64,000 nt of DNA from positions 1 to 64,000 of the forward strand of contig NZ_JANQOY010000090.1 in assembly GCF_028285565.1 (NCBI RefSeq). Reading direction: 5' to 3'. A program made the position numbers and the translations under genes. Source of the DNA: Acaryochloris sp. IP29b_bin.148. Its GTDB lineage: Bacteria; Cyanobacteriota; Cyanobacteriia; Thermosynechococcales; Thermosynechococcaceae. The notes below the pieces were generated by a model. The model did not search any database and had not been told where the DNA came from. It was given only the letters and a program-made list of their open reading frames with translations. Below, one piece after another: positions 1 through 64,000 of the stretch (positions within the stretch are counted from its first letter, which is position 1; each line of letters starts with the position of its first letter).

Positions 1-258
1 ATTCTCATAGAAATGACTGATTGAACTCCAGGCTCTTTCAGCACTCGCTTGTCGAGCCATAGAGTTGAGTTGCTTAGCAAACGGAAAATCATTGGCAAGG
101 ACTCTACACAACTTGTTTAAGTCGTATTTGCCCGTACCTTTGTGATCCATCCAAAAGCGCAAGCACTTATTACGAATGAATTGAGCCGTTCTGATGGCTT
201 CATCAATTGCACTTGCTTGATGCTTACTGGTTCTTGCCTTGAAATCTAGTACAATCAT
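1..258 (-). CDS. tnpB: TnpB-family RNA-guided nuclease (IS200/IS605 OrfB), N-terminal part, cut by window edge
   Basis: The minus strand is open from an ATG at 258 to the window edge, giving 86 residues. They read as the N-terminal helix-turn-helix domain of IS605 OrfB/TnpB: a MIVLDFKAR start, then the TAQFIRNKCLRFW helix and a NSMARQASAERAW helix, matching the family pattern of an N-x2-L helix followed by 'NSQALQQALRDLDRAF'-like residues. TnpB proteins are RNA-guided DNA nucleases carried by these transposons. The catalytic RuvC and zinc-finger parts, and any guide RNA region, would lie outside the window, so intactness cannot be judged. The upstream side (259-374) would hold the left end of the element. 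No TnpA transposase is visible here. Confidence 0.85.
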   Translation of the reverse strand, partial: MIVLDFKARTSKHQASAIDEAIRTAQFIRNKCLRFWMDHKGTGKYDLNKLCRVLANDFPFAKQLNSMARQASAERAWSSISHFYEN

Positions 259-316
259 ACTATTATACTAGCATGTTCGGCGTAACAATATGCTGGGAAT
301 GAAGTGCCATACACAT

Positions 317-343
317 CTCCAACTAACATTCGTATAGTTGGAG
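317..343. repeat. Perfect 9-bp hairpin between tnpB and the tocopherol cyclase gene
   Basis: CTCCAACTA at 317-325 pairs perfectly with TAGTTGGAG at 335-343 around a 9-base loop. It lies 59 bases upstream of the tnpB start and 31 bases past the stop of the tocopherol cyclase gene, which is also on the minus strand. Subterminal hairpins are the recognition structures at the ends of IS200/IS605 elements, so this may be the left-end hairpin. It has no T-run, so a role as transcription terminator is less likely. Confidence 0.5.
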
Positions 344-374
344 TCTTCACGCACATTTTCTGGATAAACAAAGA

Positions 375-1571
<1,197 letters not shown>

Positions 1572-1639
1572 CTACTCGTTGGTGCAACTCCTTTCTTCAT
1601 CATAGAATTTGGCTGAGGAGAAAGCGGGGAACTAAGAAT

Positions 1640-1701
1640 AAAAAAAGATTTGCCTCAGGAGGGCTCACAAGGAGCCAGGGAGCAGTACACCTGAGGCAAA
1701 C
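1640..1701 (-). terminator. Branched rho-independent terminator, possibly ending an sRNA
   Basis: On the minus strand an 11-bp perfect stem (TTTGCCTCAGG, 1700-1690, with CCTGAGGCAAA, 1659-1649) encloses a second small stem (GGCTC at 1676-1672 with GAGCC at 1666-1662). A run of seven T follows, preceded by TC. It lies about 210 bases past the SLH gene stop, so it may end that transcript or a separate small RNA in 1702-1911. The remainder of 1527-1911 holds a CACCCAG/CTGGGTG inverted repeat at about 1830-1872 but no convincing gene. Confidence 0.7.
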
Positions 1702-1911
1702 GCTATCCTAACAATCCCTTCCTCAGTTGTACCTGAGTGGATTCACGGAACCTATTGTGCTTTCAACCCTTATCTTGGGAGGGCCGTACATCCATAATTG
1801 GATGAAATAGAATCCCAATGGGTTAAACGCCACCCAGTCGTCTGCATCTACCGCTAAAAAGGCTGGGTGGTGTTTGCCTGTTTCACCGATCACCTGAGTG
1901 GAGGTGGGCGA

Positions 1912-3297
1912 TTACGGGTTGGGCGTGGTTGGAGCGGATTCCACCGGAGGCGTCAGCTCAGGCGTAGGTGGTGTTGCAGGCGGCGTTGCAGGCGTAGGTG
2001 GTATTGCAGGTGTGGATGGCGTTGCAGGTGTAGGGACAGAGGGGGTAGAAGTCGGATTCTGTGGCACAGGGATAGAGGGCAAGGGGACCGTGGGTGCCAC
2101 ATTAGACGGTGATGAACCCGCAGGTGCGGTGGCGGATGCATCTTCCTTAACACAATTAAGAGTTCTCAAGGTTGCCGCAGCTGCATAGTTTCGCTGCGCC
2201 GATTGATCGGGGGTAAATGCCTGACCTGTTTCATTCAAGGGTGAAGCCACACCACAGTAACTCGACATTTCTGTAATTACCGCAGCAGCCCAATGGTTAC
2301 TAGTATCTGTAAAGGTTGCGGCTGCCTGCTTCGCCGTGAGTTGGGTCTCTAGCTTGGCTAAGGATTTCGCATAAATGGCTGCTTGCTTGAGCACTGCCAT
2401 CATTTCAGCGCGTGTGACTTCGCGCTCGGGTTGAAACGTGCCATCAGGATATCCTTTAACAATATCGTTCTGCTGTGCGAAGGCAATCTTGGCAGCACTC
2501 CACCGATCAGAGGCCACATCAGGATAGGGATTGCCGCTGGCTTGGCTCGGGACTTCAAAGGTCACCCCTGGAATATTTTTCAGGGATTCTAAAATCATGG
2601 AGACCAACTGCTCACGAGTCAGAGAGTCTAGCGGGCGGAAGGTATTGTCTTCAAAGCCCGCAATAAACTTGAGAGCAACTGCTTGGGCAATCTCTTTGAG
2701 GTAAATATCATTTTCCACATCTGGGAAGGGAATGGCACTGACCCCCTTGGAAATATAAACATGTCCCAAGGTTTTCTTTTTAAACGTGCGTTTAGTTAAT
2801 CGCCACTCAGAGTTGAGAATAATTTTGGCAAAGCTAGTGGTCTTACCATTGGTCCGCCCCAGTTCAATTTCCTGATCTCCCCTAGCTTTGGAGTCTGGAA
2901 TGCCCATTAACACCATATCCGTATCGGTTTTACGAATTTGGAGGAGGTAGCGTCCTCCCAAATCTTCGCCATCGACTCGGATGGAGTAGCCATTGCTATC
3001 CACACTACGGCCACATAAGCCCGTGAAATCAAAGTTCAGTAGGAGTGGATCAATGATCACAGGACTACTGCCACTTTCACTCCAGCACTGCTTGTCTGGA
3101 GAGATTTGCTCTAAAATCAGCAGTTGATGCAAGCCACTCGACCCCACGGGAGCAGCTACCATCACAAACTTAGACTGATCGATCTCTTTTTCACTAAAAG
3201 TAGCGGCTTGGGCCTCGGAGACGGGCACAGCTGCGGCAAACGTAGCAGTGGCCGCGAAGGCGAGTAAGTGAACAATGGGGCGTAATGATAATTTCAT
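1912..3297 (-). CDS. Secreted S-layer homology (SLH) domain protein with Pro/Thr-rich tail
   Basis: The ATG at 3297 is preferred over the in-frame ATG at 3369 because it opens a clean signal peptide (MKLSLRPIVHLLAFAA, ending near EAQA). Mature residues up to about 190 form an unrecognised domain, probably beta-rich. Three SLH-like repeats follow: FPDVENDIYLKEIAQ with FRPLDSLTREQ, YPDVASDRWSAAKI with FQPEREVTRAE, and a weaker FTDTSNHWAAAV. SLH repeats bind peptidoglycan-linked polymers at the cell wall. The last 65 or so residues are a Pro/Thr/Ser linker-like tail made of short repeats, which is unusual at a C-terminus and may reach through the wall. The Cys residues point to disulphides outside the cytoplasm. 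No porin (OprB) barrel is present. Confidence 0.8.
   Translation of the reverse strand: MKLSLRPIVHLLAFAATATFAAAVPVSEAQAATFSEKEIDQSKFVMVAAPVGSSGLHQLLILEQISPDKQCWSESGSSPVIIDPLLLNFDFTGLCGRSVDSNGYSIRVDGEDLGGRYLLQIRKTDTDMVLMGIPDSKARGDQEIELGRTNGKTTSFAKIILNSEWRLTKRTFKKKTLGHVYISKGVSAIPFPDVENDIYLKEIAQAVALKFIAGFEDNTFRPLDSLTREQLVSMILESLKNIPGVTFEVPSQASGNPYPDVASDRWSAAKIAFAQQNDIVKGYPDGTFQPEREVTRAEMMAVLKQAAIYAKSLAKLETQLTAKQAAATFTDTSNHWAAAVITEMSSYCGVASPLNETGQAFTPDQSAQRNYAAAATLRTLNCVKEDASATAPAGSSPSNVAPTVPLPSIPVPQNPTSTPSVPTPATPSTPAIPPTPATPPATPPTPELTPPVESAPTTPNP
1925..2062. repeat. Degenerate short tandem repeats coding the Pro/Thr tail
   Basis: Units of the type GGCGTTGCAGG / GGTATTGCAGG / GGCGTAGGTGGT recur between about 1960 and 2030, and related GTGG/GCAG-rich units flank them. 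They code the TPATPxxP-like tail of the SLH gene. Such tracts change length by slippage, so the tail length may vary between strains. Confidence 0.6.
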
Positions 3298-3478
3298 GGA
3301 TTTGGCTCTACGATATGACATTAAATATGCTGAGCGACAAGATGCAGCCCCTGTGACGACCAGCCTCAACTGGCTGGTTCCAGGGCGTTGATTTAAGTCG
3401 AGAGTCTAGCACGCCAAACCGCTTGTTTTACTTCATCTTCCAAAAATATAACTAAGTTTTAAGCCCCCATTGACAGCG

Positions 3479-4180
3479 CTATTGCGGACGATACCAACGA
3501 ATTAAGCGCTCAGGACTTACTCCTAGATAATAAAGTGCCAAAATCAGCCAATTGCGTACAGTACACTGTAGAATCCCTTCTTGCTCCCAGCGTCGGGGAG
3601 AGACCAAAACGCGATCGCACACAATCCAAATTGGAATTCGCTGCCGCTTCAGAGCCTGCATCAAGGCCACATCTTCCATAATCGGTATCGGCGGGAAGCC
3701 TCCCACCGCCATAAAGGTCGAGCGCTGGATAAAAATAGCTTGGTCTCCATAGGGAATACGAGTCAGCCGCGATCGCCAAGACGCGACCTGGCTAATCCAT
3801 TGCAAACTGAGGCGAGGGCTATTAATGCCAAGGTTAAAGGCCCCCGCAGGGGCCTGTTGAAGGGCTTGCTGAATATGGCTAAAGGCCTGCTCTGGCAGCT
3901 GCACATCGGCATGCAAGAACAGGAGTGTGGAGGCACGGGCGAGGTGAGCCCCAGCATTCATCTGCGGTCCTCTACCAGCGGGAGCCACAAGCCCCTGAAC
4001 CTCTGGGGGAAGATAGTGCAGGGTCGAACCATCCGCATCCCCATCCACCACAATCACTTCATAGGGCACTCCCTCAGAAATTCGGGCCAGGTCATCCAGC
4101 AGCGGCAGCACCGTTGCCCCCTCATTTAATACGGGAATAATGATGGAAAGTTCAGGTGGATCAGAATCCAAAGCAGTCAT
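3479..4180 (-). CDS. Family 2 glycosyltransferase, TIGR04283 (arsenosugar-type) subfamily
   Basis: At 233 residues this is a compact GT-A glycosyltransferase. LSIIIPVLNEGATV at residues 11-24 is the nucleotide-sugar strand, VIVVDGDADGST holds the first acidic cluster, GRGPQMNAGA is diagnostic of the TIGR04283 subgroup, and FLHADVQLP carries the D-x-D-like metal motif. A single hydrophobic segment near the C-terminus (NWLILALYYLGV) may touch the membrane. Its start overlaps the end of the next gene upstream by 20 bases, so the two are translationally coupled. In other bacteria the same pair sits in clusters named after arsenosugar synthesis. No arsenic methylase or ArsR is present here, so the real sugar acceptor is unknown. 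Confidence 0.8.
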   Translation of the reverse strand: MTALDSDPPELSIIIPVLNEGATVLPLLDDLARISEGVPYEVIVVDGDADGSTLHYLPPEVQGLVAPAGRGPQMNAGAHLARASTLLFLHADVQLPEQAFSHIQQALQQAPAGAFNLGINSPRLSLQWISQVASWRSRLTRIPYGDQAIFIQRSTFMAVGGFPPIPIMEDVALMQALKRQRIPIWIVCDRVLVSPRRWEQEGILQCTVRNWLILALYYLGVSPERLIRWYRPQ

Positions 4181-4856
4181 GATGTTGCTGGAGGTACGCC
4201 ATACTCTCCCTTGGGCCTTGGGCGTGCTGGAATCGCTGATGAAATTGGCGTAAATCCTCTACGGTATCGATATCATACCAAGGGGGGAGTTGATAAACAG
4301 ACTGGGATGGCAAAAGTTGTAGTGTCTGTGTGAACACCGTCTCGGTGCTCCACGGTATGCCTTCAAAGACGGCTGGGGTAAAATTTTCCGGCGTGAAGCC
4401 CAAGGTGTAATAGCCACCATCATCACTGGAACCAATCACAATCTGTTGTTGTTGAAGCGCCTGAATCCCTTCTTCTAGATAGGGCAGCGGCAGATCAGGA
4501 CTATCACTGCCTGTAATTAATGCGCCACGATAGCCCAGTTGAAAGCTGGTGGTAAAGGCGTTAGCCATTCGTTCTCCCAGGTCCTTGCCCACCTGTGGAA
4601 AGTACTGATGATCTGCTCCCAACCAATCGCTGACCGAGGGTTGGGCATCAGCAGGTGCAAAGAAAATCAGCTGGTCGAGTCCGAGAGTCTGGGTTGTGAA
4701 GAGTAAGTCTCTGGCAAAACAGCGATAAAGCGCTGCTGCTTCAGCAAAGCCAATTACGCGGCCCAAGCGAGATTTGACGGTACCAGGGATCGGATTTTTG
4801 ACGAATAACAATAGGCAGACAGAAGAACTTGAGGAGGACCTATCCGAAAGAGTCAT
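4161..4856 (-). CDS. TIGR04282/DUF2064 glycosyltransferase-like protein
   Basis: A 231-residue protein of the DUF2064 (TIGR04282) family, a GT-A-like nucleotidyl/glycosyltransferase fold. Visible motifs are LLLFVKNPIPGTVKSRLG at residues 15-32 (the family's K-x-P-x-x-G-x-x-K-T/S-R-L motif), LITGSDSPDLP and IGSSDDGGYYTLG in the middle, and PWSTETVFTQT. It overlaps the TIGR04283 gene by 20 bases, giving a two-gene operon that is very common in cyanobacteria and proteobacteria. The proteins probably act together on one glycosylated product; no substrate has been fixed by the sequence. The ATG at 4856 has no strong Shine-Dalgarno sequence. Confidence 0.8.
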   Translation of the reverse strand: MTLSDRSSSSSSVCLLLFVKNPIPGTVKSRLGRVIGFAEAAALYRCFARDLLFTTQTLGLDQLIFFAPADAQPSVSDWLGADHQYFPQVGKDLGERMANAFTTSFQLGYRGALITGSDSPDLPLPYLEEGIQALQQQQIVIGSSDDGGYYTLGFTPENFTPAVFEGIPWSTETVFTQTLQLLPSQSVYQLPPWYDIDTVEDLRQFHQRFQHAQGPRESMAYLQQHHDCFGF

Positions 4857-4896
4857 AACGGGAGGTTAATAGCCGTATGTCCTTATCATATCGGCT

Positions 4897-5340
4897 CTAA
4901 GCCACCTTCAGTGTTGCTGCCAATGGGCGCTGTCGATAGTAACCCAAGGCCTTGCATAGACGACGTTCTAGGGTGCGGTGTGTGCAACGAATTACCCGAT
5001 TTTGGTCGGTGTTGGTAAAGAACCAGTCACAGCGCCACAAATGGCGTTGGCAGGTTAATACCCATTGTTGCCCTGCACATTCAAAATGCGCCATAAAGTG
5101 AGCATGGTGTAACCCTTGCTCATTCAATTGAATCACTAGACCTAGTTCTTTTTGGACATTGGGATTCAAGGCCCGATCGAGTTCTTGCTGGAAGGCCGCA
5201 CGCAAGTAAACCAAACGCCGCCGATACCGAAGAGCCATTCTCAATTTGCGTTGTTGATACCGCTGGCGGTGAATCAGATCTACTGGGGTGGCGGCGACGG
5301 TGGGGCAACGGTGGGGAGTGGTAAGACCAATAGACATCAC
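4897..5340 (-). CDS. Unknown basic protein behind a LexA box (candidate SOS gene)
   Basis: A 147-residue protein that I do not recognise. Residues 20-60 are strongly basic (RQRYQQRKLRMALRYRRR), followed by a predicted helix (AAFQQELDRAL). The C-terminal half has scattered His, Cys and Trp residues (HHAHFMAHFECAGQQWVLTC, WRCDWFF) and a final RTLERRLCKALGY. No signal peptide or membrane segment is seen. Its key feature is the perfect cyanobacterial LexA box 28 bases upstream of the ATG, which suggests induction by DNA damage. The basic N-terminus would fit nucleic-acid binding. The product is small for a repair polymerase or nuclease and could instead be a regulator. It is monocistronic, 40 bases from the next gene. 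Confidence 0.6.
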   Translation of the reverse strand: MMSIGLTTPHRCPTVAATPVDLIHRQRYQQRKLRMALRYRRRLVYLRAAFQQELDRALNPNVQKELGLVIQLNEQGLHHAHFMAHFECAGQQWVLTCQRHLWRCDWFFTNTDQNRVIRCTHRTLERRLCKALGYYRQRPLAATLKVA

Positions 5341-5367
5341 ATTTAGGCTCCATTGACAGGCTAAATT

Positions 5368-5381
5368 AGTACAAATGTACT
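5368..5381. promoter_or_regulatory. LexA binding site (SOS box)
   Basis: AGTACAAATGTACT is a perfect palindrome in its arms (AGTAC / GTACT) and fits the reported cyanobacterial LexA consensus RGTACNNNDGTWCB at every position. It lies 28 bases upstream of the ATG of the unknown gene at 4897-5340, a normal place for a repressor site. It is about 140 bases past the ftsH stop, so it can only serve the 4.9-kb gene. Confidence 0.75.
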
Positions 5382-5512
5382 TTATCGGTAATAAACGCCG
5401 CTGTCAATCCTTTAATGTCATTAAATCTAGACACCTAAATGGAGGATGCATACGCTATATGTAGTGGAAATATTTTTTTAGTGCTGCATATAGCGCTTTA
5501 ATCGAACAGGTC

Positions 5513-5542
5513 ATAAAAAAGAGGCCCTGCAAGCAGAGCCCC
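5513..5542 (-). terminator. Rho-independent terminator of ftsH
   Basis: On the minus strand GGCTCTG (5540-5534) pairs with CAGGGCC (5529-5523, one G-U pair) around a CTTG loop, followed by TCTTTTTTATG. It begins about 40 bases after the ftsH stop codon. Confidence 0.85.
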
Positions 5543-5581
5543 TGGAGTCTTAGAAAGAGAAATGTAGCGTTTGAATCAGGA

Positions 5582-7426
5582 TTATGCGATCGCAGCCATT
5601 TTTACTTCATTGGTATTGAGAATATCTTGCAGCTCATCGGCATCTACTGTTTCTTTTTCCACTAAGCGATTTGCGATTTCATCCAACACCAACCGATTGG
5701 AAACCAGGACGTCCTTAGCCCGGCGGTAGGCTTGGTCCACCAAATTACGGACTTCATCATCAATGGTGGAAGCCGTCTCTTCAGAGAAGTCTCTTTCACT
5801 CATGATGTCGCGCCCCAGGAAGGGATTGCCTTGCTGGCGACCCAGTGCCACAGGACCCAAACGATCGCTCATACCAAAGCGGGTAATCATTTGGCGGGCC
5901 ACACGAGCGACCTGTTGGAGGTCATTCGACGCACCGGTCGTGACTTCCTCTTCACCGAAGATAATTTCCTCAGCGATCCGACCGCCCAGCGCCACCGCCA
6001 TTTGATTCTGTAGGTAGCTGCGGCTGTAGAGGCCGGAATCCATTTGATCTTCGTTGGGGGTGAACCAGGTGAGACCTCCTGCACGACCCCGAGGAATAAT
6101 ACTGATTTTCTGGACCGGATCGTAGTCAGGCATTAAGGCCCCTACCAAGGCGTGGCCTGCTTCGTGGTAAGCCACTAAACGCTTACGACGTTCACTCATG
6201 ACACGATCTTTCTTCTCCGGTCCCGCTAAGACCCGGTCGATGGCATCATTGATTTCATCCATCGAAATCTCAGTCAGATTACGACGGGCAGCCAGAATGG
6301 CGGCTTCGTTTAAGAGATTAGACAAGTCGGCTCCTGTAAAACCAGGGGTCCGGCGAGCCATCTTCTCCAAGTCAACGTCTTTAGAGAGGGTTTTGCCACG
6401 AGCATGGACGTTAAGGATTTCACGACGTCCTTTGTAATCGGGACGATCCACGACCACTTGACGGTCAAAGCGACCCGGACGCATTAGCGCTGCATCCAGA
6501 ACATCAGGCCGGTTGGTGGCAGCAATAATAATGATGCCGGTATTGCCTTCAAAACCGTCCATCTCCGTTAAGAGTTGGTTGAGGGTTTGCTCTCGCTCAT
6601 CATTACCACCCCCTAAGCCGGCACCCCGCTGCCGACCCACGGCATCAATCTCGTCAATAAAGACAATACAAGGGGCGTTGTTTTTGGCCTGTTCAAACAA
6701 GTCTCGAACTCGAGATGCACCCACCCCTACAAACATCTCGACAAACTCTGAACCAGAGATAGAGAAAAAGGGTACGCCAGCTTCACCAGCCACAGCCTTG
6801 GCTAGGAGGGTCTTACCGGTTCCTGGAGGGCCAACTAAAAGGACGCCCTTGGGAATCTTGGCACCGACCGCCGTAAACCGATCGGCATTTTTCAGGAAGT
6901 CCACCACTTCCGTTAGCTCAAGCTTGGCCTGCTCAATCCCAGCCACATCATTGAAAGTGACTTGGGTTTGGGGTTCCATTTGCACTCTGGCCTTGGACTT
7001 ACCAAAATTCATGGCTTGATTGCCAGGTCCAGACTGGGCTCGGCGGAAGAGGAAGAAGAGTCCTACTAATAATAGAAATGGCACTAAGAAGGTACTTAAG
7101 GCCTTCAACCAAACTCCTTCTTCACTGGGAGGAAGAACAGCAATATCAACATCTTTGGCAGTCAAAATGTCAATAAAGTCAGGATCCGGCGGCAGGTTAA
7201 CGGTGATGATGCTCTCACCCGATTTAACCTCAGCCATGGTGCGATCTGCACTGATCCGAATTTTCTCAACTTGATTGTTTTCGACTTCTTCCATCAACTG
7301 GCTATACCGCCAGGTCGGTTTTTCCGCAGGCTGACGTTCTAGCAGTGCTGTTCCCAATGCCAAAACGACAATGGCTAACAGTGCGTATAGTCCTGCATTT
7401 CTCCACCGCTTATTCACGGGCTCCAA
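5582..7426 (-). CDS. ftsH: ATP-dependent zinc metalloprotease FtsH (FtsH1/FtsH3 type)
   Basis: A 614-residue membrane-anchored AAA+ protease. Two transmembrane helices (about 11-29 and 108-127) flank a lumenal/periplasmic domain. The AAA module has Walker A GPPGTGKT (199-206), Walker [10 protein letters not shown] (253-261) and the second region of homology MRPGRFDR (315-322). The zinc site HEAGH is at 421-425. The N-terminus ([17 protein letters not shown]) resembles FtsH3 of Synechocystis (slr1604) more than FtsH2; this is from memory. FtsH complexes remove damaged photosystem subunits and other membrane proteins, and FtsH1/FtsH3 handles soluble regulators such as Fur in Synechocystis. It is complete and followed by a clear terminator. 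The DHH gene lies upstream on the same strand, 73 bases away. Confidence 0.95.
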
Positions 7427-7499
7427 TCCTCCAGGTTCAAAATGGGGCGATGCGATCGCGACATTAACTAATGTTAACCCATTCTTTCTGTCGGTGGGG

Positions 7500-8738
7500 T
7501 TAGTGGCTGGTAATCACGCTATTCTCAGGATTGACCAATCTGAGGAGCTTTTGTTTAATTTGGGTATCGTAAACACTCCACTTCAGTTTGGCGTATTCAG
7601 AATTTTCGTTGAGGCCAGACAAAAATCCCATAGGAATTTCAAACCCCCCAGCTAGGGAGCGGCCACCGCCAAAGAAGCGACCTTGAGTGTCTTGGCCAAA
7701 GGCTTCCTTGATAAATTCATCGGGATCGAGAGTCAATTTAGTAGTGCGTAAAGACCCGACCACCAGTTCCAAATCCTCATCTTCATCATGCACAATGCCA
7801 TATACCACGGCAGTATGCACGTTATCTTCTGTGACTAAAAAGTCAGCAGCCTGGGGAATCGCATCCCGGTTATCGTACCGCAGGAAACCAACCCCAGCGA
7901 TGGTGACATTGTTGTAAACGCTCCGATTTTTAAGGGCGCTCTCAATAACATCCATGACCTGCTTGGACCGAGAAGATTGCAGAACAGTATTCAGTAACTG
8001 GCTATCGTAGAAGCGGCTAAGATATGCTGCCGCCAGAAAATCCTCTTCCTGGGCTTGTCGGAGATAATTAGTGTCAGAGCGCAGTCCATGCATCAATGCT
8101 GTGGCACAGTTCACATGTTCACTGATGTTGTTATCAAACTCTAACAACCCAGCTTGTAAGTACTGAGTCATAATCGTTGCCGTTGCCCGTGTGTTGGGTC
8201 GGACATCGGTATATTCAGCCTCAGTGCCTTCTTGCAAACTATGGTGATCGATAATAGCGGTAATCGGGATGCCAGCTGCCTTCAGAATAGGGACGAGTTG
8301 ACTGGTGGTGCCTTGATTGTCAATTAAGACGCAACCTTGGTAAGACGATAAATCTTTCTCTTTTGTTTTAGGAGACTGACAGGCCCAGCGCTGCACAGGA
8401 AGATTAGTGAGCTTCACCAACGCAATATTTTCTTGATGGCTCAGTGTACCCGCATACAGGATTTCGCATTGGATATCATATTGCTCAGCAATCAGTTGAT
8501 AAGCCCAAGCAGAAGACAATGCATCAGGGTCAGGAAAATCCTGCAAAATCACTAGTTGAGACTCCCCTTGATGACGTTCCAAGAGCACTTTCAGAGTCTC
8601 TGCCCGTTGTTCTTGAGCCCGACCATTCAAGCTAGTAAGCGTGTTTGCCGAGCGAGACCCTCGCTTTTCTCCCGTATTCATATTGGGAGAGCAGAGGTCT
8701 GATTTGAGGTCAACTGACTGCAAAGAAGTTGAAACCAT
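7500..8738 (-). CDS. DHH-family phosphoesterase (NrnA-like oligoribonuclease/pAp phosphatase)
   Basis: A 412-residue protein. Residues 62-76 (LVILQDFPDPDALSS) correspond to the first metal-binding aspartates, VLIDNQG near 137-143 to the second motif, and AIIDHHS (161-167) is the DHH signature. A DHHA1-type substrate domain follows, with GGGRSLAGGFEIP near residue 350. Such enzymes hydrolyse short RNA (nanoRNA), linear dinucleotides or 3'-phosphoadenosine 5'-phosphate using Mn2+. The first 50 or so residues before the catalytic domain look disordered, and a later start at M20 (NMNTGEKRG) is possible. The upstream region 8739-9010 shows no further gene. Confidence 0.85.
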   Translation of the reverse strand: MVSTSLQSVDLKSDLCSPNMNTGEKRGSRSANTLTSLNGRAQEQRAETLKVLLERHQGESQLVILQDFPDPDALSSAWAYQLIAEQYDIQCEILYAGTLSHQENIALVKLTNLPVQRWACQSPKTKEKDLSSYQGCVLIDNQGTTSQLVPILKAAGIPITAIIDHHSLQEGTEAEYTDVRPNTRATATIMTQYLQAGLLEFDNNISEHVNCATALMHGLRSDTNYLRQAQEEDFLAAAYLSRFYDSQLLNTVLQSSRSKQVMDVIESALKNRSVYNNVTIAGVGFLRYDNRDAIPQAADFLVTEDNVHTAVVYGIVHDEDEDLELVVGSLRTTKLTLDPDEFIKEAFGQDTQGRFFGGGRSLAGGFEIPMGFLSGLNENSEYAKLKWSVYDTQIKQKLLRLVNPENSVITSH

Positions 8739-9010
8739 AATTAAATAAAAACCTAAAGGTAGGCAGGAGGAATATTCAGAGTGAACGTCGATTTGAACGG
8801 ATTTACTTTAAAGGCTGAAGCTGATTCTGCAGAGTATCATGATTTGTTGGGCTTGGGATCGGTGCCAGTCCAACTAAAGTTGCTGCTGTGACCACACTTA
8901 TCTTCTTTGATCTTAGCCTGTGAGCGCCATAGCTCTATTGTGAGGATACCCCTAAATATGGGATGGGAAACCCTGCAAGCCAAAATAGTTCTCCCATAGA
9001 TCCAGCGAGT

Positions 9011-9508
9011 CTACATGCCAATGACGTATTTACGCCATTCTTGGTGAAAACCATTGCGAAGATGCTTCGTAACCTCAAAATACAGGCTACTGTAAGGACG
9101 ACGAGGGGTTTGATTAAGCATCATCTGTGCTTCTTTAGGGGTGCGATTCCCTTTTTTAACGTTGCAACGAACGCAAGCGGTCACCATATTTTCCCAGGTG
9201 TCGCCCCCACCTCGCGATCTCGGCATCACATGATCTAACGTCAAATCATCACCAGAGTGACCGCAGTATTGACAGGTATGACTATCACGATGGAGGAGAT
9301 TACGACGGGTGAGAGGAATCTCTTTGTAGGGGACGCGTACGTATTGACGCAATCGAATGACGGTTGGCAACGGGAAGTCTCGATACACAAACTTACCATT
9401 GTGTTCAACTTGCTCTGCCTTCTCTTTGAGGACTAAAACAACCGCTCGACGCCAGCTGGTGATATTTAGCGGTTCATAGGAGGCATTCAGAACGAGAACT
9501 TTGCCCAT
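9011..9508 (-). CDS. HNH endonuclease family protein
   Basis: The ATG at 9508 is chosen over 9619 because the conserved cyanobacterial HNH protein begins MGKVLVLNASYEPLN and an AAGGA site lies just upstream; this gives 165 residues. The HNH fold is clear: C-x2-C (CQYCGH), LTLDHVMPRSRGG with the catalytic His, then ENMVTACVRCNVKKGNRTP with the second C-x2-C and the Asn/Lys end. A basic N-terminal part precedes it. Solitary HNH proteins of this kind are widespread in cyanobacteria and plastid lineages. They probably nick or cut DNA, but the biological role is not defined. There are no restriction-modification or phage genes next to it. Confidence 0.85.
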   Translation of the reverse strand: MGKVLVLNASYEPLNITSWRRAVVLVLKEKAEQVEHNGKFVYRDFPLPTVIRLRQYVRVPYKEIPLTRRNLLHRDSHTCQYCGHSGDDLTLDHVMPRSRGGGDTWENMVTACVRCNVKKGNRTPKEAQMMLNQTPRRPYSSLYFEVTKHLRNGFHQEWRKYVIGM

Positions 9509-10012
9509 GAATCCTTTTCCAAGGAGATCTGATACAGATAGTAGCACACGGTCTACGAAACCCACTTCTTGGCACTGGTTGCCCCGATCTGGGTCTGTCG
9601 GTAAATACACCTGCAACATTACGGTTGTCCTGCCCCCGCATCCTGAAGCTGCTGTCTATAGTGGTTAATGTGTTCACAGTGCAACACAGGTCTTTGTAGT
9701 CTGAGCGGTATTAGTCTGACGATGATGACATGTTTGATCATTCAGTCTTAATGAATTCTGCATCTGCAACATCATCCCTCACTCAACTGCAACTCAGTCA
9801 TACACTGAATCCTAAAACCGTCTAGACCAGGTTCGGTAAATACACCTTCAAGATCTGGCGATCAAAGCCAAGTATAGAAGTAAGATAACCAGCCAACGGC
9901 GCTTATACATTAGTACAAATAAACTAATTTTGCCGTCAAAGGATAGTCCTAGACAGTAGTCATTGACCTGTTTGCTTAACAGACGATTTTTAGAAGGAGC
10001 CTGAAGAAACCT
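9509..10012. other. Divergent upstream region of the HNH gene and dnaK
   Basis: About 500 bases without a convincing gene. An AT-rich stretch at 9905-9932 contains AGTACAAATAAACT, which has one LexA-like half-site only. No CIRCE element (TTAGCACTC-N9-GAGTGCTAA) is visible upstream of dnaK. An AGAAGGAGCC ribosome site precedes dnaK. Confidence 0.5.
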
Positions 10013-11920
10013 ATGGCAAAAGTTGTTGGAATAGATTTAGGAACTACTAACTCTTGCGTTGCCGTGATGGAAGGGGGTAAGCCCACCGTCATTGCCAATG
10101 CAGAAGGATTCCGAACAACCCCCTCCGTTGTCGCCTTTGCCAAGAATGGCGATCGTTTGGTGGGTCAGATTGCCAAGCGTCAGTCGGTGATGAATCCTGA
10201 AAACACCTTTTATTCCGTCAAGCGCTTTATTGGCCGCCGTCAAGATGAGGTCACTCATGAAACGACGGAAGTGTCCTACAAAGTTCTCAATGAAGGAGGC
10301 AGCATTAAGCTAGATTGCCCAGCGGCGGGTAAGAAGTTTGCTCCCGAAGAAATTTCAGCCCAGGTTCTACGCAAATTGGTGGATGATGCCAGTAAGTATT
10401 TGGGAGAAAAAGTCACCCAGGCCGTCATCACTGTACCGGCTTACTTTAACGATTCCCAGCGGCAGGCCACTAAAGATGCTGGCAAAATTGCGGGTGTGGA
10501 GGTTCTGCGGATTATTAACGAACCCACCGCCGCGTCCCTCGCTTACGGCTTAGATAAAAAAAGCAATGAAACCATTCTCGTTTTTGACTTAGGCGGCGGA
10601 ACCTTTGACGTCTCGGTGCTGGAAGTGGGTGATGGAGTGTTCGAAGTGCTATCGACCTCGGGCGATACGCATTTAGGCGGCGATGATTTTGATAAAAAAA
10701 TCGTGGACTACCTAGCTGCAGAGTTCCAAAAAGCAGAGGGCATTGATCTCCGTAAGGATAAGCAGGCTTTACAGCGGTTAACTGAAGCGGCAGAGAAAGC
10801 CAAAATTGAGCTGTCTAACGTTACCCAAGCTGACGTTAATTTGCCCTTTATCACAGCAACCCAAGATGGTCCCAAGCACTTAGATACCACCTTAACTCGG
10901 GCCAAGTTTGAAGAGATTTGCTCTGATTTGATCGACCGCTGCCGAATTCCCGTAGAGAACGCTGTTCGCGACGCCAAGATTGACAAGAGTGCGCTCGATG
11001 AAGTGGTCATGGTGGGTGGATCCACGCGAATCCCAGCCGTGCTAGAAGTCGTGAAAAAGGTCCTTGGTAAAGACCCCAACCAATCCGTTAACCCTGACGA
11101 AGTCGTTGCCGTTGGTGCGGCAATTCAAGCCGGGGTATTGGCCGGTGAGGTGAAGGATATCCTCTTGCTGGATGTGACTCCCTTATCCTTGGGTGTGGAA
11201 ACTCTCGGTGGCGTGATGACCAAGCTAATTCCCAGAAACACCACCATTCCCACCAAAAAGTCAGAAGTATTTTCCACGGCTGTTGATGGCCAAACCAATG
11301 TGGAGATTCATGTTCTTCAGGGTGAGCGGGAAATGTCTACCGACAACAAAAGCCTGGGAACGTTCCGGTTAGATGGTATTCCTCCCGCACCTCGGGGAGT
11401 GCCCCAAATTGAAGTGACCTTTGACATCGATGCCAACGGGATTCTCAATGTTAACGCCAAGGAAAAGGGCACAGGCAAAGAGCAATCCATTAGCATCACA
11501 GGGGCATCTACCCTGTCTGATGCTGAAGTCGATAAGATGGTTCAAGACGCGGAGCAAAATGCATCTGTAGATAAAGAACGCCGGGAGAAAATAGAGACTA
11601 AAAATCAGGCAGACACCCTGGTATACCAATCAGAGAAACAGCTCTCTGAGTTGGGAGATAAAGTCTCAGGTACAGACAAAGAAAAGGCTGAAGGTCTAAT
11701 CAAAGATCTGAAAGAAGCCATTGCTAGTGAAAACTACGAGCAAATGCAATCTCTGACGACTGAGCTGCAACAAGCGCTCTACAGCATTAGCACTCAGCTT
11801 TATCAACAAGGAGATGCCGCTGCCGCTGCAGATGCACCTGAGGGGACAGCCCCTGATCCAGGCGCGAGCGATGGTGGTGATGATGATGTCATTGATGCTG
11901 ATTTCACAGAAACAAATTAA
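10013..11920 (+). CDS. dnaK: Chaperone protein DnaK (Hsp70)
   Basis: A 635-residue Hsp70. The ATPase domain opens [15 protein letters not shown] (phosphate 1), with [12 protein letters not shown] and [17 protein letters not shown] further on and [12 protein letters not shown] at the connect region. The substrate domain follows ([21 protein letters not shown]). The lid ends in an acidic Ala/Gly/Asp tail, [20 protein letters not shown], typical of bacterial DnaK. This form resembles the DnaK2-type housekeeping chaperone of cyanobacteria. It refolds proteins with DnaJ and GrpE, neither of which is adjacent. A good Shine-Dalgarno (AGAAGGAG) stands before the ATG. The gene is single, closed by two hairpins downstream. 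Confidence 0.97.
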
Positions 11921-11925
11921 GCGTT

Positions 11926-12031
11926 GTTCTCCATTGGCTTTTTCAGGCCAATGGAGAACAGCACCCAGGTGACCCTTGGGTTTCTATCACTCCTTCCTAC
12001 ACTCTGTTCCAGCGCTGGAGCAGAGTTTTTT
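11926..12031 (+). terminator. Double hairpin, rho-independent terminator of dnaK
   Basis: Six bases after the stop a 13-bp perfect stem (GTTCTCCATTGGC 11926-11938 with GCCAATGGAGAAC 11947-11959) has no T-run and may protect the 3' end. The real terminator follows: CTCTGTTCCA 12002-12011 pairs with TGGAGCAGAG 12016-12025 around GCGC, then six T. Confidence 0.85.
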
Positions 12032-12066
12032 GTCCTTAAGGTGACTGATATGCCCTGAAAAGGGGG

Positions 12067-12873
12067 CTATGGTAACTGAGTCGAACGGTATTTTTGGCGC
12101 TCATGCTTGAGGGCGGCCCTCACCTGTTCCACCTCTTGATCTAGGTCCTGTAGCCATTCTGACGTCAGGGTTAAGGCGTTGGCTTTACTCATCTTTTCCA
12201 GGGCTTGATAACGCTGGGTCAATTGATGAGCCCCCATTGATACAGTCATTGATTTTAAAGCATGGGCAATTTCATTGACTTGCGCTGTATCCTGCTGGGT
12301 GATCGCAACCTTTAACCTCTGCAACATGGGTTCTGTATCACGCAGAAAGTTATCAATCACGGAGATCAAAAAGGATGCTGCATCATCGCCGCCAATTTCC
12401 AATAGGGCTTGCAGGGCTGATTCGTCTAGTAATGGAGGTGCCTGTTCTGGCTGTATTGACGGCCTAGGTTGAGTAGGAGGACGATACAGGTTTAAGGCTG
12501 TGGCTAAGGTCTTTAAAGCAACAGGTTTACAGAGATAATCATCCATCCCCGCATCCAGACATTCCTGTTCCTCTTCTGGCAACACCCGACCCGATATCCC
12601 AATAATATAGAGAGAAGTAGCCTGCTGCCGGAGCTGTCGTGTCACTTGCAGGCCGTCCATTTTGGGCATCTGAACGTCTAACAATAGCAGATCATAACGA
12701 TTAGCCTGAATGGCACTGAGTACCTCTAGACCATTACTAACCCGATCAGCCTGGTAGCCCAGATGAAGGAGCCGTTGAACCATTAACTCTTGGTTGAGAT
12801 CATTGTCATCTGCCACTAAAACCTTCAACTGTGTAGGAGGGACAGATGCTATACGGCCTTGATGGTTTTTCAT
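12067..12873 (-). CDS. Orphan response regulator with C-terminal HPt domain
   Basis: A 268-residue phosphorelay protein. The REC domain (about 15-130) shows LVADDND, LLLLDVQMPKMDG with the phospho-accepting Asp, and YLCKPV with the conserved Lys. A proline-rich linker (PPTQPRPSIQPEQAPP) leads to an HPt domain (about 150-260) whose active His sits in EIAHALKSMTVSMGA; the family usually has H-x-L-K-G-x-x, so the Gly is replaced by Ser. REC plus HPt without a kinase core means that it must take phosphate from a separate hybrid kinase. The large hybrid kinase at 23.5-26.3 kb has REC domains but no HPt, so it is one possible partner; this is inference only. Confidence 0.85.
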   Translation of the reverse strand: MKNHQGRIASVPPTQLKVLVADDNDLNQELMVQRLLHLGYQADRVSNGLEVLSAIQANRYDLLLLDVQMPKMDGLQVTRQLRQQATSLYIIGISGRVLPEEEQECLDAGMDDYLCKPVALKTLATALNLYRPPTQPRPSIQPEQAPPLLDESALQALLEIGGDDAASFLISVIDNFLRDTEPMLQRLKVAITQQDTAQVNEIAHALKSMTVSMGAHQLTQRYQALEKMSKANALTLTSEWLQDLDQEVEQVRAALKHERQKYRSTQLP

Positions 12874-13159
12874 AGACTCAATTCTGCACCTCTGCTGCTT
12901 AGAAGCTGTGACAGATCTTTCGCTGATTCACTGTTCGGCAGACAGACGATGGTCGGCTAATGCTAGGCTCACTGTATGTTGAATCGTCAACGCAACGTTG
13001 CTAGCCTATCTGGTGCCTGTTTAGCGGTTGATGTCAAAAAAGTCGTCTGAATAATCAATCAGATGCCTCTTTATCCCCTAAAATACCCACCTAGGCCATC
13101 CATATTACAGCATCGTCACTGAATGCCATCCCCCCTACTGAGGAGATGCTCACTCAAGG

Positions 13160-14248
13160 TTATTTGCGTTCAGGGTGATAGCGATCGCGGCTCGTCGAAC
13201 TCATCTGATTAATGGCTGCGATCAGTTGACTTAAACGTCCGTGATCGCGCTGATTAAAATAGAAGACTAATCGGGGTAAATGCTCTGTCTCATCTTGAAC
13301 TTGCTGGGGCTGAGGTTCTTGATGGTCGCTTTCTTCGGGTAAGGCGGCACTTTTACGAATCCGATCTTTGATCAGAATGTCGATAAATTCTTGGTTTAAC
13401 CACTGAACTTCGTCATCCGTCAATTCTTGATTCAGACGCATAACGAGGCGATCACCCACGTAGCGACTAGAGTGATAGACCTGATAAAACCCTGAGATGG
13501 CTGCACAAGCCGTTTCCAGATTGTCTGTGATCGTATACAAACGATGATCGTCAGCACTGATTAACCCTCCTGCAATTAAATGCTTGTGGATATAGTGATT
13601 CCAGTCGTGCCAGTAGTGAGACCCAGGCGGTTCAACCAGAACGACGGGCACAGGAGGAGATTTTCCTGTTTGGCTCAGGGTGAGGCATTCAAAGGCTTCA
13701 TCTTGGGTGCCAAAGCCACCGGGAAAGAGTGCGATCGCATCCGTTTCCCGAAGAAAAAATAGTTTGCGAGTAAAGAAATACTTAAAATCGATCAACTTCT
13801 CATCCCCCGCAATAAACGGGTTGGAATCTTGCTCAAAAGGGAGCTGAATATTGAGTCCAAAGGACTTCTCTGCCCCTGCACCTTGATTGCCCGCCTCCAT
13901 AATGCCACCCCCTGCTCCCGTCATCACCATAAATCCCTGCTGGGTTACACAGCGAGCAAAGTCAACGGCCATTTGGTAGGCCGCACTGTGAGTGGGTAAA
14001 CGAGAGGACCCAAAAATAGAAATCTTACGGACATGCCGATAGCGATGAAAAACTTGAAATCCTTGCTCCAGGTCCTGCAAGGCGGCGGATAAGATTTTCC
14101 AGTCCAACCGATCGAGATCTTCCTCAGCCATATTCAGTAACGTCTCCATGGCCTGTAAGATCAAAGCGCCATGCTTTAGCTCCGGTAAAACCTCTAAAAA
14201 ATGATGTAGACGCTGCTGTAAATCAGTGGGCTGATGGGATGGCATCAT
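13160..14248 (-). CDS. LOG-family (lysine decarboxylase-like, TIGR00730) protein
   Basis: A 362-residue protein with a Rossmann-type LOG domain at about 75-265: ISIFGSSRLPT, VMTGAGGGIMEAGNQGA, and the diagnostic ALFPGGFGTQDEAFE near the middle. LOG enzymes release free cytokinin-like bases from nucleotide phosphates, and bacterial members act as nucleotide 5'-monophosphate phosphoribohydrolases. This protein is longer than the 180-200-residue stand-alone enzymes. It has an N-terminal helical region (1-70) and a C-terminal extension of about 90 residues, features of the large cyanobacterial subgroup. The substrate is unknown. A terminator separates it from trxA upstream. Confidence 0.8.
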   Translation of the reverse strand: MMPSHQPTDLQQRLHHFLEVLPELKHGALILQAMETLLNMAEEDLDRLDWKILSAALQDLEQGFQVFHRYRHVRKISIFGSSRLPTHSAAYQMAVDFARCVTQQGFMVMTGAGGGIMEAGNQGAGAEKSFGLNIQLPFEQDSNPFIAGDEKLIDFKYFFTRKLFFLRETDAIALFPGGFGTQDEAFECLTLSQTGKSPPVPVVLVEPPGSHYWHDWNHYIHKHLIAGGLISADDHRLYTITDNLETACAAISGFYQVYHSSRYVGDRLVMRLNQELTDDEVQWLNQEFIDILIKDRIRKSAALPEESDHQEPQPQQVQDETEHLPRLVFYFNQRDHGRLSQLIAAINQMSSTSRDRYHPERK

Positions 14249-14320
14249 AGCAGTAAGGTCACTCTTCAGGACGGTAGCAATGAGAATCGACGCAGCTCCA
14301 AGATAGCAGCTCCTTTACAC

Positions 14321-14352
14321 AAAAAAGCAGCCCCAACCTTTAGGAAGGACTA
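14321..14352 (-). terminator. Probable terminator of trxA
   Basis: On the minus strand an imperfect stem (AGTCC..CC with GG..GGGCT around TAAA) is followed by GCTGCTTTTTTG. It lies 70-100 bases past the trxA stop and before the LOG gene start. Confidence 0.55.
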
Positions 14353-14422
14353 CTTAAAGCAAATCAATTTTAGTTGAAGCGTTGAGCGCCGATGTACTGA
14401 GGAGTCAGCAACTTCAGACCTT

Positions 14423-14746
14423 CTAGAGATATTTATCTAGCGTACTCGCCAAAGTGGTTTTAGGAACGGCTCCCACCACCATATCGACGCGCTGTCCCCC
14501 TTTGAAAACCATAAGGGTAGGAATGCTGCGAATACCGTACTGGCTAGCAACGTTAGGATTTTCGTCTGTATTAATCTTAACGACTTTGACTTGCCCTTTG
14601 TACTGCTCTGAAATCTCATCAACAACAGGCGCAACCATTCGACAAGGTCCACACCAGGGTGCCCAAAAATCGACTAAGACGGGGACATTACTATCAATGA
14701 CCTCTTCCTTAAACGTAGCATCTGTGACTGGGGCAGCTGATGACAT
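14423..14746 (-). CDS. trxA: Thioredoxin
   Basis: A 107-residue m-type thioredoxin. The redox motif WCGPC lies at about residues 31-35 ([13 protein letters not shown]), the cis-proline is in [13 protein letters not shown], and the C-terminal helix is complete. It reduces disulphides of light-regulated enzymes and peroxiredoxins with electrons from thioredoxin reductase. Its location, downstream of guaB3 with the Yfr1 RNA between them, is the arrangement known from many cyanobacteria. The ATG at 14746 fits the family N-terminus. Confidence 0.97.
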
Positions 14747-14883
14747 GCTTAGAAACCTTTATGTAGTGTAGCTTATCTACGATTCTTACCATAGCAGGTT
14801 CGACCTCACCTAGACATAAACAGAAAATTAACAATCAAACCATGGCTTTAGAAAGCCTTACCTGACTATCCCCCATTTAATAT

Positions 14884-14953
14884 GAGGAACCGCCTGAACA
14901 ATCGCTCAGGCGGAGTGTGGTGTGAGGAGTGAACGGAAACATGCGTCTCCGCT
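14884..14953 (-). ncRNA. yfr1: Small RNA Yfr1
   Basis: The minus strand between guaB3 and trxA carries the invariant Yfr1 core ACTCCTCACAC (14930-14920), unpaired between two stem-loops. The 5' stem is AGCGGAG paired with TTTCCGTT (about 14953-14932). The 3' stem is perfect: CCGCCTGA (14913-14906) with TCAGGCGG (14897-14890), followed by TTCCTCATATT. Yfr1 is a 54-70-nt regulatory RNA found throughout cyanobacteria, often next to trxA. Its core base-pairs with mRNAs, for example of outer-membrane porins in Prochlorococcus. The ends given here are estimated from the -10 box and the 3' stem. The 3' T-run is poorer than usual. Confidence 0.9.
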
Positions 14954-14959
14954 ATTCCC

Positions 14960-14965
14960 ATTCTA
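14960..14965 (-). promoter_or_regulatory. Likely -10 box of Yfr1
   Basis: TAGAAT on the minus strand lies 7 bases before the expected first base of Yfr1. Seventeen bases further upstream only a weak -35 (ATGGCA) is seen. Confidence 0.5.
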
Positions 14966-15041
14966 GGCAACACATTCGCGTTTGCCATATCTTTTTCGAC
15001 CTAAAAGGGCCTCTATTCATGTTAAGTTTGGCGAATTTTTG

Positions 15042-16205
15042 TTATTTACCCATCCCTAATTTTTGGGCTGCTTGATACACTTTCCCTTCGGTTAGCAAGG
15101 ACGGCGCAATAACGACCTCGACTTGCTGCATTTGCTTAATATCTTTGGCTCCCAAGGTTCCCATGCTAGTTTGCAAGGCACCGAGGAAGTTATGGGTACC
15201 ATCATCGAGTTGGGCGGGACCGCGTAAGATTTGCGCTAAGGTTCCCGTTGTCCCGACCCGAATTCGGGTCCCGCGAGGCAATAGAGGACTGGGCGTTGCC
15301 ATTCCCCAGTGGAATCCTCGCCCAGGCGCTTCCGCAGCTCTGGCAAACGGTGATCCCATCATCACTGCATCTGCACCACAGGCAATACACTTGCAGACAT
15401 CTCCCCCAGTGATCAAGCCACCATCCGCAATAATGGGGATATATTGGTTCGTTTCCCGGAAATGGTCGTCACGGGCGGCGGCACAATCTGCGATCGCAGT
15501 AGCTTGGGGTACGCCAACGCCCAACACACCTCGGGTTGTACAAGCGGCACCTGGACCAATTCCCACTAACACTGCTGCCGCCCCCGCTTGCATCAAACGT
15601 TTAGTGACGTCATAGGTTACACAGTTACCCATCACCACAGGAATAGGCAGATCTTGACAAAATTGAGCAAGATCAAGTGGACTGACACTTTCAGGAGACA
15701 CATGATCGGTGGAGACCACCGTTGCTTGAATAAAAAACAAATCGGCGCCCGCTTCCGCCACCGCTGATCCAAACTGGCTGGCGCCAACAGGGGTCGCGCT
15801 CACGGCAGCAATTCCTCCCTGAGACTTTATTTGAGTGATTCGTTCGCGAATCAGTTCTGGTTTGATAGGCTCCGCATACAATTGCTGCATTAAGGGCACA
15901 AAGCCATTCACATCAACTTCAGCAATTTTGTCCAGAATAGGCTCTGGATCAGCGTAACGGGTTTGAATCCCTTCTAGATTCAGCACCCCGAGTGCCCCTA
16001 ACTCTGACAAACGAACAGCCATTTTGACATCCACAACCCCATCCATCGCACTCGCCAGAATCGGAATGTCCCGTTGAATCCCCCCCAGTTGCCATTGGGT
16101 ATCTGCAAGTTGTGGATCTAATGTACGCTCTCCTGGAGACAGGGCAATTTCGTCAATGCCATAGGCTCTACGTGCCGTTTTACCACGGCCAATTTGAATA
16201 TCCAC
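15042..16205 (-). CDS. GuaB3-type IMP dehydrogenase-family protein
   Basis: The protein matches the cyanobacterial GuaB3 group: [20 protein letters not shown] at the N-terminus, no CBS domains, a TIM barrel with [12 protein letters not shown], the active-site Cys loop [27 protein letters not shown] and the VMMGSPFA phosphate site. GuaB3 proteins were long listed as 'IMPDH-related'; a Synechocystis member has been reported to work as an IMP dehydrogenase. The GTG at 16205 is chosen because homologues begin (M)[15 protein letters not shown] and AAGGGT lies upstream. An ATG at 16262 would add 19 residues with no family match. It stands first in the guaB3-yfr1-trxA arrangement. Confidence 0.85.
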
Positions 16206-16378
16206 ACCTGTACCCTTCCAGAACGATTTAGCTAGACTAACAAAGCCAAAAAGCCCTGTCAAAGTCTAAGAAAGACGCTAGCCTTGAGGACAACAGAGAT
16301 CGCTAACACTGGTATGCATGAGCCGATGGTAACTATACCAAGAGCTGCTAAGCGTCGAGAAAGGGTCTGCCCCAAGGA

Positions 16379-17386
16379 TTAAGACTCAGGAGAAGAGCGC
16401 CGTTTAATAATGGGTTTACTCACTGAACGCGATTTAGAGGACGGGGCGTTTTGGGGGTTGGCATTGAATTTTCTGGGCTTGCGGTCATGACGCTCTCGTT
16501 TAGACTTGCGTTTAGGCGGAACGAGGGCAATTCGCTGACCAGACATAACGGCGAGTTCCCCTTTTTGTCTGTGAACATGTAAATCCCAGAAATAGCCTAA
16601 GGTTTTATCCGTTAAGTTACCTAACAGTTTGAGCTTGAAAGATTTAGGTCGATCGGAACTTTTACGAGGGGATTGCTGGATTTTAACCAATAAGTAATTT
16701 TTTTCTGTGGATTGGAAAACAATTTCACCTCGAATCGAAAAATAGCCATCTTGCAAGGGCGCAGCCAGTTGGCCGGGTTGTTCAGTAGGTTCAATTTCCC
16801 CTTCTTCTGAAGCGGCCATGGGACCAAAGCCTTCAGCCGACCAAACACCAACAATTTGCATATGGAGGGTCCCCTCTTTTTCCCGTGTGCGGGGATAAAC
16901 CACCCATAGATACGTTTGCTCTAGGTCTAGGTACTTCTTCACAAGGCTCATCACCTGGCCTAACAGCACCGCATCGAGCGGGGTTTGGTCCTCTGCGACC
17001 AGCATGCCCCGATTAAATTGTTCCTCAGAAGGCTGATACTTGCCCTTGATTAAGCCAATGGCTCGATATTGCATGGGCTCACTGGGAGGGGGGATTGGTT
17101 GTTGTCCTACAATCTCTCCAGCAGCTTCTTCGCCAGCGGATCCTTCGCCAGCGGTCGCTTCCTCCAGCTTGCGATCGGTTGAGGTGCCCACTGAGGGAGT
17201 AGCGGGTGACTGTGGGGGCGTTTTGACCACAGGACGACGAGGAGGACCTTTTAACTCCATGCCACCATGAGTCTCACCTGTATGGGTGTCAGCGTGAGCA
17301 TTAGATACAGGCTGGGCATCCAGGTCAACGGATGGATTTTGTGAGTGACGTGTTGCCTTAGAGGACTGTTCGCTAGAGGAACTCAT
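16379..17386 (-). CDS. Conserved cyanobacterial protein of unknown function with basic C-terminus
   Basis: The ATG at 17386 (MSSSSEQSSK) is preferred to 17467 since residues between them look like untranslated leader. The N-terminal 100 residues are low-complexity (Ser, Pro, Thr, Glu). A folded domain of about 180 residues starts at QYRAIGLIKGKYQPSE and includes QTYLWVVYPRT, LHMQIVGVWSAEGF and YFSIRGEIVFQS, likely beta-rich. The last 50 residues are highly basic (KRKSKRERHDRKPRK, KPIIKRRSS), suggesting RNA or DNA contact. I recognise the central domain as one seen in cyanobacterial hypothetical proteins but know no function. No partner gene is adjacent: guaB3 is 116 bases away and the decarboxylase gene is 160 bases away on the other side. 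Confidence 0.65.
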   Translation of the reverse strand: MSSSSEQSSKATRHSQNPSVDLDAQPVSNAHADTHTGETHGGMELKGPPRRPVVKTPPQSPATPSVGTSTDRKLEEATAGEGSAGEEAAGEIVGQQPIPPPSEPMQYRAIGLIKGKYQPSEEQFNRGMLVAEDQTPLDAVLLGQVMSLVKKYLDLEQTYLWVVYPRTREKEGTLHMQIVGVWSAEGFGPMAASEEGEIEPTEQPGQLAAPLQDGYFSIRGEIVFQSTEKNYLLVKIQQSPRKSSDRPKSFKLKLLGNLTDKTLGYFWDLHVHRQKGELAVMSGQRIALVPPKRKSKRERHDRKPRKFNANPQNAPSSKSRSVSKPIIKRRSSPES

Positions 17387-17546
17387 AGACTTCGAGAAGA
17401 TAATCGAGCAACAGGTGCGTGAAACCTGATTGTATTTTTTTACCATCCTAACCGGGCAGTCGATCAAATCCTAATCTGTGATGAATTTAAAATGAACATT
17501 TGCGGCAAAATTCCCTTGTTGTCTCATCCCAGCCAGGCAAAAAAAC

Positions 17547-19184
17547 TCAATTAATACAAGCGAACTCACCGGATTTTTGGCTGAACATTAAATTCTCTTT
17601 GTAGTCAATTGGACAATCCACAATGGTAGGTACATCTTGCGCTACAGCCGTTTTCAAAATGGGGATAAAGTCAGCACTCGATTCCACTCGGTAGCCTTTC
17701 AGGCCCATGCTTTCAGCTAGTCGGACAAAATCAGGATTACCAAACTTAATGAAGGAGGCTTCGCCATAATATTGTTGCTGTTTCCACTCAATCAAACCAT
17801 AACCACCATCATTAAAAATGATTGTTGTAAAAGCTACACCTAAGCGCAAGGCGGTTTCCAATTCCTGCATATTGATCATAAAGCCACCATCTCCTGTGAC
17901 CGCGATAATATGGCGGTCTGGGTAGACTAATTTGGCAGCTAATGCACCTGGAATCGCAATTCCCATGGCGGCAAAGCCATTGGAAATCAAGCAAGTATTC
18001 GGGCGATCGCAATGATAGTGGCGGGCTATCCACATTTTATGGGCTCCCACATCAGAAATAACGATATCCTCTGAGGCTAAAACCTCTCGCAAGTCATAAA
18101 TCAGCTTTTGAGGCCGCATCGGGAAATGATCGTCCTTCGCATATTGCTCGTAATCAGCACGAATTTGAGGCCGTAATTCTACGCCGTAGGGATCCGGTTT
18201 GCCATGACGATCGGCGCGGCGTAGAATCTCGATCAGGGAATCGGAGATATCACCCACTACCTCGGTTTTGGGAATATAGCTACTATCGATCTCAGCCGGC
18301 TCCGGCCCCACATGCACGATCGGAATCGTACCTTCTGGATTCCACTTTTTAGGAGAGAACTCAATTAAGTCATAGCCGACCGCGATCACCAGATCGGTTC
18401 GATCAAATCCACAGCTAATATAGTCTCGCTGCTGTAATCCCACAGTCCACAGAGCGAGGGGATGGGTATAGCGAATCACGCCTTTGCCCATAAAGGTGTT
18501 CGCTACAGGGATATTTAATTCTGTGGCAAATTGGGTGAGCGCTTCACTGGCATTGGCACGAATGGCACCATTCCCCACCAAAATCAAAGGATTAACGGCT
18601 TGAGAAATAACTTCTGCCGCCTCTTCTAAATTGCGAGGAGAGGCAAAACTGCGCTTAAGGGTATCAGGTTGCAAAGGATTCCCTTCGGCAGGCATTGCCG
18701 CAATATTTTCGGGTAAATCAATATGAACAGCGCCTGGCTTTTCTGCTTGGGCTCGTTTGAATGCCCGTCGGACAATTTCGGGCGTATTGCTGGGCCGCAC
18801 AATTTGGGAATTCCATTTGGTGACGGGATTGAACATGGCCACCAAATCCAGGTATTGGTGGGATTCAATATGCATGCGATCAGTACCGACTTGCCCGGTA
18901 ATGGCCACCAAAGGGGCTCCGTCCAGATTGGCATCCGCTACGCCGGTCATCAAGTTGGTGGCCCCCGGCCCTAGGGTGGAGAGACAGATGCCAGCGCGCC
19001 CCGTCAGTCGACCGTAGACATCGGCCATAAAGGCAGCGCCCTGTTCATGGCGAGTCGTGATGAATTGGATAGAAGAGTCTCTGAGCGCTTCTAGGACTTG
19101 GAGATTTTCTTCACCCGGTAGCCCAAAAATATATTCGACACCCTCATTTTCTAAACATTTGACCAACAATTCTGCTGTGTTCAT
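17547..19184 (-). CDS. ThDP enzyme, probable 2-oxoglutarate decarboxylase (acetolactate synthase-like)
   Basis: A 545-residue ThDP enzyme of the AlsS/IlvB superfamily. GLPGEENLQVL and RHEQGAAFMADVYGRLTG (catalytic Glu) lie in the PYR domain, and GDGGFMINMQE through FNDGGYG form the ThDP/Mg2+ motif in the PP domain. It would be called acetolactate synthase by similarity. However, it sits 10 bases downstream of a succinate-semialdehyde dehydrogenase gene, and this pair is the one shown in Synechococcus 7002 (A2770-A2771) to convert 2-oxoglutarate via succinic semialdehyde to succinate, closing the TCA cycle. Valine/FAD residues of true biosynthetic IlvB and an ilvN partner are not seen. I therefore favour 2-oxoglutarate decarboxylase. 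Confidence 0.8.
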   Translation of the reverse strand: MNTAELLVKCLENEGVEYIFGLPGEENLQVLEALRDSSIQFITTRHEQGAAFMADVYGRLTGRAGICLSTLGPGATNLMTGVADANLDGAPLVAITGQVGTDRMHIESHQYLDLVAMFNPVTKWNSQIVRPSNTPEIVRRAFKRAQAEKPGAVHIDLPENIAAMPAEGNPLQPDTLKRSFASPRNLEEAAEVISQAVNPLILVGNGAIRANASEALTQFATELNIPVANTFMGKGVIRYTHPLALWTVGLQQRDYISCGFDRTDLVIAVGYDLIEFSPKKWNPEGTIPIVHVGPEPAEIDSSYIPKTEVVGDISDSLIEILRRADRHGKPDPYGVELRPQIRADYEQYAKDDHFPMRPQKLIYDLREVLASEDIVISDVGAHKMWIARHYHCDRPNTCLISNGFAAMGIAIPGALAAKLVYPDRHIIAVTGDGGFMINMQELETALRLGVAFTTIIFNDGGYGLIEWKQQQYYGEASFIKFGNPDFVRLAESMGLKGYRVESSADFIPILKTAVAQDVPTIVDCPIDYKENLMFSQKSGEFACIN

Positions 19185-19194
19185 TAAAAGTGGC

Positions 19195-20568
19195 TCACTT
19201 CACCCATACGGTTTTGATGTTAACGAATTCATGAATCCCTTGAAGGCCCAATTCACGGCCATATCCAGATCGTTTAATGCCGCCAAAAGGGAGACGGGGA
19301 TCGGACTTAACCATGCCGTTGATAAATACTGCTCCTGCGTCCAACTGTGTGATCAGATAGTCGTGCTCTTGGGGATCGGTGGTCCAGGCACTGGCGCCGA
19401 GTCCAAAGGGACTATCGTTAGCTAGCTTAACGGCTGTGGCTAAATCTGGCACCCGAAAGACTAAAGCCACCGGACCAAAACACTCTTGGTAATAGATGGG
19501 ATTATCTGCGGTAATTTCCGCCACAATGGTGGGCAAGTAGAAATTCCCTGGTAATCCATTCCAACGCTGACCCCCAGTCAGGATCTGGGCACCATGAGTA
19601 ATCGCGGTTTGGACTTGTTGTTCGAGTTCTTCCAGGATGGCTGTCGTCGCTAGAGGACCGATCTCGGTGTGGGCCTGCATGGGATCACCCACACTGAGAT
19701 CGGCAAAGGCTGCAATAAATTTTTGGATAAATTGATCTGCGATCTCATCCACGACAATAAAGCGTTTTGCCGCAATACAGGACTGCCCCGTGTTGAGCAT
19801 CCGGGCTTTGACTGCGGTGGTCACGGCGGCCTCTAAATCGGCACTCTCCAGCACAATAAACGGATCGCTTCCCCCTAATTCTAGGACTGTTTTTTTGATC
19901 TGACGACCTGCGATCGCAGCCAGGCTCGCGCCTGCGGGCTCGCTGCCCGTAAGGGTTGCGGCTTTCACCCGGGGATCTTGAACCACCTTTTCGACCTGCT
20001 GGGCAGAGATCAGCAAGGTTTGAAAGACCCCTGTTGGAAACCCTGCCTCTAAGAAAATTTTTTCAATAGCCAAAGCACATTGGGGAACATTAGACGCATG
20101 TTTGAGCACCCCGACATTTCCCGCCATTAAGGCGGGGGCTGCAAATCGAAACACTTGCCAAAACGGGAAATTCCAGGGCATGACCGCCAGAATAATGCCC
20201 AGTGGTTGATAACAAACCCAAGAAGACTGGGCATCCGTGGCCACCGACTGATTGGCCAGAAAAGCTGGCGCCTGTTCCGCATAATATCGGCAGACCCACG
20301 CACATTTCTTGACCTCTCCTAAGGCCTCTTGGATGGGTTTCCCCATCTCCAGGGTCATGAGCGCTGCATAGTATTGACGATGGTTCGGATCTTCCAGCAA
20401 CTCAGCCGCTCGTAGGAGCCACTGGCTGCGTTCGGCGAAATCAACCTGTCGATAGGATTGAAAGGCTTCGTCGGCAAGGGCTAACTTGGCGTGAATCTGA
20501 TCAGCAGACAGGGGAGCGAAAGATTGAATCGTCTCTAACGTGGTCGGATTTACCGTTGCGATACCCAT
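19195..20568 (-). CDS. NAD(P)-dependent succinate-semialdehyde dehydrogenase
   Basis: The ATG at 20568 follows a strong AGAGGTGGGG site and begins [12 protein letters not shown], giving 457 residues; the longer reading to 20676 adds an unrelated leader. It is an aldehyde dehydrogenase with [20 protein letters not shown], the catalytic Glu in [10 protein letters not shown] and the catalytic Cys in [12 protein letters not shown], and a conserved ending [16 protein letters not shown]. The short GabD-like form matches the cyanobacterial SSADH (slr0370/A2771 type). It oxidises succinic semialdehyde to succinate. Being the first gene in a tight pair with the probable 2-oxoglutarate decarboxylase supports that role over general aldehyde oxidation. 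Confidence 0.88.
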
Positions 20569-20856
20569 GTCCCCACCTCTGAGCGACTGTTCTAAATCTG
20601 CGATGACAATGACTATACTGCCAATCATCGCAAAAAAACGCGGGTCTTGTAGAAAAAATCTCAGAAAATCTGACAATCAAGATAGACAGGTTGGTTTTGG
20701 TAGAATCTTTTGCATAGCCCCATAGGCTTGGGCATCTGCTTGTTTTGTGATACCTCTAATCCCGCTGCAGCTTAGCATTACGCTCTCCTGAAGGGATGCC
20801 AGAGTTCAACCAATCGGGCGGTGTCGGTGTGTTGAATGTGATTGATCAGGAAAATT

Positions 20857-21348
20857 ATGGCTGCAACTTGTTCTTTTGATATTGTCAGCGATTTTGAATG
20901 GCAGGAATTAGTCAATGCCATTGATCAAGCGAATCGAGAAATTAAGGCTCGCTACGATCTAAAAGATACTAAAACAGAAATCAAACTAGAACCCGCTGAA
21001 ATCACGATCAGTACGGATAGCGAATTTACCCTGGATGCCGTCCATAATGTGTTGCAAACCAAGGCGGTCAAACGCAAGCTCTCGCTGAAAATTTTTGACT
21101 ATGGCACGATTGAATCGGCCAGTGGGAACCGGGTCCGACAGACAATTAAGCTGCAAAAAGGGATTGATACGGAATTAGCGAAGAAAATTTCGAAGCGGAT
21201 TCGCACGGATTATAAAAAAGTGCAGGCCAGCATCCAAGGCGACGCGGTTCGAGTCTCCTCCAAATCCAAGGATGATTTACAGCAGGTTATGCAAGATCTA
21301 AAGCAGGGAGATTGGCCCGTTGCCCTCCAGTTTACAAATTACCGCTAA
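20857..21348 (+). CDS. YajQ family nucleotide-binding protein
   Basis: The ATG at 20857 gives the family N-terminus [21 protein letters not shown] and a length of 163 residues, as usual for YajQ. Two similar alpha/beta halves are visible ([37 protein letters not shown]), with [21 protein letters not shown] near the end. Members bind nucleotides or RNA; a Xanthomonas homologue is a c-di-GMP effector, but that role is not proven in cyanobacteria. The ATG has a CAGGAAAA ribosome site. The DUF2854 gene follows 50 bases later on the same strand. Confidence 0.9.
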
Positions 21349-21398
21349 TCTTAAGAGTGGGTGATCCTACTTTTTCTTGACCCGATTATGGAGGTATT

Positions 21399-21950
21399 AT
21401 GCTGCGCCGGACTTCAGTCGCAACCATTAGCTTAATTATTGGAACCATTCTCTCTGTGGTGGGGATGGCTGGATACATCAACAATGAAACCACTCTAAAT
21501 GTGATTACATTCTTCGTTGGTGTTCCCATTTTAGTGGGTGCCTTAGCTCTCAAGGCGGCTGAACTCGAGCCTGTTTTTCTAAAAGAAGAACCCTCTTCTG
21601 AGATGCTGGCGTTACGAGAAGCTCAAGCCACCCCTACCCAAAACCAAGTGCGTCAAGATGTCACGCGTTACCGCTATGGACAAACGGTCCATTTGGATAT
21701 CGCTCTAGAACGTTTGGGACTCAAACCTAGCTTTGTTGATGAATGTCCTGTTTTGGTGGGATTACGTGAGGCGAATACAGAGGGTGCCTATACCCTCGTG
21801 CTGGAATTTGAAACGCCCTACGTTCCATTTGAGGATTGGAAAAAGAAAGAAGACCGTTTTGCGAGCTTCTTTGGCCCTGGCATCAGTGCATTAGTGGAAG
21901 AGCCTAGCAAAGATCGTGTCGATATTTCTTTGATTTCTCAGGCGGGTTGA
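21399..21950 (+). CDS. DUF2854 membrane protein
   Basis: A 183-residue protein with two N-terminal transmembrane segments (about 8-27 and 34-51: SLIIGTILSVVGMAGYI, VITFFVGVPILVGALAL) and a soluble C-terminal domain containing YRYGQTVHLDIALERLGL and YTLVLEFETPYVPFEDW. It matches DUF2854, a family confined to cyanobacteria and plastid-bearing plants with no fixed function. A GGAGGT site stands before the ATG. It probably lies in the thylakoid or plasma membrane. Confidence 0.8.
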   Translation: MLRRTSVATISLIIGTILSVVGMAGYINNETTLNVITFFVGVPILVGALALKAAELEPVFLKEEPSSEMLALREAQATPTQNQVRQDVTRYRYGQTVHLDIALERLGLKPSFVDECPVLVGLREANTEGAYTLVLEFETPYVPFEDWKKKEDRFASFFGPGISALVEEPSKDRVDISLISQAG

Positions 21951-22457
21951 GAATTATCTCGAAGCTGATTCAGTCCAAGTTCTCAAATGGATTCTTATGC
22001 TTAGCTGATCATGGCTACCCCATTAAAATAGCTGGGAAGATACCCAATCCTCCCCTCTACTTGGGGAGTGAGGTCTTTAATAGCTGGACTCTGGTAAAAA
22101 TAGGTGGGGTTAACCTCCATTACATCCCCTGTTGACCACTGCGGTAGCAAGCATTGTCTGGGAGGTGGATATTGCCAGAGCTATTGTTGCTGCCAATTTA
22201 GAGAAGCCTTTAAGAGACTCATACCCAAAAGCTTAATCCCATCAGGTTGGTCTCTTGCCCCCGCTTCAACAGTCTGAAAACAAAGACCAACGATGCTTCA
22301 AGATTTTTAGTCATCCATCGGCGCGAAGGTTGAAGAGGTTTTGGGCAGACTATGAGGATGAAGGGTCGAGACAAGAATTGCTAGCTTGATCGACGCTGTT
22401 AACAGAACAGTATCTCAATTGAAAATTGAGTCAATCTCAATGCCAGGGGGATAGGGC
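21951..22457 (+). other. Non-coding stretch with a possible gene remnant
   Basis: About 500 bases between DUF2854 and the peroxidase gene. A CTCCCC/GGGGAG hairpin near 22053-22071 may end the DUF2854 transcript. A short open frame without a start, ending at the TGA 22387-22389, reads like a protein fragment (KDQRCFKIFSHPSARRLKRF, then WADYEDEGSRQELLA) and may be a gene remnant. An operator-like inverted repeat lies at 22414-22430. Confidence 0.4.
22414..22430. promoter_or_regulatory. Inverted repeat upstream of the peroxidase-kinase operon
   Basis: CTCAATT-GAA-AATTGAG is a perfect 7-bp inverted repeat 27 bases before the peroxidase ATG, and TCAATCTCAA follows at once. A second palindrome, CTGTTAACAG, is at 22396-22405. 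The position suits a repressor or activator site for the operon; the binding protein is unknown. Confidence 0.45.
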
Positions 22458-23480
22458 ATGGGCAGAATCCATCGGCAACGTCATTGGTTAATGGTTATCT
22501 TATTTTCCTTGGTGATTCTGTTGTCTTGGCAATGGTCACTGGTGGTTAAGATGCCCGTATCCGCTCAATGGGATCTGACAACGCGCACCGCAGAAGATCA
22601 GCCTATTGAACCAATTCCTCTGCATCTCTCCCTGAATTTAGAAAAGGTCGTCTTGGGGAAGCAGTTGTTCCATGATCCTAAGCTGTCGAGGACTAGCACC
22701 GTTTCCTGTGCAAGCTGCCACAACTTAGCAACGGGGGGCGTCGACCGTCGTTCTCGGTCCCGCGGTGTCAACGGCCAAATAGGGACAGTAAATGCACTGA
22801 CTGTTCTCAACTCTGGCTTCCAGTTTAAGCAGTTTTGGGATGGTCGGGCTGCGTCTCTAGAAGAACAAATTGATGGCCCCATTCATGATGAAACAGAAAT
22901 GGGGTCAAACTGGCCAGAGATTATTGAGAGGTTAAACCAGTCCCCTGACTATGTTCGCACCTTTAACCAGATCTATCACGAAGACATTTCTGCTGACCAT
23001 ATTAAAGATGCGATCGCAACCTTTGAACGCTCCCTCTACACCCCCAATGCTCGCTTTGACCAATTTTTGAGGGGGAACACCCATGCCTTAACGAATACAG
23101 AGAAAAAAGGCTATCAGCGTTTCAAGGCCTATGGGTGTGTCGCTTGTCATCAAGGCATGTTGTTAGGGGGCAATATGTATCAGAAGTTTGGCATTTTTGG
23201 AGATTACATCAAGGATCGAGGGAACGAATCAAAGGCAGACTGGGGACGATATAACGTTACGGGGAAGGCCAAAGACCGCTATGTGTTTAAGGTTCCGAGC
23301 TTAAGGAATGTTATTTCAACAGCTCCCTATTTTCATGATGGCTCCGCCAAAACCCTAGACGAGGCCATCAAAATCATGATCAGGTACCAACTGGGTCGCG
23401 AAGCCAACCAAAACGATGTGGATCTAATCATTCAGTTCTTTCAAACGCTAAGTGGTGAACTCAATGAGGTCCCTTCATGA
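22458..23480 (+). CDS. Di-haem cytochrome c peroxidase (CcpA/MauG family)
   Basis: A 340-residue exported protein. Residues 11-37 form a signal sequence or membrane anchor ([20 protein letters not shown]). Two c-type haem sites are present: CASCH at 84-88 and CVACH at 227-231. Conserved surroundings include [24 protein letters not shown] with GPI, and [18 protein letters not shown]. The family reduces H2O2 with electrons from cytochromes, or, for MauG, performs oxidative protein modification. It overlaps the kinase gene by 4 bases (ATGA), so peroxidase and sensor are made together. The linkage suggests a periplasmic redox or peroxide response, either sensed by the kinase or used by it. Confidence 0.9.
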
Positions 23481-26344
23481 GCTATCAGCCGTTCCAGAAG
23501 ATCCTCGGTGGGGGTATTACCCTGATGCTCTTGGGTGGGCTGGTGACGCAGAGTTTATCTGTTGATAGCCAACGTCATCAACGCTATCGCACCTTAATCG
23601 CTCAACAGCTCATTACCGATACAACCCTTAATAAAAGCGTCCTCAAGTCCCGTTATGCCCTGCTCACCTCCTATGATCCGTTGGTACGATCTCTGTCAGA
23701 GCAGCTTAGCCTACAAGAAAAAGTAGAGCAAATTCCTAGCTATATTGGCAATCGGCAAGCGCTACAACGGCAGCTACGGAACAATCAAAACATCTTTCGC
23801 CACAAAGAAGAACTCCTGGAAGCCTTTAAATCGAATAATGCTGTTCTCAAAAATTCATTAACTTATTTGCCCGAGTTGGTCAAAGAAGTTCGTCAAGGCG
23901 GCAGATACAAGCATCTGTCCCAGCGCAAGACATCACAATTACAAGCGATGTTGGACAACGTGCTGCTCTACAGTCTGTCTACGGATAAGGCGTTAGTCCC
24001 GCAGATCGAGAACCAGATGAGCCAGTTAGAGAAACTGAGCATTGCCGAACCGGATCAAGCCTCTGACCGTATTCTGCTGGCCGTCGCTCACACCCGCATT
24101 ATTCTGAAATACAGACTTGAGGTCGATAGACTGACACGACGCATTCTGGAGCTACCGACGGCAAAAGCCATTGGCAGTTTAGAGAGAACCTACACAAAGC
24201 ATTATCAAGATGCTGTGCAAAGAGCTGAGATCTATCGCCTTCTCAGTTTTGGCTACCTGCTGGCGATCGCAGGCGGTATTGCCTATCTGGTGATTAAGCG
24301 TCAACAGCGTTTGATTAGAGAACAACAACGATCCCAACAACGCCTATCGGGGATTCTCAAGAGTCTAACCGATGCCTTTATTGCCCTGACCCCCCAATGG
24401 CAGGTGAGCTACATTAACCCCAAGGCGGCGGAGATTCTCCAGCATGATGCTCAAGATCTTCTCAACCAGGATTTCTGGCAGATCTTCCCTGATGAGTTAG
24501 GTCTCAAACATCGGCAAGTTTATCAAACTGCACTCCAGGAGCAGGCGCAGCAGTCCTTCGAGGTTTTCTACCCCCCTCATCAGAGTTGGCTTGAGGTTCG
24601 CATTTTTCCCAGTGTAGATGGACTGTCCTTGTTCTTCCAAGATGTCACGAGTCGCAAGCAGGCTGAGAACAACCTCAAACAAGTCAATGCGGAATTACAA
24701 GCCGCAAAAGACGCTGCTGATCAAGCCAGCCAAGTAAAAGGGGAGTTCCTTGCCAATATGAGCCATGAACTACGGACACCGATGAACGCTGTGATTGGGA
24801 TGACCAGCTTACTCACCCATACGTCCCTCACTCCTCAGCAGCAGGATTTTGTCGATACGATTCGGAGCAGTGGAGATGCGCTATTGTGTCTTATTAACGA
24901 TATTCTTGACTTCTCCAAGATTGAAGCTGGGAAACTAGACATTGAAGCGCAGCCCTTCAACTTAAAACTTTGTATTGAAGACGCATTGAAGTTAGTGGCT
25001 CCCAGAGCCTTTGAAAAAGGATTAGAGCTGGCCTATTTGACGGAACCAGAGATTCCCTGTGGCATCGTGGGGGATATCACGCGGCTCCGTCAAGTCCTAG
25101 TAAATTTGCTCTCGAATGCCGTTAAGTTCACGGAGTCGGGAGAGGTAATCGTTCATGTGAAGGATGTTACCCCTGAGAGCACGATTGATGCAGAAAATCT
25201 AAATCAGGATCCTTCCCATCCTCGCCTCCTTCAGTTCTCCGTCCAAGATACGGGGATTGGGATTCCCCAAGATCGGATGGCTCGGTTATTCAAATCTTTT
25301 AGCCAGGTTGATGCGTCCACAACCCGTAAATACGGGGGAACGGGTTTGGGCCTAGCCATTAGTCAGCGATTGTGTGAGCTGATGGGGGGGCGCATCTGGG
25401 TTGAGAGTGAAGTTGGGGCAGGGTCTACCTTCTCTTTCACGATTTCAGCCCAGGTGGCTGCGGATATCGACGATTCGTCTCATCTGGTGCAAGACAAGCT
25501 CCAGGGGAAGCGGATCCTGATCGTCGATGATAACCTCACCAACCGCAAAATTCTGACCTTACTAGCAGATATCTGGGGAATGCACGCTCAAGCAGCATCA
25601 GGGGGACCAGCCGCAATCGAAACATTAAAGCAGCATCCTCAGTTTGATGTGGCTGTGATCGATATGCAAATGCCCCAGATGGATGGTCTCACCCTGGCCA
25701 AGCACATCCATAGGCTTGAGCCATATCAGGAGTTACCTTTAGTAATGCTCAGTTCCTTAGGCGTGGAAGCGATCGCAACCCCAACCGATAAAAGCTACTT
25801 CTTCGCAATATTGAATAAACCCATTCAAGAATTGCAGTTAGGTGAGGTCTTAGTCAGAGCGGTGACCCAACCGTCTGATCCAGTCGAACGCACTAAGCCG
25901 ATTCATACGCCATCGGCTCCGAACCCCCAGCCCTTAAAGATTTTGCTGGCAGAGGATGTCGTGGTTAATCAAAAGGTCGCTTTGCTCATTCTCAAACAAA
26001 TGGGCTATGAAGCGGATGTCGCCAATAATGGCGTAGAAGTCTTAGAAGCTTTACACCGTCAACCATACGATGTAGTGTTGATGGATTTGCAAATGCCAGA
26101 GATGGATGGCCTTACGGCTGCACGCAACATCCAAATCTCCTGGCCATCCGAGACACAGCCTTATATCATTGCCTTGACCGCAAATGCCATGCAAGGGGAC
26201 CGGGAAAAATGCTTGGAGGCGGGGATGCATGATTATGTCAGCAAGCCAATTCGGAGCGAAGAACTGAAGGCTGCACTGGATCGATATACAGTGATACAAC
26301 AACCCTCTATCCCACATTCAGCAGGTGCAAAAGAAATTTTCTGA
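23477..26344 (+). CDS. Hybrid sensor histidine kinase (DAHL-like sensor, PAS, HisKA, HATPase, two REC)
   Basis: A 955-residue hybrid kinase. A transmembrane helix (about 9-28) and a second (about 257-275, [15 protein letters not shown]) enclose an all-helical periplasmic domain. Its motifs ([26 protein letters not shown], shortened here in concept to the DTTLNxxVLxxR pattern) fit the DAHL domain, which is reported in histidine kinases. A PAS domain (about 285-395), HisKA with MSHELRTP (phospho-His430), and a HATPase domain (N, G1 VQDTGIGI, G2 TGLGLAI) follow. Two receiver domains carry Asp729 (VAVIDMQMP) and Asp870 (VVLMDLQMP). There is no HPt, so a separate HPt protein is needed. It shares an operon with the peroxidase. 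Confidence 0.88.
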
Positions 26345-26602
26345 ATAAATCTTAAAACCTCTACTCTGAAAAGGTTTCAAAATATTCGGACCTGACATGA
26401 AACACCACAGCATTTCTCAATAGCAGAAATCTGTTGACAATGCTGTCATTAGTGATTGCTGTAACCCTTGCCATTTCGTGAATATTATTTTGAGTCAAGC
26501 CTGACCTGCTGAATGTGGGCTCTATGACTGAGTAAGGAAGGAGGACATCCTCTCGGCGTTTACCAAACTCCTATCCTGGATGAACTGATCGTTTCTGCCG
26601 AA

Positions 26603-27010
26603 CTACCAGCCACAATCACATTCTCCACAATCAATACAGCCATCCAGTCCTTCCAGGGCATCACAATCCGGACTTAGATCACAGTCCAAATCACATAGAT
26701 CACAAACATCTAGTGGAATACAGCTACTATCACACCATCCTGCTCCACAGTCTCCCCATGCTTCTCGTTTTTTACGGCGTCTGTGTGAGTGACCAGCATT
26801 GAAGATGCGACTGGCCTGTTTACAGGCCCGCAATCGCTGTTGGAAATGGGATAAGGCATCCACTAGGCTCTCATTCTGAACCGATCGCCGCAAATATTCT
26901 GAGCAGGAGACACCGCCATAAACCCGTCGATGGGCGCAGGAGAATCCCTTGTGAGGTGATAAGTAGCGTTGATAATCGCGAATGCTGAATACTAGGAGCG
27001 ATCGCAACAT
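26603..27010 (-). CDS. yidD: YidD membrane-insertion factor with Cys-rich tail
   Basis: The ATG at 27010 is chosen because MLRSLLVFSIRDYQRYLSP aligns with the family start; longer readings to 27055 or 27091 exist. YidD proteins are small amphipathic inner-membrane proteins that help YidC insert proteins, and the core (SPHKGFSCAHRRVYGGVSCSEYLRR) is present, with the family's Cys residues. After a basic linker (HSHRRRKKREAW) comes an unusual tail of about 50 residues holding 11 Cys and many Asp, in C-x2-C, C-x3-C and C-D-C spacing. Such a tail could bind a metal or Fe-S centre; that is inference. The strand before it (27092-27387) holds no clear gene. Confidence 0.85.
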   Translation of the reverse strand: MLRSLLVFSIRDYQRYLSPHKGFSCAHRRVYGGVSCSEYLRRSVQNESLVDALSHFQQRLRACKQASRIFNAGHSHRRRKKREAWGDCGAGWCDSSCIPLDVCDLCDLDCDLSPDCDALEGLDGCIDCGECDCGW

Positions 27011-27387
27011 GGAATTGAAGTGCCAATGCTCTGCTCTTTGTGCAAGGGGAATCATTACAGCAGCAGAGCGAGATAAGATGCCTTTACTCACGAATCAGAG
27101 GCTCAAAACAGAAATTTAGGCCAAGGACAATAGCCTGCACCACCTTAGCACTCCGAGATTCGTATTGGGGGCAGTCGCACGATCACTGCTATCCATGATG
27201 AATGTCTCAAATTTCTAAGGCAGAGGCTATCGGTTAGTTTGATCAGAACAGCACCGCTTTTCCTACCTGTTACCCATGCATCTCAGGCACTGATGTTGAC
27301 CCATTCTCCGATTGTGAGTTGTCGCGCACACCATTGGGTGGGAAGGATATGAACGCAGGGGCTGACTTAACCGGGCCAACCCCCTGA

Positions 27388-27564
27388 TCAGGGCTGTGTC
27401 GTAGACTCGCCTGCACCCGGGGGAAGAATCTCCAGATCGGGGCGTTGCTCTAGACCTTGTAAGCTCAGATTGACGGCGACCGAGAGCAGTAGCCCAAACC
27501 CAACCGTCAGGACAACGCAGCCCACCAAGACCAGAATAAGCTGCTTTTTTAGCGAGGGATGCAT
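27388..27564 (-). CDS. Small single-span membrane protein
   Basis: A 58-residue reading frame with an AAAGGAAA ribosome site 6 bases before its ATG. After MHPSLKKQL comes one hydrophobic helix (ILVLVGCVVLTVGFGLLLSV), then a short polar tail (LEQRPDLEILPPGAG). It is divergent from aroA, with 98 bases between the start codons. Small proteins of this shape are often assembly subunits or regulators of membrane complexes. I do not recognise the family. The strong ribosome site and clear membrane helix support a real gene; an overlapping longer frame in the same region has no such support. Confidence 0.6.
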   Translation of the reverse strand: MHPSLKKQLILVLVGCVVLTVGFGLLLSVAVNLSLQGLEQRPDLEILPPGAGESTTQP

Positions 27565-27662
27565 GGTTTTTCCTTTGACCTACTGACATTGTAAAAGCAA
27601 CCGTTTCCCCCCAACACGGTAGGATGGCGGTTGGCCATTCTTCTCGCTTGAGACCCTGCCCT

Positions 27663-29009
27663 ATGTCTACTGATGTGCTGACCGTTCACGCCGCCACAAA
27701 TCCTGCCCACACCACCTGGGTGATCCAACCGCAAGGGTCTCTGCAGGGTCGAACCACCATTCCTGGAGATAAATCGATCTCGCATCGCGCCTTGATGTTA
27801 GGGGCATTAGCCTCAGGTAAAACGACGATCCAAGGATTGCTGTTGGGCGAAGATCCCCGCAGTACGGCCAACTGTTTTCGGGCGTTGGGAGCCCAGATTT
27901 CTGAACTCAATAGTGAACAAGTCCAGATTCAAGGCATTGGGTTAGGGCAGTTGCAAGAGCCCACAGGCGTTTTAGATGCTGGCAACTCCGGCACCACCCT
28001 CCGTCTGATGTTAGGGATTTTAGCGTCTCACCCAGATCGCGTGTTTACAGTCACCGGCGATACGTCCCTATGTAGTCGGCCGATGGCGAGAGTGGTAACG
28101 CCACTGCAACAAATGGGAGCCCAAATTTGGGGACGACAAAGCGATACCCTGGCCCCGCTAGCGATTCGAGGACAACATCTGCAGCCGATCCATTACCACT
28201 CTCCGATTGCCTCCGCTCAGGTAAAGTCTTGCTTGATGTTTGCGGGATTAATGACGGTCGGGCAAACCACGATCACGGAACCTGCCTTATCCCGAGATCA
28301 CTCAGAACGGATGTTTGCCGCCTTTGGTGCTGATATTGCCGTTGATCCTGACACCTATAGCGTCACGGTCACCGGCCCAGCCCAACTTCAAGGCCAGGCC
28401 ATTGTTGTGCCGGGAGATATTAGCTCGGCTGCCTTTTGGTTGGTTGCTGCTGCCATTGTCCCCGGTTCGGATGTCTGGATTAAAAATGTAGGCGTTAACC
28501 CTACCCGTACCGGTGTCTTAGACATCCTAGAGCAGATGGGGGCAGAGATGACCCTGGCCAATCCACGCACCGTGGCAGGAGAACCAGTGGCCGATATTCA
28601 TATTCGGCACAGCCAGCTTCAGAGCACGGTCATTTCAGGTGCGGTGATCCCCAGATTAATTGACGAGATCCCGATTCTAGCGGTGGCCGCTTTGTTTGCG
28701 AAAGGCGTGACGGTGATCCGAGATGCCGCAGAACTCCGGGTCAAAGAGAGCGATCGTTTGACAGCCATGGCGACGCAGCTACAAAAGATGGGGGCTCAGA
28801 TTACGGAACAACCCGATGGCTTAGAGATTCAGGGCAACGCCTCTTTAAAGGGAGCAGCGGTGGATAGTTTTGGGGATCATCGTGTAGGCATGAGTTTAGC
28901 GATTGCTGCTCTCAAGGCCACAGGAATAACCACGATTCACCGGGCCCAAGCGGCTGCTATCTCCTATCCCAATTTTGTCAGCACCCTCCAACAGCTCTGG
29001 CAGTCCTAG
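27663..29009 (+). CDS. aroA: 3-phosphoshikimate 1-carboxyvinyltransferase (EPSP synthase)
   Basis: The ATG at 27663 gives 448 residues, the usual size. It catalyses the sixth step of the shikimate pathway, joining PEP and shikimate 3-phosphate. Visible sites are [15 protein letters not shown] (substrate Lys and Ser), [28 protein letters not shown] and [17 protein letters not shown] (PEP site). The protein is complete and ends [19 protein letters not shown]. The ATG at 27624 is less likely, as it adds a non-conserved leader. The gene converges with the coiled-coil protein gene, 52 bases away. Confidence 0.97.
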
Positions 29010-29042
29010 TCCGTTGCTAAAGCGAATAGTGCGACAGCACTG

Positions 29043-29070
29043 AGACCTTAAGACAAAGACCTTAAGACAA
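29043..29070. repeat. Perfect 14-bp tandem duplication at a stop codon
   Basis: AGACCTTAAGACAA occurs twice without a gap (29043-29056 and 29057-29070). The second copy holds the stop codon of the minus-strand gene at 29062. It looks like a recent slippage event in the convergent aroA spacer. Confidence 0.85.
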
Positions 29071-30339
29071 ATCGGCCAGCAGCGAATCTAGCTCAGACAA
29101 CTTGTCCTGTTTGGCTGATTCATCGCCTGGTGGCACCGTTTGCGCTTGGATGGCGCTGACGCGGCTTTGGACCTGCTCATCAACCATATTCGGTAGATTG
29201 GCCATTTCGGTGGAGAATTGAGTTGAAACTGTTTCCAGACGGTTGCTTAAATCCTGAAGATGATGTTGCAACCCTTGAAGCTGTTCTTCTTGTCCTTGGG
29301 TCATGGCCGGATCCAGGGTGGGCAGGGTGCTGATCCGATTCTCTAACTCACCGATTTGATCTTGGAGAGGACCGATGGCCGTCTGTAATTGTTGATGGAA
29401 GTCCTCAGTGTTAACGCCGGTGGTGTTCGTTGCTTCCTCGCGCACCACGCCGAGTTGATGTTGGACTTCATTCACCTGCTGCTGGGTATTTTCCATGGCC
29501 GCTCGGGAAATTTCCATTTCTTCTGAGATATTGGCCAGCATCGTATCCATCTTGACTCTGACATCGTCAATTTGCCCGTAGACTGAAGCCAGCTGCTCTT
29601 CCGGTGGCGATGTGGCAGTTGCGCCTTGATGTTCGAGGCGATTCGACAGATCCGTAACCTGCTGCTGGACAGGTGACAGCATGGACTGTAGTTCGTCTTT
29701 CAGAGAACTGATGTCACCCGATGACCCTTCTGCGGTGGGGGGGGAGAGTTGTGCAACCGCCTCTTGTAACGCTGTCAGTTCTTGGTGAATGCTATCCGGA
29801 AAATTAACCCCTTCGGCATCACTGGAAATTTGGCCTTGTAAGGCTTCAATGGAGTGGGTCAGATCAATCTGATATTCTCGCAGTTGATTAATTTCTGCTT
29901 CAATCGCACTGATGGCTTCCAGCGGCTGATCTCCTGCAGGAACATTCATCATTTGTTGCTCTAAAGTAGAGACGCTGGCGGATAAGGAGGTGATGGAAAC
30001 TTTGACATCGTTGTAATCAGACCGTTCTTGGAAGGCGGGTAGGTCTTCCACTTGCGATCGCAACGATTGAATCTCTGCGGTCAGCCGCCGTTGTACTTCT
30101 GTCGTATCCGAAAAGGTCCGTTCATGCGTCAGTTGATCCCAATGTCGCCGGTTGATCAAATTGAGGAAGACTGATGCGGTTAAAGGAACAGCTACAATGG
30201 CGGCCTGGTTGACCAAAAAGGTCGCCACAGTCCCTGCAACAGCCCCAGCGGCAACCACATATTCCACCACTTGCAAACTACCGTTCGAGCTGATCGACTG
30301 TTCCAGGTCTGGTGTTGAATTACTGTTCAAATCTTGCAT
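29062..30339 (-). CDS. Membrane-anchored coiled-coil protein, unknown function
   Basis: A 425-residue protein. After 25 polar residues come two adjacent hydrophobic segments (about 26-44 VVEYVVAAGAVAGTVATFLV and 47-62 AAIVAVPLTASVFLNLI), then a long mostly helical region rich in Gln, Glu, Leu and Ser with heptad-like spacing (EVQRRLTAEIQSLRSQV, QQQVTDLSNRLEH, LQGLQHHLQDLSNRLETVS). This suggests an extended coiled coil on one face of the membrane. Similar cyanobacterial proteins exist but none with a function I can name. A strong AGGAGGT site and a TATAAT box precede the ATG, so it is probably well expressed. Confidence 0.65.
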   Translation of the reverse strand: MQDLNSNSTPDLEQSISSNGSLQVVEYVVAAGAVAGTVATFLVNQAAIVAVPLTASVFLNLINRRHWDQLTHERTFSDTTEVQRRLTAEIQSLRSQVEDLPAFQERSDYNDVKVSITSLSASVSTLEQQMMNVPAGDQPLEAISAIEAEINQLREYQIDLTHSIEALQGQISSDAEGVNFPDSIHQELTALQEAVAQLSPPTAEGSSGDISSLKDELQSMLSPVQQQVTDLSNRLEHQGATATSPPEEQLASVYGQIDDVRVKMDTMLANISEEMEISRAAMENTQQQVNEVQHQLGVVREEATNTTGVNTEDFHQQLQTAIGPLQDQIGELENRISTLPTLDPAMTQGQEEQLQGLQHHLQDLSNRLETVSTQFSTEMANLPNMVDEQVQSRVSAIQAQTVPPGDESAKQDKLSELDSLLADLS

Positions 30340-30364
30340 ACAACCTCCTATTATAGGATGCTCA

Positions 30365-30392
30365 ATTATACTGCCCTACACACAACTGCTAA
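30365..30392 (-). promoter_or_regulatory. Promoter of the coiled-coil protein gene
   Basis: On the minus strand TTAGCA (30392-30387), a 16-base spacer and a perfect TATAAT (30370-30365) stand 26-53 bases before the ATG. A second TATAAT is at 30355-30350 but lacks a -35. Beyond it, 30400-30686 shows no gene. Confidence 0.5.
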
Positions 30393-30686
30393 GCATCAAT
30401 CGTGCTCATCACTGACTGAAACACAATATTGATAGCTTTGGTAGACAATTCTCTTTTTATTGTAATTGAGGTAAAACCCGTTTTCTGACACCCATCCGGT
30501 GAAAAGCCACCCCGGCATGTAACGGAACCATCTATTCACTGAGAAGGATCGGCTGCCCCTCACCCTCACACTGCGATCGGAGAGAGAACAAGACTTGTCA
30601 GATTTTGGCCCATGTCTTTACCCTTCAACAAGAGAGATATCGTATTGAAGCATAAGCGACTTCAGAATGAGGAAGGAAGGTGAAAA

Positions 30687-30776
30687 ATGAGTTTCATAAA
30701 GATTCAACATTTCGGCCAGACACCACTGTTGGCGTTGAGAATTTACCGCAGGTCCGATCATGCTGCAACTGTTTAG
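30687..30776 (+). CDS. Possible 29-residue leader peptide overlapping the PBP4 gene
   Basis: An ATG with the strongest ribosome site in the region (AAGGAAGGTG, 5-6 bases upstream) opens a 29-codon frame that stops at TAG 30774-30776, 17 bases inside the peptidase gene in another frame. The peptide starts MSFIKIQHFGQ and ends RRSDHAATV. The peptidase ATG itself has only a weak site, so translation of this leader may feed it by coupling. It may also be a chance frame. Confidence 0.35.
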   Translation: MSFIKIQHFGQTPLLALRIYRRSDHAATV

Positions 30777-32046
30777 CACGGGGCTGATCCCTTTGTGGTT
30801 AAACACCGCTGGTATTCTAGCCCCTCCAACCGTACCGTCTTTAGATATGCTGGATCTGCTGCAAATGAATTCTCCAGATCCAGCGGTTGTAGAGGTGTGG
30901 CAAACCTATATCGCCCGTTTATCCACCCAGGGGTTTGCCGCCACTGACCAGGGGTTTTGGCTGCAGACTCAAAGGCAATTATTGGCGAACCAGAATGCCC
31001 TCCAGCCGTTACCTGCTGCCTCCCTCACCAAGATCGCCACAACGCTGGCTGCGCTGAAAACATGGGGACCTGATCACACCTTTACGACTGAAGTGAGGGC
31101 TACAGGACCGATTACCAACGGCATTCTGCGAGGGGACTTAGTCCTTGTAGGAGGCGGTGACCCTTTGTTTGTGGGGCCAGAAGCCGTCAGCGTCGGCCAT
31201 AGTCTCAATCAGATGGGGATTCAGCAGGTATCTGGCAACTTAATCCTGGTGGGTCCCTTTACCATTGACTTTCTGTCGAATCCAGTTCAGGTGGGAGAAC
31301 GGCTTCGTCAAGGATTAAATGGCCAAACCTTTCAGCCTCAAGAGGAAAGCCGATATACGCCTCCTCCCCCTGCAGCGGCTTTAACGTCAAGCCTAACCAT
31401 TACCGGGTCAGTCCAATGGACTCCCTACCCACCGCAATCTAGACAATTGTTGCAGCATCAGTCTTTACCCCTCTATGCCTTGCTTAAACAAATGAATGTG
31501 AATAGTAATAATGCCTTGGCAGAAGCGTTTGCCAGCGGGATGGGAGGGGCACAAGCCTTAGTAACCCAAGTGACCACTGCAGTGGGAGTTCCTGAACGAG
31601 AAGTCCTGTTACAAAATGGGTCGGGCCTCGGTCAAGACAACCGTCTTTCGCCTCGAGCGGTTACTGCGCTGCTACAAGGGATTCAACAAGAATTACAAGC
31701 ACATCAACTTACCCTTGCCGATGTTTTTCCCGTCGCCAGTCGTGATCTGGGTACCCTTGAGGATCGCCATCTGCCCACAGCTGCGATTGTCAAAACCGGC
31801 ACCCTCTGGGATGTCAGTGCGCTCGCAGGGGTCATTCCCACTCAGAAATTAGGGCCTGTTTGGTTTACGATCATCAACCGAGGCGAGAATATCGCAGGAT
31901 TTCGCCAGGATCAAGATCGAATTCTCCAGCAAGTTACTCAACGGTGGGGAGCTGCGCCTGGACGTCTTCCCGAGTTGCAGCCCAGTCGACCGATGCCTCA
32001 ACTCGGCAATCCCGAACGAAACCAAGTTATCTCTCAGCAACCCTAA
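30760..32046 (+). CDS. D-alanyl-D-alanine carboxypeptidase/endopeptidase, PBP4 (S13) family
   Basis: A 428-residue serine peptidase of the S13 family that trims peptidoglycan stem peptides in the periplasm. The nucleophile motif is AASLTKIATTL (S-x-x-K), the second motif is VNSNNALAE (S-x-N), and the third is IVKTGTL (K-T-G). The N-terminal 25 residues can act as an export signal (STGLIPLWLNTAGILA). Between the first two motifs lies a shortened insert, so the protein is smaller than E. coli PBP4 (477). It converges with the LptC-like gene, 28 bases apart. Confidence 0.85.
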   Translation: MLQLFSTGLIPLWLNTAGILAPPTVPSLDMLDLLQMNSPDPAVVEVWQTYIARLSTQGFAATDQGFWLQTQRQLLANQNALQPLPAASLTKIATTLAALKTWGPDHTFTTEVRATGPITNGILRGDLVLVGGGDPLFVGPEAVSVGHSLNQMGIQQVSGNLILVGPFTIDFLSNPVQVGERLRQGLNGQTFQPQEESRYTPPPPAAALTSSLTITGSVQWTPYPPQSRQLLQHQSLPLYALLKQMNVNSNNALAEAFASGMGGAQALVTQVTTAVGVPEREVLLQNGSGLGQDNRLSPRAVTALLQGIQQELQAHQLTLADVFPVASRDLGTLEDRHLPTAAIVKTGTLWDVSALAGVIPTQKLGPVWFTIINRGENIAGFRQDQDRILQQVTQRWGAAPGRLPELQPSRPMPQLGNPERNQVISQQP

Positions 32047-32074
32047 AACTATTGGTATCCAGACCCTGAAATTC

Positions 32075-33172
32075 CTAGGGCAAAATCTCAGCCACGGTTT
32101 CCCCATCTTGGATGGCCAGTGTTTGATGCTGGAGATTCCCCAAGGCACTGGCCCCAGTCAGTTTTATCTGAGGGGTCGCTTGTTGATACACTAAATTGCC
32201 TTGCGCCTTCAAGTCCTGAGTCGCAAGATTCCAAGTTAACCGTTGGCAATTTAAGTGGGCTTGATTCGGTAGGCCCTGAAGCTGGACCTGATCTTGTAGT
32301 TGTAGCGTTTGGGAGCGATCTAACCAGCCTTGAACCGCTGTCGCCGTCATGTCTTGATATCGAATCTGGATTCCCTCAGGACTATGCCATTGTTGTCTGA
32401 CTAAATCCCCAACTACTTTGGCACTGCGGAGTTGAATATTGGCCTGGGTAAACTTCATCTGAACGGCCTGCTGGAGAATCACTTGCTGAGTGGGCAAATG
32501 TATCTCTACCCACTGGGCCTCAGCCTCCTGCCAGGTCCTCTCTGATGTCGACACCAGTTTGACCGCTGTCTGGGCACCACTGTGTGCCTGAACTTTGCGC
32601 TGGCGAGCCCACCAAGTCAGCTGTTGCGTCTGTAATTGCAACTGGTGCTCAGGAGCATAGACAACCACCTGCCCCGTGATGTGGACGTGATCCGTCTGAG
32701 TGGAAGCCTGGAGGCGTTGGCCTTGAAGATTGACTTGGGGATGATCGAGACGAACACCGGATGTGGCGATGAGCTGTCCTGAGTGAGGATTCCACTGGAT
32801 ATTTTCACTGTGTAAGGTACTGCGATCGCGCCTATCCTGAAGCACAATCGGCCCCTCTAATTGGATGGCCTCAGACGAGGGGTAGACCTTACCTTGGGAC
32901 GCTGTGAGGGTATAAATTGCCGCTTGATTGTGATAAAAGGTACCCTGCAGCCGCTGCAGGTGAATGACCTGGGGATCACGCATGATCACCTGATCAGCCT
33001 GTAATCTCCACAGGAGTTGTCCTTGGCGATCCGTGCGTTGCAGCAGGACTTGTTTGAGAGTGGTTTGGGGACGATCAGAGCCAGAGGGTAACGGTGCAAT
33101 CGGTGTACAGGCCATTAGGCCAAGTCCCACGGACATCCAGACAGCGGGGCGTTGGATCGCTAGCGATGGCAC
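32075..33172 (-). CDS. LptC-like periplasmic lipoprotein (LPS transport, OstA/LptC fold)
   Basis: A 365-residue lipoprotein. The lipobox LMAC places the acylated Cys at residue 22 after a short signal (VWMSVGLGLMAC). The mature part is a long beta-rich repeat of the OstA/LptC/LptA type: LLWRLQADQVIM, AIYTLTASQGKVYP, IVLQDRRDRSTLHSENIQW, GQLIATSGVRLDHP, HVHITGQVVVYAPEHQLQLQ. The family bridges lipopolysaccharide from the inner membrane to the outer membrane. It is longer than E. coli LptC (191), as is usual in cyanobacteria, where one protein may cover the LptC and LptA parts. The NYN gene follows upstream, 31 bases away, on the same strand. Confidence 0.75.
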   Translation of the reverse strand: MPSLAIQRPAVWMSVGLGLMACTPIAPLPSGSDRPQTTLKQVLLQRTDRQGQLLWRLQADQVIMRDPQVIHLQRLQGTFYHNQAAIYTLTASQGKVYPSSEAIQLEGPIVLQDRRDRSTLHSENIQWNPHSGQLIATSGVRLDHPQVNLQGQRLQASTQTDHVHITGQVVVYAPEHQLQLQTQQLTWWARQRKVQAHSGAQTAVKLVSTSERTWQEAEAQWVEIHLPTQQVILQQAVQMKFTQANIQLRSAKVVGDLVRQQWHSPEGIQIRYQDMTATAVQGWLDRSQTLQLQDQVQLQGLPNQAHLNCQRLTWNLATQDLKAQGNLVYQQATPQIKLTGASALGNLQHQTLAIQDGETVAEILP

Positions 33173-33203
33173 GACATGAGCGGATTAACCCGATGCGTCA
33201 AAA

Positions 33204-33836
33204 TTAGTCAAAGGCCGGATCAATGACGTCCTCGGTCTCTGGGTCAGCAATACTAATGCCCGATAGAGGGCGATACGTATAGCCAGACCGTGAGGCTTTC
33301 TGGATATCGGTTTTGATCCCTTCTAAGTCGATATAGCGATCGGCCACATTGATCAAACTATCACTGGTCATGGAGCGGAGGCTCACCACTTCTACGCGAA
33401 TGCCTCGATAGCTGACAGCATCGACCGCGTAAGCTAAATCACCATCACCACTGACTAAGATGGCAGTGTCATAACACCCCACTAAGGACATCATATCTAC
33501 GGCAATTTCGACATCTAAATTGGCTTTTTTGGAGCCATCAGGAAGCTGCACTAACTCTTTGGTAATGACGCGGTAGCCATTGCGACGCATCCACAACAAA
33601 AATCCTTGCTGTTTCTCATTTGTGGGATCCACGCCTGTATAGAAAAAAGAGCGCAATAGCCGTGAACCAGCCGTTAAACGGCACAATAGCTTGGTGTAGT
33701 CAATTTCAATGCCTAACTGGAGAGCGGCATAAAACAGATTGGACCCATCGATAAAAATCGCAATGCGTCCACGGTTTTCCAAAACTTGTTCTGCTGAAAA
33801 TACAGGGTTATGGTCAATATCTGGATTGATAATCAT
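33204..33836 (-). CDS. NYN-domain protein (LabA/DUF88 family)
   Basis: A 210-residue protein with a PIN-like NYN nuclease fold. The acidic metal residues are visible in IAIFIDGSNLFYA (Asp near 29), KANLDVEIAVDMM and ILVSGDGDLAYAVDAVS. Related cyanobacterial LabA is involved in circadian output, and other NYN proteins cut RNA. No direct sign of a substrate is seen. The order LptC-like, NYN and metG on the minus strand with modest gaps suggests loose co-transcription. Confidence 0.85.
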   Translation of the reverse strand: MIINPDIDHNPVFSAEQVLENRGRIAIFIDGSNLFYAALQLGIEIDYTKLLCRLTAGSRLLRSFFYTGVDPTNEKQQGFLLWMRRNGYRVITKELVQLPDGSKKANLDVEIAVDMMSLVGCYDTAILVSGDGDLAYAVDAVSYRGIRVEVVSLRSMTSDSLINVADRYIDLEGIKTDIQKASRSGYTYRPLSGISIADPETEDVIDPAFD

Positions 33837-33945
33837 TGCAATTAAAGCCTCGGGTATTAAAAATTCAGTTCTTAAGTCGGTTGACTAAATCGATGCAGCA
33901 CCCCTGAGTAATTCTCAAGTGGGGACGGTTTAGACAGCAATAATG

Positions 33946-35550
33946 CTAGGGCGCTGCAGCTTTTAAAGGCTCTAATTTTTGGAAAACAGGTTGAGGAGTC
34001 CCTAAAACTTGGTTTGCTGGTAAGGCTCCCCAATGGCCATGAATAGAATACAAAGCTACTCTTATCCCATTTCCCCCATGGTTAACATTCAAATCCAGCT
34101 CGAACCCTAGCTGTTGATATATTTTGGTACTTAGGTTAGGAATAACCGGAGCCAGAAGATATGCTGACAGTCTAACCGATTCTAAAACGGTGTAAAGGAT
34201 CTCGTTGACGGCGCCTTGTTGACCCTTTTTATAGAGAGACCAAGGTGCTTGCTCGTCTATGAACTGATTTCCAGCTTTTGCCAGGCTCAGAGAAACATGA
34301 CAAGCTTGACTAAAATTTAAGTTTTGGTAAGCTTTTGCCACCTGATTTCCTGCTTCTCGGCCCAATTTCGCTAAGGGATGATCCTCGGGAATGGCTTGCA
34401 GATCAATTTCAGGGACTTGGCCATCACAATATTTCACAGCCATTTTCAGGGTGCGATTGAGTAAATTGCCTAAGCTATTGGCCAGATCGGCATTGATCAC
34501 GTCAATAAATCGAGTTTCATTAAAGTCGCCATCCCGACCGAACTCTAACGCCTTTAAAAAGTAATAGCGCACCGCATCTGCACTATAACGATCGACTAAA
34601 TCGACGGGATCCAGGGTATTCCCCAGACTTTTCCCCATCTTCTGTCCATCTTTTGTTAAGAAGCCATGACCAAAGACACGATCGGGTAAGGGTAGGTCAG
34701 CTGACATCAACATGGCCGGCCAATACACCGCATGAAATCGCAGTATATCTTTACCAATCAAGTGGAGATTGATCGGCCACCACTGCCGAAACGCATTCTC
34801 TAACGTGGGTTCTGCATCCTCTTCGAGCAGCGCCGTTACATAGCCGAGCAGGGCATCGAACCAAACATATAACGTATGCTGATCGTCGGTGGGAACCGGA
34901 AATCCCCAATCGAGGTTGACTCGAGAAATGGAAAAGTCTTGTAAGCCTCGTTCCACGAAGCTGAGCACTTCATTGCGGCGACTGGCGGGTTGAATAAAGT
35001 CTGGATGATCGGCAAAAAATTGCAGGAGAGCATCTTGATACTTCGACAGCCGAAAGAAGTAGTTCTGCTCATCTCGCCATTCCACTGGACGCTTATGAAT
35101 GGGACAGTGCTTTTCGTCGGTTAGGTCTCGTTCTTCTTTAAACTCTTCGCAGCCGACGCAATACCAACCTTGCTGATGTCCCTGATAGATGTCTCCATTC
35201 TCCCAAACCCGCTGGAAAAACTCGCTGACGATTTGAGCATGGCGAGGGCTGGTGGTGCGGCTAAAGCGATCGTATTGAATGTTGAGGCGTTGCCATAGGT
35301 CTGTGAAGCTAGCAACAATTTCGTCACAGTGGGCTTGGGGGGCTTTCCCTCGCTGCTCGGCAGTGCGCTGAATTTTTTGGCCATGTTCGTCTGTGCCCGT
35401 GATCAGCAATACTTCATGTTCTTGGAAGCGATAAAACCGTGCGATCGCATCGGCCGCCATCGTCGTATAAGCACTGCCAATATGGGGGACATCGTTAACG
35501 TAATAGAGCGGTGTGGTCAGCGCAAAACGTTGAATAGGACCAGAAGTCAT
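33946..35550 (-). CDS. metG: Methionyl-tRNA synthetase
   Basis: The ATG at 35550 begins MTSGPIQRFALTTPLYYVND with HIGS at residues 23-26; the longer frame to 35631 adds non-conserved residues. The class I signature KMSKS is KMGKS here. The zinc-knuckle insert is present (CVGCEEFKEE with a second CPIHKRP pair), as is the anticodon-binding helical domain (EQAPWSLYKKG). The length (534) fits a form without the C-terminal Trbp111-like domain, which agrees with cyanobacterial enzymes. It charges tRNA-Met for initiation and elongation. Confidence 0.96.
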   Translation of the reverse strand: MTSGPIQRFALTTPLYYVNDVPHIGSAYTTMAADAIARFYRFQEHEVLLITGTDEHGQKIQRTAEQRGKAPQAHCDEIVASFTDLWQRLNIQYDRFSRTTSPRHAQIVSEFFQRVWENGDIYQGHQQGWYCVGCEEFKEERDLTDEKHCPIHKRPVEWRDEQNYFFRLSKYQDALLQFFADHPDFIQPASRRNEVLSFVERGLQDFSISRVNLDWGFPVPTDDQHTLYVWFDALLGYVTALLEEDAEPTLENAFRQWWPINLHLIGKDILRFHAVYWPAMLMSADLPLPDRVFGHGFLTKDGQKMGKSLGNTLDPVDLVDRYSADAVRYYFLKALEFGRDGDFNETRFIDVINADLANSLGNLLNRTLKMAVKYCDGQVPEIDLQAIPEDHPLAKLGREAGNQVAKAYQNLNFSQACHVSLSLAKAGNQFIDEQAPWSLYKKGQQGAVNEILYTVLESVRLSAYLLAPVIPNLSTKIYQQLGFELDLNVNHGGNGIRVALYSIHGHWGALPANQVLGTPQPVFQKLEPLKAAAP

Positions 35551-35725
35551 AGGCCAAAGAAGAGCATCGGGATTGCCGACCTCCATCATACATGAGCAAT
35601 TTAAGAGGGTGGGACCAATTCGAAGTCCCACCTATTAGGTATAACGTTTAACCACCCAATGAGGGGCTGGTCTCAACGTTAACGAAATCATAGACTGACG
35701 AACGCCAGCTTTGGCAACGGTTCCA

Positions 35726-36184
35726 TCAACACTGGAGTGCGAGACGATCATGTGCTGAGGACTTGATGGCTTTATAGAGTCGTAATTCAGTCCCATCACT
35801 ATTCCAATACACCTGATCAAAAACGTGGTGGAGAATATAGAGCCCTCGACCACATTCACAGCCTGCTTCCGGCATAGCTTGAGGGGGCGGCGGAATCTGG
35901 CAGTAATCGGGAGGGGTAAAGCCTGCACCTTGGTCGGTAATAATCCACCAACACTGAGATTGACTAACGGAAAAGTGGACGAAAATAGTTTTATACGGAT
36001 CGAGCTTATTTCCATGCTTAGCAGCATTGACTAAAGCTTCTTGCAACCCGAGCCTCAATGCTGCTTCATCTTTGATCGGAACATCAGCTAATAAGCAGTC
36101 TAAGATGGGGCAGAGGTATAGGGTTGATGCAAAACTGACTTGTTGCCAGCGATGAGCTTTGGGCGGCAGCGAAGGGGCGATCAC
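35726..36184 (-). CDS. RsbW-like ATP-binding protein (HATPase_c, anti-sigma factor type)
   Basis: A 152-residue stand-alone GHKL ATPase domain. The N box is QEALVNAAKHGNK (about 48-60), the G1 box ITDQGAGFTPP, and the G2 region CGRGLYILHHVFD. This resembles serine kinases of the RsbW/SpoIIAB group that bind sigma factors or phosphorylate anti-anti-sigma factors. Cyanobacteria carry many such proteins, usually in PP2C/STAS switches. No STAS or PP2C partner is in view, so its target is unknown. A Cys-x-Cys (GCECGRG) in the lid is uncommon. Confidence 0.8.
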   Translation of the reverse strand: MIAPSLPPKAHRWQQVSFASTLYLCPILDCLLADVPIKDEAALRLGLQEALVNAAKHGNKLDPYKTIFVHFSVSQSQCWWIITDQGAGFTPPDYCQIPPPPQAMPEAGCECGRGLYILHHVFDQVYWNSDGTELRLYKAIKSSAHDRLALQC

Positions 36185-36341
36185 TCAGTTAATTCCAGTG
36201 TTGTGTTCTATGTTGTCTGCAAACGTGCGCCATGGCACCGGTCTAACGAACTGAGAAGCTGGATTAATGAAGTCTAAAAACAATTAATGAATTATTTAGA
36301 TTTATCTCATCTACTACCAATATAGCGAACAGAATTCGTAT

Positions 36342-36542
36342 TTACAATACTGGGCTGATCAAAATCAGGGCCAAGAGTCGATGTAGTCCGATGGCCTCAG
36401 CCATTTGCAGGGTGCTGATGGGAGCCGGTAGCATTTCTCCCCGCGCGTCGAGTAACTGGACAAGCAACAAATAGCCAATTCCTAATAAGAGTGCGATCGC
36501 ACCTGTAATCACAGCAATCCATTGTGAGCGATCAAAAGACAT
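36342..36542 (-). CDS. Small cyanobacterial membrane protein
   Basis: The ATG at 36542 gives 66 residues, MSFDRSQWIAVITGAIALLL then one clear membrane helix (GIGYLLLVQLLDARGE), and a hydrophobic C-terminus (HRLLALILISPVL). It lies 48 bases after the MlaD gene on the same strand, so it may be the last gene in that operon. I know of similar small cyanobacterial membrane proteins but no function. The alternative ATG at 36575 is less likely. Confidence 0.65.
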   Translation of the reverse strand: MSFDRSQWIAVITGAIALLLGIGYLLLVQLLDARGEMLPAPISTLQMAEAIGLHRLLALILISPVL

Positions 36543-36590
36543 AGAGCAGGCTCCCTGCAGTGTATGCTCGGCCAATACTTACCGTACCAT

Positions 36591-37820
36591 TCACTCAGCC
36601 ACAGGCGCGGTATATCCATACTGAGGGATAGAAGGTTGGTCAGGGAAAGACGGAGCATTCTCTATTGGCGTCACCATTGGGTCTTGGACTGCCTGAATTT
36701 GTTGCTCCAAGTCCTGACTAGAGGACAAAAGCTTGCCTAAACCATTAATTAAACGAATCAAATTTTGGCGAAACTCCGGATTTCCCGTAATCTCTTCCAA
36801 ATCAGACGTGATTTTTTGGACATTCTGTAACGTTTGCTTAGCTGAGTCTACGGTCTCGGTGAGTTCAGACATCGTCGAAGGGGTGTTAATCGCTGTAGTC
36901 AAAGTGTTAAGCGTTTGAGACACCTCGGCACCATTCGCCGCCAATTGCTCCAAGTTATCCAACAGTTGGCCTTTATGCACCCGGCTGATCACAGGACTTA
37001 AGCCATTGACGACCCCTTTTAGCTCTTGGCTAGCCTCTTGTAAATTATTTAAAGAGGTAACCAAGGTTCCTCGATTCACCCGCACGAGGGTATTCACTTC
37101 ACTCCCCAACTGATTCACCTGTTGGGCCGCCGCGGTCACTGAATCAGCAGCCGTTCCAAATCGTTGTAGTTGACGCTGAGTTTTCACACTCAGTTGGCGA
37201 ACACTACGAGCCGTCAGAGAGACATCCCTCAGGGCAACCTTTGTATCCTTGCTCAGTTGGCTAACATCGACGGCTGCCTGAGAAAGATTGTTTAAGGTGG
37301 CCTTGAGATCGGTCCCTCCCAATTGATTAGCAATTTGCATCGTTGCCCGAATCAGCTCTTCTAAGTTATTGCCAGAGACTCCTTCGAGCCGATCGCCCTG
37401 ACAGAGAATCAGCCGTGGATCACAGTCAGGGGCAAACGGGCTTAAATCCTCTAAGGCCGTTGCCTGTAAGTCTAGCTCAGCAGGCCGGAATTCCAGTGCT
37501 GCTTGCCCTACAAATCCTGACTGACTGGTTTCAACTTTGGTTTGGCGGGGAATCAAGACTGAACCGGAGGTGATTTTGACATCAACAATTACCTGCTCAG
37601 TCTGGGGGTGCATTTGAGTAATATGCCCCACCTTCACCCCGCGAAACTTAACCGGACTACCGATATTTAATCCCAGTGCATCCACTAATTCCACTTGCAG
37701 CGTGTAGGATTTACCCCCAAAGTTAAAGCCTCTCACCCAAAAGATTAAACTGGTGACGAGTCCTAACCCAAAGATCACTAACAAGCCCACTGATCCTTCC
37801 CGTACCGCTCGCGTTCTCAT
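36591..37820 (-). CDS. MlaD/MCE-domain lipid-binding protein
   Basis: A 409-residue protein with one N-terminal membrane helix (LLVIFGLGLVTSLIFWV, about 13-29), then an MCE domain at about 35-130 (SYTLQVELVDALGLNIGSPVKFRGV, shown by GSPVKFRGVKVGHI and FVGQAALEFRP). A long coiled-coil-prone tail (ATLNNLSQAAVDVSQL; VTAAAQQVNQLGSEV; LEEITGNPEFRQNL) follows, as in cyanobacterial MlaD homologues. The family carries phospholipids between inner and outer membranes, or takes lipid into thylakoids as TGD2 does in chloroplasts. It is downstream of the ATPase gene by 46 bases, forming one operon. The MlaE-type permease is not in the window. Confidence 0.85.
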   Translation of the reverse strand: MRTRAVREGSVGLLVIFGLGLVTSLIFWVRGFNFGGKSYTLQVELVDALGLNIGSPVKFRGVKVGHITQMHPQTEQVIVDVKITSGSVLIPRQTKVETSQSGFVGQAALEFRPAELDLQATALEDLSPFAPDCDPRLILCQGDRLEGVSGNNLEELIRATMQIANQLGGTDLKATLNNLSQAAVDVSQLSKDTKVALRDVSLTARSVRQLSVKTQRQLQRFGTAADSVTAAAQQVNQLGSEVNTLVRVNRGTLVTSLNNLQEASQELKGVVNGLSPVISRVHKGQLLDNLEQLAANGAEVSQTLNTLTTAINTPSTMSELTETVDSAKQTLQNVQKITSDLEEITGNPEFRQNLIRLINGLGKLLSSSQDLEQQIQAVQDPMVTPIENAPSFPDQPSIPQYGYTAPVAE

Positions 37821-37866
37821 ATATATCCCTCATCACTAGCTTTAGCTAACGTGAACTGTTGACTGT

Positions 37867-38655
37867 TTATAGATAATCTCCAACCAAATCCATCGGGCCA
37901 TGGACACTACCACTCATAAACTGGAGCAGGTAAGGGTTATCCGATGTTTCGATATCCTGCCATTGGCCCTGCCACTGCACCTGTCCTTGATAAAGCAAGA
38001 CTAAGCGCTTGCCATTACGGCGAATGGTGCTGTTTTGGTGGGTCACAATGGCGTAGGTGTCGCAACCCGAGGAGCGCTGGAGTTCCAAAATCAAGTCTTC
38101 AATCATCGTGGAAGCGATCGGATCTAGTCCAGCCGTCGGCTCATCATAAAGCAAGATTTTGGGATCATCTAATTCGTCATCAGGATTATCTAAAATGGCC
38201 CGAGCAAAGCTCACCCGCTTGCGCATGCCGCCAGAGAGTTCCGCAGGGTACAAATGGCCAATCCCTGGTAAACCGACCACTTCTAGTTTTTCATTGACTA
38301 AATCTCGAATCCGTTGTCGGGGTAACCCAGAATTCTGGTACAAGAAAAATCCCACATTCTCTTCCACAGACAGAGAGTCAAATAATGCGGCCTGTTGAAA
38401 CACCATGCTCATCCGAATCGGGTTGTCAAAGTTATCCAATGAGCCACAGCGCCGCTGACCATTGATGTAAACCTCTCCTTCATCGGGCGCCAATAAACCC
38501 GCAATAATTCTCAAGATGGTGGATTTGCCAGTTCCTGAAGGGCCTAAAATTGCCAGGGCATCGCCGGGATAGATGGTTAAATTTGCCCCATTCAACACTA
38601 CATGCCTGCCAAAAGCCTTACAGATGCCTTTGAGTTCGATGAAGGGCTCGGTCAT
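37867..38655 (-). CDS. MlaF-like ABC transporter ATPase
   Basis: A 262-residue ABC ATPase: Walker A LGPSGTGKSTI, Q-loop SMVFQQAALFDSL, signature LSGGMRKRVSFARAI, Walker B ILLYDEPTAGLDP, and H-loop AIVTHQNS. Similarity and the neighbouring MCE gene place it with the MlaF/TGD3 group that drives lipid transport. The start of the operon lies at 38655; the divergent 420-base region upstream contains a GTAN8TAC palindrome. Confidence 0.9.
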   Translation of the reverse strand: MTEPFIELKGICKAFGRHVVLNGANLTIYPGDALAILGPSGTGKSTILRIIAGLLAPDEGEVYINGQRRCGSLDNFDNPIRMSMVFQQAALFDSLSVEENVGFFLYQNSGLPRQRIRDLVNEKLEVVGLPGIGHLYPAELSGGMRKRVSFARAILDNPDDELDDPKILLYDEPTAGLDPIASTMIEDLILELQRSSGCDTYAIVTHQNSTIRRNGKRLVLLYQGQVQWQGQWQDIETSDNPYLLQFMSGSVHGPMDLVGDYL

Positions 38656-39075
38656 AAAACGATATCAATATGCCCAAAGGAACAGCAACTTCGACTTAAT
38701 AACACTACTGTATCTAAATTTTTCTATCCGGCCTAGAGAGGATGGCCGCAATGTTGAATCGGGGGGGAACCCCACTCGCAAGTATGAGGTCTTCTTTAAG
38801 ATTTCTATAGGATAAGCCAGGAAAAAACACCGTTCCTTAGACCTTGGCCGCTTGAACTTGCATCAGAATCAAAATAGGGCAATATAGAGTTGTAATCTAT
38901 ATTACAAGTTAGAACAAACCTGATTGGGGGATACCAAGCTTAGCGCCAGTGTACTGGTCGGTTTGGATAAAACACGATCTTGAGACTGAATCGGGGGATG
39001 ACGGCTTGCCAGTCTATCGGCTCAAGATATCAAGGTTGAGGATGCCGATGACAATCAATATGCTAATCCCCCGCT
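38656..39075. other. Divergent upstream region of the Mla operon and the pentapeptide gene
   Basis: No gene is visible. The region holds a perfect palindrome at 38890-38907 and an A/T-rich stretch around it. No clear TATAAT box was found in the correct place in either direction. Confidence 0.5.
38892..38905. promoter_or_regulatory. NtcA-type box (GTAN8TAC) within a longer palindrome
   Basis: TTGTAAT-CTAT-ATTACAA contains GTA-N8-TAC, the core consensus for the nitrogen regulator NtcA. It is 184 bases before the pentapeptide ATG and 237 bases before the MlaF start. An N22-TAN3T -10 box was looked for on both strands and not found, so binding is possible but a classic NtcA-activated promoter is not proven. 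Confidence 0.4.
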
Positions 39076-40593
39076 ATGGTTAATACTCACCATTTGAAAC
39101 AGATTAAACAGGGTGCCTATCACTGGAATCAGTGGCGTAAGCAACATCCAAGAGTCAAACCCGATCTGAGCGGAGCAGATCTCAGCGAACTGGATCTCAA
39201 AGACATTAATTTAATCAATGCTAATTTGAGTCGCACAAATCTCAGTTTGGCCGACTTGAGTGGCGCTTATCTGGCAGGTTGCGATCTCAGTCATGCCTTT
39301 TTGAGTGAAGCCAAGCTGAATCGTGCCAATTTTAGTCGAGCCGATTTGACGAAGGCAGACCTCAGTTTTGCCCGGCTACAGGGAGCGACCTTCATTGAAG
39401 CCACGCTATATCGAGCCATTCTGATCGAGGCTTCGTTGGTTCAAGCCGTCTTACCCTATGCAGATTTGCGGCAAGTCAATCTGCATAAGGCTGATTTATC
39501 AGAGGCAAATGGGATTAAGGCCAATTTGACGCAAGCCAAGCTGGATGCTGCGCTCTTACAACATATAAATTTGAGTCGGGCCTTTATGAGTGAAGCCAGT
39601 TTAAAAGAGGCTAACTTAATCGGCGCAAATTTAAGCAAGGCAGACCTCAGCTTTGCTCAACTCCGCTCAGCCCTGTTAAGAGGCGCAAATTTCGGAAAAA
39701 GTACCACCATCGAAACGAATTTCAGAGGTGCAGATTTAAGGAATGCCAGCTTCAAAGGGGGGCAGTGTGCTAGGACAAATTTTAGTCGGGCAGATCTGCG
39801 GAGAACGGATTTATCTGGGGCCAACCTACCCGCTGCAAATATGAGTGAAGCAGATCTCCAAGGCGCAACACTCAAACAAGCCAATCTCAGCGACGTCAAT
39901 TTTACGCGCAGCCGTTTATCCTCAACCAATTTCTCGGCTGCCACACTAACAGGAGCATGTTTGGAGGATATTTCTCCGAGTCCATCCACCACACTTACGG
40001 ATGTGAGGTGTGACTATGCCTATTTACGGAACAATCAACAAGAGCGAATTCCCGAGGAAGGGATCTTGACACGAGGGGAAATCAGCCACTGGTTTGTGTC
40101 TGCTCAAGCGACGATTGACTTAGGGCTGCCTAAAGATGTGCATTGGGCCGCGTTAACGTATAGTCTGCAGTGGCTGCAAGCTCAACCCACCTACCGACCA
40201 ATTAAAATTCAACGGTTAGAGCACAAACAGGATGGTACAGTCCTCTTGCGATTAACCACTGCCGCTGATCTAGACAAGGAGCAGCTGCGGTTAGACATTT
40301 GGCGAGTGTATGAAGACACCTACAGAATGCTCAAACCGACAGAAGCTCAAGTGATTGCCCAACCCCTACCTAAGCTGGATCCACAACAATATGGACATCA
40401 AGAATCCATTAATCGATTATTCGACTTCTTAACGCTAACGATGGAAGCCTTAACCCCTGATAATGCCGTCGTCCTTCAGCAAAGCGCATTGGCACAACCT
40501 CACCAGTATCGTTCAGTCTTCTTGCCAGATACCGAGGTTAGCCCCTCTACTATCAGTCAGTTCGAAGAACTAAAGCAGCCTCATACTCTCTAG
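39076..40593 (+). CDS. Pentapeptide repeat protein with C-terminal domain
   Basis: A 505-residue protein. Residues about 28-305 are a run of A(D/N)LxxA/S pentapeptides (DLSGADLSELDLKDINL onward), which form a right-handed quadrilateral helix. The region from 325 on has no repeats and forms a separate alpha/beta domain (EGILTRGEISHWF, YRPIKIQRLEHKQDGTVLL, DIWRVYEDTYRMLKP). Its LRLTTAADLDKEQL segment resembles the effector-associated or DUF-type domains found beside repeats in cyanobacteria, but I do not recognise it exactly. Some pentapeptide proteins mimic DNA to inhibit gyrase; most in cyanobacteria have no known role. The gene end overlaps the convergent HEAT gene by 24 bases. Confidence 0.8.
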   Translation: MVNTHHLKQIKQGAYHWNQWRKQHPRVKPDLSGADLSELDLKDINLINANLSRTNLSLADLSGAYLAGCDLSHAFLSEAKLNRANFSRADLTKADLSFARLQGATFIEATLYRAILIEASLVQAVLPYADLRQVNLHKADLSEANGIKANLTQAKLDAALLQHINLSRAFMSEASLKEANLIGANLSKADLSFAQLRSALLRGANFGKSTTIETNFRGADLRNASFKGGQCARTNFSRADLRRTDLSGANLPAANMSEADLQGATLKQANLSDVNFTRSRLSSTNFSAATLTGACLEDISPSPSTTLTDVRCDYAYLRNNQQERIPEEGILTRGEISHWFVSAQATIDLGLPKDVHWAALTYSLQWLQAQPTYRPIKIQRLEHKQDGTVLLRLTTAADLDKEQLRLDIWRVYEDTYRMLKPTEAQVIAQPLPKLDPQQYGHQESINRLFDFLTLTMEALTPDNAVVLQQSALAQPHQYRSVFLPDTEVSPSTISQFEELKQPHTL

Positions 40594-41325
40594 TTCTTCG
40601 ATGGCCTGTAACCCTTTGCGATCAGACAGTTTGAGCAGCGAACTCTTGGCGTCTTCTTGAACACCTAAATCTTGATCACGGAGAGCACTGATCATCGCTG
40701 CTACAGCATCCTCATAGTGACAACCAGAGGTGGCTTGACTTAACTGCCCGAGAGACCAAGCACAATTACTCCGTACCGGAGCCATCGGTTCGGTACGGAG
40801 CGCCTGAATCACCGGAGGAATAGCCGCTTCAGCGGTATCACTTCCGACGTCGGCCAATTGCCCCAGTGAGCTGGCTGCCCATAGACGGACGGCCGAAATA
40901 TCGTTTTGTAACGCATCCACTAAGGGAGCCAGTACACGCCGATCGCGACAGTTGCCTAAGGCCCATACCACGCCTTTGCGAACGTAACCATTCCAATCTT
41001 GGTCATACTGATGAATGAGCGGAAGAACCGCACTATCACTGGGATTGCGTCCTAAAGCGTAGGCTGCACTCACCCGGATCAAGGGGCAAGCATCCGCTAA
41101 AAGTTGAATTAAGTAAGGAATAGCCCGTGCATCTTGCAGTTCACAAAAAGCGCGGGTGGCAATCATCCGCTGGGAGACATCAGGAGATTCCAGGCATCGC
41201 AACATCTCCTCGACATCCGGTTTAGCCAGTTCTGAAGCGGGATCATCGACAGCGGCCATCTGATCCAGTGGGCTTTCTAAATTGTCCTCATCATCTAGGA
41301 GGCTGAGGTCTTCTTCGTTATACAT
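40570..41325 (-). CDS. HEAT-repeat protein
   Basis: A 251-residue protein. A Glu/Asp-rich N-terminal stretch (EEDLSLLDDEDNLES) precedes about six HEAT-like helical pairs (ISAVRLWAASSLGQLAD; CPLIRVSAAYALGRNP; GYVRKGVVWALGNC). Cyanobacterial HEAT proteins of this size include phycobilin lyase-like proteins (CpcE/NblB) and scaffold proteins. No phycobilisome gene is adjacent. The last 24 bases overlap the end of the pentapeptide gene on the other strand. Confidence 0.8.
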   Translation of the reverse strand: MYNEEDLSLLDDEDNLESPLDQMAAVDDPASELAKPDVEEMLRCLESPDVSQRMIATRAFCELQDARAIPYLIQLLADACPLIRVSAAYALGRNPSDSAVLPLIHQYDQDWNGYVRKGVVWALGNCRDRRVLAPLVDALQNDISAVRLWAASSLGQLADVGSDTAEAAIPPVIQALRTEPMAPVRSNCAWSLGQLSQATSGCHYEDAVAAMISALRDQDLGVQEDAKSSLLKLSDRKGLQAIEELESMRLL

Positions 41326-41451
41326 AATTGTAACTGTACAACACTGAACCCCTCTGGTCAGGCCAAAACTGGGATTGATTCGATCCCAAGCGTAAAGACA
41401 AGAGGTAATCGTCTAGACTGATAAGGCAAAACTGAAGCTAAAGAGGATACC

Positions 41452-43254
41452 ATGCGGCTATCTCAGATGCTGTTTGTGACGCTGCGAGAAGACCCGGCGG
41501 AAGCAGAGATTCCGAGTCATAAATTACTCCTGCGGGCTGGGTATATTCGCCGAGTGGGTAGTGGCATTTATGCCTATTTACCGCTGATGTGGCGAGTATT
41601 GCAAAAGGTGTCCCAGATTGTACGGGAAGAGATGGATGCGGCTGGAGCGCAAGAATGTTTGTTACCCCAAATCCAACCGGCTGAATTATGGCAAGAATCA
41701 GGGCGATGGGACACGTATACCCAAGCTGAAGGAATTATGTTTGCCCTCCAGGATCGTCAAGACCGGGAATTAGGGTTAGGTCCCACCCACGAAGAGGTGA
41801 TCACTGCGATCGCACGGGATATGATTCGCTCGTATCGTCAGTTGCCGCTCAATCTTTACCAAATTCAAACCAAGTTTCGCGATGAGATTCGTCCCCGCTT
41901 TGGCCTGATGCGGGGACGAGAATTCATTATGAAGGATGCCTATTCCTTCTCTGCCGATGAAGCCGATCTCAAGGCCATTTACGGCAAAATGCATGAGGCT
42001 TACTGCAATATCCTGAGCCGCTGTGGTTTAGCCTATCGGGCCGTAGATGCTGATTCAGGGGCAATTGGGGGATCTGGATCCCAAGAATTTATGGTCCTCG
42101 CTGAAGCGGGAGAAGATGAGGTTCTGTATACCGAAGACGGCAACTATGCTGCCAATGTGGAAAAAGCGGTGTCTTTGCCAGCGGATGCGGAGCCTTCCGC
42201 CTTTAAGTCCTTAGAAAAGCGGGAAACACCAGGGACCGATACCATTGCCAAACTCTGTGATAGTTTGCAATGCTCCCCCACTCAGGTGGTTAAAACGGTG
42301 CTGTATGAAGCGGTGTATGACAACGGTCAGATGATTTTGGCTTTAGTCAGTCTACGGGGCGATCAAGCCGTTAATGAAGTGAAGTTGCAGAATGAGCTAG
42401 TCAAATTAGGCGACGTGGTGAAAGGCAAAGCCCTGATTGCCTTGACTGTGGCAGATGGGGAGACCAAATGGGCAAGCCAGCCCCTACCCCTGGGATATAT
42501 TGCCCCTGATTTAGCAGATAGCTATATTCAAAAATTCAAACAGGTGCATGGTAAATTTATCCGCTTAGTCGATCAAACGGCGGTAGACCTCAAGAATTTT
42601 GTTACGGGGGCGAACGAGGTAGGTTTTCACCAAGTCGGGGTCAACTGGAAAACCGATATTCCCTTACCTAGACAGGTCGTAGATATTCGCACGGCTCTGG
42701 TCGGCGATCGAGCCGTACACGATCCGAAGCAGACCCTACAGACGGCGCGTGGAATTGAAATTGGCCATATTTTTCAATTAGGGACGAAGTACTCCCAGGC
42801 GTTAGGGGCGACCTATACGAATGAAGCGGGTAAAGAGCAACCCTTAGTGATGGGCTGCTATGGCGTTGGCGTGTCCCGCCTAGCGCAAGCAGCCGTAGAG
42901 CAGTCCTATGACAAAGATGGAATCGTTTGGCCAGCTGCGATCGCACCCTACCAAGCCATCGTCATTATTCCCAATGGCAAAGACAGTGCTCAAGTGGAAG
43001 CGGCGGAAAAACTTTACCGTGAGCTTAATGCTGCTGGCATAGAAACCCTGCTGGATGATCGCACTGAGCGCGCTGGCGTCAAGTTCAAAGATGCAGATTT
43101 AATTGGAATTCCCTATCGGATTGTCACGGGGCGCTCCTTGAAAGAAGGGAAGGTGGAGTTGGTCGAGCGAGCGACCCATGATGCTCATCAAGTTGACCTC
43201 GATCAAGTTTTACATACTCTCAAAAAATATTTAACCCAAGCGATTTCTGCTTAA
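41452..43254 (+). CDS. proS: Prolyl-tRNA synthetase, bacterial long form
   Basis: A 600-residue class II enzyme of the long bacterial type. Motif 2 is [25 protein letters not shown] (split here as [14 protein letters not shown] and [10 protein letters not shown]), motif 3 is [11 protein letters not shown], and a YbaK-like editing insert of about 170 residues sits between motifs 2 and 3 ([20 protein letters not shown]). The insert clears mischarged Ala-tRNA-Pro. The C-terminal anticodon domain is complete ([20 protein letters not shown]). The ATG at 41452 gives [20 protein letters not shown] as in the family. Confidence 0.97.
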
Positions 43255-43556
43255 GGATTCCAGCTTGATTTAGCCTTTTTTAGACGGTTGAACCCTTGGA
43301 ACTAAATCCCCTGCAAATTCGTCTACACAAAGGCTCATTCTATAAAAATAGTTCTAGTCTTTACTTCTGTTGAAATGCCAAAACATTGACCTATCTTTTG
43401 CGCGTAGCAAGCTTCAGAACCTGGAGACCGCATCGTGTCATTCCATAAGAGTGTCCACCCCTAAACCCAGATTAAATTCCTTGAGTTAGGCTAGACGTAA
43501 TCGCCCTATTTTCTCCCCACTCAAACCAAAGTATTCATAGAGGATAAAGTCCCAAA
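43255..43556 (+). other. Gene-free spacer after proS
   Basis: About 300 bases without an open frame of note. No terminator with a T-run after a stem was found; the stretch is AT-rich with short stop-filled frames. Confidence 0.5.
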
Positions 43557-44162
43557 ATGGCACAACTACGGTACCAAAGCAGGAAGTTCTGGGGGGGGCT
43601 GGTTGGCGTTGCCTTAGTTGTGGGAGGATTTGGTTGCCAGCCACAACAGACCTCAACAGAAACTAGCCCCTCGCCGACGAGCTCTCCCTCTCCAGAACAA
43701 ACCGATCCTCAACCCCCTGCGACTAAGCCTGAACTGGCCGTTTATTGGATTGCCTATAAAGATCAAGAACAGCTGGCTTTAGAACCCACTAAACTTCCCC
43801 TAGATAATTTAGAGAATGCCTCGTCTGAAGAGAAATTAATGGCGGCCTTTAAACGATTATTGGAAGGACCGGCCAACGCCGATAAAACCAATGCAATCCC
43901 TGAAAAAACTCAGCTAAATAGCCTGAAAGTACAAGAGGATGGCGTACGTATTGATTTATCAAGAGAGTTCACCACAGGTGGGGGAACCAAATCCATGCAG
44001 GCTCGCCTAGGACAAATTGTCTACACGGCTAGCAGTCTTGATCCGCAAGAGGCGGTTTGGATTTCCGTGGATGGAGAACCCTTGGAGGTTTTATCCGGTG
44101 AAGGATTAATTGTTTCACAACCGATGACTCGCAAGGAGTTTGAGAAGAATTTCTCTTTGTAG
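43557..44162 (+). CDS. GerMN-domain lipoprotein
   Basis: A 201-residue protein. The lipobox (LVVGGFGC) puts the lipid-bearing Cys at residue 27. A Pro/Ser/Thr linker (SPSPTSSPSPEQTDPQPP) leads to a GerMN domain with AVYWIAYKDQEQLALEP, LMAAFKRLLEGPAN, GVRIDLSREFTTGGGT and LGQIVYTASSLDPQEAVWISVDG. GerMN domains occur in lipoproteins tied to peptidoglycan in spores and in cyanobacterial envelopes. Its partner is unknown. Confidence 0.8.
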   Translation: MAQLRYQSRKFWGGLVGVALVVGGFGCQPQQTSTETSPSPTSSPSPEQTDPQPPATKPELAVYWIAYKDQEQLALEPTKLPLDNLENASSEEKLMAAFKRLLEGPANADKTNAIPEKTQLNSLKVQEDGVRIDLSREFTTGGGTKSMQARLGQIVYTASSLDPQEAVWISVDGEPLEVLSGEGLIVSQPMTRKEFEKNFSL

Positions 44163-44165
44163 ACC

Positions 44166-44252
44166 ATGGTCTCTTTAGCAGCTATTCGTGAGTTTTGCTG
44201 GCTTCTGGGAATCCTAAGTTTAGGCGCTTGGTTTTGGGTCGAGAGCAACTGA
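44166..44252 (+). CDS. Possible 28-residue membrane peptide
   Basis: An ATG three bases after the GerMN stop opens a 28-codon frame (MVSLAAIREFCWLLGIL, then SLGAWFWVESN), which could form one membrane helix. There is no clear ribosome site, though coupling with the upstream gene is possible. It could be a chance frame. Confidence 0.3.
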   Translation: MVSLAAIREFCWLLGILSLGAWFWVESN

Positions 44253-44356
44253 CCTTGAATGAGCTGTGACATTTTCTACCTTAAGGTCAGTTTACGGATC
44301 ACTCTCGTGCCGCCCATAATAGCGATATCCCCATTTTCCATTCCAGAACCAAGTCT

Positions 44357-45349
44357 ATGACGGTTTCCAAAAGCCCCGAAGAAAAAAAACGGGAGCAGCA
44401 GCGGATGCAAGATGTACTCATCCTGCTGCAACATCTCACTGAAAATGAAGAAACCACAATCAAGCTGATGATTGAATGCCTTTACGATGTGGGCACCGTT
44501 AATTTTATTAATAAAAAGGTTCAAAACGAGTCCTTAAACCAGCTCACTAAAAATCTGGCGGGGATGTCGAAGCCGATGGCTAAGCGCTATGGCTACTACT
44601 GGTTTAAGAAAAACTGTCCTGAGTTAATTGTCAATTGGCTAACGCGGAAGGTGGCTTTTCCTGCGCCTAAAGCAAAGGCCGTCAAACCGCAAGAGGCTGC
44701 GCCCCAGGTTGAACCCACCCCGATCGCGACAGAAACCCCAGCCCAGGGTCCCCCATACCCTCAACATCAGACAGATGATGGAAACGCTCCTGTCTCAGAA
44801 GTAACAGCCGCATCCCAACCTATCGACATTGCTGTGCCTCAAGAGGATATACCTAATATCGAGGGTGTTGACCTCAATGACAGAGCAGCTTCCCGTCCTC
44901 AAGACCATCAACCCCTAACCGTCTCTTCTGCTGATCAGGTCCAAGTGGAATCACAACCAGTTGGAGAGAACACCAATGTTCAACTGAATTCTGGATCACC
45001 CGCCGATGGAGCAGGCTCCGTTCCTACTGCAGATACCCAAGTAGATGATTCTGAAGAGGCCAAGCGCGGTGCTGTTCAGCCTCTTGTTGCTGCTCCACCG
45101 TCCACTCATCAACCGCCAGAAACAATCGCCGCTCCTGTGACAACGTCTCCTAAAGCCACAGGTTTACCCACCCCTTTAGAGCAGCAAATTCACCAAATTC
45201 ACCGCTTAAAAACTCAAAATAAGGTGTTGATGAGTTCATTAGTAAGTACCATTCTGGTAGGTGGATTAGCGATTTGGCAATTACATGCCACTCAGCAAAG
45301 TGCGTTGCAGCTCCGCCAATCCACCCCGTCATCCATCGCCAATCCGTGA
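44357..45349 (+). CDS. Conserved cyanobacterial protein, C-terminal membrane anchor
   Basis: A 330-residue protein. The first 100 residues are a compact helical domain (KKREQQRMQDVLILLQHL; ETTIKLMIECLYDVGTVNFI; MAKRYGYYWFKKNCPELIV). Then follows a long disordered Pro/Glu/Ser segment (about 110-270), a predicted helix (LEQQIHQIHRLKTQNKVLM) and a single transmembrane helix (MSSLVSTILVGGLAIWQL, about 293-312). I think similar proteins are common in cyanobacteria but none is characterised. It converges with the GH57 gene, with only 8 bases between. Confidence 0.65.
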   Translation: MTVSKSPEEKKREQQRMQDVLILLQHLTENEETTIKLMIECLYDVGTVNFINKKVQNESLNQLTKNLAGMSKPMAKRYGYYWFKKNCPELIVNWLTRKVAFPAPKAKAVKPQEAAPQVEPTPIATETPAQGPPYPQHQTDDGNAPVSEVTAASQPIDIAVPQEDIPNIEGVDLNDRAASRPQDHQPLTVSSADQVQVESQPVGENTNVQLNSGSPADGAGSVPTADTQVDDSEEAKRGAVQPLVAAPPSTHQPPETIAAPVTTSPKATGLPTPLEQQIHQIHRLKTQNKVLMSSLVSTILVGGLAIWQLHATQQSALQLRQSTPSSIANP

Positions 45350-45357
45350 AGTCAGCC

Positions 45358-48072
45358 TTACTGATAGCTGTCTAACCAAGGTTGGACATCGATAGCTAGC
45401 TTGCGGCCTAACTGCAGGAGTTGGCGCATTTGGGCCATCGATAGAGGAGTCTTTTGGCATCGGTCTTGATCCGACATTGCATCGTCGTTCTGTTCCAACA
45501 ATTGAGCTTGCGTGATGGCTTGACTGTGATTCAGGAGGGCCATCTGCTCTTGCAGACAACGCAGATAAAGCTCCTGAGCCCGGTCGAGATGAATATCAAG
45601 CTGGAGTTGATGGACTAGATTAAGCAAGGTTTGTAGACGCTGAATCCGATGGGGAGATAAGTCTACATCAACGTGATGGAACAGTTGCCAGAGCAGACGG
45701 AGGATTAAATCTTCGAGTAAGGGGTAGGCGGCATCTAGCTTGAGGCGACAACCCGCTTGCTCTGCTTCAGTTGCGATCGCAGCCAGTTCTGCCAAATCAC
45801 TAGCCCCCACCTGTGAGGTTTCCAGTTCTGGATCGCTCATCTCCTTTTCTAACCCCTTGAGCGTATTCAGGGCACGATGGTTGAGGGCCACTTGAGCCGC
45901 CGTTAGCAATTCGGGGGGCACTTCCAGGTCATCGTATTGAAAGGCCATCAACACCCCATAGTTATCTCGATAGACTTGGGTATAGAGCTGATTGAGGCGA
46001 CTTAAGGTCTCTTGAGAGAGCAAAGAAATAATCCGATGACGCTCTTCTGGCAAGAGGTCATGCAAGCCATAATGCTGATGGCCAAAGGTATCAGATATGG
46101 CCAATACAATATTGGTGGCACTCGCCTGCTGCAAGGTATTGAACAGCTTGGCCTTCATCTCGCCATAGTGCTTGCGGCCACTAAATAGCTGGACTCCACA
46201 GTGAAAGTCCCAGCCCCCTAAGTGAAGGACGCAAAACACCACATGCTCTGACTCAGAGGTGACATTAGAGGTGAGCTGTAGCTGGCCAATCGCCAAAGAC
46301 AGAGAGCCTAATCGCTGAATCTGATAATCGATCTGTTCAGCTTGGTAGGAAAAGTAGGGATGTTGAGGAGGATAGGGATTAAACAGAGAGGTGATGGCAT
46401 AGTGAGCCGCCACAGCCTGGACGTCGATTTGGGATGGAATCACCAACTGCTGGTACACCCCCGCCCCCGTCTCGAAAAGGGCGACATTGCTGGGAGCCAA
46501 AGCCAAACGCTTGATAAACTCTGGCTCTAGGCTGATCCCCGCTACATCTGCCGCTAAATCCACAGCACGGGCCGCATATCGGAGAATTTGTACCCCCTCA
46601 GGCCGTGAAAGTTCGGCAAAGAACCAACCACAACTCGTATACATCAGTAAGCTATGACGCTGCATCTCTAATAAGCGCAGGGCATCGACCCGTTCGTCTG
46701 ACGTCAGTTCATGATTTTGATGAGCATTGAGAAAGGCTTGAATGGGATCGGTTGCAGAGGAATCGAGCTGCGTCTGTCGAGGAAATTGGCCCATAATCTC
46801 GATGTAGCGATTTCGGGTCTCCCACGGATCTTGAAACAGCAGCCCACCAATTTCTTGATAAATATCGCTGAGCTGATCCCGCAGCCAATCTAAGGCATCC
46901 CGTAAAGGGCGACGCCATTTTTGATGCCAGAGGCTGCCTTCGCCACCGCATCCACAGTCGTCTTGCCAACGATCAACCCCATGGCCACAGCTCCAAGCCG
47001 TCACAGGCTTCAGCTGCACTTCCCAAGTGGGAGGATGCAGACTCAAGTAATGGGCATAGTTGGTCACCGTCCATCCCCACTGGGGGAAGGTCTCATGAAA
47101 CGCATAGGCGATCGCTTTTTCCGTATCGCGTTTGTGGTGGCCAAAGGTCTCACCATCGGTCGCAATCGAAATCAGTTGAGACGGCTTGCGATCGCAGCGC
47201 ACGGCCTGGCCTAATCGATTAGCCAGATTCTGAGAGCTGCTCAGCACCGCATTAAAGCCAATATCCCGAGAGATGGGACCATCGTAAAAGAAAATATCGA
47301 TGTAGCGCTCACGATCTGGTAGATAACAGCGATAGGGCCGGGTCGGGTCAATTTGAGCACCCCCCACTTCTTCCCAGGCCAGTGCATCGTCGGTATCGCT
47401 GGCAATATCCGGTATCACCCGGCAGCGCTGGGCTTGGGATGGAGCCAAAATAATAAATCGAATCCCTTCTTCAACCAGCACCTCAATCGTGGCCATATCG
47501 ACAGCGGCTTCAGCCAGCCACATACCTTCGGGGTCGCGGCCAAATCGAGATTGGAAGTCGGCTTTACCCCAGCGCACCTGGGTGACTTTGTCTTGGCGGT
47601 TGGCCAAGGGCATGATGATGTGGTTGTAAACCTGTGCGATCGCATTGCCGTGGCCTTGGAGGCGGTCACAACTGTTGCGATCGGCTTCAATAATACGCTG
47701 GTAAACCTCCGTATCGTAGGTCTCCAACCAGCTCATTAACGTTGGACCAATATTGAAGCTCAGATATTCAAAATTATTGACAATATTGATGACTTCACCC
47801 TGGTCGTTAAAAATGCGAGCAAAGGCATTGGGGCGATAGCACTCATGATAAATCCGCTCATTCCAGTCGTGGAACGGGGCAGCACTCGACTGCCGTTCGA
47901 TGGTGCCCAAATAAGGGTTTTCCCGTGGAGGTTGATAAAAATGACCATGCAAGGTCACATAGACGCCTTCAGCCTGCTCCAAAGGGCGCACCTGTGACGG
48001 CCTTTGGATATCTAAAGGAATCATTTCCTGTTCAGTATTCTCAGGAACATAAGAGGTTGTATTCATACTCAA
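45358..48072 (-). CDS. Glycoside hydrolase family 57 enzyme with DUF3536
   Basis: A 904-residue protein. The GH57 N-terminal strand reads VTLHGHFYQPPRENPYLG (about 38-55), with GHGNAIAQVYNHIIMPLA, MWLAEAAVDMATIEVLVEEG carrying the conserved Glu, and ATDGETFGHHKRDTEKA with the likely catalytic Asp. C-terminal to about 570 residues lies DUF3536 (VVFCVLHLGGWDFHCGVQLF). GH57 members act on alpha-glucans as 4-alpha-glucanotransferases or amylases; this DUF3536 subgroup has no known activity. The window's glgX at 62.5 kb is another glucan gene, not linked. Confidence 0.85.
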   Translation of the reverse strand: MSMNTTSYVPENTEQEMIPLDIQRPSQVRPLEQAEGVYVTLHGHFYQPPRENPYLGTIERQSSAAPFHDWNERIYHECYRPNAFARIFNDQGEVINIVNNFEYLSFNIGPTLMSWLETYDTEVYQRIIEADRNSCDRLQGHGNAIAQVYNHIIMPLANRQDKVTQVRWGKADFQSRFGRDPEGMWLAEAAVDMATIEVLVEEGIRFIILAPSQAQRCRVIPDIASDTDDALAWEEVGGAQIDPTRPYRCYLPDRERYIDIFFYDGPISRDIGFNAVLSSSQNLANRLGQAVRCDRKPSQLISIATDGETFGHHKRDTEKAIAYAFHETFPQWGWTVTNYAHYLSLHPPTWEVQLKPVTAWSCGHGVDRWQDDCGCGGEGSLWHQKWRRPLRDALDWLRDQLSDIYQEIGGLLFQDPWETRNRYIEIMGQFPRQTQLDSSATDPIQAFLNAHQNHELTSDERVDALRLLEMQRHSLLMYTSCGWFFAELSRPEGVQILRYAARAVDLAADVAGISLEPEFIKRLALAPSNVALFETGAGVYQQLVIPSQIDVQAVAAHYAITSLFNPYPPQHPYFSYQAEQIDYQIQRLGSLSLAIGQLQLTSNVTSESEHVVFCVLHLGGWDFHCGVQLFSGRKHYGEMKAKLFNTLQQASATNIVLAISDTFGHQHYGLHDLLPEERHRIISLLSQETLSRLNQLYTQVYRDNYGVLMAFQYDDLEVPPELLTAAQVALNHRALNTLKGLEKEMSDPELETSQVGASDLAELAAIATEAEQAGCRLKLDAAYPLLEDLILRLLWQLFHHVDVDLSPHRIQRLQTLLNLVHQLQLDIHLDRAQELYLRCLQEQMALLNHSQAITQAQLLEQNDDAMSDQDRCQKTPLSMAQMRQLLQLGRKLAIDVQPWLDSYQ

Positions 48073-48471
48073 AAAACCGCTGTGGATTAGCGTAATGCAG
48101 AAGCGCTTGCTTAAGGCTTAGTGCCAAGCCTGAACATCCAGATCGCCTTGAAGACTTGAGATGCAGCGAAGCCAAAAAATAGATGAATTTAAGTCCTTGA
48201 TGTGGTGAAACCGGACGTAGTGCGAAGGAGATTCTCTGGAGGCAAAGAAACTGCTAACCTATCTGTGGCTTTAACCTAGGCGATCCCCTTTAAAAAGAGG
48301 GGAAATCGCAAGATATCTTAAGAGTTTATTCGGGCATTATGGGTAAAGTCTTTAGATTTCCTACGGGATCAGTCCGATTCCCACCCAAATCCGCCTGATG
48401 CCTCCCAACTCATGACTGGGAAACATCAATTTTAGTTTGGCTGTACTTGTAAACCCAACTCATCTGCAATT
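48073..48471. other. Divergent spacer, no gene seen
   Basis: About 400 bases between the GH57 and exchanger genes. Both genes diverge from here, so it must hold two promoters, but no strong -35/-10 pair or operator was found by eye. Confidence 0.45.
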
Positions 48472-49557
48472 GTGACGCTTAAAAATCGTATTTTTATTGT
48501 CTTGCTGCTGTTTATCCCCATCTCTATTGCGGCAGATCTTCTAGAGTGGGGACCGCTTCCCCTCTTTACTGCCTCAGCGCTAGCCATTGTGCCGCTAGCC
48601 GCCTGGATGGGCACCGCCACCGAAGAGATTGCAGTAGTCATTGGTCCCTCTGCAGGAGGGCTGCTCAATGCCACTTTTGGCAATGCGACTGAACTCATTA
48701 TTGCCTTTATTGCCCTCCAGGCCGGATTGGTAGATGTGGTCAAAGCCAGTATTACGGGCTCTATTTTGGGCAACTTATTGTTGGTGATGGGCTTATCCAT
48801 GTTGTTGGGTGGATTGCGGTTTAAAGAACAAACCTTTCAACCCGTGGTTGCCCGCGTCAATGCCTCCTCGATGAACTTGGCAGTGATTGCAATTCTGCTG
48901 CCCACCGCCATCAAGTTCTCCGCAGAGGGTATTGAGAGTCAGGTTCTCCAGAACCTTTCTATTGCCGTTGCTATCGTGCTGATTGGTGTCTACGGGTTGA
49001 CCCTCTTATTCTCGATGAAAACCCACACTTACCTGTTTGACGTAGGAGTGGCTGGCATAGAATCAGAAGAAGAGGCCCATGAAGAAGGCTCAAGTAACTT
49101 GCGGTTATGGATTGGTGTTCTCCTTGCAGCAACCCTAGCGGTTGCCGTTGAATCTGAATTTTTAGTAGGCAGTTTAGAAGCCGCCACAGAGCAACTCGGC
49201 TTGACGCCCCTTTTCACAGGCGTGATTTTACTTCCCATTATTGGTAACGCCGCTGAACATGCCACCGCAGTCACTGTGGCAATGAAAGACAAAATGGATT
49301 TATCGGTCTCCGTGGCCGTGGGATCTAGTATGCAGATTGCCCTATTTGTGGCACCGGCCTTAGTCCTAGCGGGCTGGGTGATTGGTCAACCCATGGATTT
49401 GGACTTTAACCCCTTTGAATTGGTCGCAGTCGCTGTTTCGGTATTGATTGCCAACTCCATTAGCTCAGATGGCCAGTCGAACTGGTTAGAAGGCACACTA
49501 CTCCTCGCCACCTATGCAGTGCTGGGATTAGCGTTTTACTTTCATCCCTTAACTTGA
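48472..49557 (+). CDS. Ca2+/H+ exchanger (CaxA/ChaA family)
   Basis: A 361-residue exchanger with about 11 membrane helices in two halves. Each half holds the family c-repeat: NATFGNATELIIAFIAL near residue 65-80 and PIIGNAAEHATAVTVAM near 255-270. An acidic loop (EEEAHEEGSS) separates the halves. Members move Ca2+ out of the cytosol against protons. A GTG at 48472 is used as start (TLKNRIFIVLLLF); it directly fits the family N-terminus. The gene converges with the SLH gene at 4 bases distance. Confidence 0.9.
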   Translation: MTLKNRIFIVLLLFIPISIAADLLEWGPLPLFTASALAIVPLAAWMGTATEEIAVVIGPSAGGLLNATFGNATELIIAFIALQAGLVDVVKASITGSILGNLLLVMGLSMLLGGLRFKEQTFQPVVARVNASSMNLAVIAILLPTAIKFSAEGIESQVLQNLSIAVAIVLIGVYGLTLLFSMKTHTYLFDVGVAGIESEEEAHEEGSSNLRLWIGVLLAATLAVAVESEFLVGSLEAATEQLGLTPLFTGVILLPIIGNAAEHATAVTVAMKDKMDLSVSVAVGSSMQIALFVAPALVLAGWVIGQPMDLDFNPFELVAVAVSVLIANSISSDGQSNWLEGTLLLATYAVLGLAFYFHPLT

Positions 49558-49561
49558 TCGG

Positions 49562-51649
49562 TCACTCAGAATCTGGCGTCACCACATACTGAGACTCAAT
49601 GGGGTCTAATCGCCCAGATTGGACCAGTGATTGGTAAATCATGACTGCCACTTCTGCCCGAGTTGCATTCGCTTCTGGTTTGAGTAGACCTGGATCAGGA
49701 TGGCTTACCACAATTTTTTCTTGGGTAGAGGCAGCAATTTTGCCCTTTGACCAATCGGGTAATTGCCCTTGATCTTGAAAGCGCTGCAGGCTGTTTTCTG
49801 GAGCGGTGGGAATGTCGAGTTCTAGCCCACTCACGAGGGCCACCAACACCTCATATCGAGGCACTAGTTTATCGGGTTGGAAATCTCCTTCGGGATAGCC
49901 ACTCATAAATTTCTTATTGACAGCCCCTTCAATGGCGTCTGCCGCCCAATAATCGGCCGAAATATCCGAGAAGGTTAAGGAAAGCTGACCGGGTTCATTG
50001 ACAAAAGCCCGTTGAATTTGGGCCGCCAGTTCAGCCCGAGTCACGGGCTTGTCTGGCTGGAACTTGCCATCCGGATAGTCAGGAATAATGCCTTGGGCAT
50101 GCAGCTTGGTAATAAAAGGATGCGCCCAATGCTCAGGAGGAACATCAGAAATATCCAGCTGAGACGGAACGACCTCAGGTGAATCTAGACCTCCAATGGC
50201 ACCTGTCGGGGGCTGGGGTAAGCCTGCAATGGGATCGGTGGGTGCTTGAGCCGACGGATTGGATGTGCCGCTAGTAGAAGGAGCCGCCGTACCGGGTGCA
50301 GAAGGAGCACTCGCAACTGCAGAGGGATTTTGGGATGCAGGCAGATTGGTCGATGAATTCGCGCCTGTAGGGGGAGAAGGTGGCGAGGAAATCGCGGAAG
50401 ATAGGACGGAGGGAGAGGGAGCTTGCTGAGTACCCGCCACTCCAAGATAGGTAATCGTTCCCAAGGTTGATAAGGTGACCAGCAAACCGACCGCTTGATA
50501 GCGATTGAGGGGTAACTTATCGCTCAGGGCACCTAAGTCACTCGCGCGTGCTCCCGAGGTGGACATGGTGGATGTAGAGGATGAACCCACTGCCACAGGT
50601 TCAGACACGGGGGTCGATTCTGGAACAGGGGTTATTTCAGGCTCGCGTTCCGCTGATTCAGACTGAGTATCGTCTGGGGCAATCCCCTCAGGTACAGGGC
50701 TATCAGCGCTATCGCCCGTTACTCCGCCTGGTATGCCAGCAGCGAATCCAACCCCTTCTGGCGTGCCTTCGCTATCCTGAGCAGTCGCCCCTGCAGAAGC
50801 AGGAGGAACCTCGGCGGCGAGATCATCGAAGGGAGACTCAGCAATGGGAGGAATGCCTAGCTCCGGCTCTGAGGCAGGCTCGTCGGGTGTGGCCTCTATA
50901 GGCTGTGATGCCAAATTAGCCGTCCAAGGATCCGGAATGGAACGGTCTTCTGAGGGCAAATCTGGAGGTGTCGATGCGGCAGGCACCTCGCTCGGTGGCA
51001 CGTCAGATGAAAGACCAGAGGATTGAATTAGGGTCGGGTCTTCAATACCCGTATCCATCGGCACTGCAGGCGCTGGATCACTCCAAGGGTCGGCAACACT
51101 ATCTGCCGGATCGGTCGATGCGGCTGCAATATCGGGCAGGTTGGGGTCTGAGGGTTCACCCAGATCAGGAGTTAGGTCAATCGGTACGTCGGGTTCAATG
51201 GGGGGAGAAGGAACTGGGGCGACTGGCTCATCGGCCCATGTCGTAGGGATAGACTGAGTTCCTTCGTCTTCGTTGACGGTTGGTATGGTCGGCTCAACTG
51301 CGGATATGGGATCGTCAGCCGGGCTATCGCTAATGACGCTTGGTTCATTGGTGGGCTCTGCCTCGGGTCCCATCTGGATAAACGTCGGATCTTCAAAACT
51401 GTCTGCTGGTTCTTCAGTTGCAGAGGACTGAGCTTCAGCGGGTTGTTCGGGGTCGTCCGACCATGACGCTATGTCTGGCAGAGAAGCAGGCTCATCCGTG
51501 GGTGAATCTCCTAACAAGTCCGATAAAGAATCAAATAACTCATCAGAAATGGGACCTGATTCAGCACGCTGCTCACTGCTGGGGTCTGAGCCTGGCTCTG
51601 ACGGCGATACTTCATCGGGTTCAGAATTGGGGTTGTTAGGATTAACCAT
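49562..51649 (-). CDS. Membrane-spanning SLH protein with long acidic N-terminal region
   Basis: A 695-residue protein. Residues 1-375 are extremely acidic and Pro/Ser/Asp/Glu-rich with no Lys clusters and no signal peptide. One transmembrane helix lies at about 387-407 (AVGLLVTLSTLGTITYLGVAG), then a Ser/Pro/Thr linker, and three SLH repeats (AHPFITKLHAQGIIPDYPDG; FSDISADYWAADAI with FQPDKLVPRYEV; GKIAASTQEKIVV with NATRAEVAVMIY). By the positive-inside logic the acidic region should be cytoplasmic and the SLH domain outside, linking the cytoplasm to the cell wall. Similar proteins occur in cyanobacteria; the function is unknown. Confidence 0.75.
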   Translation of the reverse strand: MVNPNNPNSEPDEVSPSEPGSDPSSEQRAESGPISDELFDSLSDLLGDSPTDEPASLPDIASWSDDPEQPAEAQSSATEEPADSFEDPTFIQMGPEAEPTNEPSVISDSPADDPISAVEPTIPTVNEDEGTQSIPTTWADEPVAPVPSPPIEPDVPIDLTPDLGEPSDPNLPDIAAASTDPADSVADPWSDPAPAVPMDTGIEDPTLIQSSGLSSDVPPSEVPAASTPPDLPSEDRSIPDPWTANLASQPIEATPDEPASEPELGIPPIAESPFDDLAAEVPPASAGATAQDSEGTPEGVGFAAGIPGGVTGDSADSPVPEGIAPDDTQSESAEREPEITPVPESTPVSEPVAVGSSSTSTMSTSGARASDLGALSDKLPLNRYQAVGLLVTLSTLGTITYLGVAGTQQAPSPSVLSSAISSPPSPPTGANSSTNLPASQNPSAVASAPSAPGTAAPSTSGTSNPSAQAPTDPIAGLPQPPTGAIGGLDSPEVVPSQLDISDVPPEHWAHPFITKLHAQGIIPDYPDGKFQPDKPVTRAELAAQIQRAFVNEPGQLSLTFSDISADYWAADAIEGAVNKKFMSGYPEGDFQPDKLVPRYEVLVALVSGLELDIPTAPENSLQRFQDQGQLPDWSKGKIAASTQEKIVVSHPDPGLLKPEANATRAEVAVMIYQSLVQSGRLDPIESQYVVTPDSE

Positions 51650-51895
51650 AATATTGAGCCATTTTTAGGGTTTAATCTTTGGCAACCATCCTACAGGGGT
51701 ACTGTAGGTGCGATCGCACCTCCGCACATTCTTTTTAGAATTCATACGCGCATATGGTTAGTTTGTAAAATCATTTGTGAATATTAAAAACGAGCATTAA
51801 ATCTAGCCATCGTTCCATTAACCTTGACGATGTAATTCAGCCCTTCAATTTGATGTTCACCATTGTGAGAACCATCCTGGGAGATGGGACGATAT

Positions 51896-53287
51896 ATGCG
51901 TTTGTTTCTGCCACATCAAGCACCACTCAATCTGTTAGGCTTGGCCCTCTTTTTATCAATGCTGAGTAGCTGTGATCCAGAAAAGCACACTCAACCGTCT
52001 TCTCCCTCTTCACAATCGACTGCCACCGACAGCCAGCCAGCCTCCCCAAAACCAGATGCCTCTGCTTGGTCTATTATTCTGGCTGATCCGAAAGATCCAC
52101 CCCAAAAGCCATCGTCCTCCCTGAAGGCAACGGGTTCATCCCCTCAGACGCCTACTTCTCCGTCATCTAATACAGCCAAACCTAAACCCCAAAGTCAGTC
52201 AGCCCCTACACGTCAGCCTCCCAGTCAGAAAGTGGCCTTTTCGGGTCTCCCTTATGCCGTGATTAATGAAGCCAAGCAAGAACAATTCAAAATCGCAGGG
52301 GAGCAAATTTTTAGTAACAGCGTCCTCCCCAACTATCCAGTTGATTTTAATGAAGCGGATTTATTAGCCGTCTTGAAAAATGTCAAAACTTATTTTGACA
52401 CTCATAGCCAAAATGACCCGACTGCTCTGCGCACCGGGATTTTAGGCACAGGGGGGGTCACCCTTCAAGATATTCAAGATACCTTAGCCTTTATGATTAA
52501 CGTCCTGGAGCAAGATATTGCCCTCCAGCGCCCGTCCCGCCTGAAAGATCCCAATTTCATTAACACCCATTTTCAGGTGGTGAAATGGCAACCCTATAAC
52601 CCCCAGCAGCCCGATCAAAGTCAATTGCGAATTACCAAATATGCTGTTTTTGCCCATCAGGGATCTCGGACAAAAACAGCAGAATTTAATACTCCCATTT
52701 ACCAGCTCAAACCAGAGTTTGCGGTGGATAAATTCTTCCAGAACTATTCCAAGCAGGAGGTGCTCACAGGGATCTATGAAACCGGAGGCAAGGAACAAGG
52801 GAAAGTCACTCCTCTGGCCTACCTGACTCGGCAGGGCTTGGAAGATGCCTTGTTACAGGGCACAATCTTGATTCGCTTTGGTGATGGCTCATCGGCCTAC
52901 TTTAATGTGGATCGGAACAATGGGATTGCCTATGTACGAGGGCAGCCGCAACGAGAACAAAAGCGCTACTGGTACTTCAAACAAGTGGATGCCATTAAGG
53001 GGTATGGGCCAAAAACCACAAAAATTGCGGTTCGACCGGGGGTGACCTTTGCCGGTGATGTGCTCAATATTGGCTTAGGCAAAATTATTATGCTGGAACA
53101 CAATACGGGCGGGACTCAGCAGCTCAATATGGGAGTCTTGGCTGATACGGGTGGCGCGTTCTTGCCGAATTTATATCAATTGGATTTTCTCGCAGGCGTT
53201 TTCCCCAGTCATGATCAGTTTAAGCAACATATCAGTACCCTACCGGCCTATGCGAGTGCCTATATCTTGATTAGAAAGAAACGGTAG
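51896..53287 (+). CDS. Lipoprotein with MltA-like C-terminal region
   Basis: The ATG at 51896 sits well after a GGGA site; a start at 51884 is possible. The lipobox SMLSSC is preceded by LLGLALFL. About 90 residues of Ser/Pro/Gln linker follow. The folded part holds VITNEAK-like FSGLPYAVINEAKQEQF, then QGTILIRFGDGSSAYFNVDRNNGIAY and, near the end, NMGVLADTGGAFLPNLYQLDFLAGVF (quoted in parts: DTGGAF and LYQLDFLAG). These resemble the double-psi barrel of the MltA/3D family of lytic transglycosylases, whose end has A-D-T-G-G-A. I could not check the catalytic Asp by alignment, so enzyme activity is uncertain. Confidence 0.6.
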   Translation: MRLFLPHQAPLNLLGLALFLSMLSSCDPEKHTQPSSPSSQSTATDSQPASPKPDASAWSIILADPKDPPQKPSSSLKATGSSPQTPTSPSSNTAKPKPQSQSAPTRQPPSQKVAFSGLPYAVINEAKQEQFKIAGEQIFSNSVLPNYPVDFNEADLLAVLKNVKTYFDTHSQNDPTALRTGILGTGGVTLQDIQDTLAFMINVLEQDIALQRPSRLKDPNFINTHFQVVKWQPYNPQQPDQSQLRITKYAVFAHQGSRTKTAEFNTPIYQLKPEFAVDKFFQNYSKQEVLTGIYETGGKEQGKVTPLAYLTRQGLEDALLQGTILIRFGDGSSAYFNVDRNNGIAYVRGQPQREQKRYWYFKQVDAIKGYGPKTTKIAVRPGVTFAGDVLNIGLGKIIMLEHNTGGTQQLNMGVLADTGGAFLPNLYQLDFLAGVFPSHDQFKQHISTLPAYASAYILIRKKR

Positions 53288-53800
53288 CTTTCTACGGTGG
53301 CTAATTGATGTCTTTGCTCTTTGGTACTCGGCAACATCATTGTCAACCTGAGCTGAACTAGCGCCAGAATTTCATTTGGCAGAGTGTTCGCGTCTCTTAA
53401 CCTTGGTTGGGGGGCAAGAGGTCGCTTGTACATTGTTTTGCTGCGTCAGCATCGGTAAAATCAGCGCTCCGAGAGTGGGACTCAATCCAAGAAGCCTGGT
53501 TTTGAGGTTGGGGTGGGTTAGACGGCTTTATCCTCGGGGTCTTTGCAACTGTGCGAGAGGTGTATAGCTTCACTCTCCTAGCAAATAAAAAATACTAAAT
53601 ATTGGCCTATTTGAAATCTTGAAAATTTTTAGGTTCTGGAATTTTAAATATTTTCCATTATTCTCTTTATGGAGTGAAGAAATAACATTAAAAAAGCCTG
53701 TAATTTTGGTTTAATAAGTAGAGAGTTGTTGGAAAATATTTTTATTCTGCCGCTAGTATGTGCAACTGATATTGAGTAAAAATCAAGAGGCAATCATGCA
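53288..53800 (+). other. AT-rich upstream region of the nine-gene cluster
   Basis: About 510 bases; the last 230 are distinctly AT-rich (AAAATATTTTTATTC type). No gene and no recognised operator was seen. A TTGGAA-N19-TAGTAT pair at about 53729-53760 is the nearest thing to a promoter, with a long spacer. The high AT content agrees with a regulated promoter upstream of gene 53801. Confidence 0.4.
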
Positions 53801-54655
53801 ATGACTAAGCGAATTCTATGTTGTATCTCTGAATGGGGATACTGGGGGGAAGAATTTGTCGGTCCTTACGATGTTTTAATTGATGCTGGCTACACCATTG
53901 ACTTTATGACGGCCTACGGTAGAAAACCGCCAGCATTACCACCCAGCATGGAAGAGGGGTATCTCGATCCGCCGCTGGATAAAGCGGTAACGGATGCACA
54001 TTACGCTAAGCGAACCATTGAAATTGATAAATCAGATTTGTTGAATAGCCCAATTAATCTATCGAAATGGTTCCCACCTTTACCTTATTTTAATGGTCCC
54101 AAATTTGGACATGAATTAGAGGCTTATTACAATAAAAGAAATATCTGCTGGGATGAATTAGATAAGTACGATGCGCTGCTACTGCCGGGTGGTTCTGGCC
54201 CAATGGTAGACATGGTCAATAATGAGCGATTACATGATGTCATCTTGGGATTTTTATCTAAGAAAAAGTTGATTGCCGCTGAATGTTATTCGGTGACTTG
54301 TTTGGCATTTGCTCGCGATTGGACAGAACGCAAAAGCATTATTTGGGGCAAACATGTCACCGGGCATGCCCGCGAGTACGACTATAAAGACGGGACTGGT
54401 TTTGCCCAAATGTATGACTACGAAGGCAAGCCGATGAATACCTCCGCCAATTTCGGTCCTCCCTTCTATCCACTGGAATATATTCTGCGGGATGCAGTCG
54501 GTCCTGACGGTCAGTATCACGGCGGGGTGGGGCACACCATATCCACGATTTTGGACTATCCCTTCCTGACCGGACGATCGACCCAAGACTCCAAGTTAGT
54601 GGGGGAATTAATGGTTCAGGTATTAGAGAAGGGCTTAAAACGCTACGGCTGGTAG
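53801..54655 (+). CDS. DJ-1/PfpI superfamily protein (cluster gene 1)
   Basis: A 284-residue protein of the class I glutamine-amidotransferase-like fold. The parts visible are GYWGEEFVGPYDVLIDAGYT (Glu on the first helix), ALLLPGGSGPMVDM (oxyanion loop PGG), and the nucleophile elbow AAECYSVTCLAFARDW, where Cys is followed by Tyr not His. Residues 200-284 hold FGPPFYPLEYIL and VGHTISTILDYPFLTGRS, a helical extension. It is longer than DJ-1 (189) and nearer to Hsp31/HchA-like sizes. Such proteins may act as glyoxalases, deglycases or amidases. It begins the co-directional run that continues to 62.4 kb. Confidence 0.8.
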   Translation: MTKRILCCISEWGYWGEEFVGPYDVLIDAGYTIDFMTAYGRKPPALPPSMEEGYLDPPLDKAVTDAHYAKRTIEIDKSDLLNSPINLSKWFPPLPYFNGPKFGHELEAYYNKRNICWDELDKYDALLLPGGSGPMVDMVNNERLHDVILGFLSKKKLIAAECYSVTCLAFARDWTERKSIIWGKHVTGHAREYDYKDGTGFAQMYDYEGKPMNTSANFGPPFYPLEYILRDAVGPDGQYHGGVGHTISTILDYPFLTGRSTQDSKLVGELMVQVLEKGLKRYGW

Positions 54656-54745
54656 TTTTTTCAAAAATTAAAGCCCCCCGATTGCTCCCTAATTGAAGTT
54701 CCAAAAATAAAACAAGTTTATTTAGCGTTGACGTCATTCGGACTT

Positions 54746-56452
54746 ATGAAGGACAGAACCGGTCGTTTTGGCATTCTTGAACAATTTCAAGCAGACGGTA
54801 TCACCCATATCTTTGGCAATCCAGGCACGGTCGAGCAGGGATTTTTGGATGCCTTAGGCAGTTTTGAAGACCTCAAATACATCCTGACCCTGCAAGAAAC
54901 TATTGCCCTGATGACGGCAGATGGCTATGCCCGAGCTACCCAAAAACCAACCATCGTCCAAATTCACAGCACACCCGGTTTGGGCAATACCATTGGGGCG
55001 CTGTATCAGGCCATGCGCGGCCATTCACCGCTAGTGGTGATTGGGGGTGATGCTGGCATTCGCTATCAGGCCATGGATGCCCAGATGGCTGGGGATTTAG
55101 TGGCGTTTGCCGAGCCCGTCACCAAGTGGTCGACGATGGTGATGGACCCCAATTCTCTGCTGCGGGTGCTCCGGCGGGCGATCAAAATTGCTGCGACTCC
55201 GCCGATGGGGCCTGTTTATGTTTGTTTGCCCCAGGACATTATGGATTTCCCTGTGGTCGAGGAGGTGGTGCCGACCAGTCTGCCTTCTACCCGAGTGGTA
55301 CCGGATGAGGCGTCCCTGCTGCAAGCGGCAGATCTGTTACTGAGCGGTCAAGAACCAATGATTTTTGTGGGGGATGGCATTGCCTATTCTGGAGCACAAT
55401 CCGAACTGACACGGGTGGCTGAACTTTTAGGGGCACAAGTGTGGAGTGCAGATTCAGGCGAGGTGAATATGAGCCTGGAACATCCCCTCTACCAGGGCTC
55501 CACCGGCCATATGTTTGGAGAGCAAAGTCTACCGATTACTGCGAAAGGAGATGCCAATCTGATTTGCGGCACCTATGTGCTGCCAGAGGTCTTCCCCCTA
55601 TTAACGAATATCTTTGCTGAAGGTGCGAAGACGGTTCATATCGATCTGAATGCCTACGAAATTGCCAAAAATCATCCGGTGGATTTGGGGCTAGTCAGCG
55701 ATCCGAAGTTGACCTTGGCTAAATTAGCCGATCTGCTGGATGCCAAGATGTCTCCAGAAGCAAAGCAAGCAGCAGCCGAGCGATCGCAAGCTATCGGAGC
55801 AGCGAAACAGGCGGCGAAGACGACTCAACTAGAGAAGGATCGGGCAGTCAAAGGGCAAGAACCCCTCCACTTTGCCACCTTCATGGTGGAGTTGGCGGCC
55901 AGATTACCGAAGAATACCCTGATTTTCGATGAAGCGCTGACAAATTCTCCTCCAATCAGTCGATACTTCCCGATTACCGAACCGGGTTCTTACTTCCAGA
56001 CTCGCGGCGGGTCTCTCGGCGTTGGTATTCCAGGTGCGATCGGGGTTAAAATTGCCCACCCAGATCGCCCGGTGTGGGGATTTACAGGGGATGGCGGTGC
56101 CATGTATACGATTCAGGCCTTATGGACGGCAGCTCGCCATAATGTCGATGCCAAGTTTGTGATTTGCAATAACAGTTCCTATCGGCTTTTGCAGCTAAAT
56201 ATCCAGCAGTATTGGCAATCACAAAGCATTCCCAAACACGAGTTTCCCCTCAGTTTTGATCTCTCTAAACCGGCCATCCATTTTGCCCAAATGGCTCAAT
56301 CAATGGGCGTTCAAGGGGTACGAGTGGAGAAGACGGCTGAGATTATTCCGGCGATCGAGCAAGCTTTAGCTCATCCGGGACCATTCCTGATCGATTTAGT
56401 GCTGGAGGGGGATGTTCATCCGGAGTTAATCGGTATTCGGTGTGGTCAATAG
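54746..56452 (+). CDS. ThDP-dependent decarboxylase/lyase, benzoylformate decarboxylase-like (cluster gene 2)
   Basis: The ATG at 54746 gives 568 residues (a TTG at 54728 is less likely). The fold is that of benzoylformate decarboxylase: HIFGNPGTVEQGF (25-28 NPGT), LTLQETIALMTADGYAR with cofactor Glu51, VQIHSTPGLGN with His74, MGPVYVCLPQDIMD, and the ThDP/Mg motif FTGDGGAMYTIQALW with CNNSSYR. Compared with the Pseudomonas putida enzyme, active-site Ser26 is Thr here, His70 is kept, and the second catalytic His (281) is not found at the same place. It therefore probably works on a 2-oxo acid or forms an acyloin, but the substrate should differ from benzoylformate. The next gene starts 12 bases after its stop. 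Confidence 0.8.
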   Translation: MKDRTGRFGILEQFQADGITHIFGNPGTVEQGFLDALGSFEDLKYILTLQETIALMTADGYARATQKPTIVQIHSTPGLGNTIGALYQAMRGHSPLVVIGGDAGIRYQAMDAQMAGDLVAFAEPVTKWSTMVMDPNSLLRVLRRAIKIAATPPMGPVYVCLPQDIMDFPVVEEVVPTSLPSTRVVPDEASLLQAADLLLSGQEPMIFVGDGIAYSGAQSELTRVAELLGAQVWSADSGEVNMSLEHPLYQGSTGHMFGEQSLPITAKGDANLICGTYVLPEVFPLLTNIFAEGAKTVHIDLNAYEIAKNHPVDLGLVSDPKLTLAKLADLLDAKMSPEAKQAAAERSQAIGAAKQAAKTTQLEKDRAVKGQEPLHFATFMVELAARLPKNTLIFDEALTNSPPISRYFPITEPGSYFQTRGGSLGVGIPGAIGVKIAHPDRPVWGFTGDGGAMYTIQALWTAARHNVDAKFVICNNSSYRLLQLNIQQYWQSQSIPKHEFPLSFDLSKPAIHFAQMAQSMGVQGVRVEKTAEIIPAIEQALAHPGPFLIDLVLEGDVHPELIGIRCGQ

Positions 56453-56464
56453 GAGGGGCTGAGG

Positions 56465-56923
56465 ATGACGAACGATTACCTTTCTGCCGAGGATCGGCTG
56501 GCCATTTATGAGCTGAATTCCCGCTACTTTTATACGCTTGACGGCCTTACAGTCCTGATTCCGGGTGATGCTGCTAAAAACTGGGCCGAGACCTTTACAG
56601 CCAATGGCACCTTTTCGATTGTGCGGTGGGATCGACAAGTGGTGATGGAGGTGAGCGGTCAAACCGCATTGGCGGATGCCTTCCGCACCTTTCCCGATAT
56701 CGAGACCACTCGTCATTGGAGTAATAACTTTTTTATTGTCACCGATGGCGCAATCGTCAAGTCTGGCTGCTACATCGTGGCGATGGATATTAAGCAAATT
56801 CCCGCCAGTTTAGAGCGGACCGGGCTGTACGAGGACGAGTTGGCTAAAGTTGGCGACGATTGGAAGTTTAAGCGTCGGACCTTGATTCTGGATCCTGCGA
56901 GTCCAGGAGCGACGGATTCCTAA
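56465..56923 (+). CDS. SnoaL_4-type NTF2-fold protein (cluster gene 3)
   Basis: A 152-residue protein of the NTF2 superfamily, SnoaL_4-like: LSAEDRLAIYELNSRYFYTLDG at the N-terminus, then NWAETFTANGTFSIV, ALADAFRTFPDIETTRHWSNNFF and WKFKRRTLILDP. Enzymes of this group are dehydratases, isomerases or cyclases on ring compounds. The usual Asp/His pairs can be placed (TLD and RHW), but not proved. A GGAGGGGCTGAGG site precedes the ATG, 12 bases after the decarboxylase stop, so both are co-translated. Confidence 0.8.
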   Translation: MTNDYLSAEDRLAIYELNSRYFYTLDGLTVLIPGDAAKNWAETFTANGTFSIVRWDRQVVMEVSGQTALADAFRTFPDIETTRHWSNNFFIVTDGAIVKSGCYIVAMDIKQIPASLERTGLYEDELAKVGDDWKFKRRTLILDPASPGATDS

Positions 56924-56983
56924 GGTTTTATTGACTATTGCAGATGAGATCGCATTCATTCCCCTAACCAGAGAGATACCATC

Positions 56984-57682
56984 GTGATTCACCAGCTTAT
57001 CTTTGCCCATCCCAAACCCGGTATGAACGAGCCAGAATTTCAAGACTACTGGGTTAACGTCCATGCGGTGAAATATGCCAGCAAGATTACCCAAATCAAG
57101 AAATACCTGATTGATACTCGTATCCCCTTCGGTCCAGAGCCAGAGGATCCTCGCTTTAGCGGTGTGGCAGAAATTTGGCTTAACAACGAGAAAGAACAAC
57201 TAGAATCGCTACAGTCCGATGCCTTTTTGCAAGGAGCGCGGTTAGATGAGCCGCACTGGGCCGCCTTCTGGCGAACGGTGGTCTTGGATACCGATACCCA
57301 TGTGTTGTTGGAGGGGGCACCCCGGAGTCGCGACGAGCAGGGCATCAAATTATTTGCCATGGTGAAGCGCAAAGCAGGATTACCGCTCAAAACCTTCCGA
57401 CGCTATAGCCTCGATATTCACGGATCGCTAGATCTTAAATTGCCCGGATTAAAGCGCTATTACCAATGCCATGCTCGCGATGGGCTGTATGCCATGGGCG
57501 AACCCTTATTGGATATGGTGGCCATGCTGTGGTTCGACAGCACGGATGCGCTGCAAGCTGCCCTGAATTCTCCAGAAAATGCCGCATCGGCAGCAGATCT
57601 CGAAAATTTTATCGAAATGAAATATGCCTATACCTTTGTCACCCAAGAGCATTGGGTGATTGGGCCAGAAGCCCGCGCTTGA
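56984..57682 (+). CDS. Tandem EthD-like dimeric alpha/beta barrel protein (cluster gene 4)
   Basis: A 232-residue protein that starts at a GTG. It consists of two similar halves of the EthD/stress-responsive barrel: residues 1-105 (MIHQLIFAHPKPGMNEPEF, YWVNVHAVKYA, KKYLIDTRI, FWRTVVLDTDTH) and 118-232 (KLFAMVKRKAGLPLKTFRRY, LDIHGSLDL, LKRYYQCHARD). The repeats share a R/Y-W/S-x-x-x-H helix followed by a KKY/KRY strand. EthD-type proteins assist polyether-ether degradation or act as cyclases/aromatases. The duplication makes a single-chain pseudo-dimer. The gene lies 60 bases after gene 3. Confidence 0.75.
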   Translation: MIHQLIFAHPKPGMNEPEFQDYWVNVHAVKYASKITQIKKYLIDTRIPFGPEPEDPRFSGVAEIWLNNEKEQLESLQSDAFLQGARLDEPHWAAFWRTVVLDTDTHVLLEGAPRSRDEQGIKLFAMVKRKAGLPLKTFRRYSLDIHGSLDLKLPGLKRYYQCHARDGLYAMGEPLLDMVAMLWFDSTDALQAALNSPENAASAADLENFIEMKYAYTFVTQEHWVIGPEARA

Positions 57683-57755
57683 AAGGGCTATCCCAATTGT
57701 TAAGCTCCTCGACCGTCTTACTAAGTCCGACGCAGTCTGATTAGGAACTTCCCTC

Positions 57756-58193
57756 ATGATGTATACCCAACAAACTGACTATAAAACCGTCATTCGCGAT
57801 CGCTTTTACCACCAAGCAGTCGATGGCAATCATCTTGAGCTTATCGATGAGATTTTCTCACCCGATTGCAAATTCTATGCCAGTGGAGAGCAGGAGGCAG
57901 TGGGGCGAGACGCCTTCAAAGACTATCTCAGTCTGTTTCGCGAGGCGCTAAATTTCCGCCATAGCGTCGACGACCAAATCGCTGAAGGGGATAAAGTCAC
58001 GACCCGATGGACCGTTCGGGGCAAACATACCAAGTCCCTATTGGGATATGAAGGGCGTGGCAACGAGGTCCTCTATTCCGGTATTTCGATTTTTGAATTT
58101 AATGGCTCAGGCCAGGTTGTAGAGGTATGGAGCGCGTTCGACCAACTGGGTTTGCACAAGCAGCTCGGAGCAGCTGAACCCACCCCATTTTGA
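57756..58193 (+). CDS. SnoaL-like cyclase/isomerase fold protein (cluster gene 5)
   Basis: A 145-residue NTF2-fold protein of the SnoaL/ester-cyclase type. It reads VIRDRFYHQAVDGNHLELIDEIFSPDC (start of helix pair), GRDAFKDYLSLFREAL, FRHSVDDQIAEGDKVTTRWTVRGKH and GISIFEFNGSGQVVEVWSAFD. The last part is typical of SnoaL-like cyclases, with the R-W-T strand and the acidic position at the end. It starts with ATGATG, and which Met is used cannot be decided. It differs from gene 3 in subfamily, so the cluster has two different stand-alone NTF2-fold enzymes. Confidence 0.8.
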   Translation: MMYTQQTDYKTVIRDRFYHQAVDGNHLELIDEIFSPDCKFYASGEQEAVGRDAFKDYLSLFREALNFRHSVDDQIAEGDKVTTRWTVRGKHTKSLLGYEGRGNEVLYSGISIFEFNGSGQVVEVWSAFDQLGLHKQLGAAEPTPF

Positions 58194-58220
58194 ATTTGGC
58201 ACAGTGAGGGAGACTCGACG

Positions 58221-59741
58221 ATGGATGCAGAAGCAATTGTGATTGGCAGCGGATTTGGCGGCTCAGTTGCAGCCTTGCGACTGGGACAGGCTGGTATCAA
58301 AACGATGGTATTAGAACGAGGGCGATGGTGGACCATTGATGACCCCACCACCAACAGCACCTTTGCCACTTTTCGTGACATTGATCAGCGGGCAGAGTGG
58401 TTGAACGATACCGGTCTTTCCCAAACCCCTGCCTACGAAGGAACACCCATTGATAAATATGTCGGCGTTTTGGAGGTGGTGGAGCATGGGGAATATAAAT
58501 TCCTCGTGGGTTCTGGTGTGGGAGGTGGTTCCCATGCTTATGGCGGCATCTTAATTCAGCCCCCTCAGGAACTGTGGGGGAAGGTCTTTCCCGATCAGGT
58601 CTCCTATAGGGAGATGGACGCTGTCTACTTTCCCCGCGTTCATCAGGAAATCGGGTCTTCTCTCATTCCCGACGATATTCTTGAGAGCCAGTATTACCTC
58701 GGTCTTAAGGTGTTGGTGGAGCAGGCTGCAAAGGCTGGCTTCCCGATGGTGAAGTCCACCTCCAACCAGATGAAAGATGGCATGACCAAATTTATGATGG
58801 GGATTGACTGGGACATTGTCCGGGAGGAAATCGCGGGGAAGAAGGTTCCTTCCACCATCGCCGCTGAATTCTGGTTTGGGCAAAACAGCGGTGCCAAGCA
58901 AACCCTAGACCAAAACTACCTAAAGCGAGCACAAGAAACCGGCTCGGTTGAGATTAAGACCCTGCATTGGGTTCAGCGGGTGGCGGCTCTGCCTGAAGGC
59001 GGCTATCAAGTCTTTGTGAATGTGATCGATGAGCAAGGAGCAGTCGTCGAGCAAAAGGTGCTCACCTGCCGCTCACTGTTTATGGCCGCAGGAACCCTGG
59101 GAACGACTGGGCTGCTGCTCAAAGCCAAGGTGAAAGGGGATTTGCCTCATATCCACGAGGGGATTGGCCAAGAACTCGGCAATGACGGCGATACCTTTGT
59201 GATTCGCTCCAATCTGGATGAAACCACGAACTCCCATCTTGGAGGGCCGGGGGCGATCGTGATTATGAATTATGAAAACCCCATTTACCCCTGCGTAATG
59301 ATGCGGGCTCCGCTGCCCCGCTTTGAGACCGACTATCCAAGATGGAATGCGATGGGGACCTTTATTTTTAGTATGACTCCCCATCGAGGGTCGCTCACCT
59401 ACAACGCAGACACCGACCGAATTGATCTCAACTACGATATCGATACCCAAGCGAAAGCAGCGGCTCAGCAGTTGGTGGAACGAATGACCGATGCTAGCGG
59501 CGGTGATAGTTCTCCCGTCTCGTCGACGATTACGGGTCATCAGCTCGGTGGTGCTGCCATGGGACAGGTCTGCGATACCTGCGGGCGGGTAAAAGGGTAC
59601 TCGAATCTATATGTCGTCGATGGGGCGTTAATCCCTGGCTCTAGTACGTGCGTTAACCCAGCGCTGACGATTGCTGCAGTGGCTGAGCGATGTCTGGACC
59701 GCATCATTCCTGAAGACCTGAAATCGGTGGCTAGCGGTTAG
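58221..59741 (+). CDS. GMC-type FAD oxidoreductase, cholesterol-oxidase-like (cluster gene 6)
   Basis: A 506-residue flavoprotein. The FAD dinucleotide motif is AIVIGSGFGGSVAALRLG (residues 5-22), followed by VLERGRWW. The interior has VGSGVGGGSHAYGGILIQPP and FMAAGTLGTTGLLLKA. The C-terminal catalytic part carries TGHQLGGAAMGQVCDTCGR and YVVDGALIPGSSTCVNPALT, that is, the His/Asn pair of the GMC family in the order of cholesterol oxidase. There is no Tat or Sec signal, so it is probably cytoplasmic. It should oxidise an alcohol or sterol-like ring substrate using O2 or a quinone. It lies 27 bases after gene 5. Confidence 0.85.
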   Translation: MDAEAIVIGSGFGGSVAALRLGQAGIKTMVLERGRWWTIDDPTTNSTFATFRDIDQRAEWLNDTGLSQTPAYEGTPIDKYVGVLEVVEHGEYKFLVGSGVGGGSHAYGGILIQPPQELWGKVFPDQVSYREMDAVYFPRVHQEIGSSLIPDDILESQYYLGLKVLVEQAAKAGFPMVKSTSNQMKDGMTKFMMGIDWDIVREEIAGKKVPSTIAAEFWFGQNSGAKQTLDQNYLKRAQETGSVEIKTLHWVQRVAALPEGGYQVFVNVIDEQGAVVEQKVLTCRSLFMAAGTLGTTGLLLKAKVKGDLPHIHEGIGQELGNDGDTFVIRSNLDETTNSHLGGPGAIVIMNYENPIYPCVMMRAPLPRFETDYPRWNAMGTFIFSMTPHRGSLTYNADTDRIDLNYDIDTQAKAAAQQLVERMTDASGGDSSPVSSTITGHQLGGAAMGQVCDTCGRVKGYSNLYVVDGALIPGSSTCVNPALTIAAVAERCLDRIIPEDLKSVASG

Positions 59742-59822
59742 CGATCGGCCCGGATTGAGTTCAGCTCATCCGGCACTCAACGCAATCAGTCCTCTGCAAA
59801 CAGTCATTTGGAGTCAAAAATT

Positions 59823-61277
59823 GTGAGCCAAGAAGATACCCGGAAAGTTGCGACCGCATGGTTTGATGCCCTCGATCGTGGCGATATGGACACCGCGATT
59901 GCCTGCATGGCGGAGGATATCGAGTGGGTGAATTTGCCCAAAATTCCTGGGGTAAGCGATATTATCCCTTGGATAGGCACAGCTCACGGCATCCCGGAAG
60001 TGCTGAAGCAGTTCTCCACTCGCGACGGCATTGTAGAGGTCAAGCAGTTCAAGCCCGTCGATCTGGTGGTCGAAGGCGACGTGGCCGTAGGAACTGTTCA
60101 TGATATTTCGACGGTATTGGCGACGGGATTGGACTTTGAAATTGTCTTTGCCACCTGGATGGAAGTCCGCAACGGCAAAATCGCCAAATGGAAATCCTAT
60201 TGCGATCCAGCACCCATTATTGCTGCCTTTCGCGGGGATGTGTCCACTCGCCTGATCGAAGCTGTCCAGCAGGAAGATGTCGAGACGCTGAAAACCTTGC
60301 TGAATGCTAATGCAGGCGACCCCAATACTCGGGACCCAGACACTGGGCTGACCTTACTAATGATGGCCGCTTGCCAAGCCCATAAAGACATGGTGCAGAT
60401 TCTGCTAGAGGCCGGTGCCGATGTGTGGACCGCCGATAGCAAGACGGGGGCAACGGCCTTACATAAAACCTGCCAAGGGGGAAATCTTGAGATCGCCAAA
60501 CTGCTGCTCGATCACGGTGCGTTTATTGATGCGGTCACCCCAACCATGGGGCACACCCCAATTATGGATGCTCTCTGGTATAAGTGGCCGGAGCTGGTCA
60601 AACTCCTGGTCGACCATGGCCAAAACCTCTATTTTGGGACTCACTACGGCTTTGCTCTGGAGGACCATATCGCCTTTGAACTCAATGTTAACCAAGGGGA
60701 AGAGAAGCAGAAATTCGAAACCATTAAGGCCGTAATTGATAGCGGTAAAGCTCGGGACCAAAATGCGATCGCAGAACAAACCGTGATGGCGAGCACCAAC
60801 AAAGGCGATCTGGACGCGGTGAAACAGCTGATTGCCTCAGGCGCAAACGTTAACACCGTCTATCCCCATATGAATTCCTTCCTGGATGGACATACTCCCC
60901 TGATTGTGGCCGCTCGCGACAACCATGGCGACATTGTCCAGGAGCTGCTCAAAGCTGGAGCCCATGTGCGGGTGGAAGACTGGGTTTTCAAAGGGGCTCC
61001 CATCCATAAGGCCACCTACAACGGTAACCCCAGCATTCTCAAAATGCTGGTGGAGCATCCTAATATCGATCTGGATATCCAAGGACCCATTAACGGCTAC
61101 ACCCCTCTCCACGATGCCCTCTGGCATGGATTTGTGGAATGTGCGGAAATTTTGGTGAATGCCGGGGCGCGCCTCGATCTGCGCGGCCATGACGGCAAGT
61201 TACCGCTGGATATTGCCATTGAGGTGTGTGGTGAAACCTCTGACATTGTCAATCTGATTCGTTCAAAATTGCCATAG
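59823..61277 (+). CDS. SnoaL-like domain fused to ankyrin repeats (cluster gene 7)
   Basis: The GTG at 59823 (MSQEDTRKVATAWFDALDRG) is preferred to the TTG at 59808 because a TTGGAG site is 8 bases upstream; it gives 484 residues. Residues 1-130 are a SnoaL/limonene-epoxide-hydrolase-like NTF2 domain (TAIACMAEDIEWVN, IAKWKSYCDPAP). Residues about 140-480 are ankyrin repeats (GLTLLMMAACQAHKDMVQILLEAGA; ATALHKTCQGGNLEIAKLLLDHGA; GHTPLIVAARDNHGDIVQELLKAGA; GYTPLHDALWHGFVECAEILVNAGA), around nine in all. Such a fusion is rare to my knowledge. The ankyrin part may bind a partner enzyme from the same cluster. Confidence 0.8.
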   Translation: MSQEDTRKVATAWFDALDRGDMDTAIACMAEDIEWVNLPKIPGVSDIIPWIGTAHGIPEVLKQFSTRDGIVEVKQFKPVDLVVEGDVAVGTVHDISTVLATGLDFEIVFATWMEVRNGKIAKWKSYCDPAPIIAAFRGDVSTRLIEAVQQEDVETLKTLLNANAGDPNTRDPDTGLTLLMMAACQAHKDMVQILLEAGADVWTADSKTGATALHKTCQGGNLEIAKLLLDHGAFIDAVTPTMGHTPIMDALWYKWPELVKLLVDHGQNLYFGTHYGFALEDHIAFELNVNQGEEKQKFETIKAVIDSGKARDQNAIAEQTVMASTNKGDLDAVKQLIASGANVNTVYPHMNSFLDGHTPLIVAARDNHGDIVQELLKAGAHVRVEDWVFKGAPIHKATYNGNPSILKMLVEHPNIDLDIQGPINGYTPLHDALWHGFVECAEILVNAGARLDLRGHDGKLPLDIAIEVCGETSDIVNLIRSKLP

Positions 61278-61297
61278 GCATTGCTCATCAAATTGAG

Positions 61298-61321
61298 GAG
61301 AATCGAGTTAATTCGATTCTC
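61298..61321 (+). repeat. Hairpin between cluster genes 7 and 8
   Basis: GAGAATCGA at 61298-61306 pairs perfectly with TCGATTCTC at 61313-61321 around GTTAAT. No T-run follows, so it is more likely an RNA processing or stability element than a terminator. Confidence 0.55.
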
Positions 61322-61364
61322 GACTCTAGGCTATCTAAATTAATACTATTAAAGGGGGAAAACT

Positions 61365-61793
61365 GTGAGTATTTTAGCTGAAGTCAAGGATATTTCTGTA
61401 TCTTTTGCGGTTAAGGATCTAGATGCAACCGCCAAGTGGTATCAAGATTATTTGGGATTTAAACAAGTCCTCTTTCGCGACTTTCCAGAATACGGGACGC
61501 GGATTGTATTTTTGGAGATTAACGACATCTCCATTGAGCTAATTGAAGATCAGAAATGGACTTCCATCGATCGGCCCAGCCCCCCACAGCACACAACTGT
61601 TCAGGGTGTGAGTCAAGTTCGGTTTATGGTTCATGACATTGAAAAAGTCGTAGAGCGGGTGAAGGCTCAACCCGAAATTGAAATTGCTTGGGACTTGATC
61701 GTGGTGGAAGATATTGGCTTTAAGGAATTTTTTATTCGCGATAACGAAGGAAATATTCTTCAGTTTGCCGAAACATTCGAGCCCAAGAAATAG
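61365..61793 (+). CDS. VOC-family (glyoxalase/dioxygenase fold) protein (cluster gene 8)
   Basis: A 142-residue vicinal-oxygen-chelate protein starting at a GTG (AAAGGGGG upstream). Two beta-alpha-beta-beta-beta units are seen: VSFAVKDLDATAKWYQDYLGF with ISIELIEDQ, and VRFMVHDIEKVVERVKAQPE with FIRDNEGNILQFAE. The N-terminal metal His of glyoxalase I is replaced (SVSFAV), and the Glu residues at ELIE and FAE remain. It therefore may be an epimerase, lyase or dioxygenase relative, or bind rather than turn over its ligand. Confidence 0.8.
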   Translation: MSILAEVKDISVSFAVKDLDATAKWYQDYLGFKQVLFRDFPEYGTRIVFLEINDISIELIEDQKWTSIDRPSPPQHTTVQGVSQVRFMVHDIEKVVERVKAQPEIEIAWDLIVVEDIGFKEFFIRDNEGNILQFAETFEPKK

Positions 61794-61842
61794 CTCACTT
61801 TTATATCAAGGAATAACAGAAGTTAGCATTTTTTAAGTGGGT

Positions 61843-62418
61843 ATGGCAATGAAACTGAAAGATAAAAAGATTGGAATCTTAATTGAAAGCGACTTTTATG
61901 AACACGAGATTTGGTATTACCACTATCGCTTTCTAGAAGAGGGGGCAGATCTGCACTTTATGACCCGCCTCTGGGGGCAGCCCTCTATTACCTTTAAGGG
62001 ACATGAGTATCACGCTCCCTTTGACTGCAATGAGTCTTTCGAAGGTATGGATGACGAGACGCTGGCCAGCTTCGCGGCCATTATTGTCCCTTCAGCGATG
62101 GTGTCTGATCGCCTCCGCTACACCGACGACGTTACGAAATTGCCCCCAGCGACCAAGTTCCTCAAGCGGGCCTTTGCCAACCCCAATATTCTCAAGGGCA
62201 TTATTTGCCACGGGATGTGGTTAGTGGCTCCCGCCACCGAATTAGTCAAGGGTCGCCCCATCACTTGCCACAACAACCTTCACGGCGATGTACTGGCCTA
62301 CGGAGCCCTCTATCAAGACCAGGATGTAGTGGTGGATGGCGATTTAGTCACGGGTCGGACAGGGGGCCATGCTCATCTGTTCGCGGCCAAGATTATCGAA
62401 ATTCTGGCAGAGGCATAG
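61843..62418 (+). CDS. DJ-1/PfpI superfamily protein (cluster gene 9)
   Basis: A PfpI-like protein of about 190 residues; starts at 61837 (GTG), 61843 and 61849 (ATG) are all in frame, and the family N-terminus KLKDKKIGILIESDFYEHE begins at the third. The nucleophile elbow is canonical (GIICHGMWLVAPATELVKG). The loop that usually reads PGG is VPSAMVSD here, so the oxyanion pocket differs from other members, including gene 1 of this cluster. PfpI/DJ-1 proteins act as glyoxalases, chaperones or isocyanide hydratases. It closes the nine-gene run; glgX follows 103 bases later. Confidence 0.8.
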   Translation: MAMKLKDKKIGILIESDFYEHEIWYYHYRFLEEGADLHFMTRLWGQPSITFKGHEYHAPFDCNESFEGMDDETLASFAAIIVPSAMVSDRLRYTDDVTKLPPATKFLKRAFANPNILKGIICHGMWLVAPATELVKGRPITCHNNLHGDVLAYGALYQDQDVVVDGDLVTGRTGGHAHLFAAKIIEILAEA

Positions 62419-62521
62419 GGCGTTTGCGATCGCATCATCACTCCCTCCTGTCTCTTCTAGTTCTAGCTCTCCCCTGTAACGCTTACTCTTCCATTTGTTT
62501 GTGCTTAAGGATGCTGTCACC

Positions 62522-64000
62522 ATGATCCAGGCTACGCTGACCACTCCAACCAAACTGTATTCCCTCTCTGCCGGAACTTCCTATCCCTTGGGGGCAACCG
62601 TAAAACCTGACGGGGTAAATTTCTCCTTGTTTTCAGAAGTCGCCACCGGAGTTGAGTTGCTTCTATTTGACGGCCATAGCGATTTAGAGCCGTTTCAAGT
62701 CGTTCAATTAGACCCCATCGTCCATAAAACCTTTCACTTCTGGCATGTCTTTGTCAAAGGGTTACCAGCGGGTACCCACTACGCCTATCGGGTCGACGGT
62801 CCCAACAATCCGAGCGGGGGTGATCGTTGCGATCGCAATAAAGTCCTGCTCGATCCCTATTCCAAAGGCAACAACAAAACCCTCTGGAACCGGGGTAAGG
62901 CCTGTTTGCCAGGGGATAACCTCACCAGCTCGATGCGCTGTGTAGTGATCGATATCGATGATTATGACTGGGAAGGCGATCGGCCCTTAGGCAGGCCCAT
63001 GAACGAAACCATCGTCTACGAAATGCATGTCGGTGGTTTTACCAAATCCCCCACTTCCAAGGTCAAACATCCTGGCACCTTTGCAGGCGTGATTGAGAAA
63101 ATCCCCTATTTGCAGGAGCTGGGGGTTACGGCTGTTGAACTCCTACCTATCTTTGAATTTGACGACACCGAAGTTCTGCGAGTGGTGGATGGCAAGCCCC
63201 TGACCAACTACTGGGGCTATAGCACCATGAGTTATTTTGCACCTCACCCCAGCTATTGCGTCAATCCTGAGGCGGGCGATCATGTACGGGAATTTCGGGA
63301 TATGGTCAAAGCCCTTCACCAAGCTGGAATCGAAGTGATCCTAGACGTTGTGTTCAACCATACCGATGAAGGTAACCATCAAGGTCCCGTCTTTTCCTTC
63401 AAGGGGTTGGACAATCGCACCTATTACTATTTATCACCTGAAGATCGGCAGTACTACTACGACTACACGGGCTGTGGCAATACCTTTAACTGCAATCACC
63501 CCATTGGAGAGATGTTTATTCTCGATTGTCTGCGCTACTGGGTGCAGGAGATGCATGTGGATGGCTTCCGCTTCGATGAAGGATCAGTGCTCTCTCGTGG
63601 CGAAGACGGTACTCCTCTAGAACATCCACCCGTGATTTGGGCGATTGAGCTGGATGCTGTACTGGCCAATGCCAAAGTGATTGCCGAAGCTTGGGATGCA
63701 GCGGGCCTTTACCAAATTGGCTACTTCCCTGGTTATCGTTGGGCGGAATGGAATGGCAAGTATCGGGATGCGATTCGTCGCTTCGTCAAGGGCGATCCGG
63801 GAATTGTGGGGGAGGTTGCCAGCCGGATCACAGGCAGCGCCGACCTCTACCAAGCGCGCCAACATTCCCCGGTCAACAGCGTTAACTTTATCGTTGCTCA
63901 CGATGGCTTTACCCTTTATGACCTGGTGGCTTACAACGGCAAGCATAACGAGGCCAATGGCGAAGGTAATCGCGACGGCATCGACGACAACCTGAGCTGG
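62522..64000 (+). CDS. glgX: Glycogen debranching enzyme GlgX (isoamylase), cut by window edge
   Basis: The frame is open from ATG 62522 to the window edge (493 codons). An N-terminal CBM48-like domain (YPLGATVKPDGVNFSLFSEVA in family form, seen as LGATVKPDGVNFSLFS) precedes a GH13 domain. GH13 motifs are VILDVVFNHT, DGFRFDEGSVLSRG with the nucleophile Asp, and VIAEAWDAAG with the acid Glu. It removes alpha-1,6 branches from glycogen. Typical length is about 700 residues, so some 200 are missing. An AAGGA site precedes the ATG; there is no terminator between it and gene 9, so it may be read with the cluster, though its function is basic glycogen metabolism. Confidence 0.93.
   Translation, partial: MIQATLTTPTKLYSLSAGTSYPLGATVKPDGVNFSLFSEVATGVELLLFDGHSDLEPFQVVQLDPIVHKTFHFWHVFVKGLPAGTHYAYRVDGPNNPSGGDRCDRNKVLLDPYSKGNNKTLWNRGKACLPGDNLTSSMRCVVIDIDDYDWEGDRPLGRPMNETIVYEMHVGGFTKSPTSKVKHPGTFAGVIEKIPYLQELGVTAVELLPIFEFDDTEVLRVVDGKPLTNYWGYSTMSYFAPHPSYCVNPEAGDHVREFRDMVKALHQAGIEVILDVVFNHTDEGNHQGPVFSFKGLDNRTYYYLSPEDRQYYYDYTGCGNTFNCNHPIGEMFILDCLRYWVQEMHVDGFRFDEGSVLSRGEDGTPLEHPPVIWAIELDAVLANAKVIAEAWDAAGLYQIGYFPGYRWAEWNGKYRDAIRRFVKGDPGIVGEVASRITGSADLYQARQHSPVNSVNFIVAHDGFTLYDLVAYNGKHNEANGEGNRDGIDDNLSW

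Follow-up and report, generated by a model that had tools for sequence, protein, structure and literature searches.

In Synechocystis, the icfG-type operon has been tied to carbon control, and in the accessible parts of the two papers concerned its metabolic genes carry no assigned role (PMC8670252; PMC12329169). The gene order published for icfG, DJ-1, AGE, STAS, GlgX, STAS, SpoIIE and RsbW, is also that of L067, one of the cyanobacterial clusters compared here (PMC8670252; PMC12329169, accessible parts). Together with L065-L068 and L072, the icfG operon of Synechocystis sp. PCC 6803 (slr1852-slr1862) shares AGE-like, GlgX, STAS and DJ-1 proteins with the locus under study, which lies in a 64,000-base stretch of cyanobacterial DNA (the window); identities with the window proteins are 53-56% for the AGE-like protein, 48-50% for GlgX and 31-33% for DJ-1. 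We take slr1854 to be the DJ-1 protein of the icfG operon. EthD, SnoaL and VOC proteins can also be found near the icfG-type clusters, as in the window run. By sequence comparison, the 3' end of the run (DJ1b, GlgX, AGE-like, STAS) is homologous to icfG-type operons, so that the statement of an earlier note on this DNA that no described relative is known is not supported (PMC8670252; PMC12329169, accessible parts).

Unlike icfG-type operons, the window run has a DJ1a-ThDP pair, a GMC enzyme and a SnoaL/ankyrin protein, its order DJ1b-GlgX-AGE is different, and its STAS is fused to the AGE-like protein and lacks the conserved Ser, with an Asp in that column of the STAS alignment. In this alignment, the Ser is kept in 12 of 13 free-standing STAS against 2 of 10 fused ones. 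Regarding the features that define the icfG type, the AGE-type epimerase and GlgX genes are present and a STAS with a phosphorylatable Ser is not. Genes for a SpoIIE/PP2C phosphatase or an RsbW kinase do not adjoin the run (downstream read to C114:75000; the upstream gene matches no family), and SpoIIE/PP2C phosphatase and RsbW-type genes are present elsewhere in the genome. The absence of any regulator, claimed earlier, has to be revised, as the AGE::STAS protein carries a STAS, which is a regulatory domain.

Extent and content of the run

The nine plus-strand genes first reported, with intergenic gaps of 12-90 bases, were recovered by an ORF check of the window at the coordinates given below, and their family assignments hold throughout. 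The A+T-rich upstream region, noted as 510 bases, measures 513 bases, with a G+C content that stands against 49.5% window-wide and is as low in only 0.6% of 513-base windows. The cluster does not end at 62418 as had been supposed: when the contig is read past the window, the run comprises eleven genes and the window end cuts through it. DJ1b is followed after a 76-base gap by GlgX (TTG start at 62495, or alternatively ATG at 62525), which spans the window end and stops at C114:64627, and AGE::STAS (C114:64754-66910) is the last gene of the run.

53288..53800, + strand: upstream gap, A+T-rich, probable regulatory region (40.2% G+C, lowest 0.6% of windows)
53801..54655, + strand: DJ1a, ThiJ/DJ-1-like, 284 aa (PF17124, PF01965)
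54746..56452, + strand: ThDP enzyme, benzoylformate decarboxylase relative, 568 aa from ATG (family and PDB matches)
54728, + strand: possible alternative TTG start of the ThDP enzyme
56465..56923, + strand: SnoaL_4 protein, 152 aa (family match; kept in L016, L017, L023, L024)
56984..57682, + strand: EthD2, two EthD domains, 232 aa (family match; model and fold matches)
57756..58193, + strand: SnoaL protein, 145 aa (family match; outside the conserved set)
58221..59741, + strand: GMC flavoenzyme, cholesterol-oxidase-type, 506 aa (family and PDB matches)
59808..61277, + strand: SnoaL_2 and ankyrin protein, 489 aa (family match)
61365..61793, + strand: VOC/glyoxalase protein, 142 aa (family match)
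61837..62418, + strand: DJ1b, PfpI-type DJ-1, 193 aa (family match)
62495..64000, on to C114:64627, + strand: GlgX-type isoamylase (CBM48, GH13, isoamylase C-terminal domain)

A scan for promoter-like and terminator-like sites gave none above shuffled expectation, and no promoter-like site in 53288..53800. The run may be read as a single transcript.

Conservation in cyanobacteria and on plasmids

Gene content, conservation, linkage and homology were computed. Ten of the eleven genes can be found in the same order in two named cyanobacteria (L016 and L017), at 85-94% identity; the sole member outside this conserved set is the SnoaL gene at 57756-58193, which does not lie between its neighbours in four other cyanobacterial versions (L016, L017, L023 and L024). 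The view of a conserved multi-enzyme unit is upheld, and the unrelated neighbours in related genomes that would have told against it were not seen; a chance run of genes was rejected. In all 12 DJ1a-bearing cyanobacterial genomes (own genome counted), a ThDP gene lies within 2 kb of DJ1a, and a GlgX match is absent from the 20-kb stretch around DJ1a in five of them (G370, G080, G278, G143, G286). Of 386 cyanobacterial genomes, 8 have a DJ1b at 67% identity or more. EthD2 matches that were short and weak (30-35% over ~50 residues) led to seven genomes being set aside; five clusters from such genomes are those named above as icfG-type (L065-L068, L072), a count that leaves out G074 and G251. L069 and L070 (G382, G306) hold no more than AGE (30-37%) and DJ1b (34-40%).

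Among 72,556 plasmid records, the AGE-like gene occurs on 17, which include all 14 that bear the ThDP gene. These 14 pairs come from five phyla (Bacteroidota, Pseudomonadota, Deinococcota, Actinomycetota and Cyanobacteriota), and the two genes are at most 12 kb apart in 13 of them, the distance in N. edaphicum being ~23 kb across the origin. The SnoaL/ankyrin protein (7 of 7 plasmid records) and EthD2 matches of at least 46% (9 of 9) likewise lie inside the ThDP/AGE set. A control ThDP enzyme from the same window matched 304 plasmid records, and none of the 60 listed falls in the AGE set. In the 11 plasmids that were fetched, DJ1a always adjoins the ThDP gene, and all 11 ThDP-bearing plasmids have annotated alpha-glucan genes in stretches of 33-51 kb (GlgX, GlgE, GlgB, GlgA, MalQ, TreS or alpha-amylase family), as a raw count. 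The DJ1a and ThDP trees are incongruent, which fits exchange.

The plasmid and Streptomyces cassettes (Nostoc, Streptomyces, Deinococcus, Runella, Gemmobacter) share DJ1a-ThDP, DJ1b, AGE and mostly GlgX with the window run, and several also have its EthD2 and SnoaL/ankyrin proteins, the latter split in Streptomyces NBC_01387 and NBC_00334 into a pair of adjacent genes. Unlike the window run, they carry extra GlgE, TreS, GlgB and MalQ and either another GMC subfamily or no GMC. In Runella, Deinococcus and most Streptomyces their STAS stands by itself, and in Gemmobacter and Nostoc C052 it is fused; Nostoc ATCC 53789 has an AGE relative at only 34%. The GMC step is not universal, since no GMC is annotated in 6 of the 11 plasmids (five Streptomyces and N. 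edaphicum) and no GMC match was found in S. omiyaensis.

Enzyme families and candidate chemistry

The ThDP enzyme matches three ThDP domains in profile searches and has benzoylformate decarboxylase as its closest PDB relative, with which it shares these domains, the cofactor Glu and the first catalytic His; the roles of this Glu and of the catalytic His residues are those we assume for benzoylformate decarboxylase. It differs from the latter by a Thr in place of Ser at the first active-site position and by lacking a His in the region where the second catalytic His would lie, a residue that the wild-type enzyme has, the aligned chain being a variant. A plain benzoylformate decarboxylase was rejected; the score is 304 bits for an NCBI equivalog cut-off of 493. 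BbmA and CsmA are ThDP proteins among the matches listed for this enzyme. The closest PDB relative of the GMC protein is cholesterol oxidase, along its length (E ~1e-75). The AGE-like protein matched no Pfam family in the profile search, and its assignment rests on a Streptomyces homologue (53%) that matches PF07221 at 5e-20; a three-sequence AGE-like profile aligns with cellobiose 2-epimerase at 5e-4 over a short stretch of 38 residues. A structure model of AGE::STAS was set aside (pLDDT 50).

Our best reading is a pathway that either produces or removes an oxidised sugar or dicarbonyl and that turns on C-C chemistry by the ThDP enzyme, all of this chemistry being what we infer from the enzyme families. 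The ring compound or 2-oxo acid suggested earlier is a hypothetical product, and the surrounding genes suggest storage alpha-glucan as the carbon source. In a scheme whose reactions and order are tentative and, in our judgement, rather unlikely to be right as drawn, GlgX would open stored glycogen, the AGE-like protein would isomerise or epimerise the freed sugar end, and a flavoenzyme, GMC in the window, would then oxidise it. Isomerisation or dehydration of the keto-sugar might fall to the EthD, SnoaL and VOC proteins. The ThDP enzyme would cleave or form a C-C bond beside a carbonyl, and the DJ-1 proteins would handle reactive dicarbonyls.

It is also possible, if doubtful, that the run is a stress unit without a new product, in which EthD, SnoaL, VOC and DJ-1 proteins would be ligand sensors and carbonyl protectants while glycogen is mobilised and glycation damage repaired upon a change in carbon or water status. 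Such a role accords with the partner-switching genes next to the set in Deinococcus, in S. omiyaensis, in Streptomyces NBC_01387 and NBC_00334 and, as RsbW-like and STAS genes, in Runella, with ion antiporter or low-temperature genes near it in some plasmids, and with the salt response of slr1852-1862 (PMC8670252/PMC12329169, accessible parts), but sensors need neither the constant pair of DJ1a with a catalytic-type ThDP enzyme nor the GMC enzymes that recur in 5 of 11 plasmids. A secreted natural product, with the glycogen genes as mere sugar suppliers, is improbable: the Nostoc ATCC 53789 set includes genes for Nif11-like leader peptides, and the gamma-butyrolactone genes ScbA/ScbR lie near Streptomyces sets, which would suit it, but neither kind occurs in the window, L016, L017 or L024 stretches, and the run contains no transporter. 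Sterol or hopanoid oxidation, suggested by the full-length similarity of GMC to cholesterol oxidase and by a ketosteroid-isomerase-like SnoaL (57756-58193) that matches TIGR02096 below its cut-off, is very improbable and was rejected, since GMC scores 127 of the 850 bits required by the NCBI cholesterol oxidase equivalog, relatives lack the SnoaL gene, and only one of the 8 plasmid records with this type of GMC has the ThDP/AGE set.

A proposed link between an icfG-like module and a plasmid cassette

The GlgX and AGE::STAS ending, together with versions of the set on plasmids of very different bacteria, suggests a sugar pathway that has not been described and that draws on stored glycogen. In our reading the nine genes open an operon-like run of eleven, from an alpha-glucan-linked family exchanged between phyla and partly plasmid-borne. 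The homology and linkage component of this reading is very probably correct; the reading as a whole, with the reaction scheme, is to our mind an even call. We propose that the 5' module (DJ1a-ThDP, EthD2, SnoaL/ankyrin) is a companion pathway to the icfG-like 3' module. More speculatively, and with rather less confidence, an undescribed and partly plasmid-borne pathway of at least five phyla may start from storage glucan that has been debranched and, through an epimerase-like protein, a flavin oxidase that can be replaced and the ThDP enzyme, yield a new sugar metabolite, oxidised or rearranged at a C-C bond, its 3' half in the window's cyanobacterial lineage being common with the icfG signalling operon and having lost the phospho-switch. 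The proposal links the icfG operon to a plasmid DJ-1/ThDP cassette; neither this link nor a published name for the DJ1a-ThDP/AGE cassettes was found in the open-licence literature, outside which most subscription papers lie. If true, it would supply concrete candidate enzymes for that half of the icfG operon which lacks an explanation, and would point to a new route out of glycogen.

Extent and conservation of the gene run

All nine co-directional ORFs described in the earlier note are present on the plus strand, with spacings of 12-90 bases; each family assignment is borne out by Pfam, and the gap upstream, described there as AT-rich, is unusually rich in A+T. The naming of two products stands as family likeness, since the benzoylformate-decarboxylase (BFDC)-related ThDP enzyme and the cholesterol-oxidase-type GMC flavoenzyme both fall under the NCBI cut-offs for those names. 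The limit of nine genes does not hold: the contig is 128,058 bases long (genome completeness estimate 87%), the window covers its bases 1-64000, and past the end of the window two genes continue the run.

62495 or 62525 to 64627 (contig), plus strand: GlgX-type isoamylase
64754-66910 (contig), plus strand: AGE-like epimerase with a C-terminal STAS domain (AGE::STAS), 718 aa

The next gene lies on the opposite strand and appears clpP-like by eye. AGE::STAS, the sole AGE match in its genome, itself matches no Pfam family; its body is homologous to a Streptomyces AGE-family protein (PF07221, 5e-20), and its C-terminus aligns with free-standing STAS proteins as a STAS-like domain.

In Leptolyngbya SIOISBB and LEGE 07170, ten of the eleven genes are kept in order at 85-94% identity, only the SnoaL gene 57756-58193 being absent from both. 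In genome G123, seven genes, among them a more divergent VOC gene (31%), are found close to the end of one contig, and the PfpI-type DJ-1 gene (DJ1b, 61837-62418), GlgX and AGE::STAS are on a second contig. In G005, a VOC gene follows the ThDP gene; VOC and DJ-1 remnants with stops in this run (L024:11423-11608 and 13043-13246) are signs of local duplication and decay. The GlgX gene of G291 (L112:1894-4067) and the GMC gene of SIOISBB (L016:10764-12267) each span two frames, through either sequencing error or decay.

Among 386 cyanobacterial genomes, the ThiJ/DJ-1-like gene that opens the run (DJ1a, 53801-54655) is present in 12 at E 1e-30, its own counted, and a ThDP gene lies within 2 kb of it in all 12 (identity at least 55% in 11, 33% in G143). 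In four genomes (that of the window, G005, G291 and G342), GlgX and AGE share the stretch with DJ1a; in G123 they are on a different contig from it. Their distance from DJ1a by coordinates is about 21-29 kb for G229 and G231; in G286 it is about 750 kb. G143 has relatives of DJ1b (34%) and AGE (37%) and no GlgX match, G278 has DJ1b at 38% but no AGE and no GlgX, and neither gene occurs in the stretches read around DJ1a in G370 and G080. DJ1b is at least 67% identical in eight of the 386 genomes, with AGE and GlgX close by in six; the contig of G080 stops at DJ1b, and the 11-kb contig of G013 carrying DJ1b has neither gene. The two-EthD-domain protein (EthD2, 56984-57682) is rare, with strong matches in three genomes, its own counted, and short weak ones in seven more. 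In a Synechococcus-labelled MAG (L019:387-2611), EthD2 (41%) adjoins SnoaL/ankyrin (42%) close to a contig end, with no other cluster genes within 11 kb.

Plasmid cassettes and mosaic history

Tblastn against 72,556 plasmids found ThDP (E 1e-80) in 14 records and AGE (E 1e-20) in 17, all 14 ThDP records lying within the 17; Streptomyces NBC_01014, 01766, 01267 and 01387 have near-identical scores and are best treated as one count. Eleven ThDP-bearing records (without three of the NBC records) and all three AGE-only ones were read. All 11 ThDP-bearing records read have DJ1a adjoining ThDP and carry annotated alpha-glucan genes, and each AGE-only record (Gloeocapsopsis, Gloeothece PCC 7822, Nostoc NIES-3756) has DJ-1, AGE and GlgX together. 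EthD2 matches 12 records, the nine at 46% or more all in the ThDP/AGE set and three weaker ones outside; for SnoaL/ankyrin, all seven matching records belong to the set, and for the window GMC type, one of eight. As a control, the second three-domain ThDP enzyme of the window (17547-19184, minus strand; 27-29% identity to the cluster enzyme) matches 304 records, and none of the 60 matches listed belongs to the AGE set; on plasmids, its relatives carry the annotation acetolactate synthase large subunit.

SnoaL and ankyrin, fused in the window, are separate adjoining genes in two Streptomyces plasmids (L078:32725-34205, L086:36306-37786). In the Nostoc ATCC 53789 cassette, two Nif11-like leader peptide genes (L076:17367-18027) separate EthD2 from two GMC genes. 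The G291 set has carbohydrate kinase and glycerol-phosphate-oxidase-like genes as neighbours (L112:16584-19659), and the Nostoc C052 set an aquaporin gene (L077:18289-19098), which makes a glycerol link possible.

The DJ1a tree places the window clade with the plasmid copy of Deinococcus (100/99) and apart from both G123 and G005. The ThDP tree, not all of whose forks are resolved and in which G143, Gemmobacter and the two own paralogues form long rows, groups the window with G123 (99/98), and Deinococcus with Streptomyces and Nostoc C052 (100/100). The two trees disagree, and these adjoining genes therefore differ in history, which is in keeping with exchange.

Predicted chemistry

The proposed order of the pathway steps is inferred from what is known of the families. 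Of the BFDC active-site residues, the ThDP enzyme retains the cofactor Glu and the first catalytic His and lacks the second catalytic His; it is therefore probably active on another substrate. Built from five sequences, the EthD2 model (pLDDT 80) matches an anthrone-oxidase-like protein (TM 0.67) and bacterial chalcone isomerase (TM 0.50-0.56) along its whole length, at a high rmsd of 5-9 A; one of its halves matches methylmuconolactone isomerase. These matches are in keeping with a ring isomerase or oxygenase. In Gemmobacter, Runella, Deinococcus and Nostoc ATCC 53789, the GMC proteins have the same Pfam domains as that of the window, with no BLAST match to it at 1e-4, and no GMC gene is annotated in six of the 11 ThDP-bearing plasmids read. 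It follows that the predicted oxidation step can be replaced or dispensed with.

The STAS domain and the icfG operon

The conserved Ser column of STAS was located by alignment to RsfB, with SpoIIAA numbering. Of 13 free-standing STAS proteins, 12 carry Ser at this column; among ten fused ones, two have Ser and three Thr, and in the five of window type the residues are Asp, Ile, Thr, Glu and Asp. Neither a phosphatase gene nor a kinase gene borders the run; elsewhere its genome has four SpoIIE and 14 HATPase_c_2 matches, several weak. We infer that phosphorylation no longer switches the fused STAS. A candidate partner-switching kinase, an RsbW/SpoIIAB-like HATPase_c_2 protein, is encoded 18 kb upstream of the run (35726-36184, minus strand).

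Five icfG-type clusters (L065-L068, L072) carry relatives of DJ-1 (31-33%), AGE (53-56%) and GlgX (48-50%), with an RsbW-like gene matched in at least four and SpoIIE in at least three; L065 also has a 745-aa protein with EthD and SnoaL domains. The gene order in L067 is DJ-1, AGE, STAS, GlgX, STAS, SpoIIE, RsbW (STAS by eye and alignment). This order agrees with published accounts of the Synechocystis operon: slr1852-1862 is listed as a single operon, repressed by salt, whose products include an epimerase, an anti-sigma antagonist, GlgX and IcfG (PMC8670252); slr1856 and slr1859 are reported as antagonists, slr1857 as isoamylase, slr1860 as IcfG and Slr1861 as anti-SigC, the operon being termed a possible carbon hub (PMC12329169). 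A 2024 paper, cited in PMC11368403, reportedly deals with cyAbrB1 control of the icfG operon. No description of the window-type set was found in the open-licence literature searched. Half of the genes of the window run have relatives in the icfG kind, whereas two features that define this kind are missing from the run, which is therefore a homologue, not a member, of the icfG kind.
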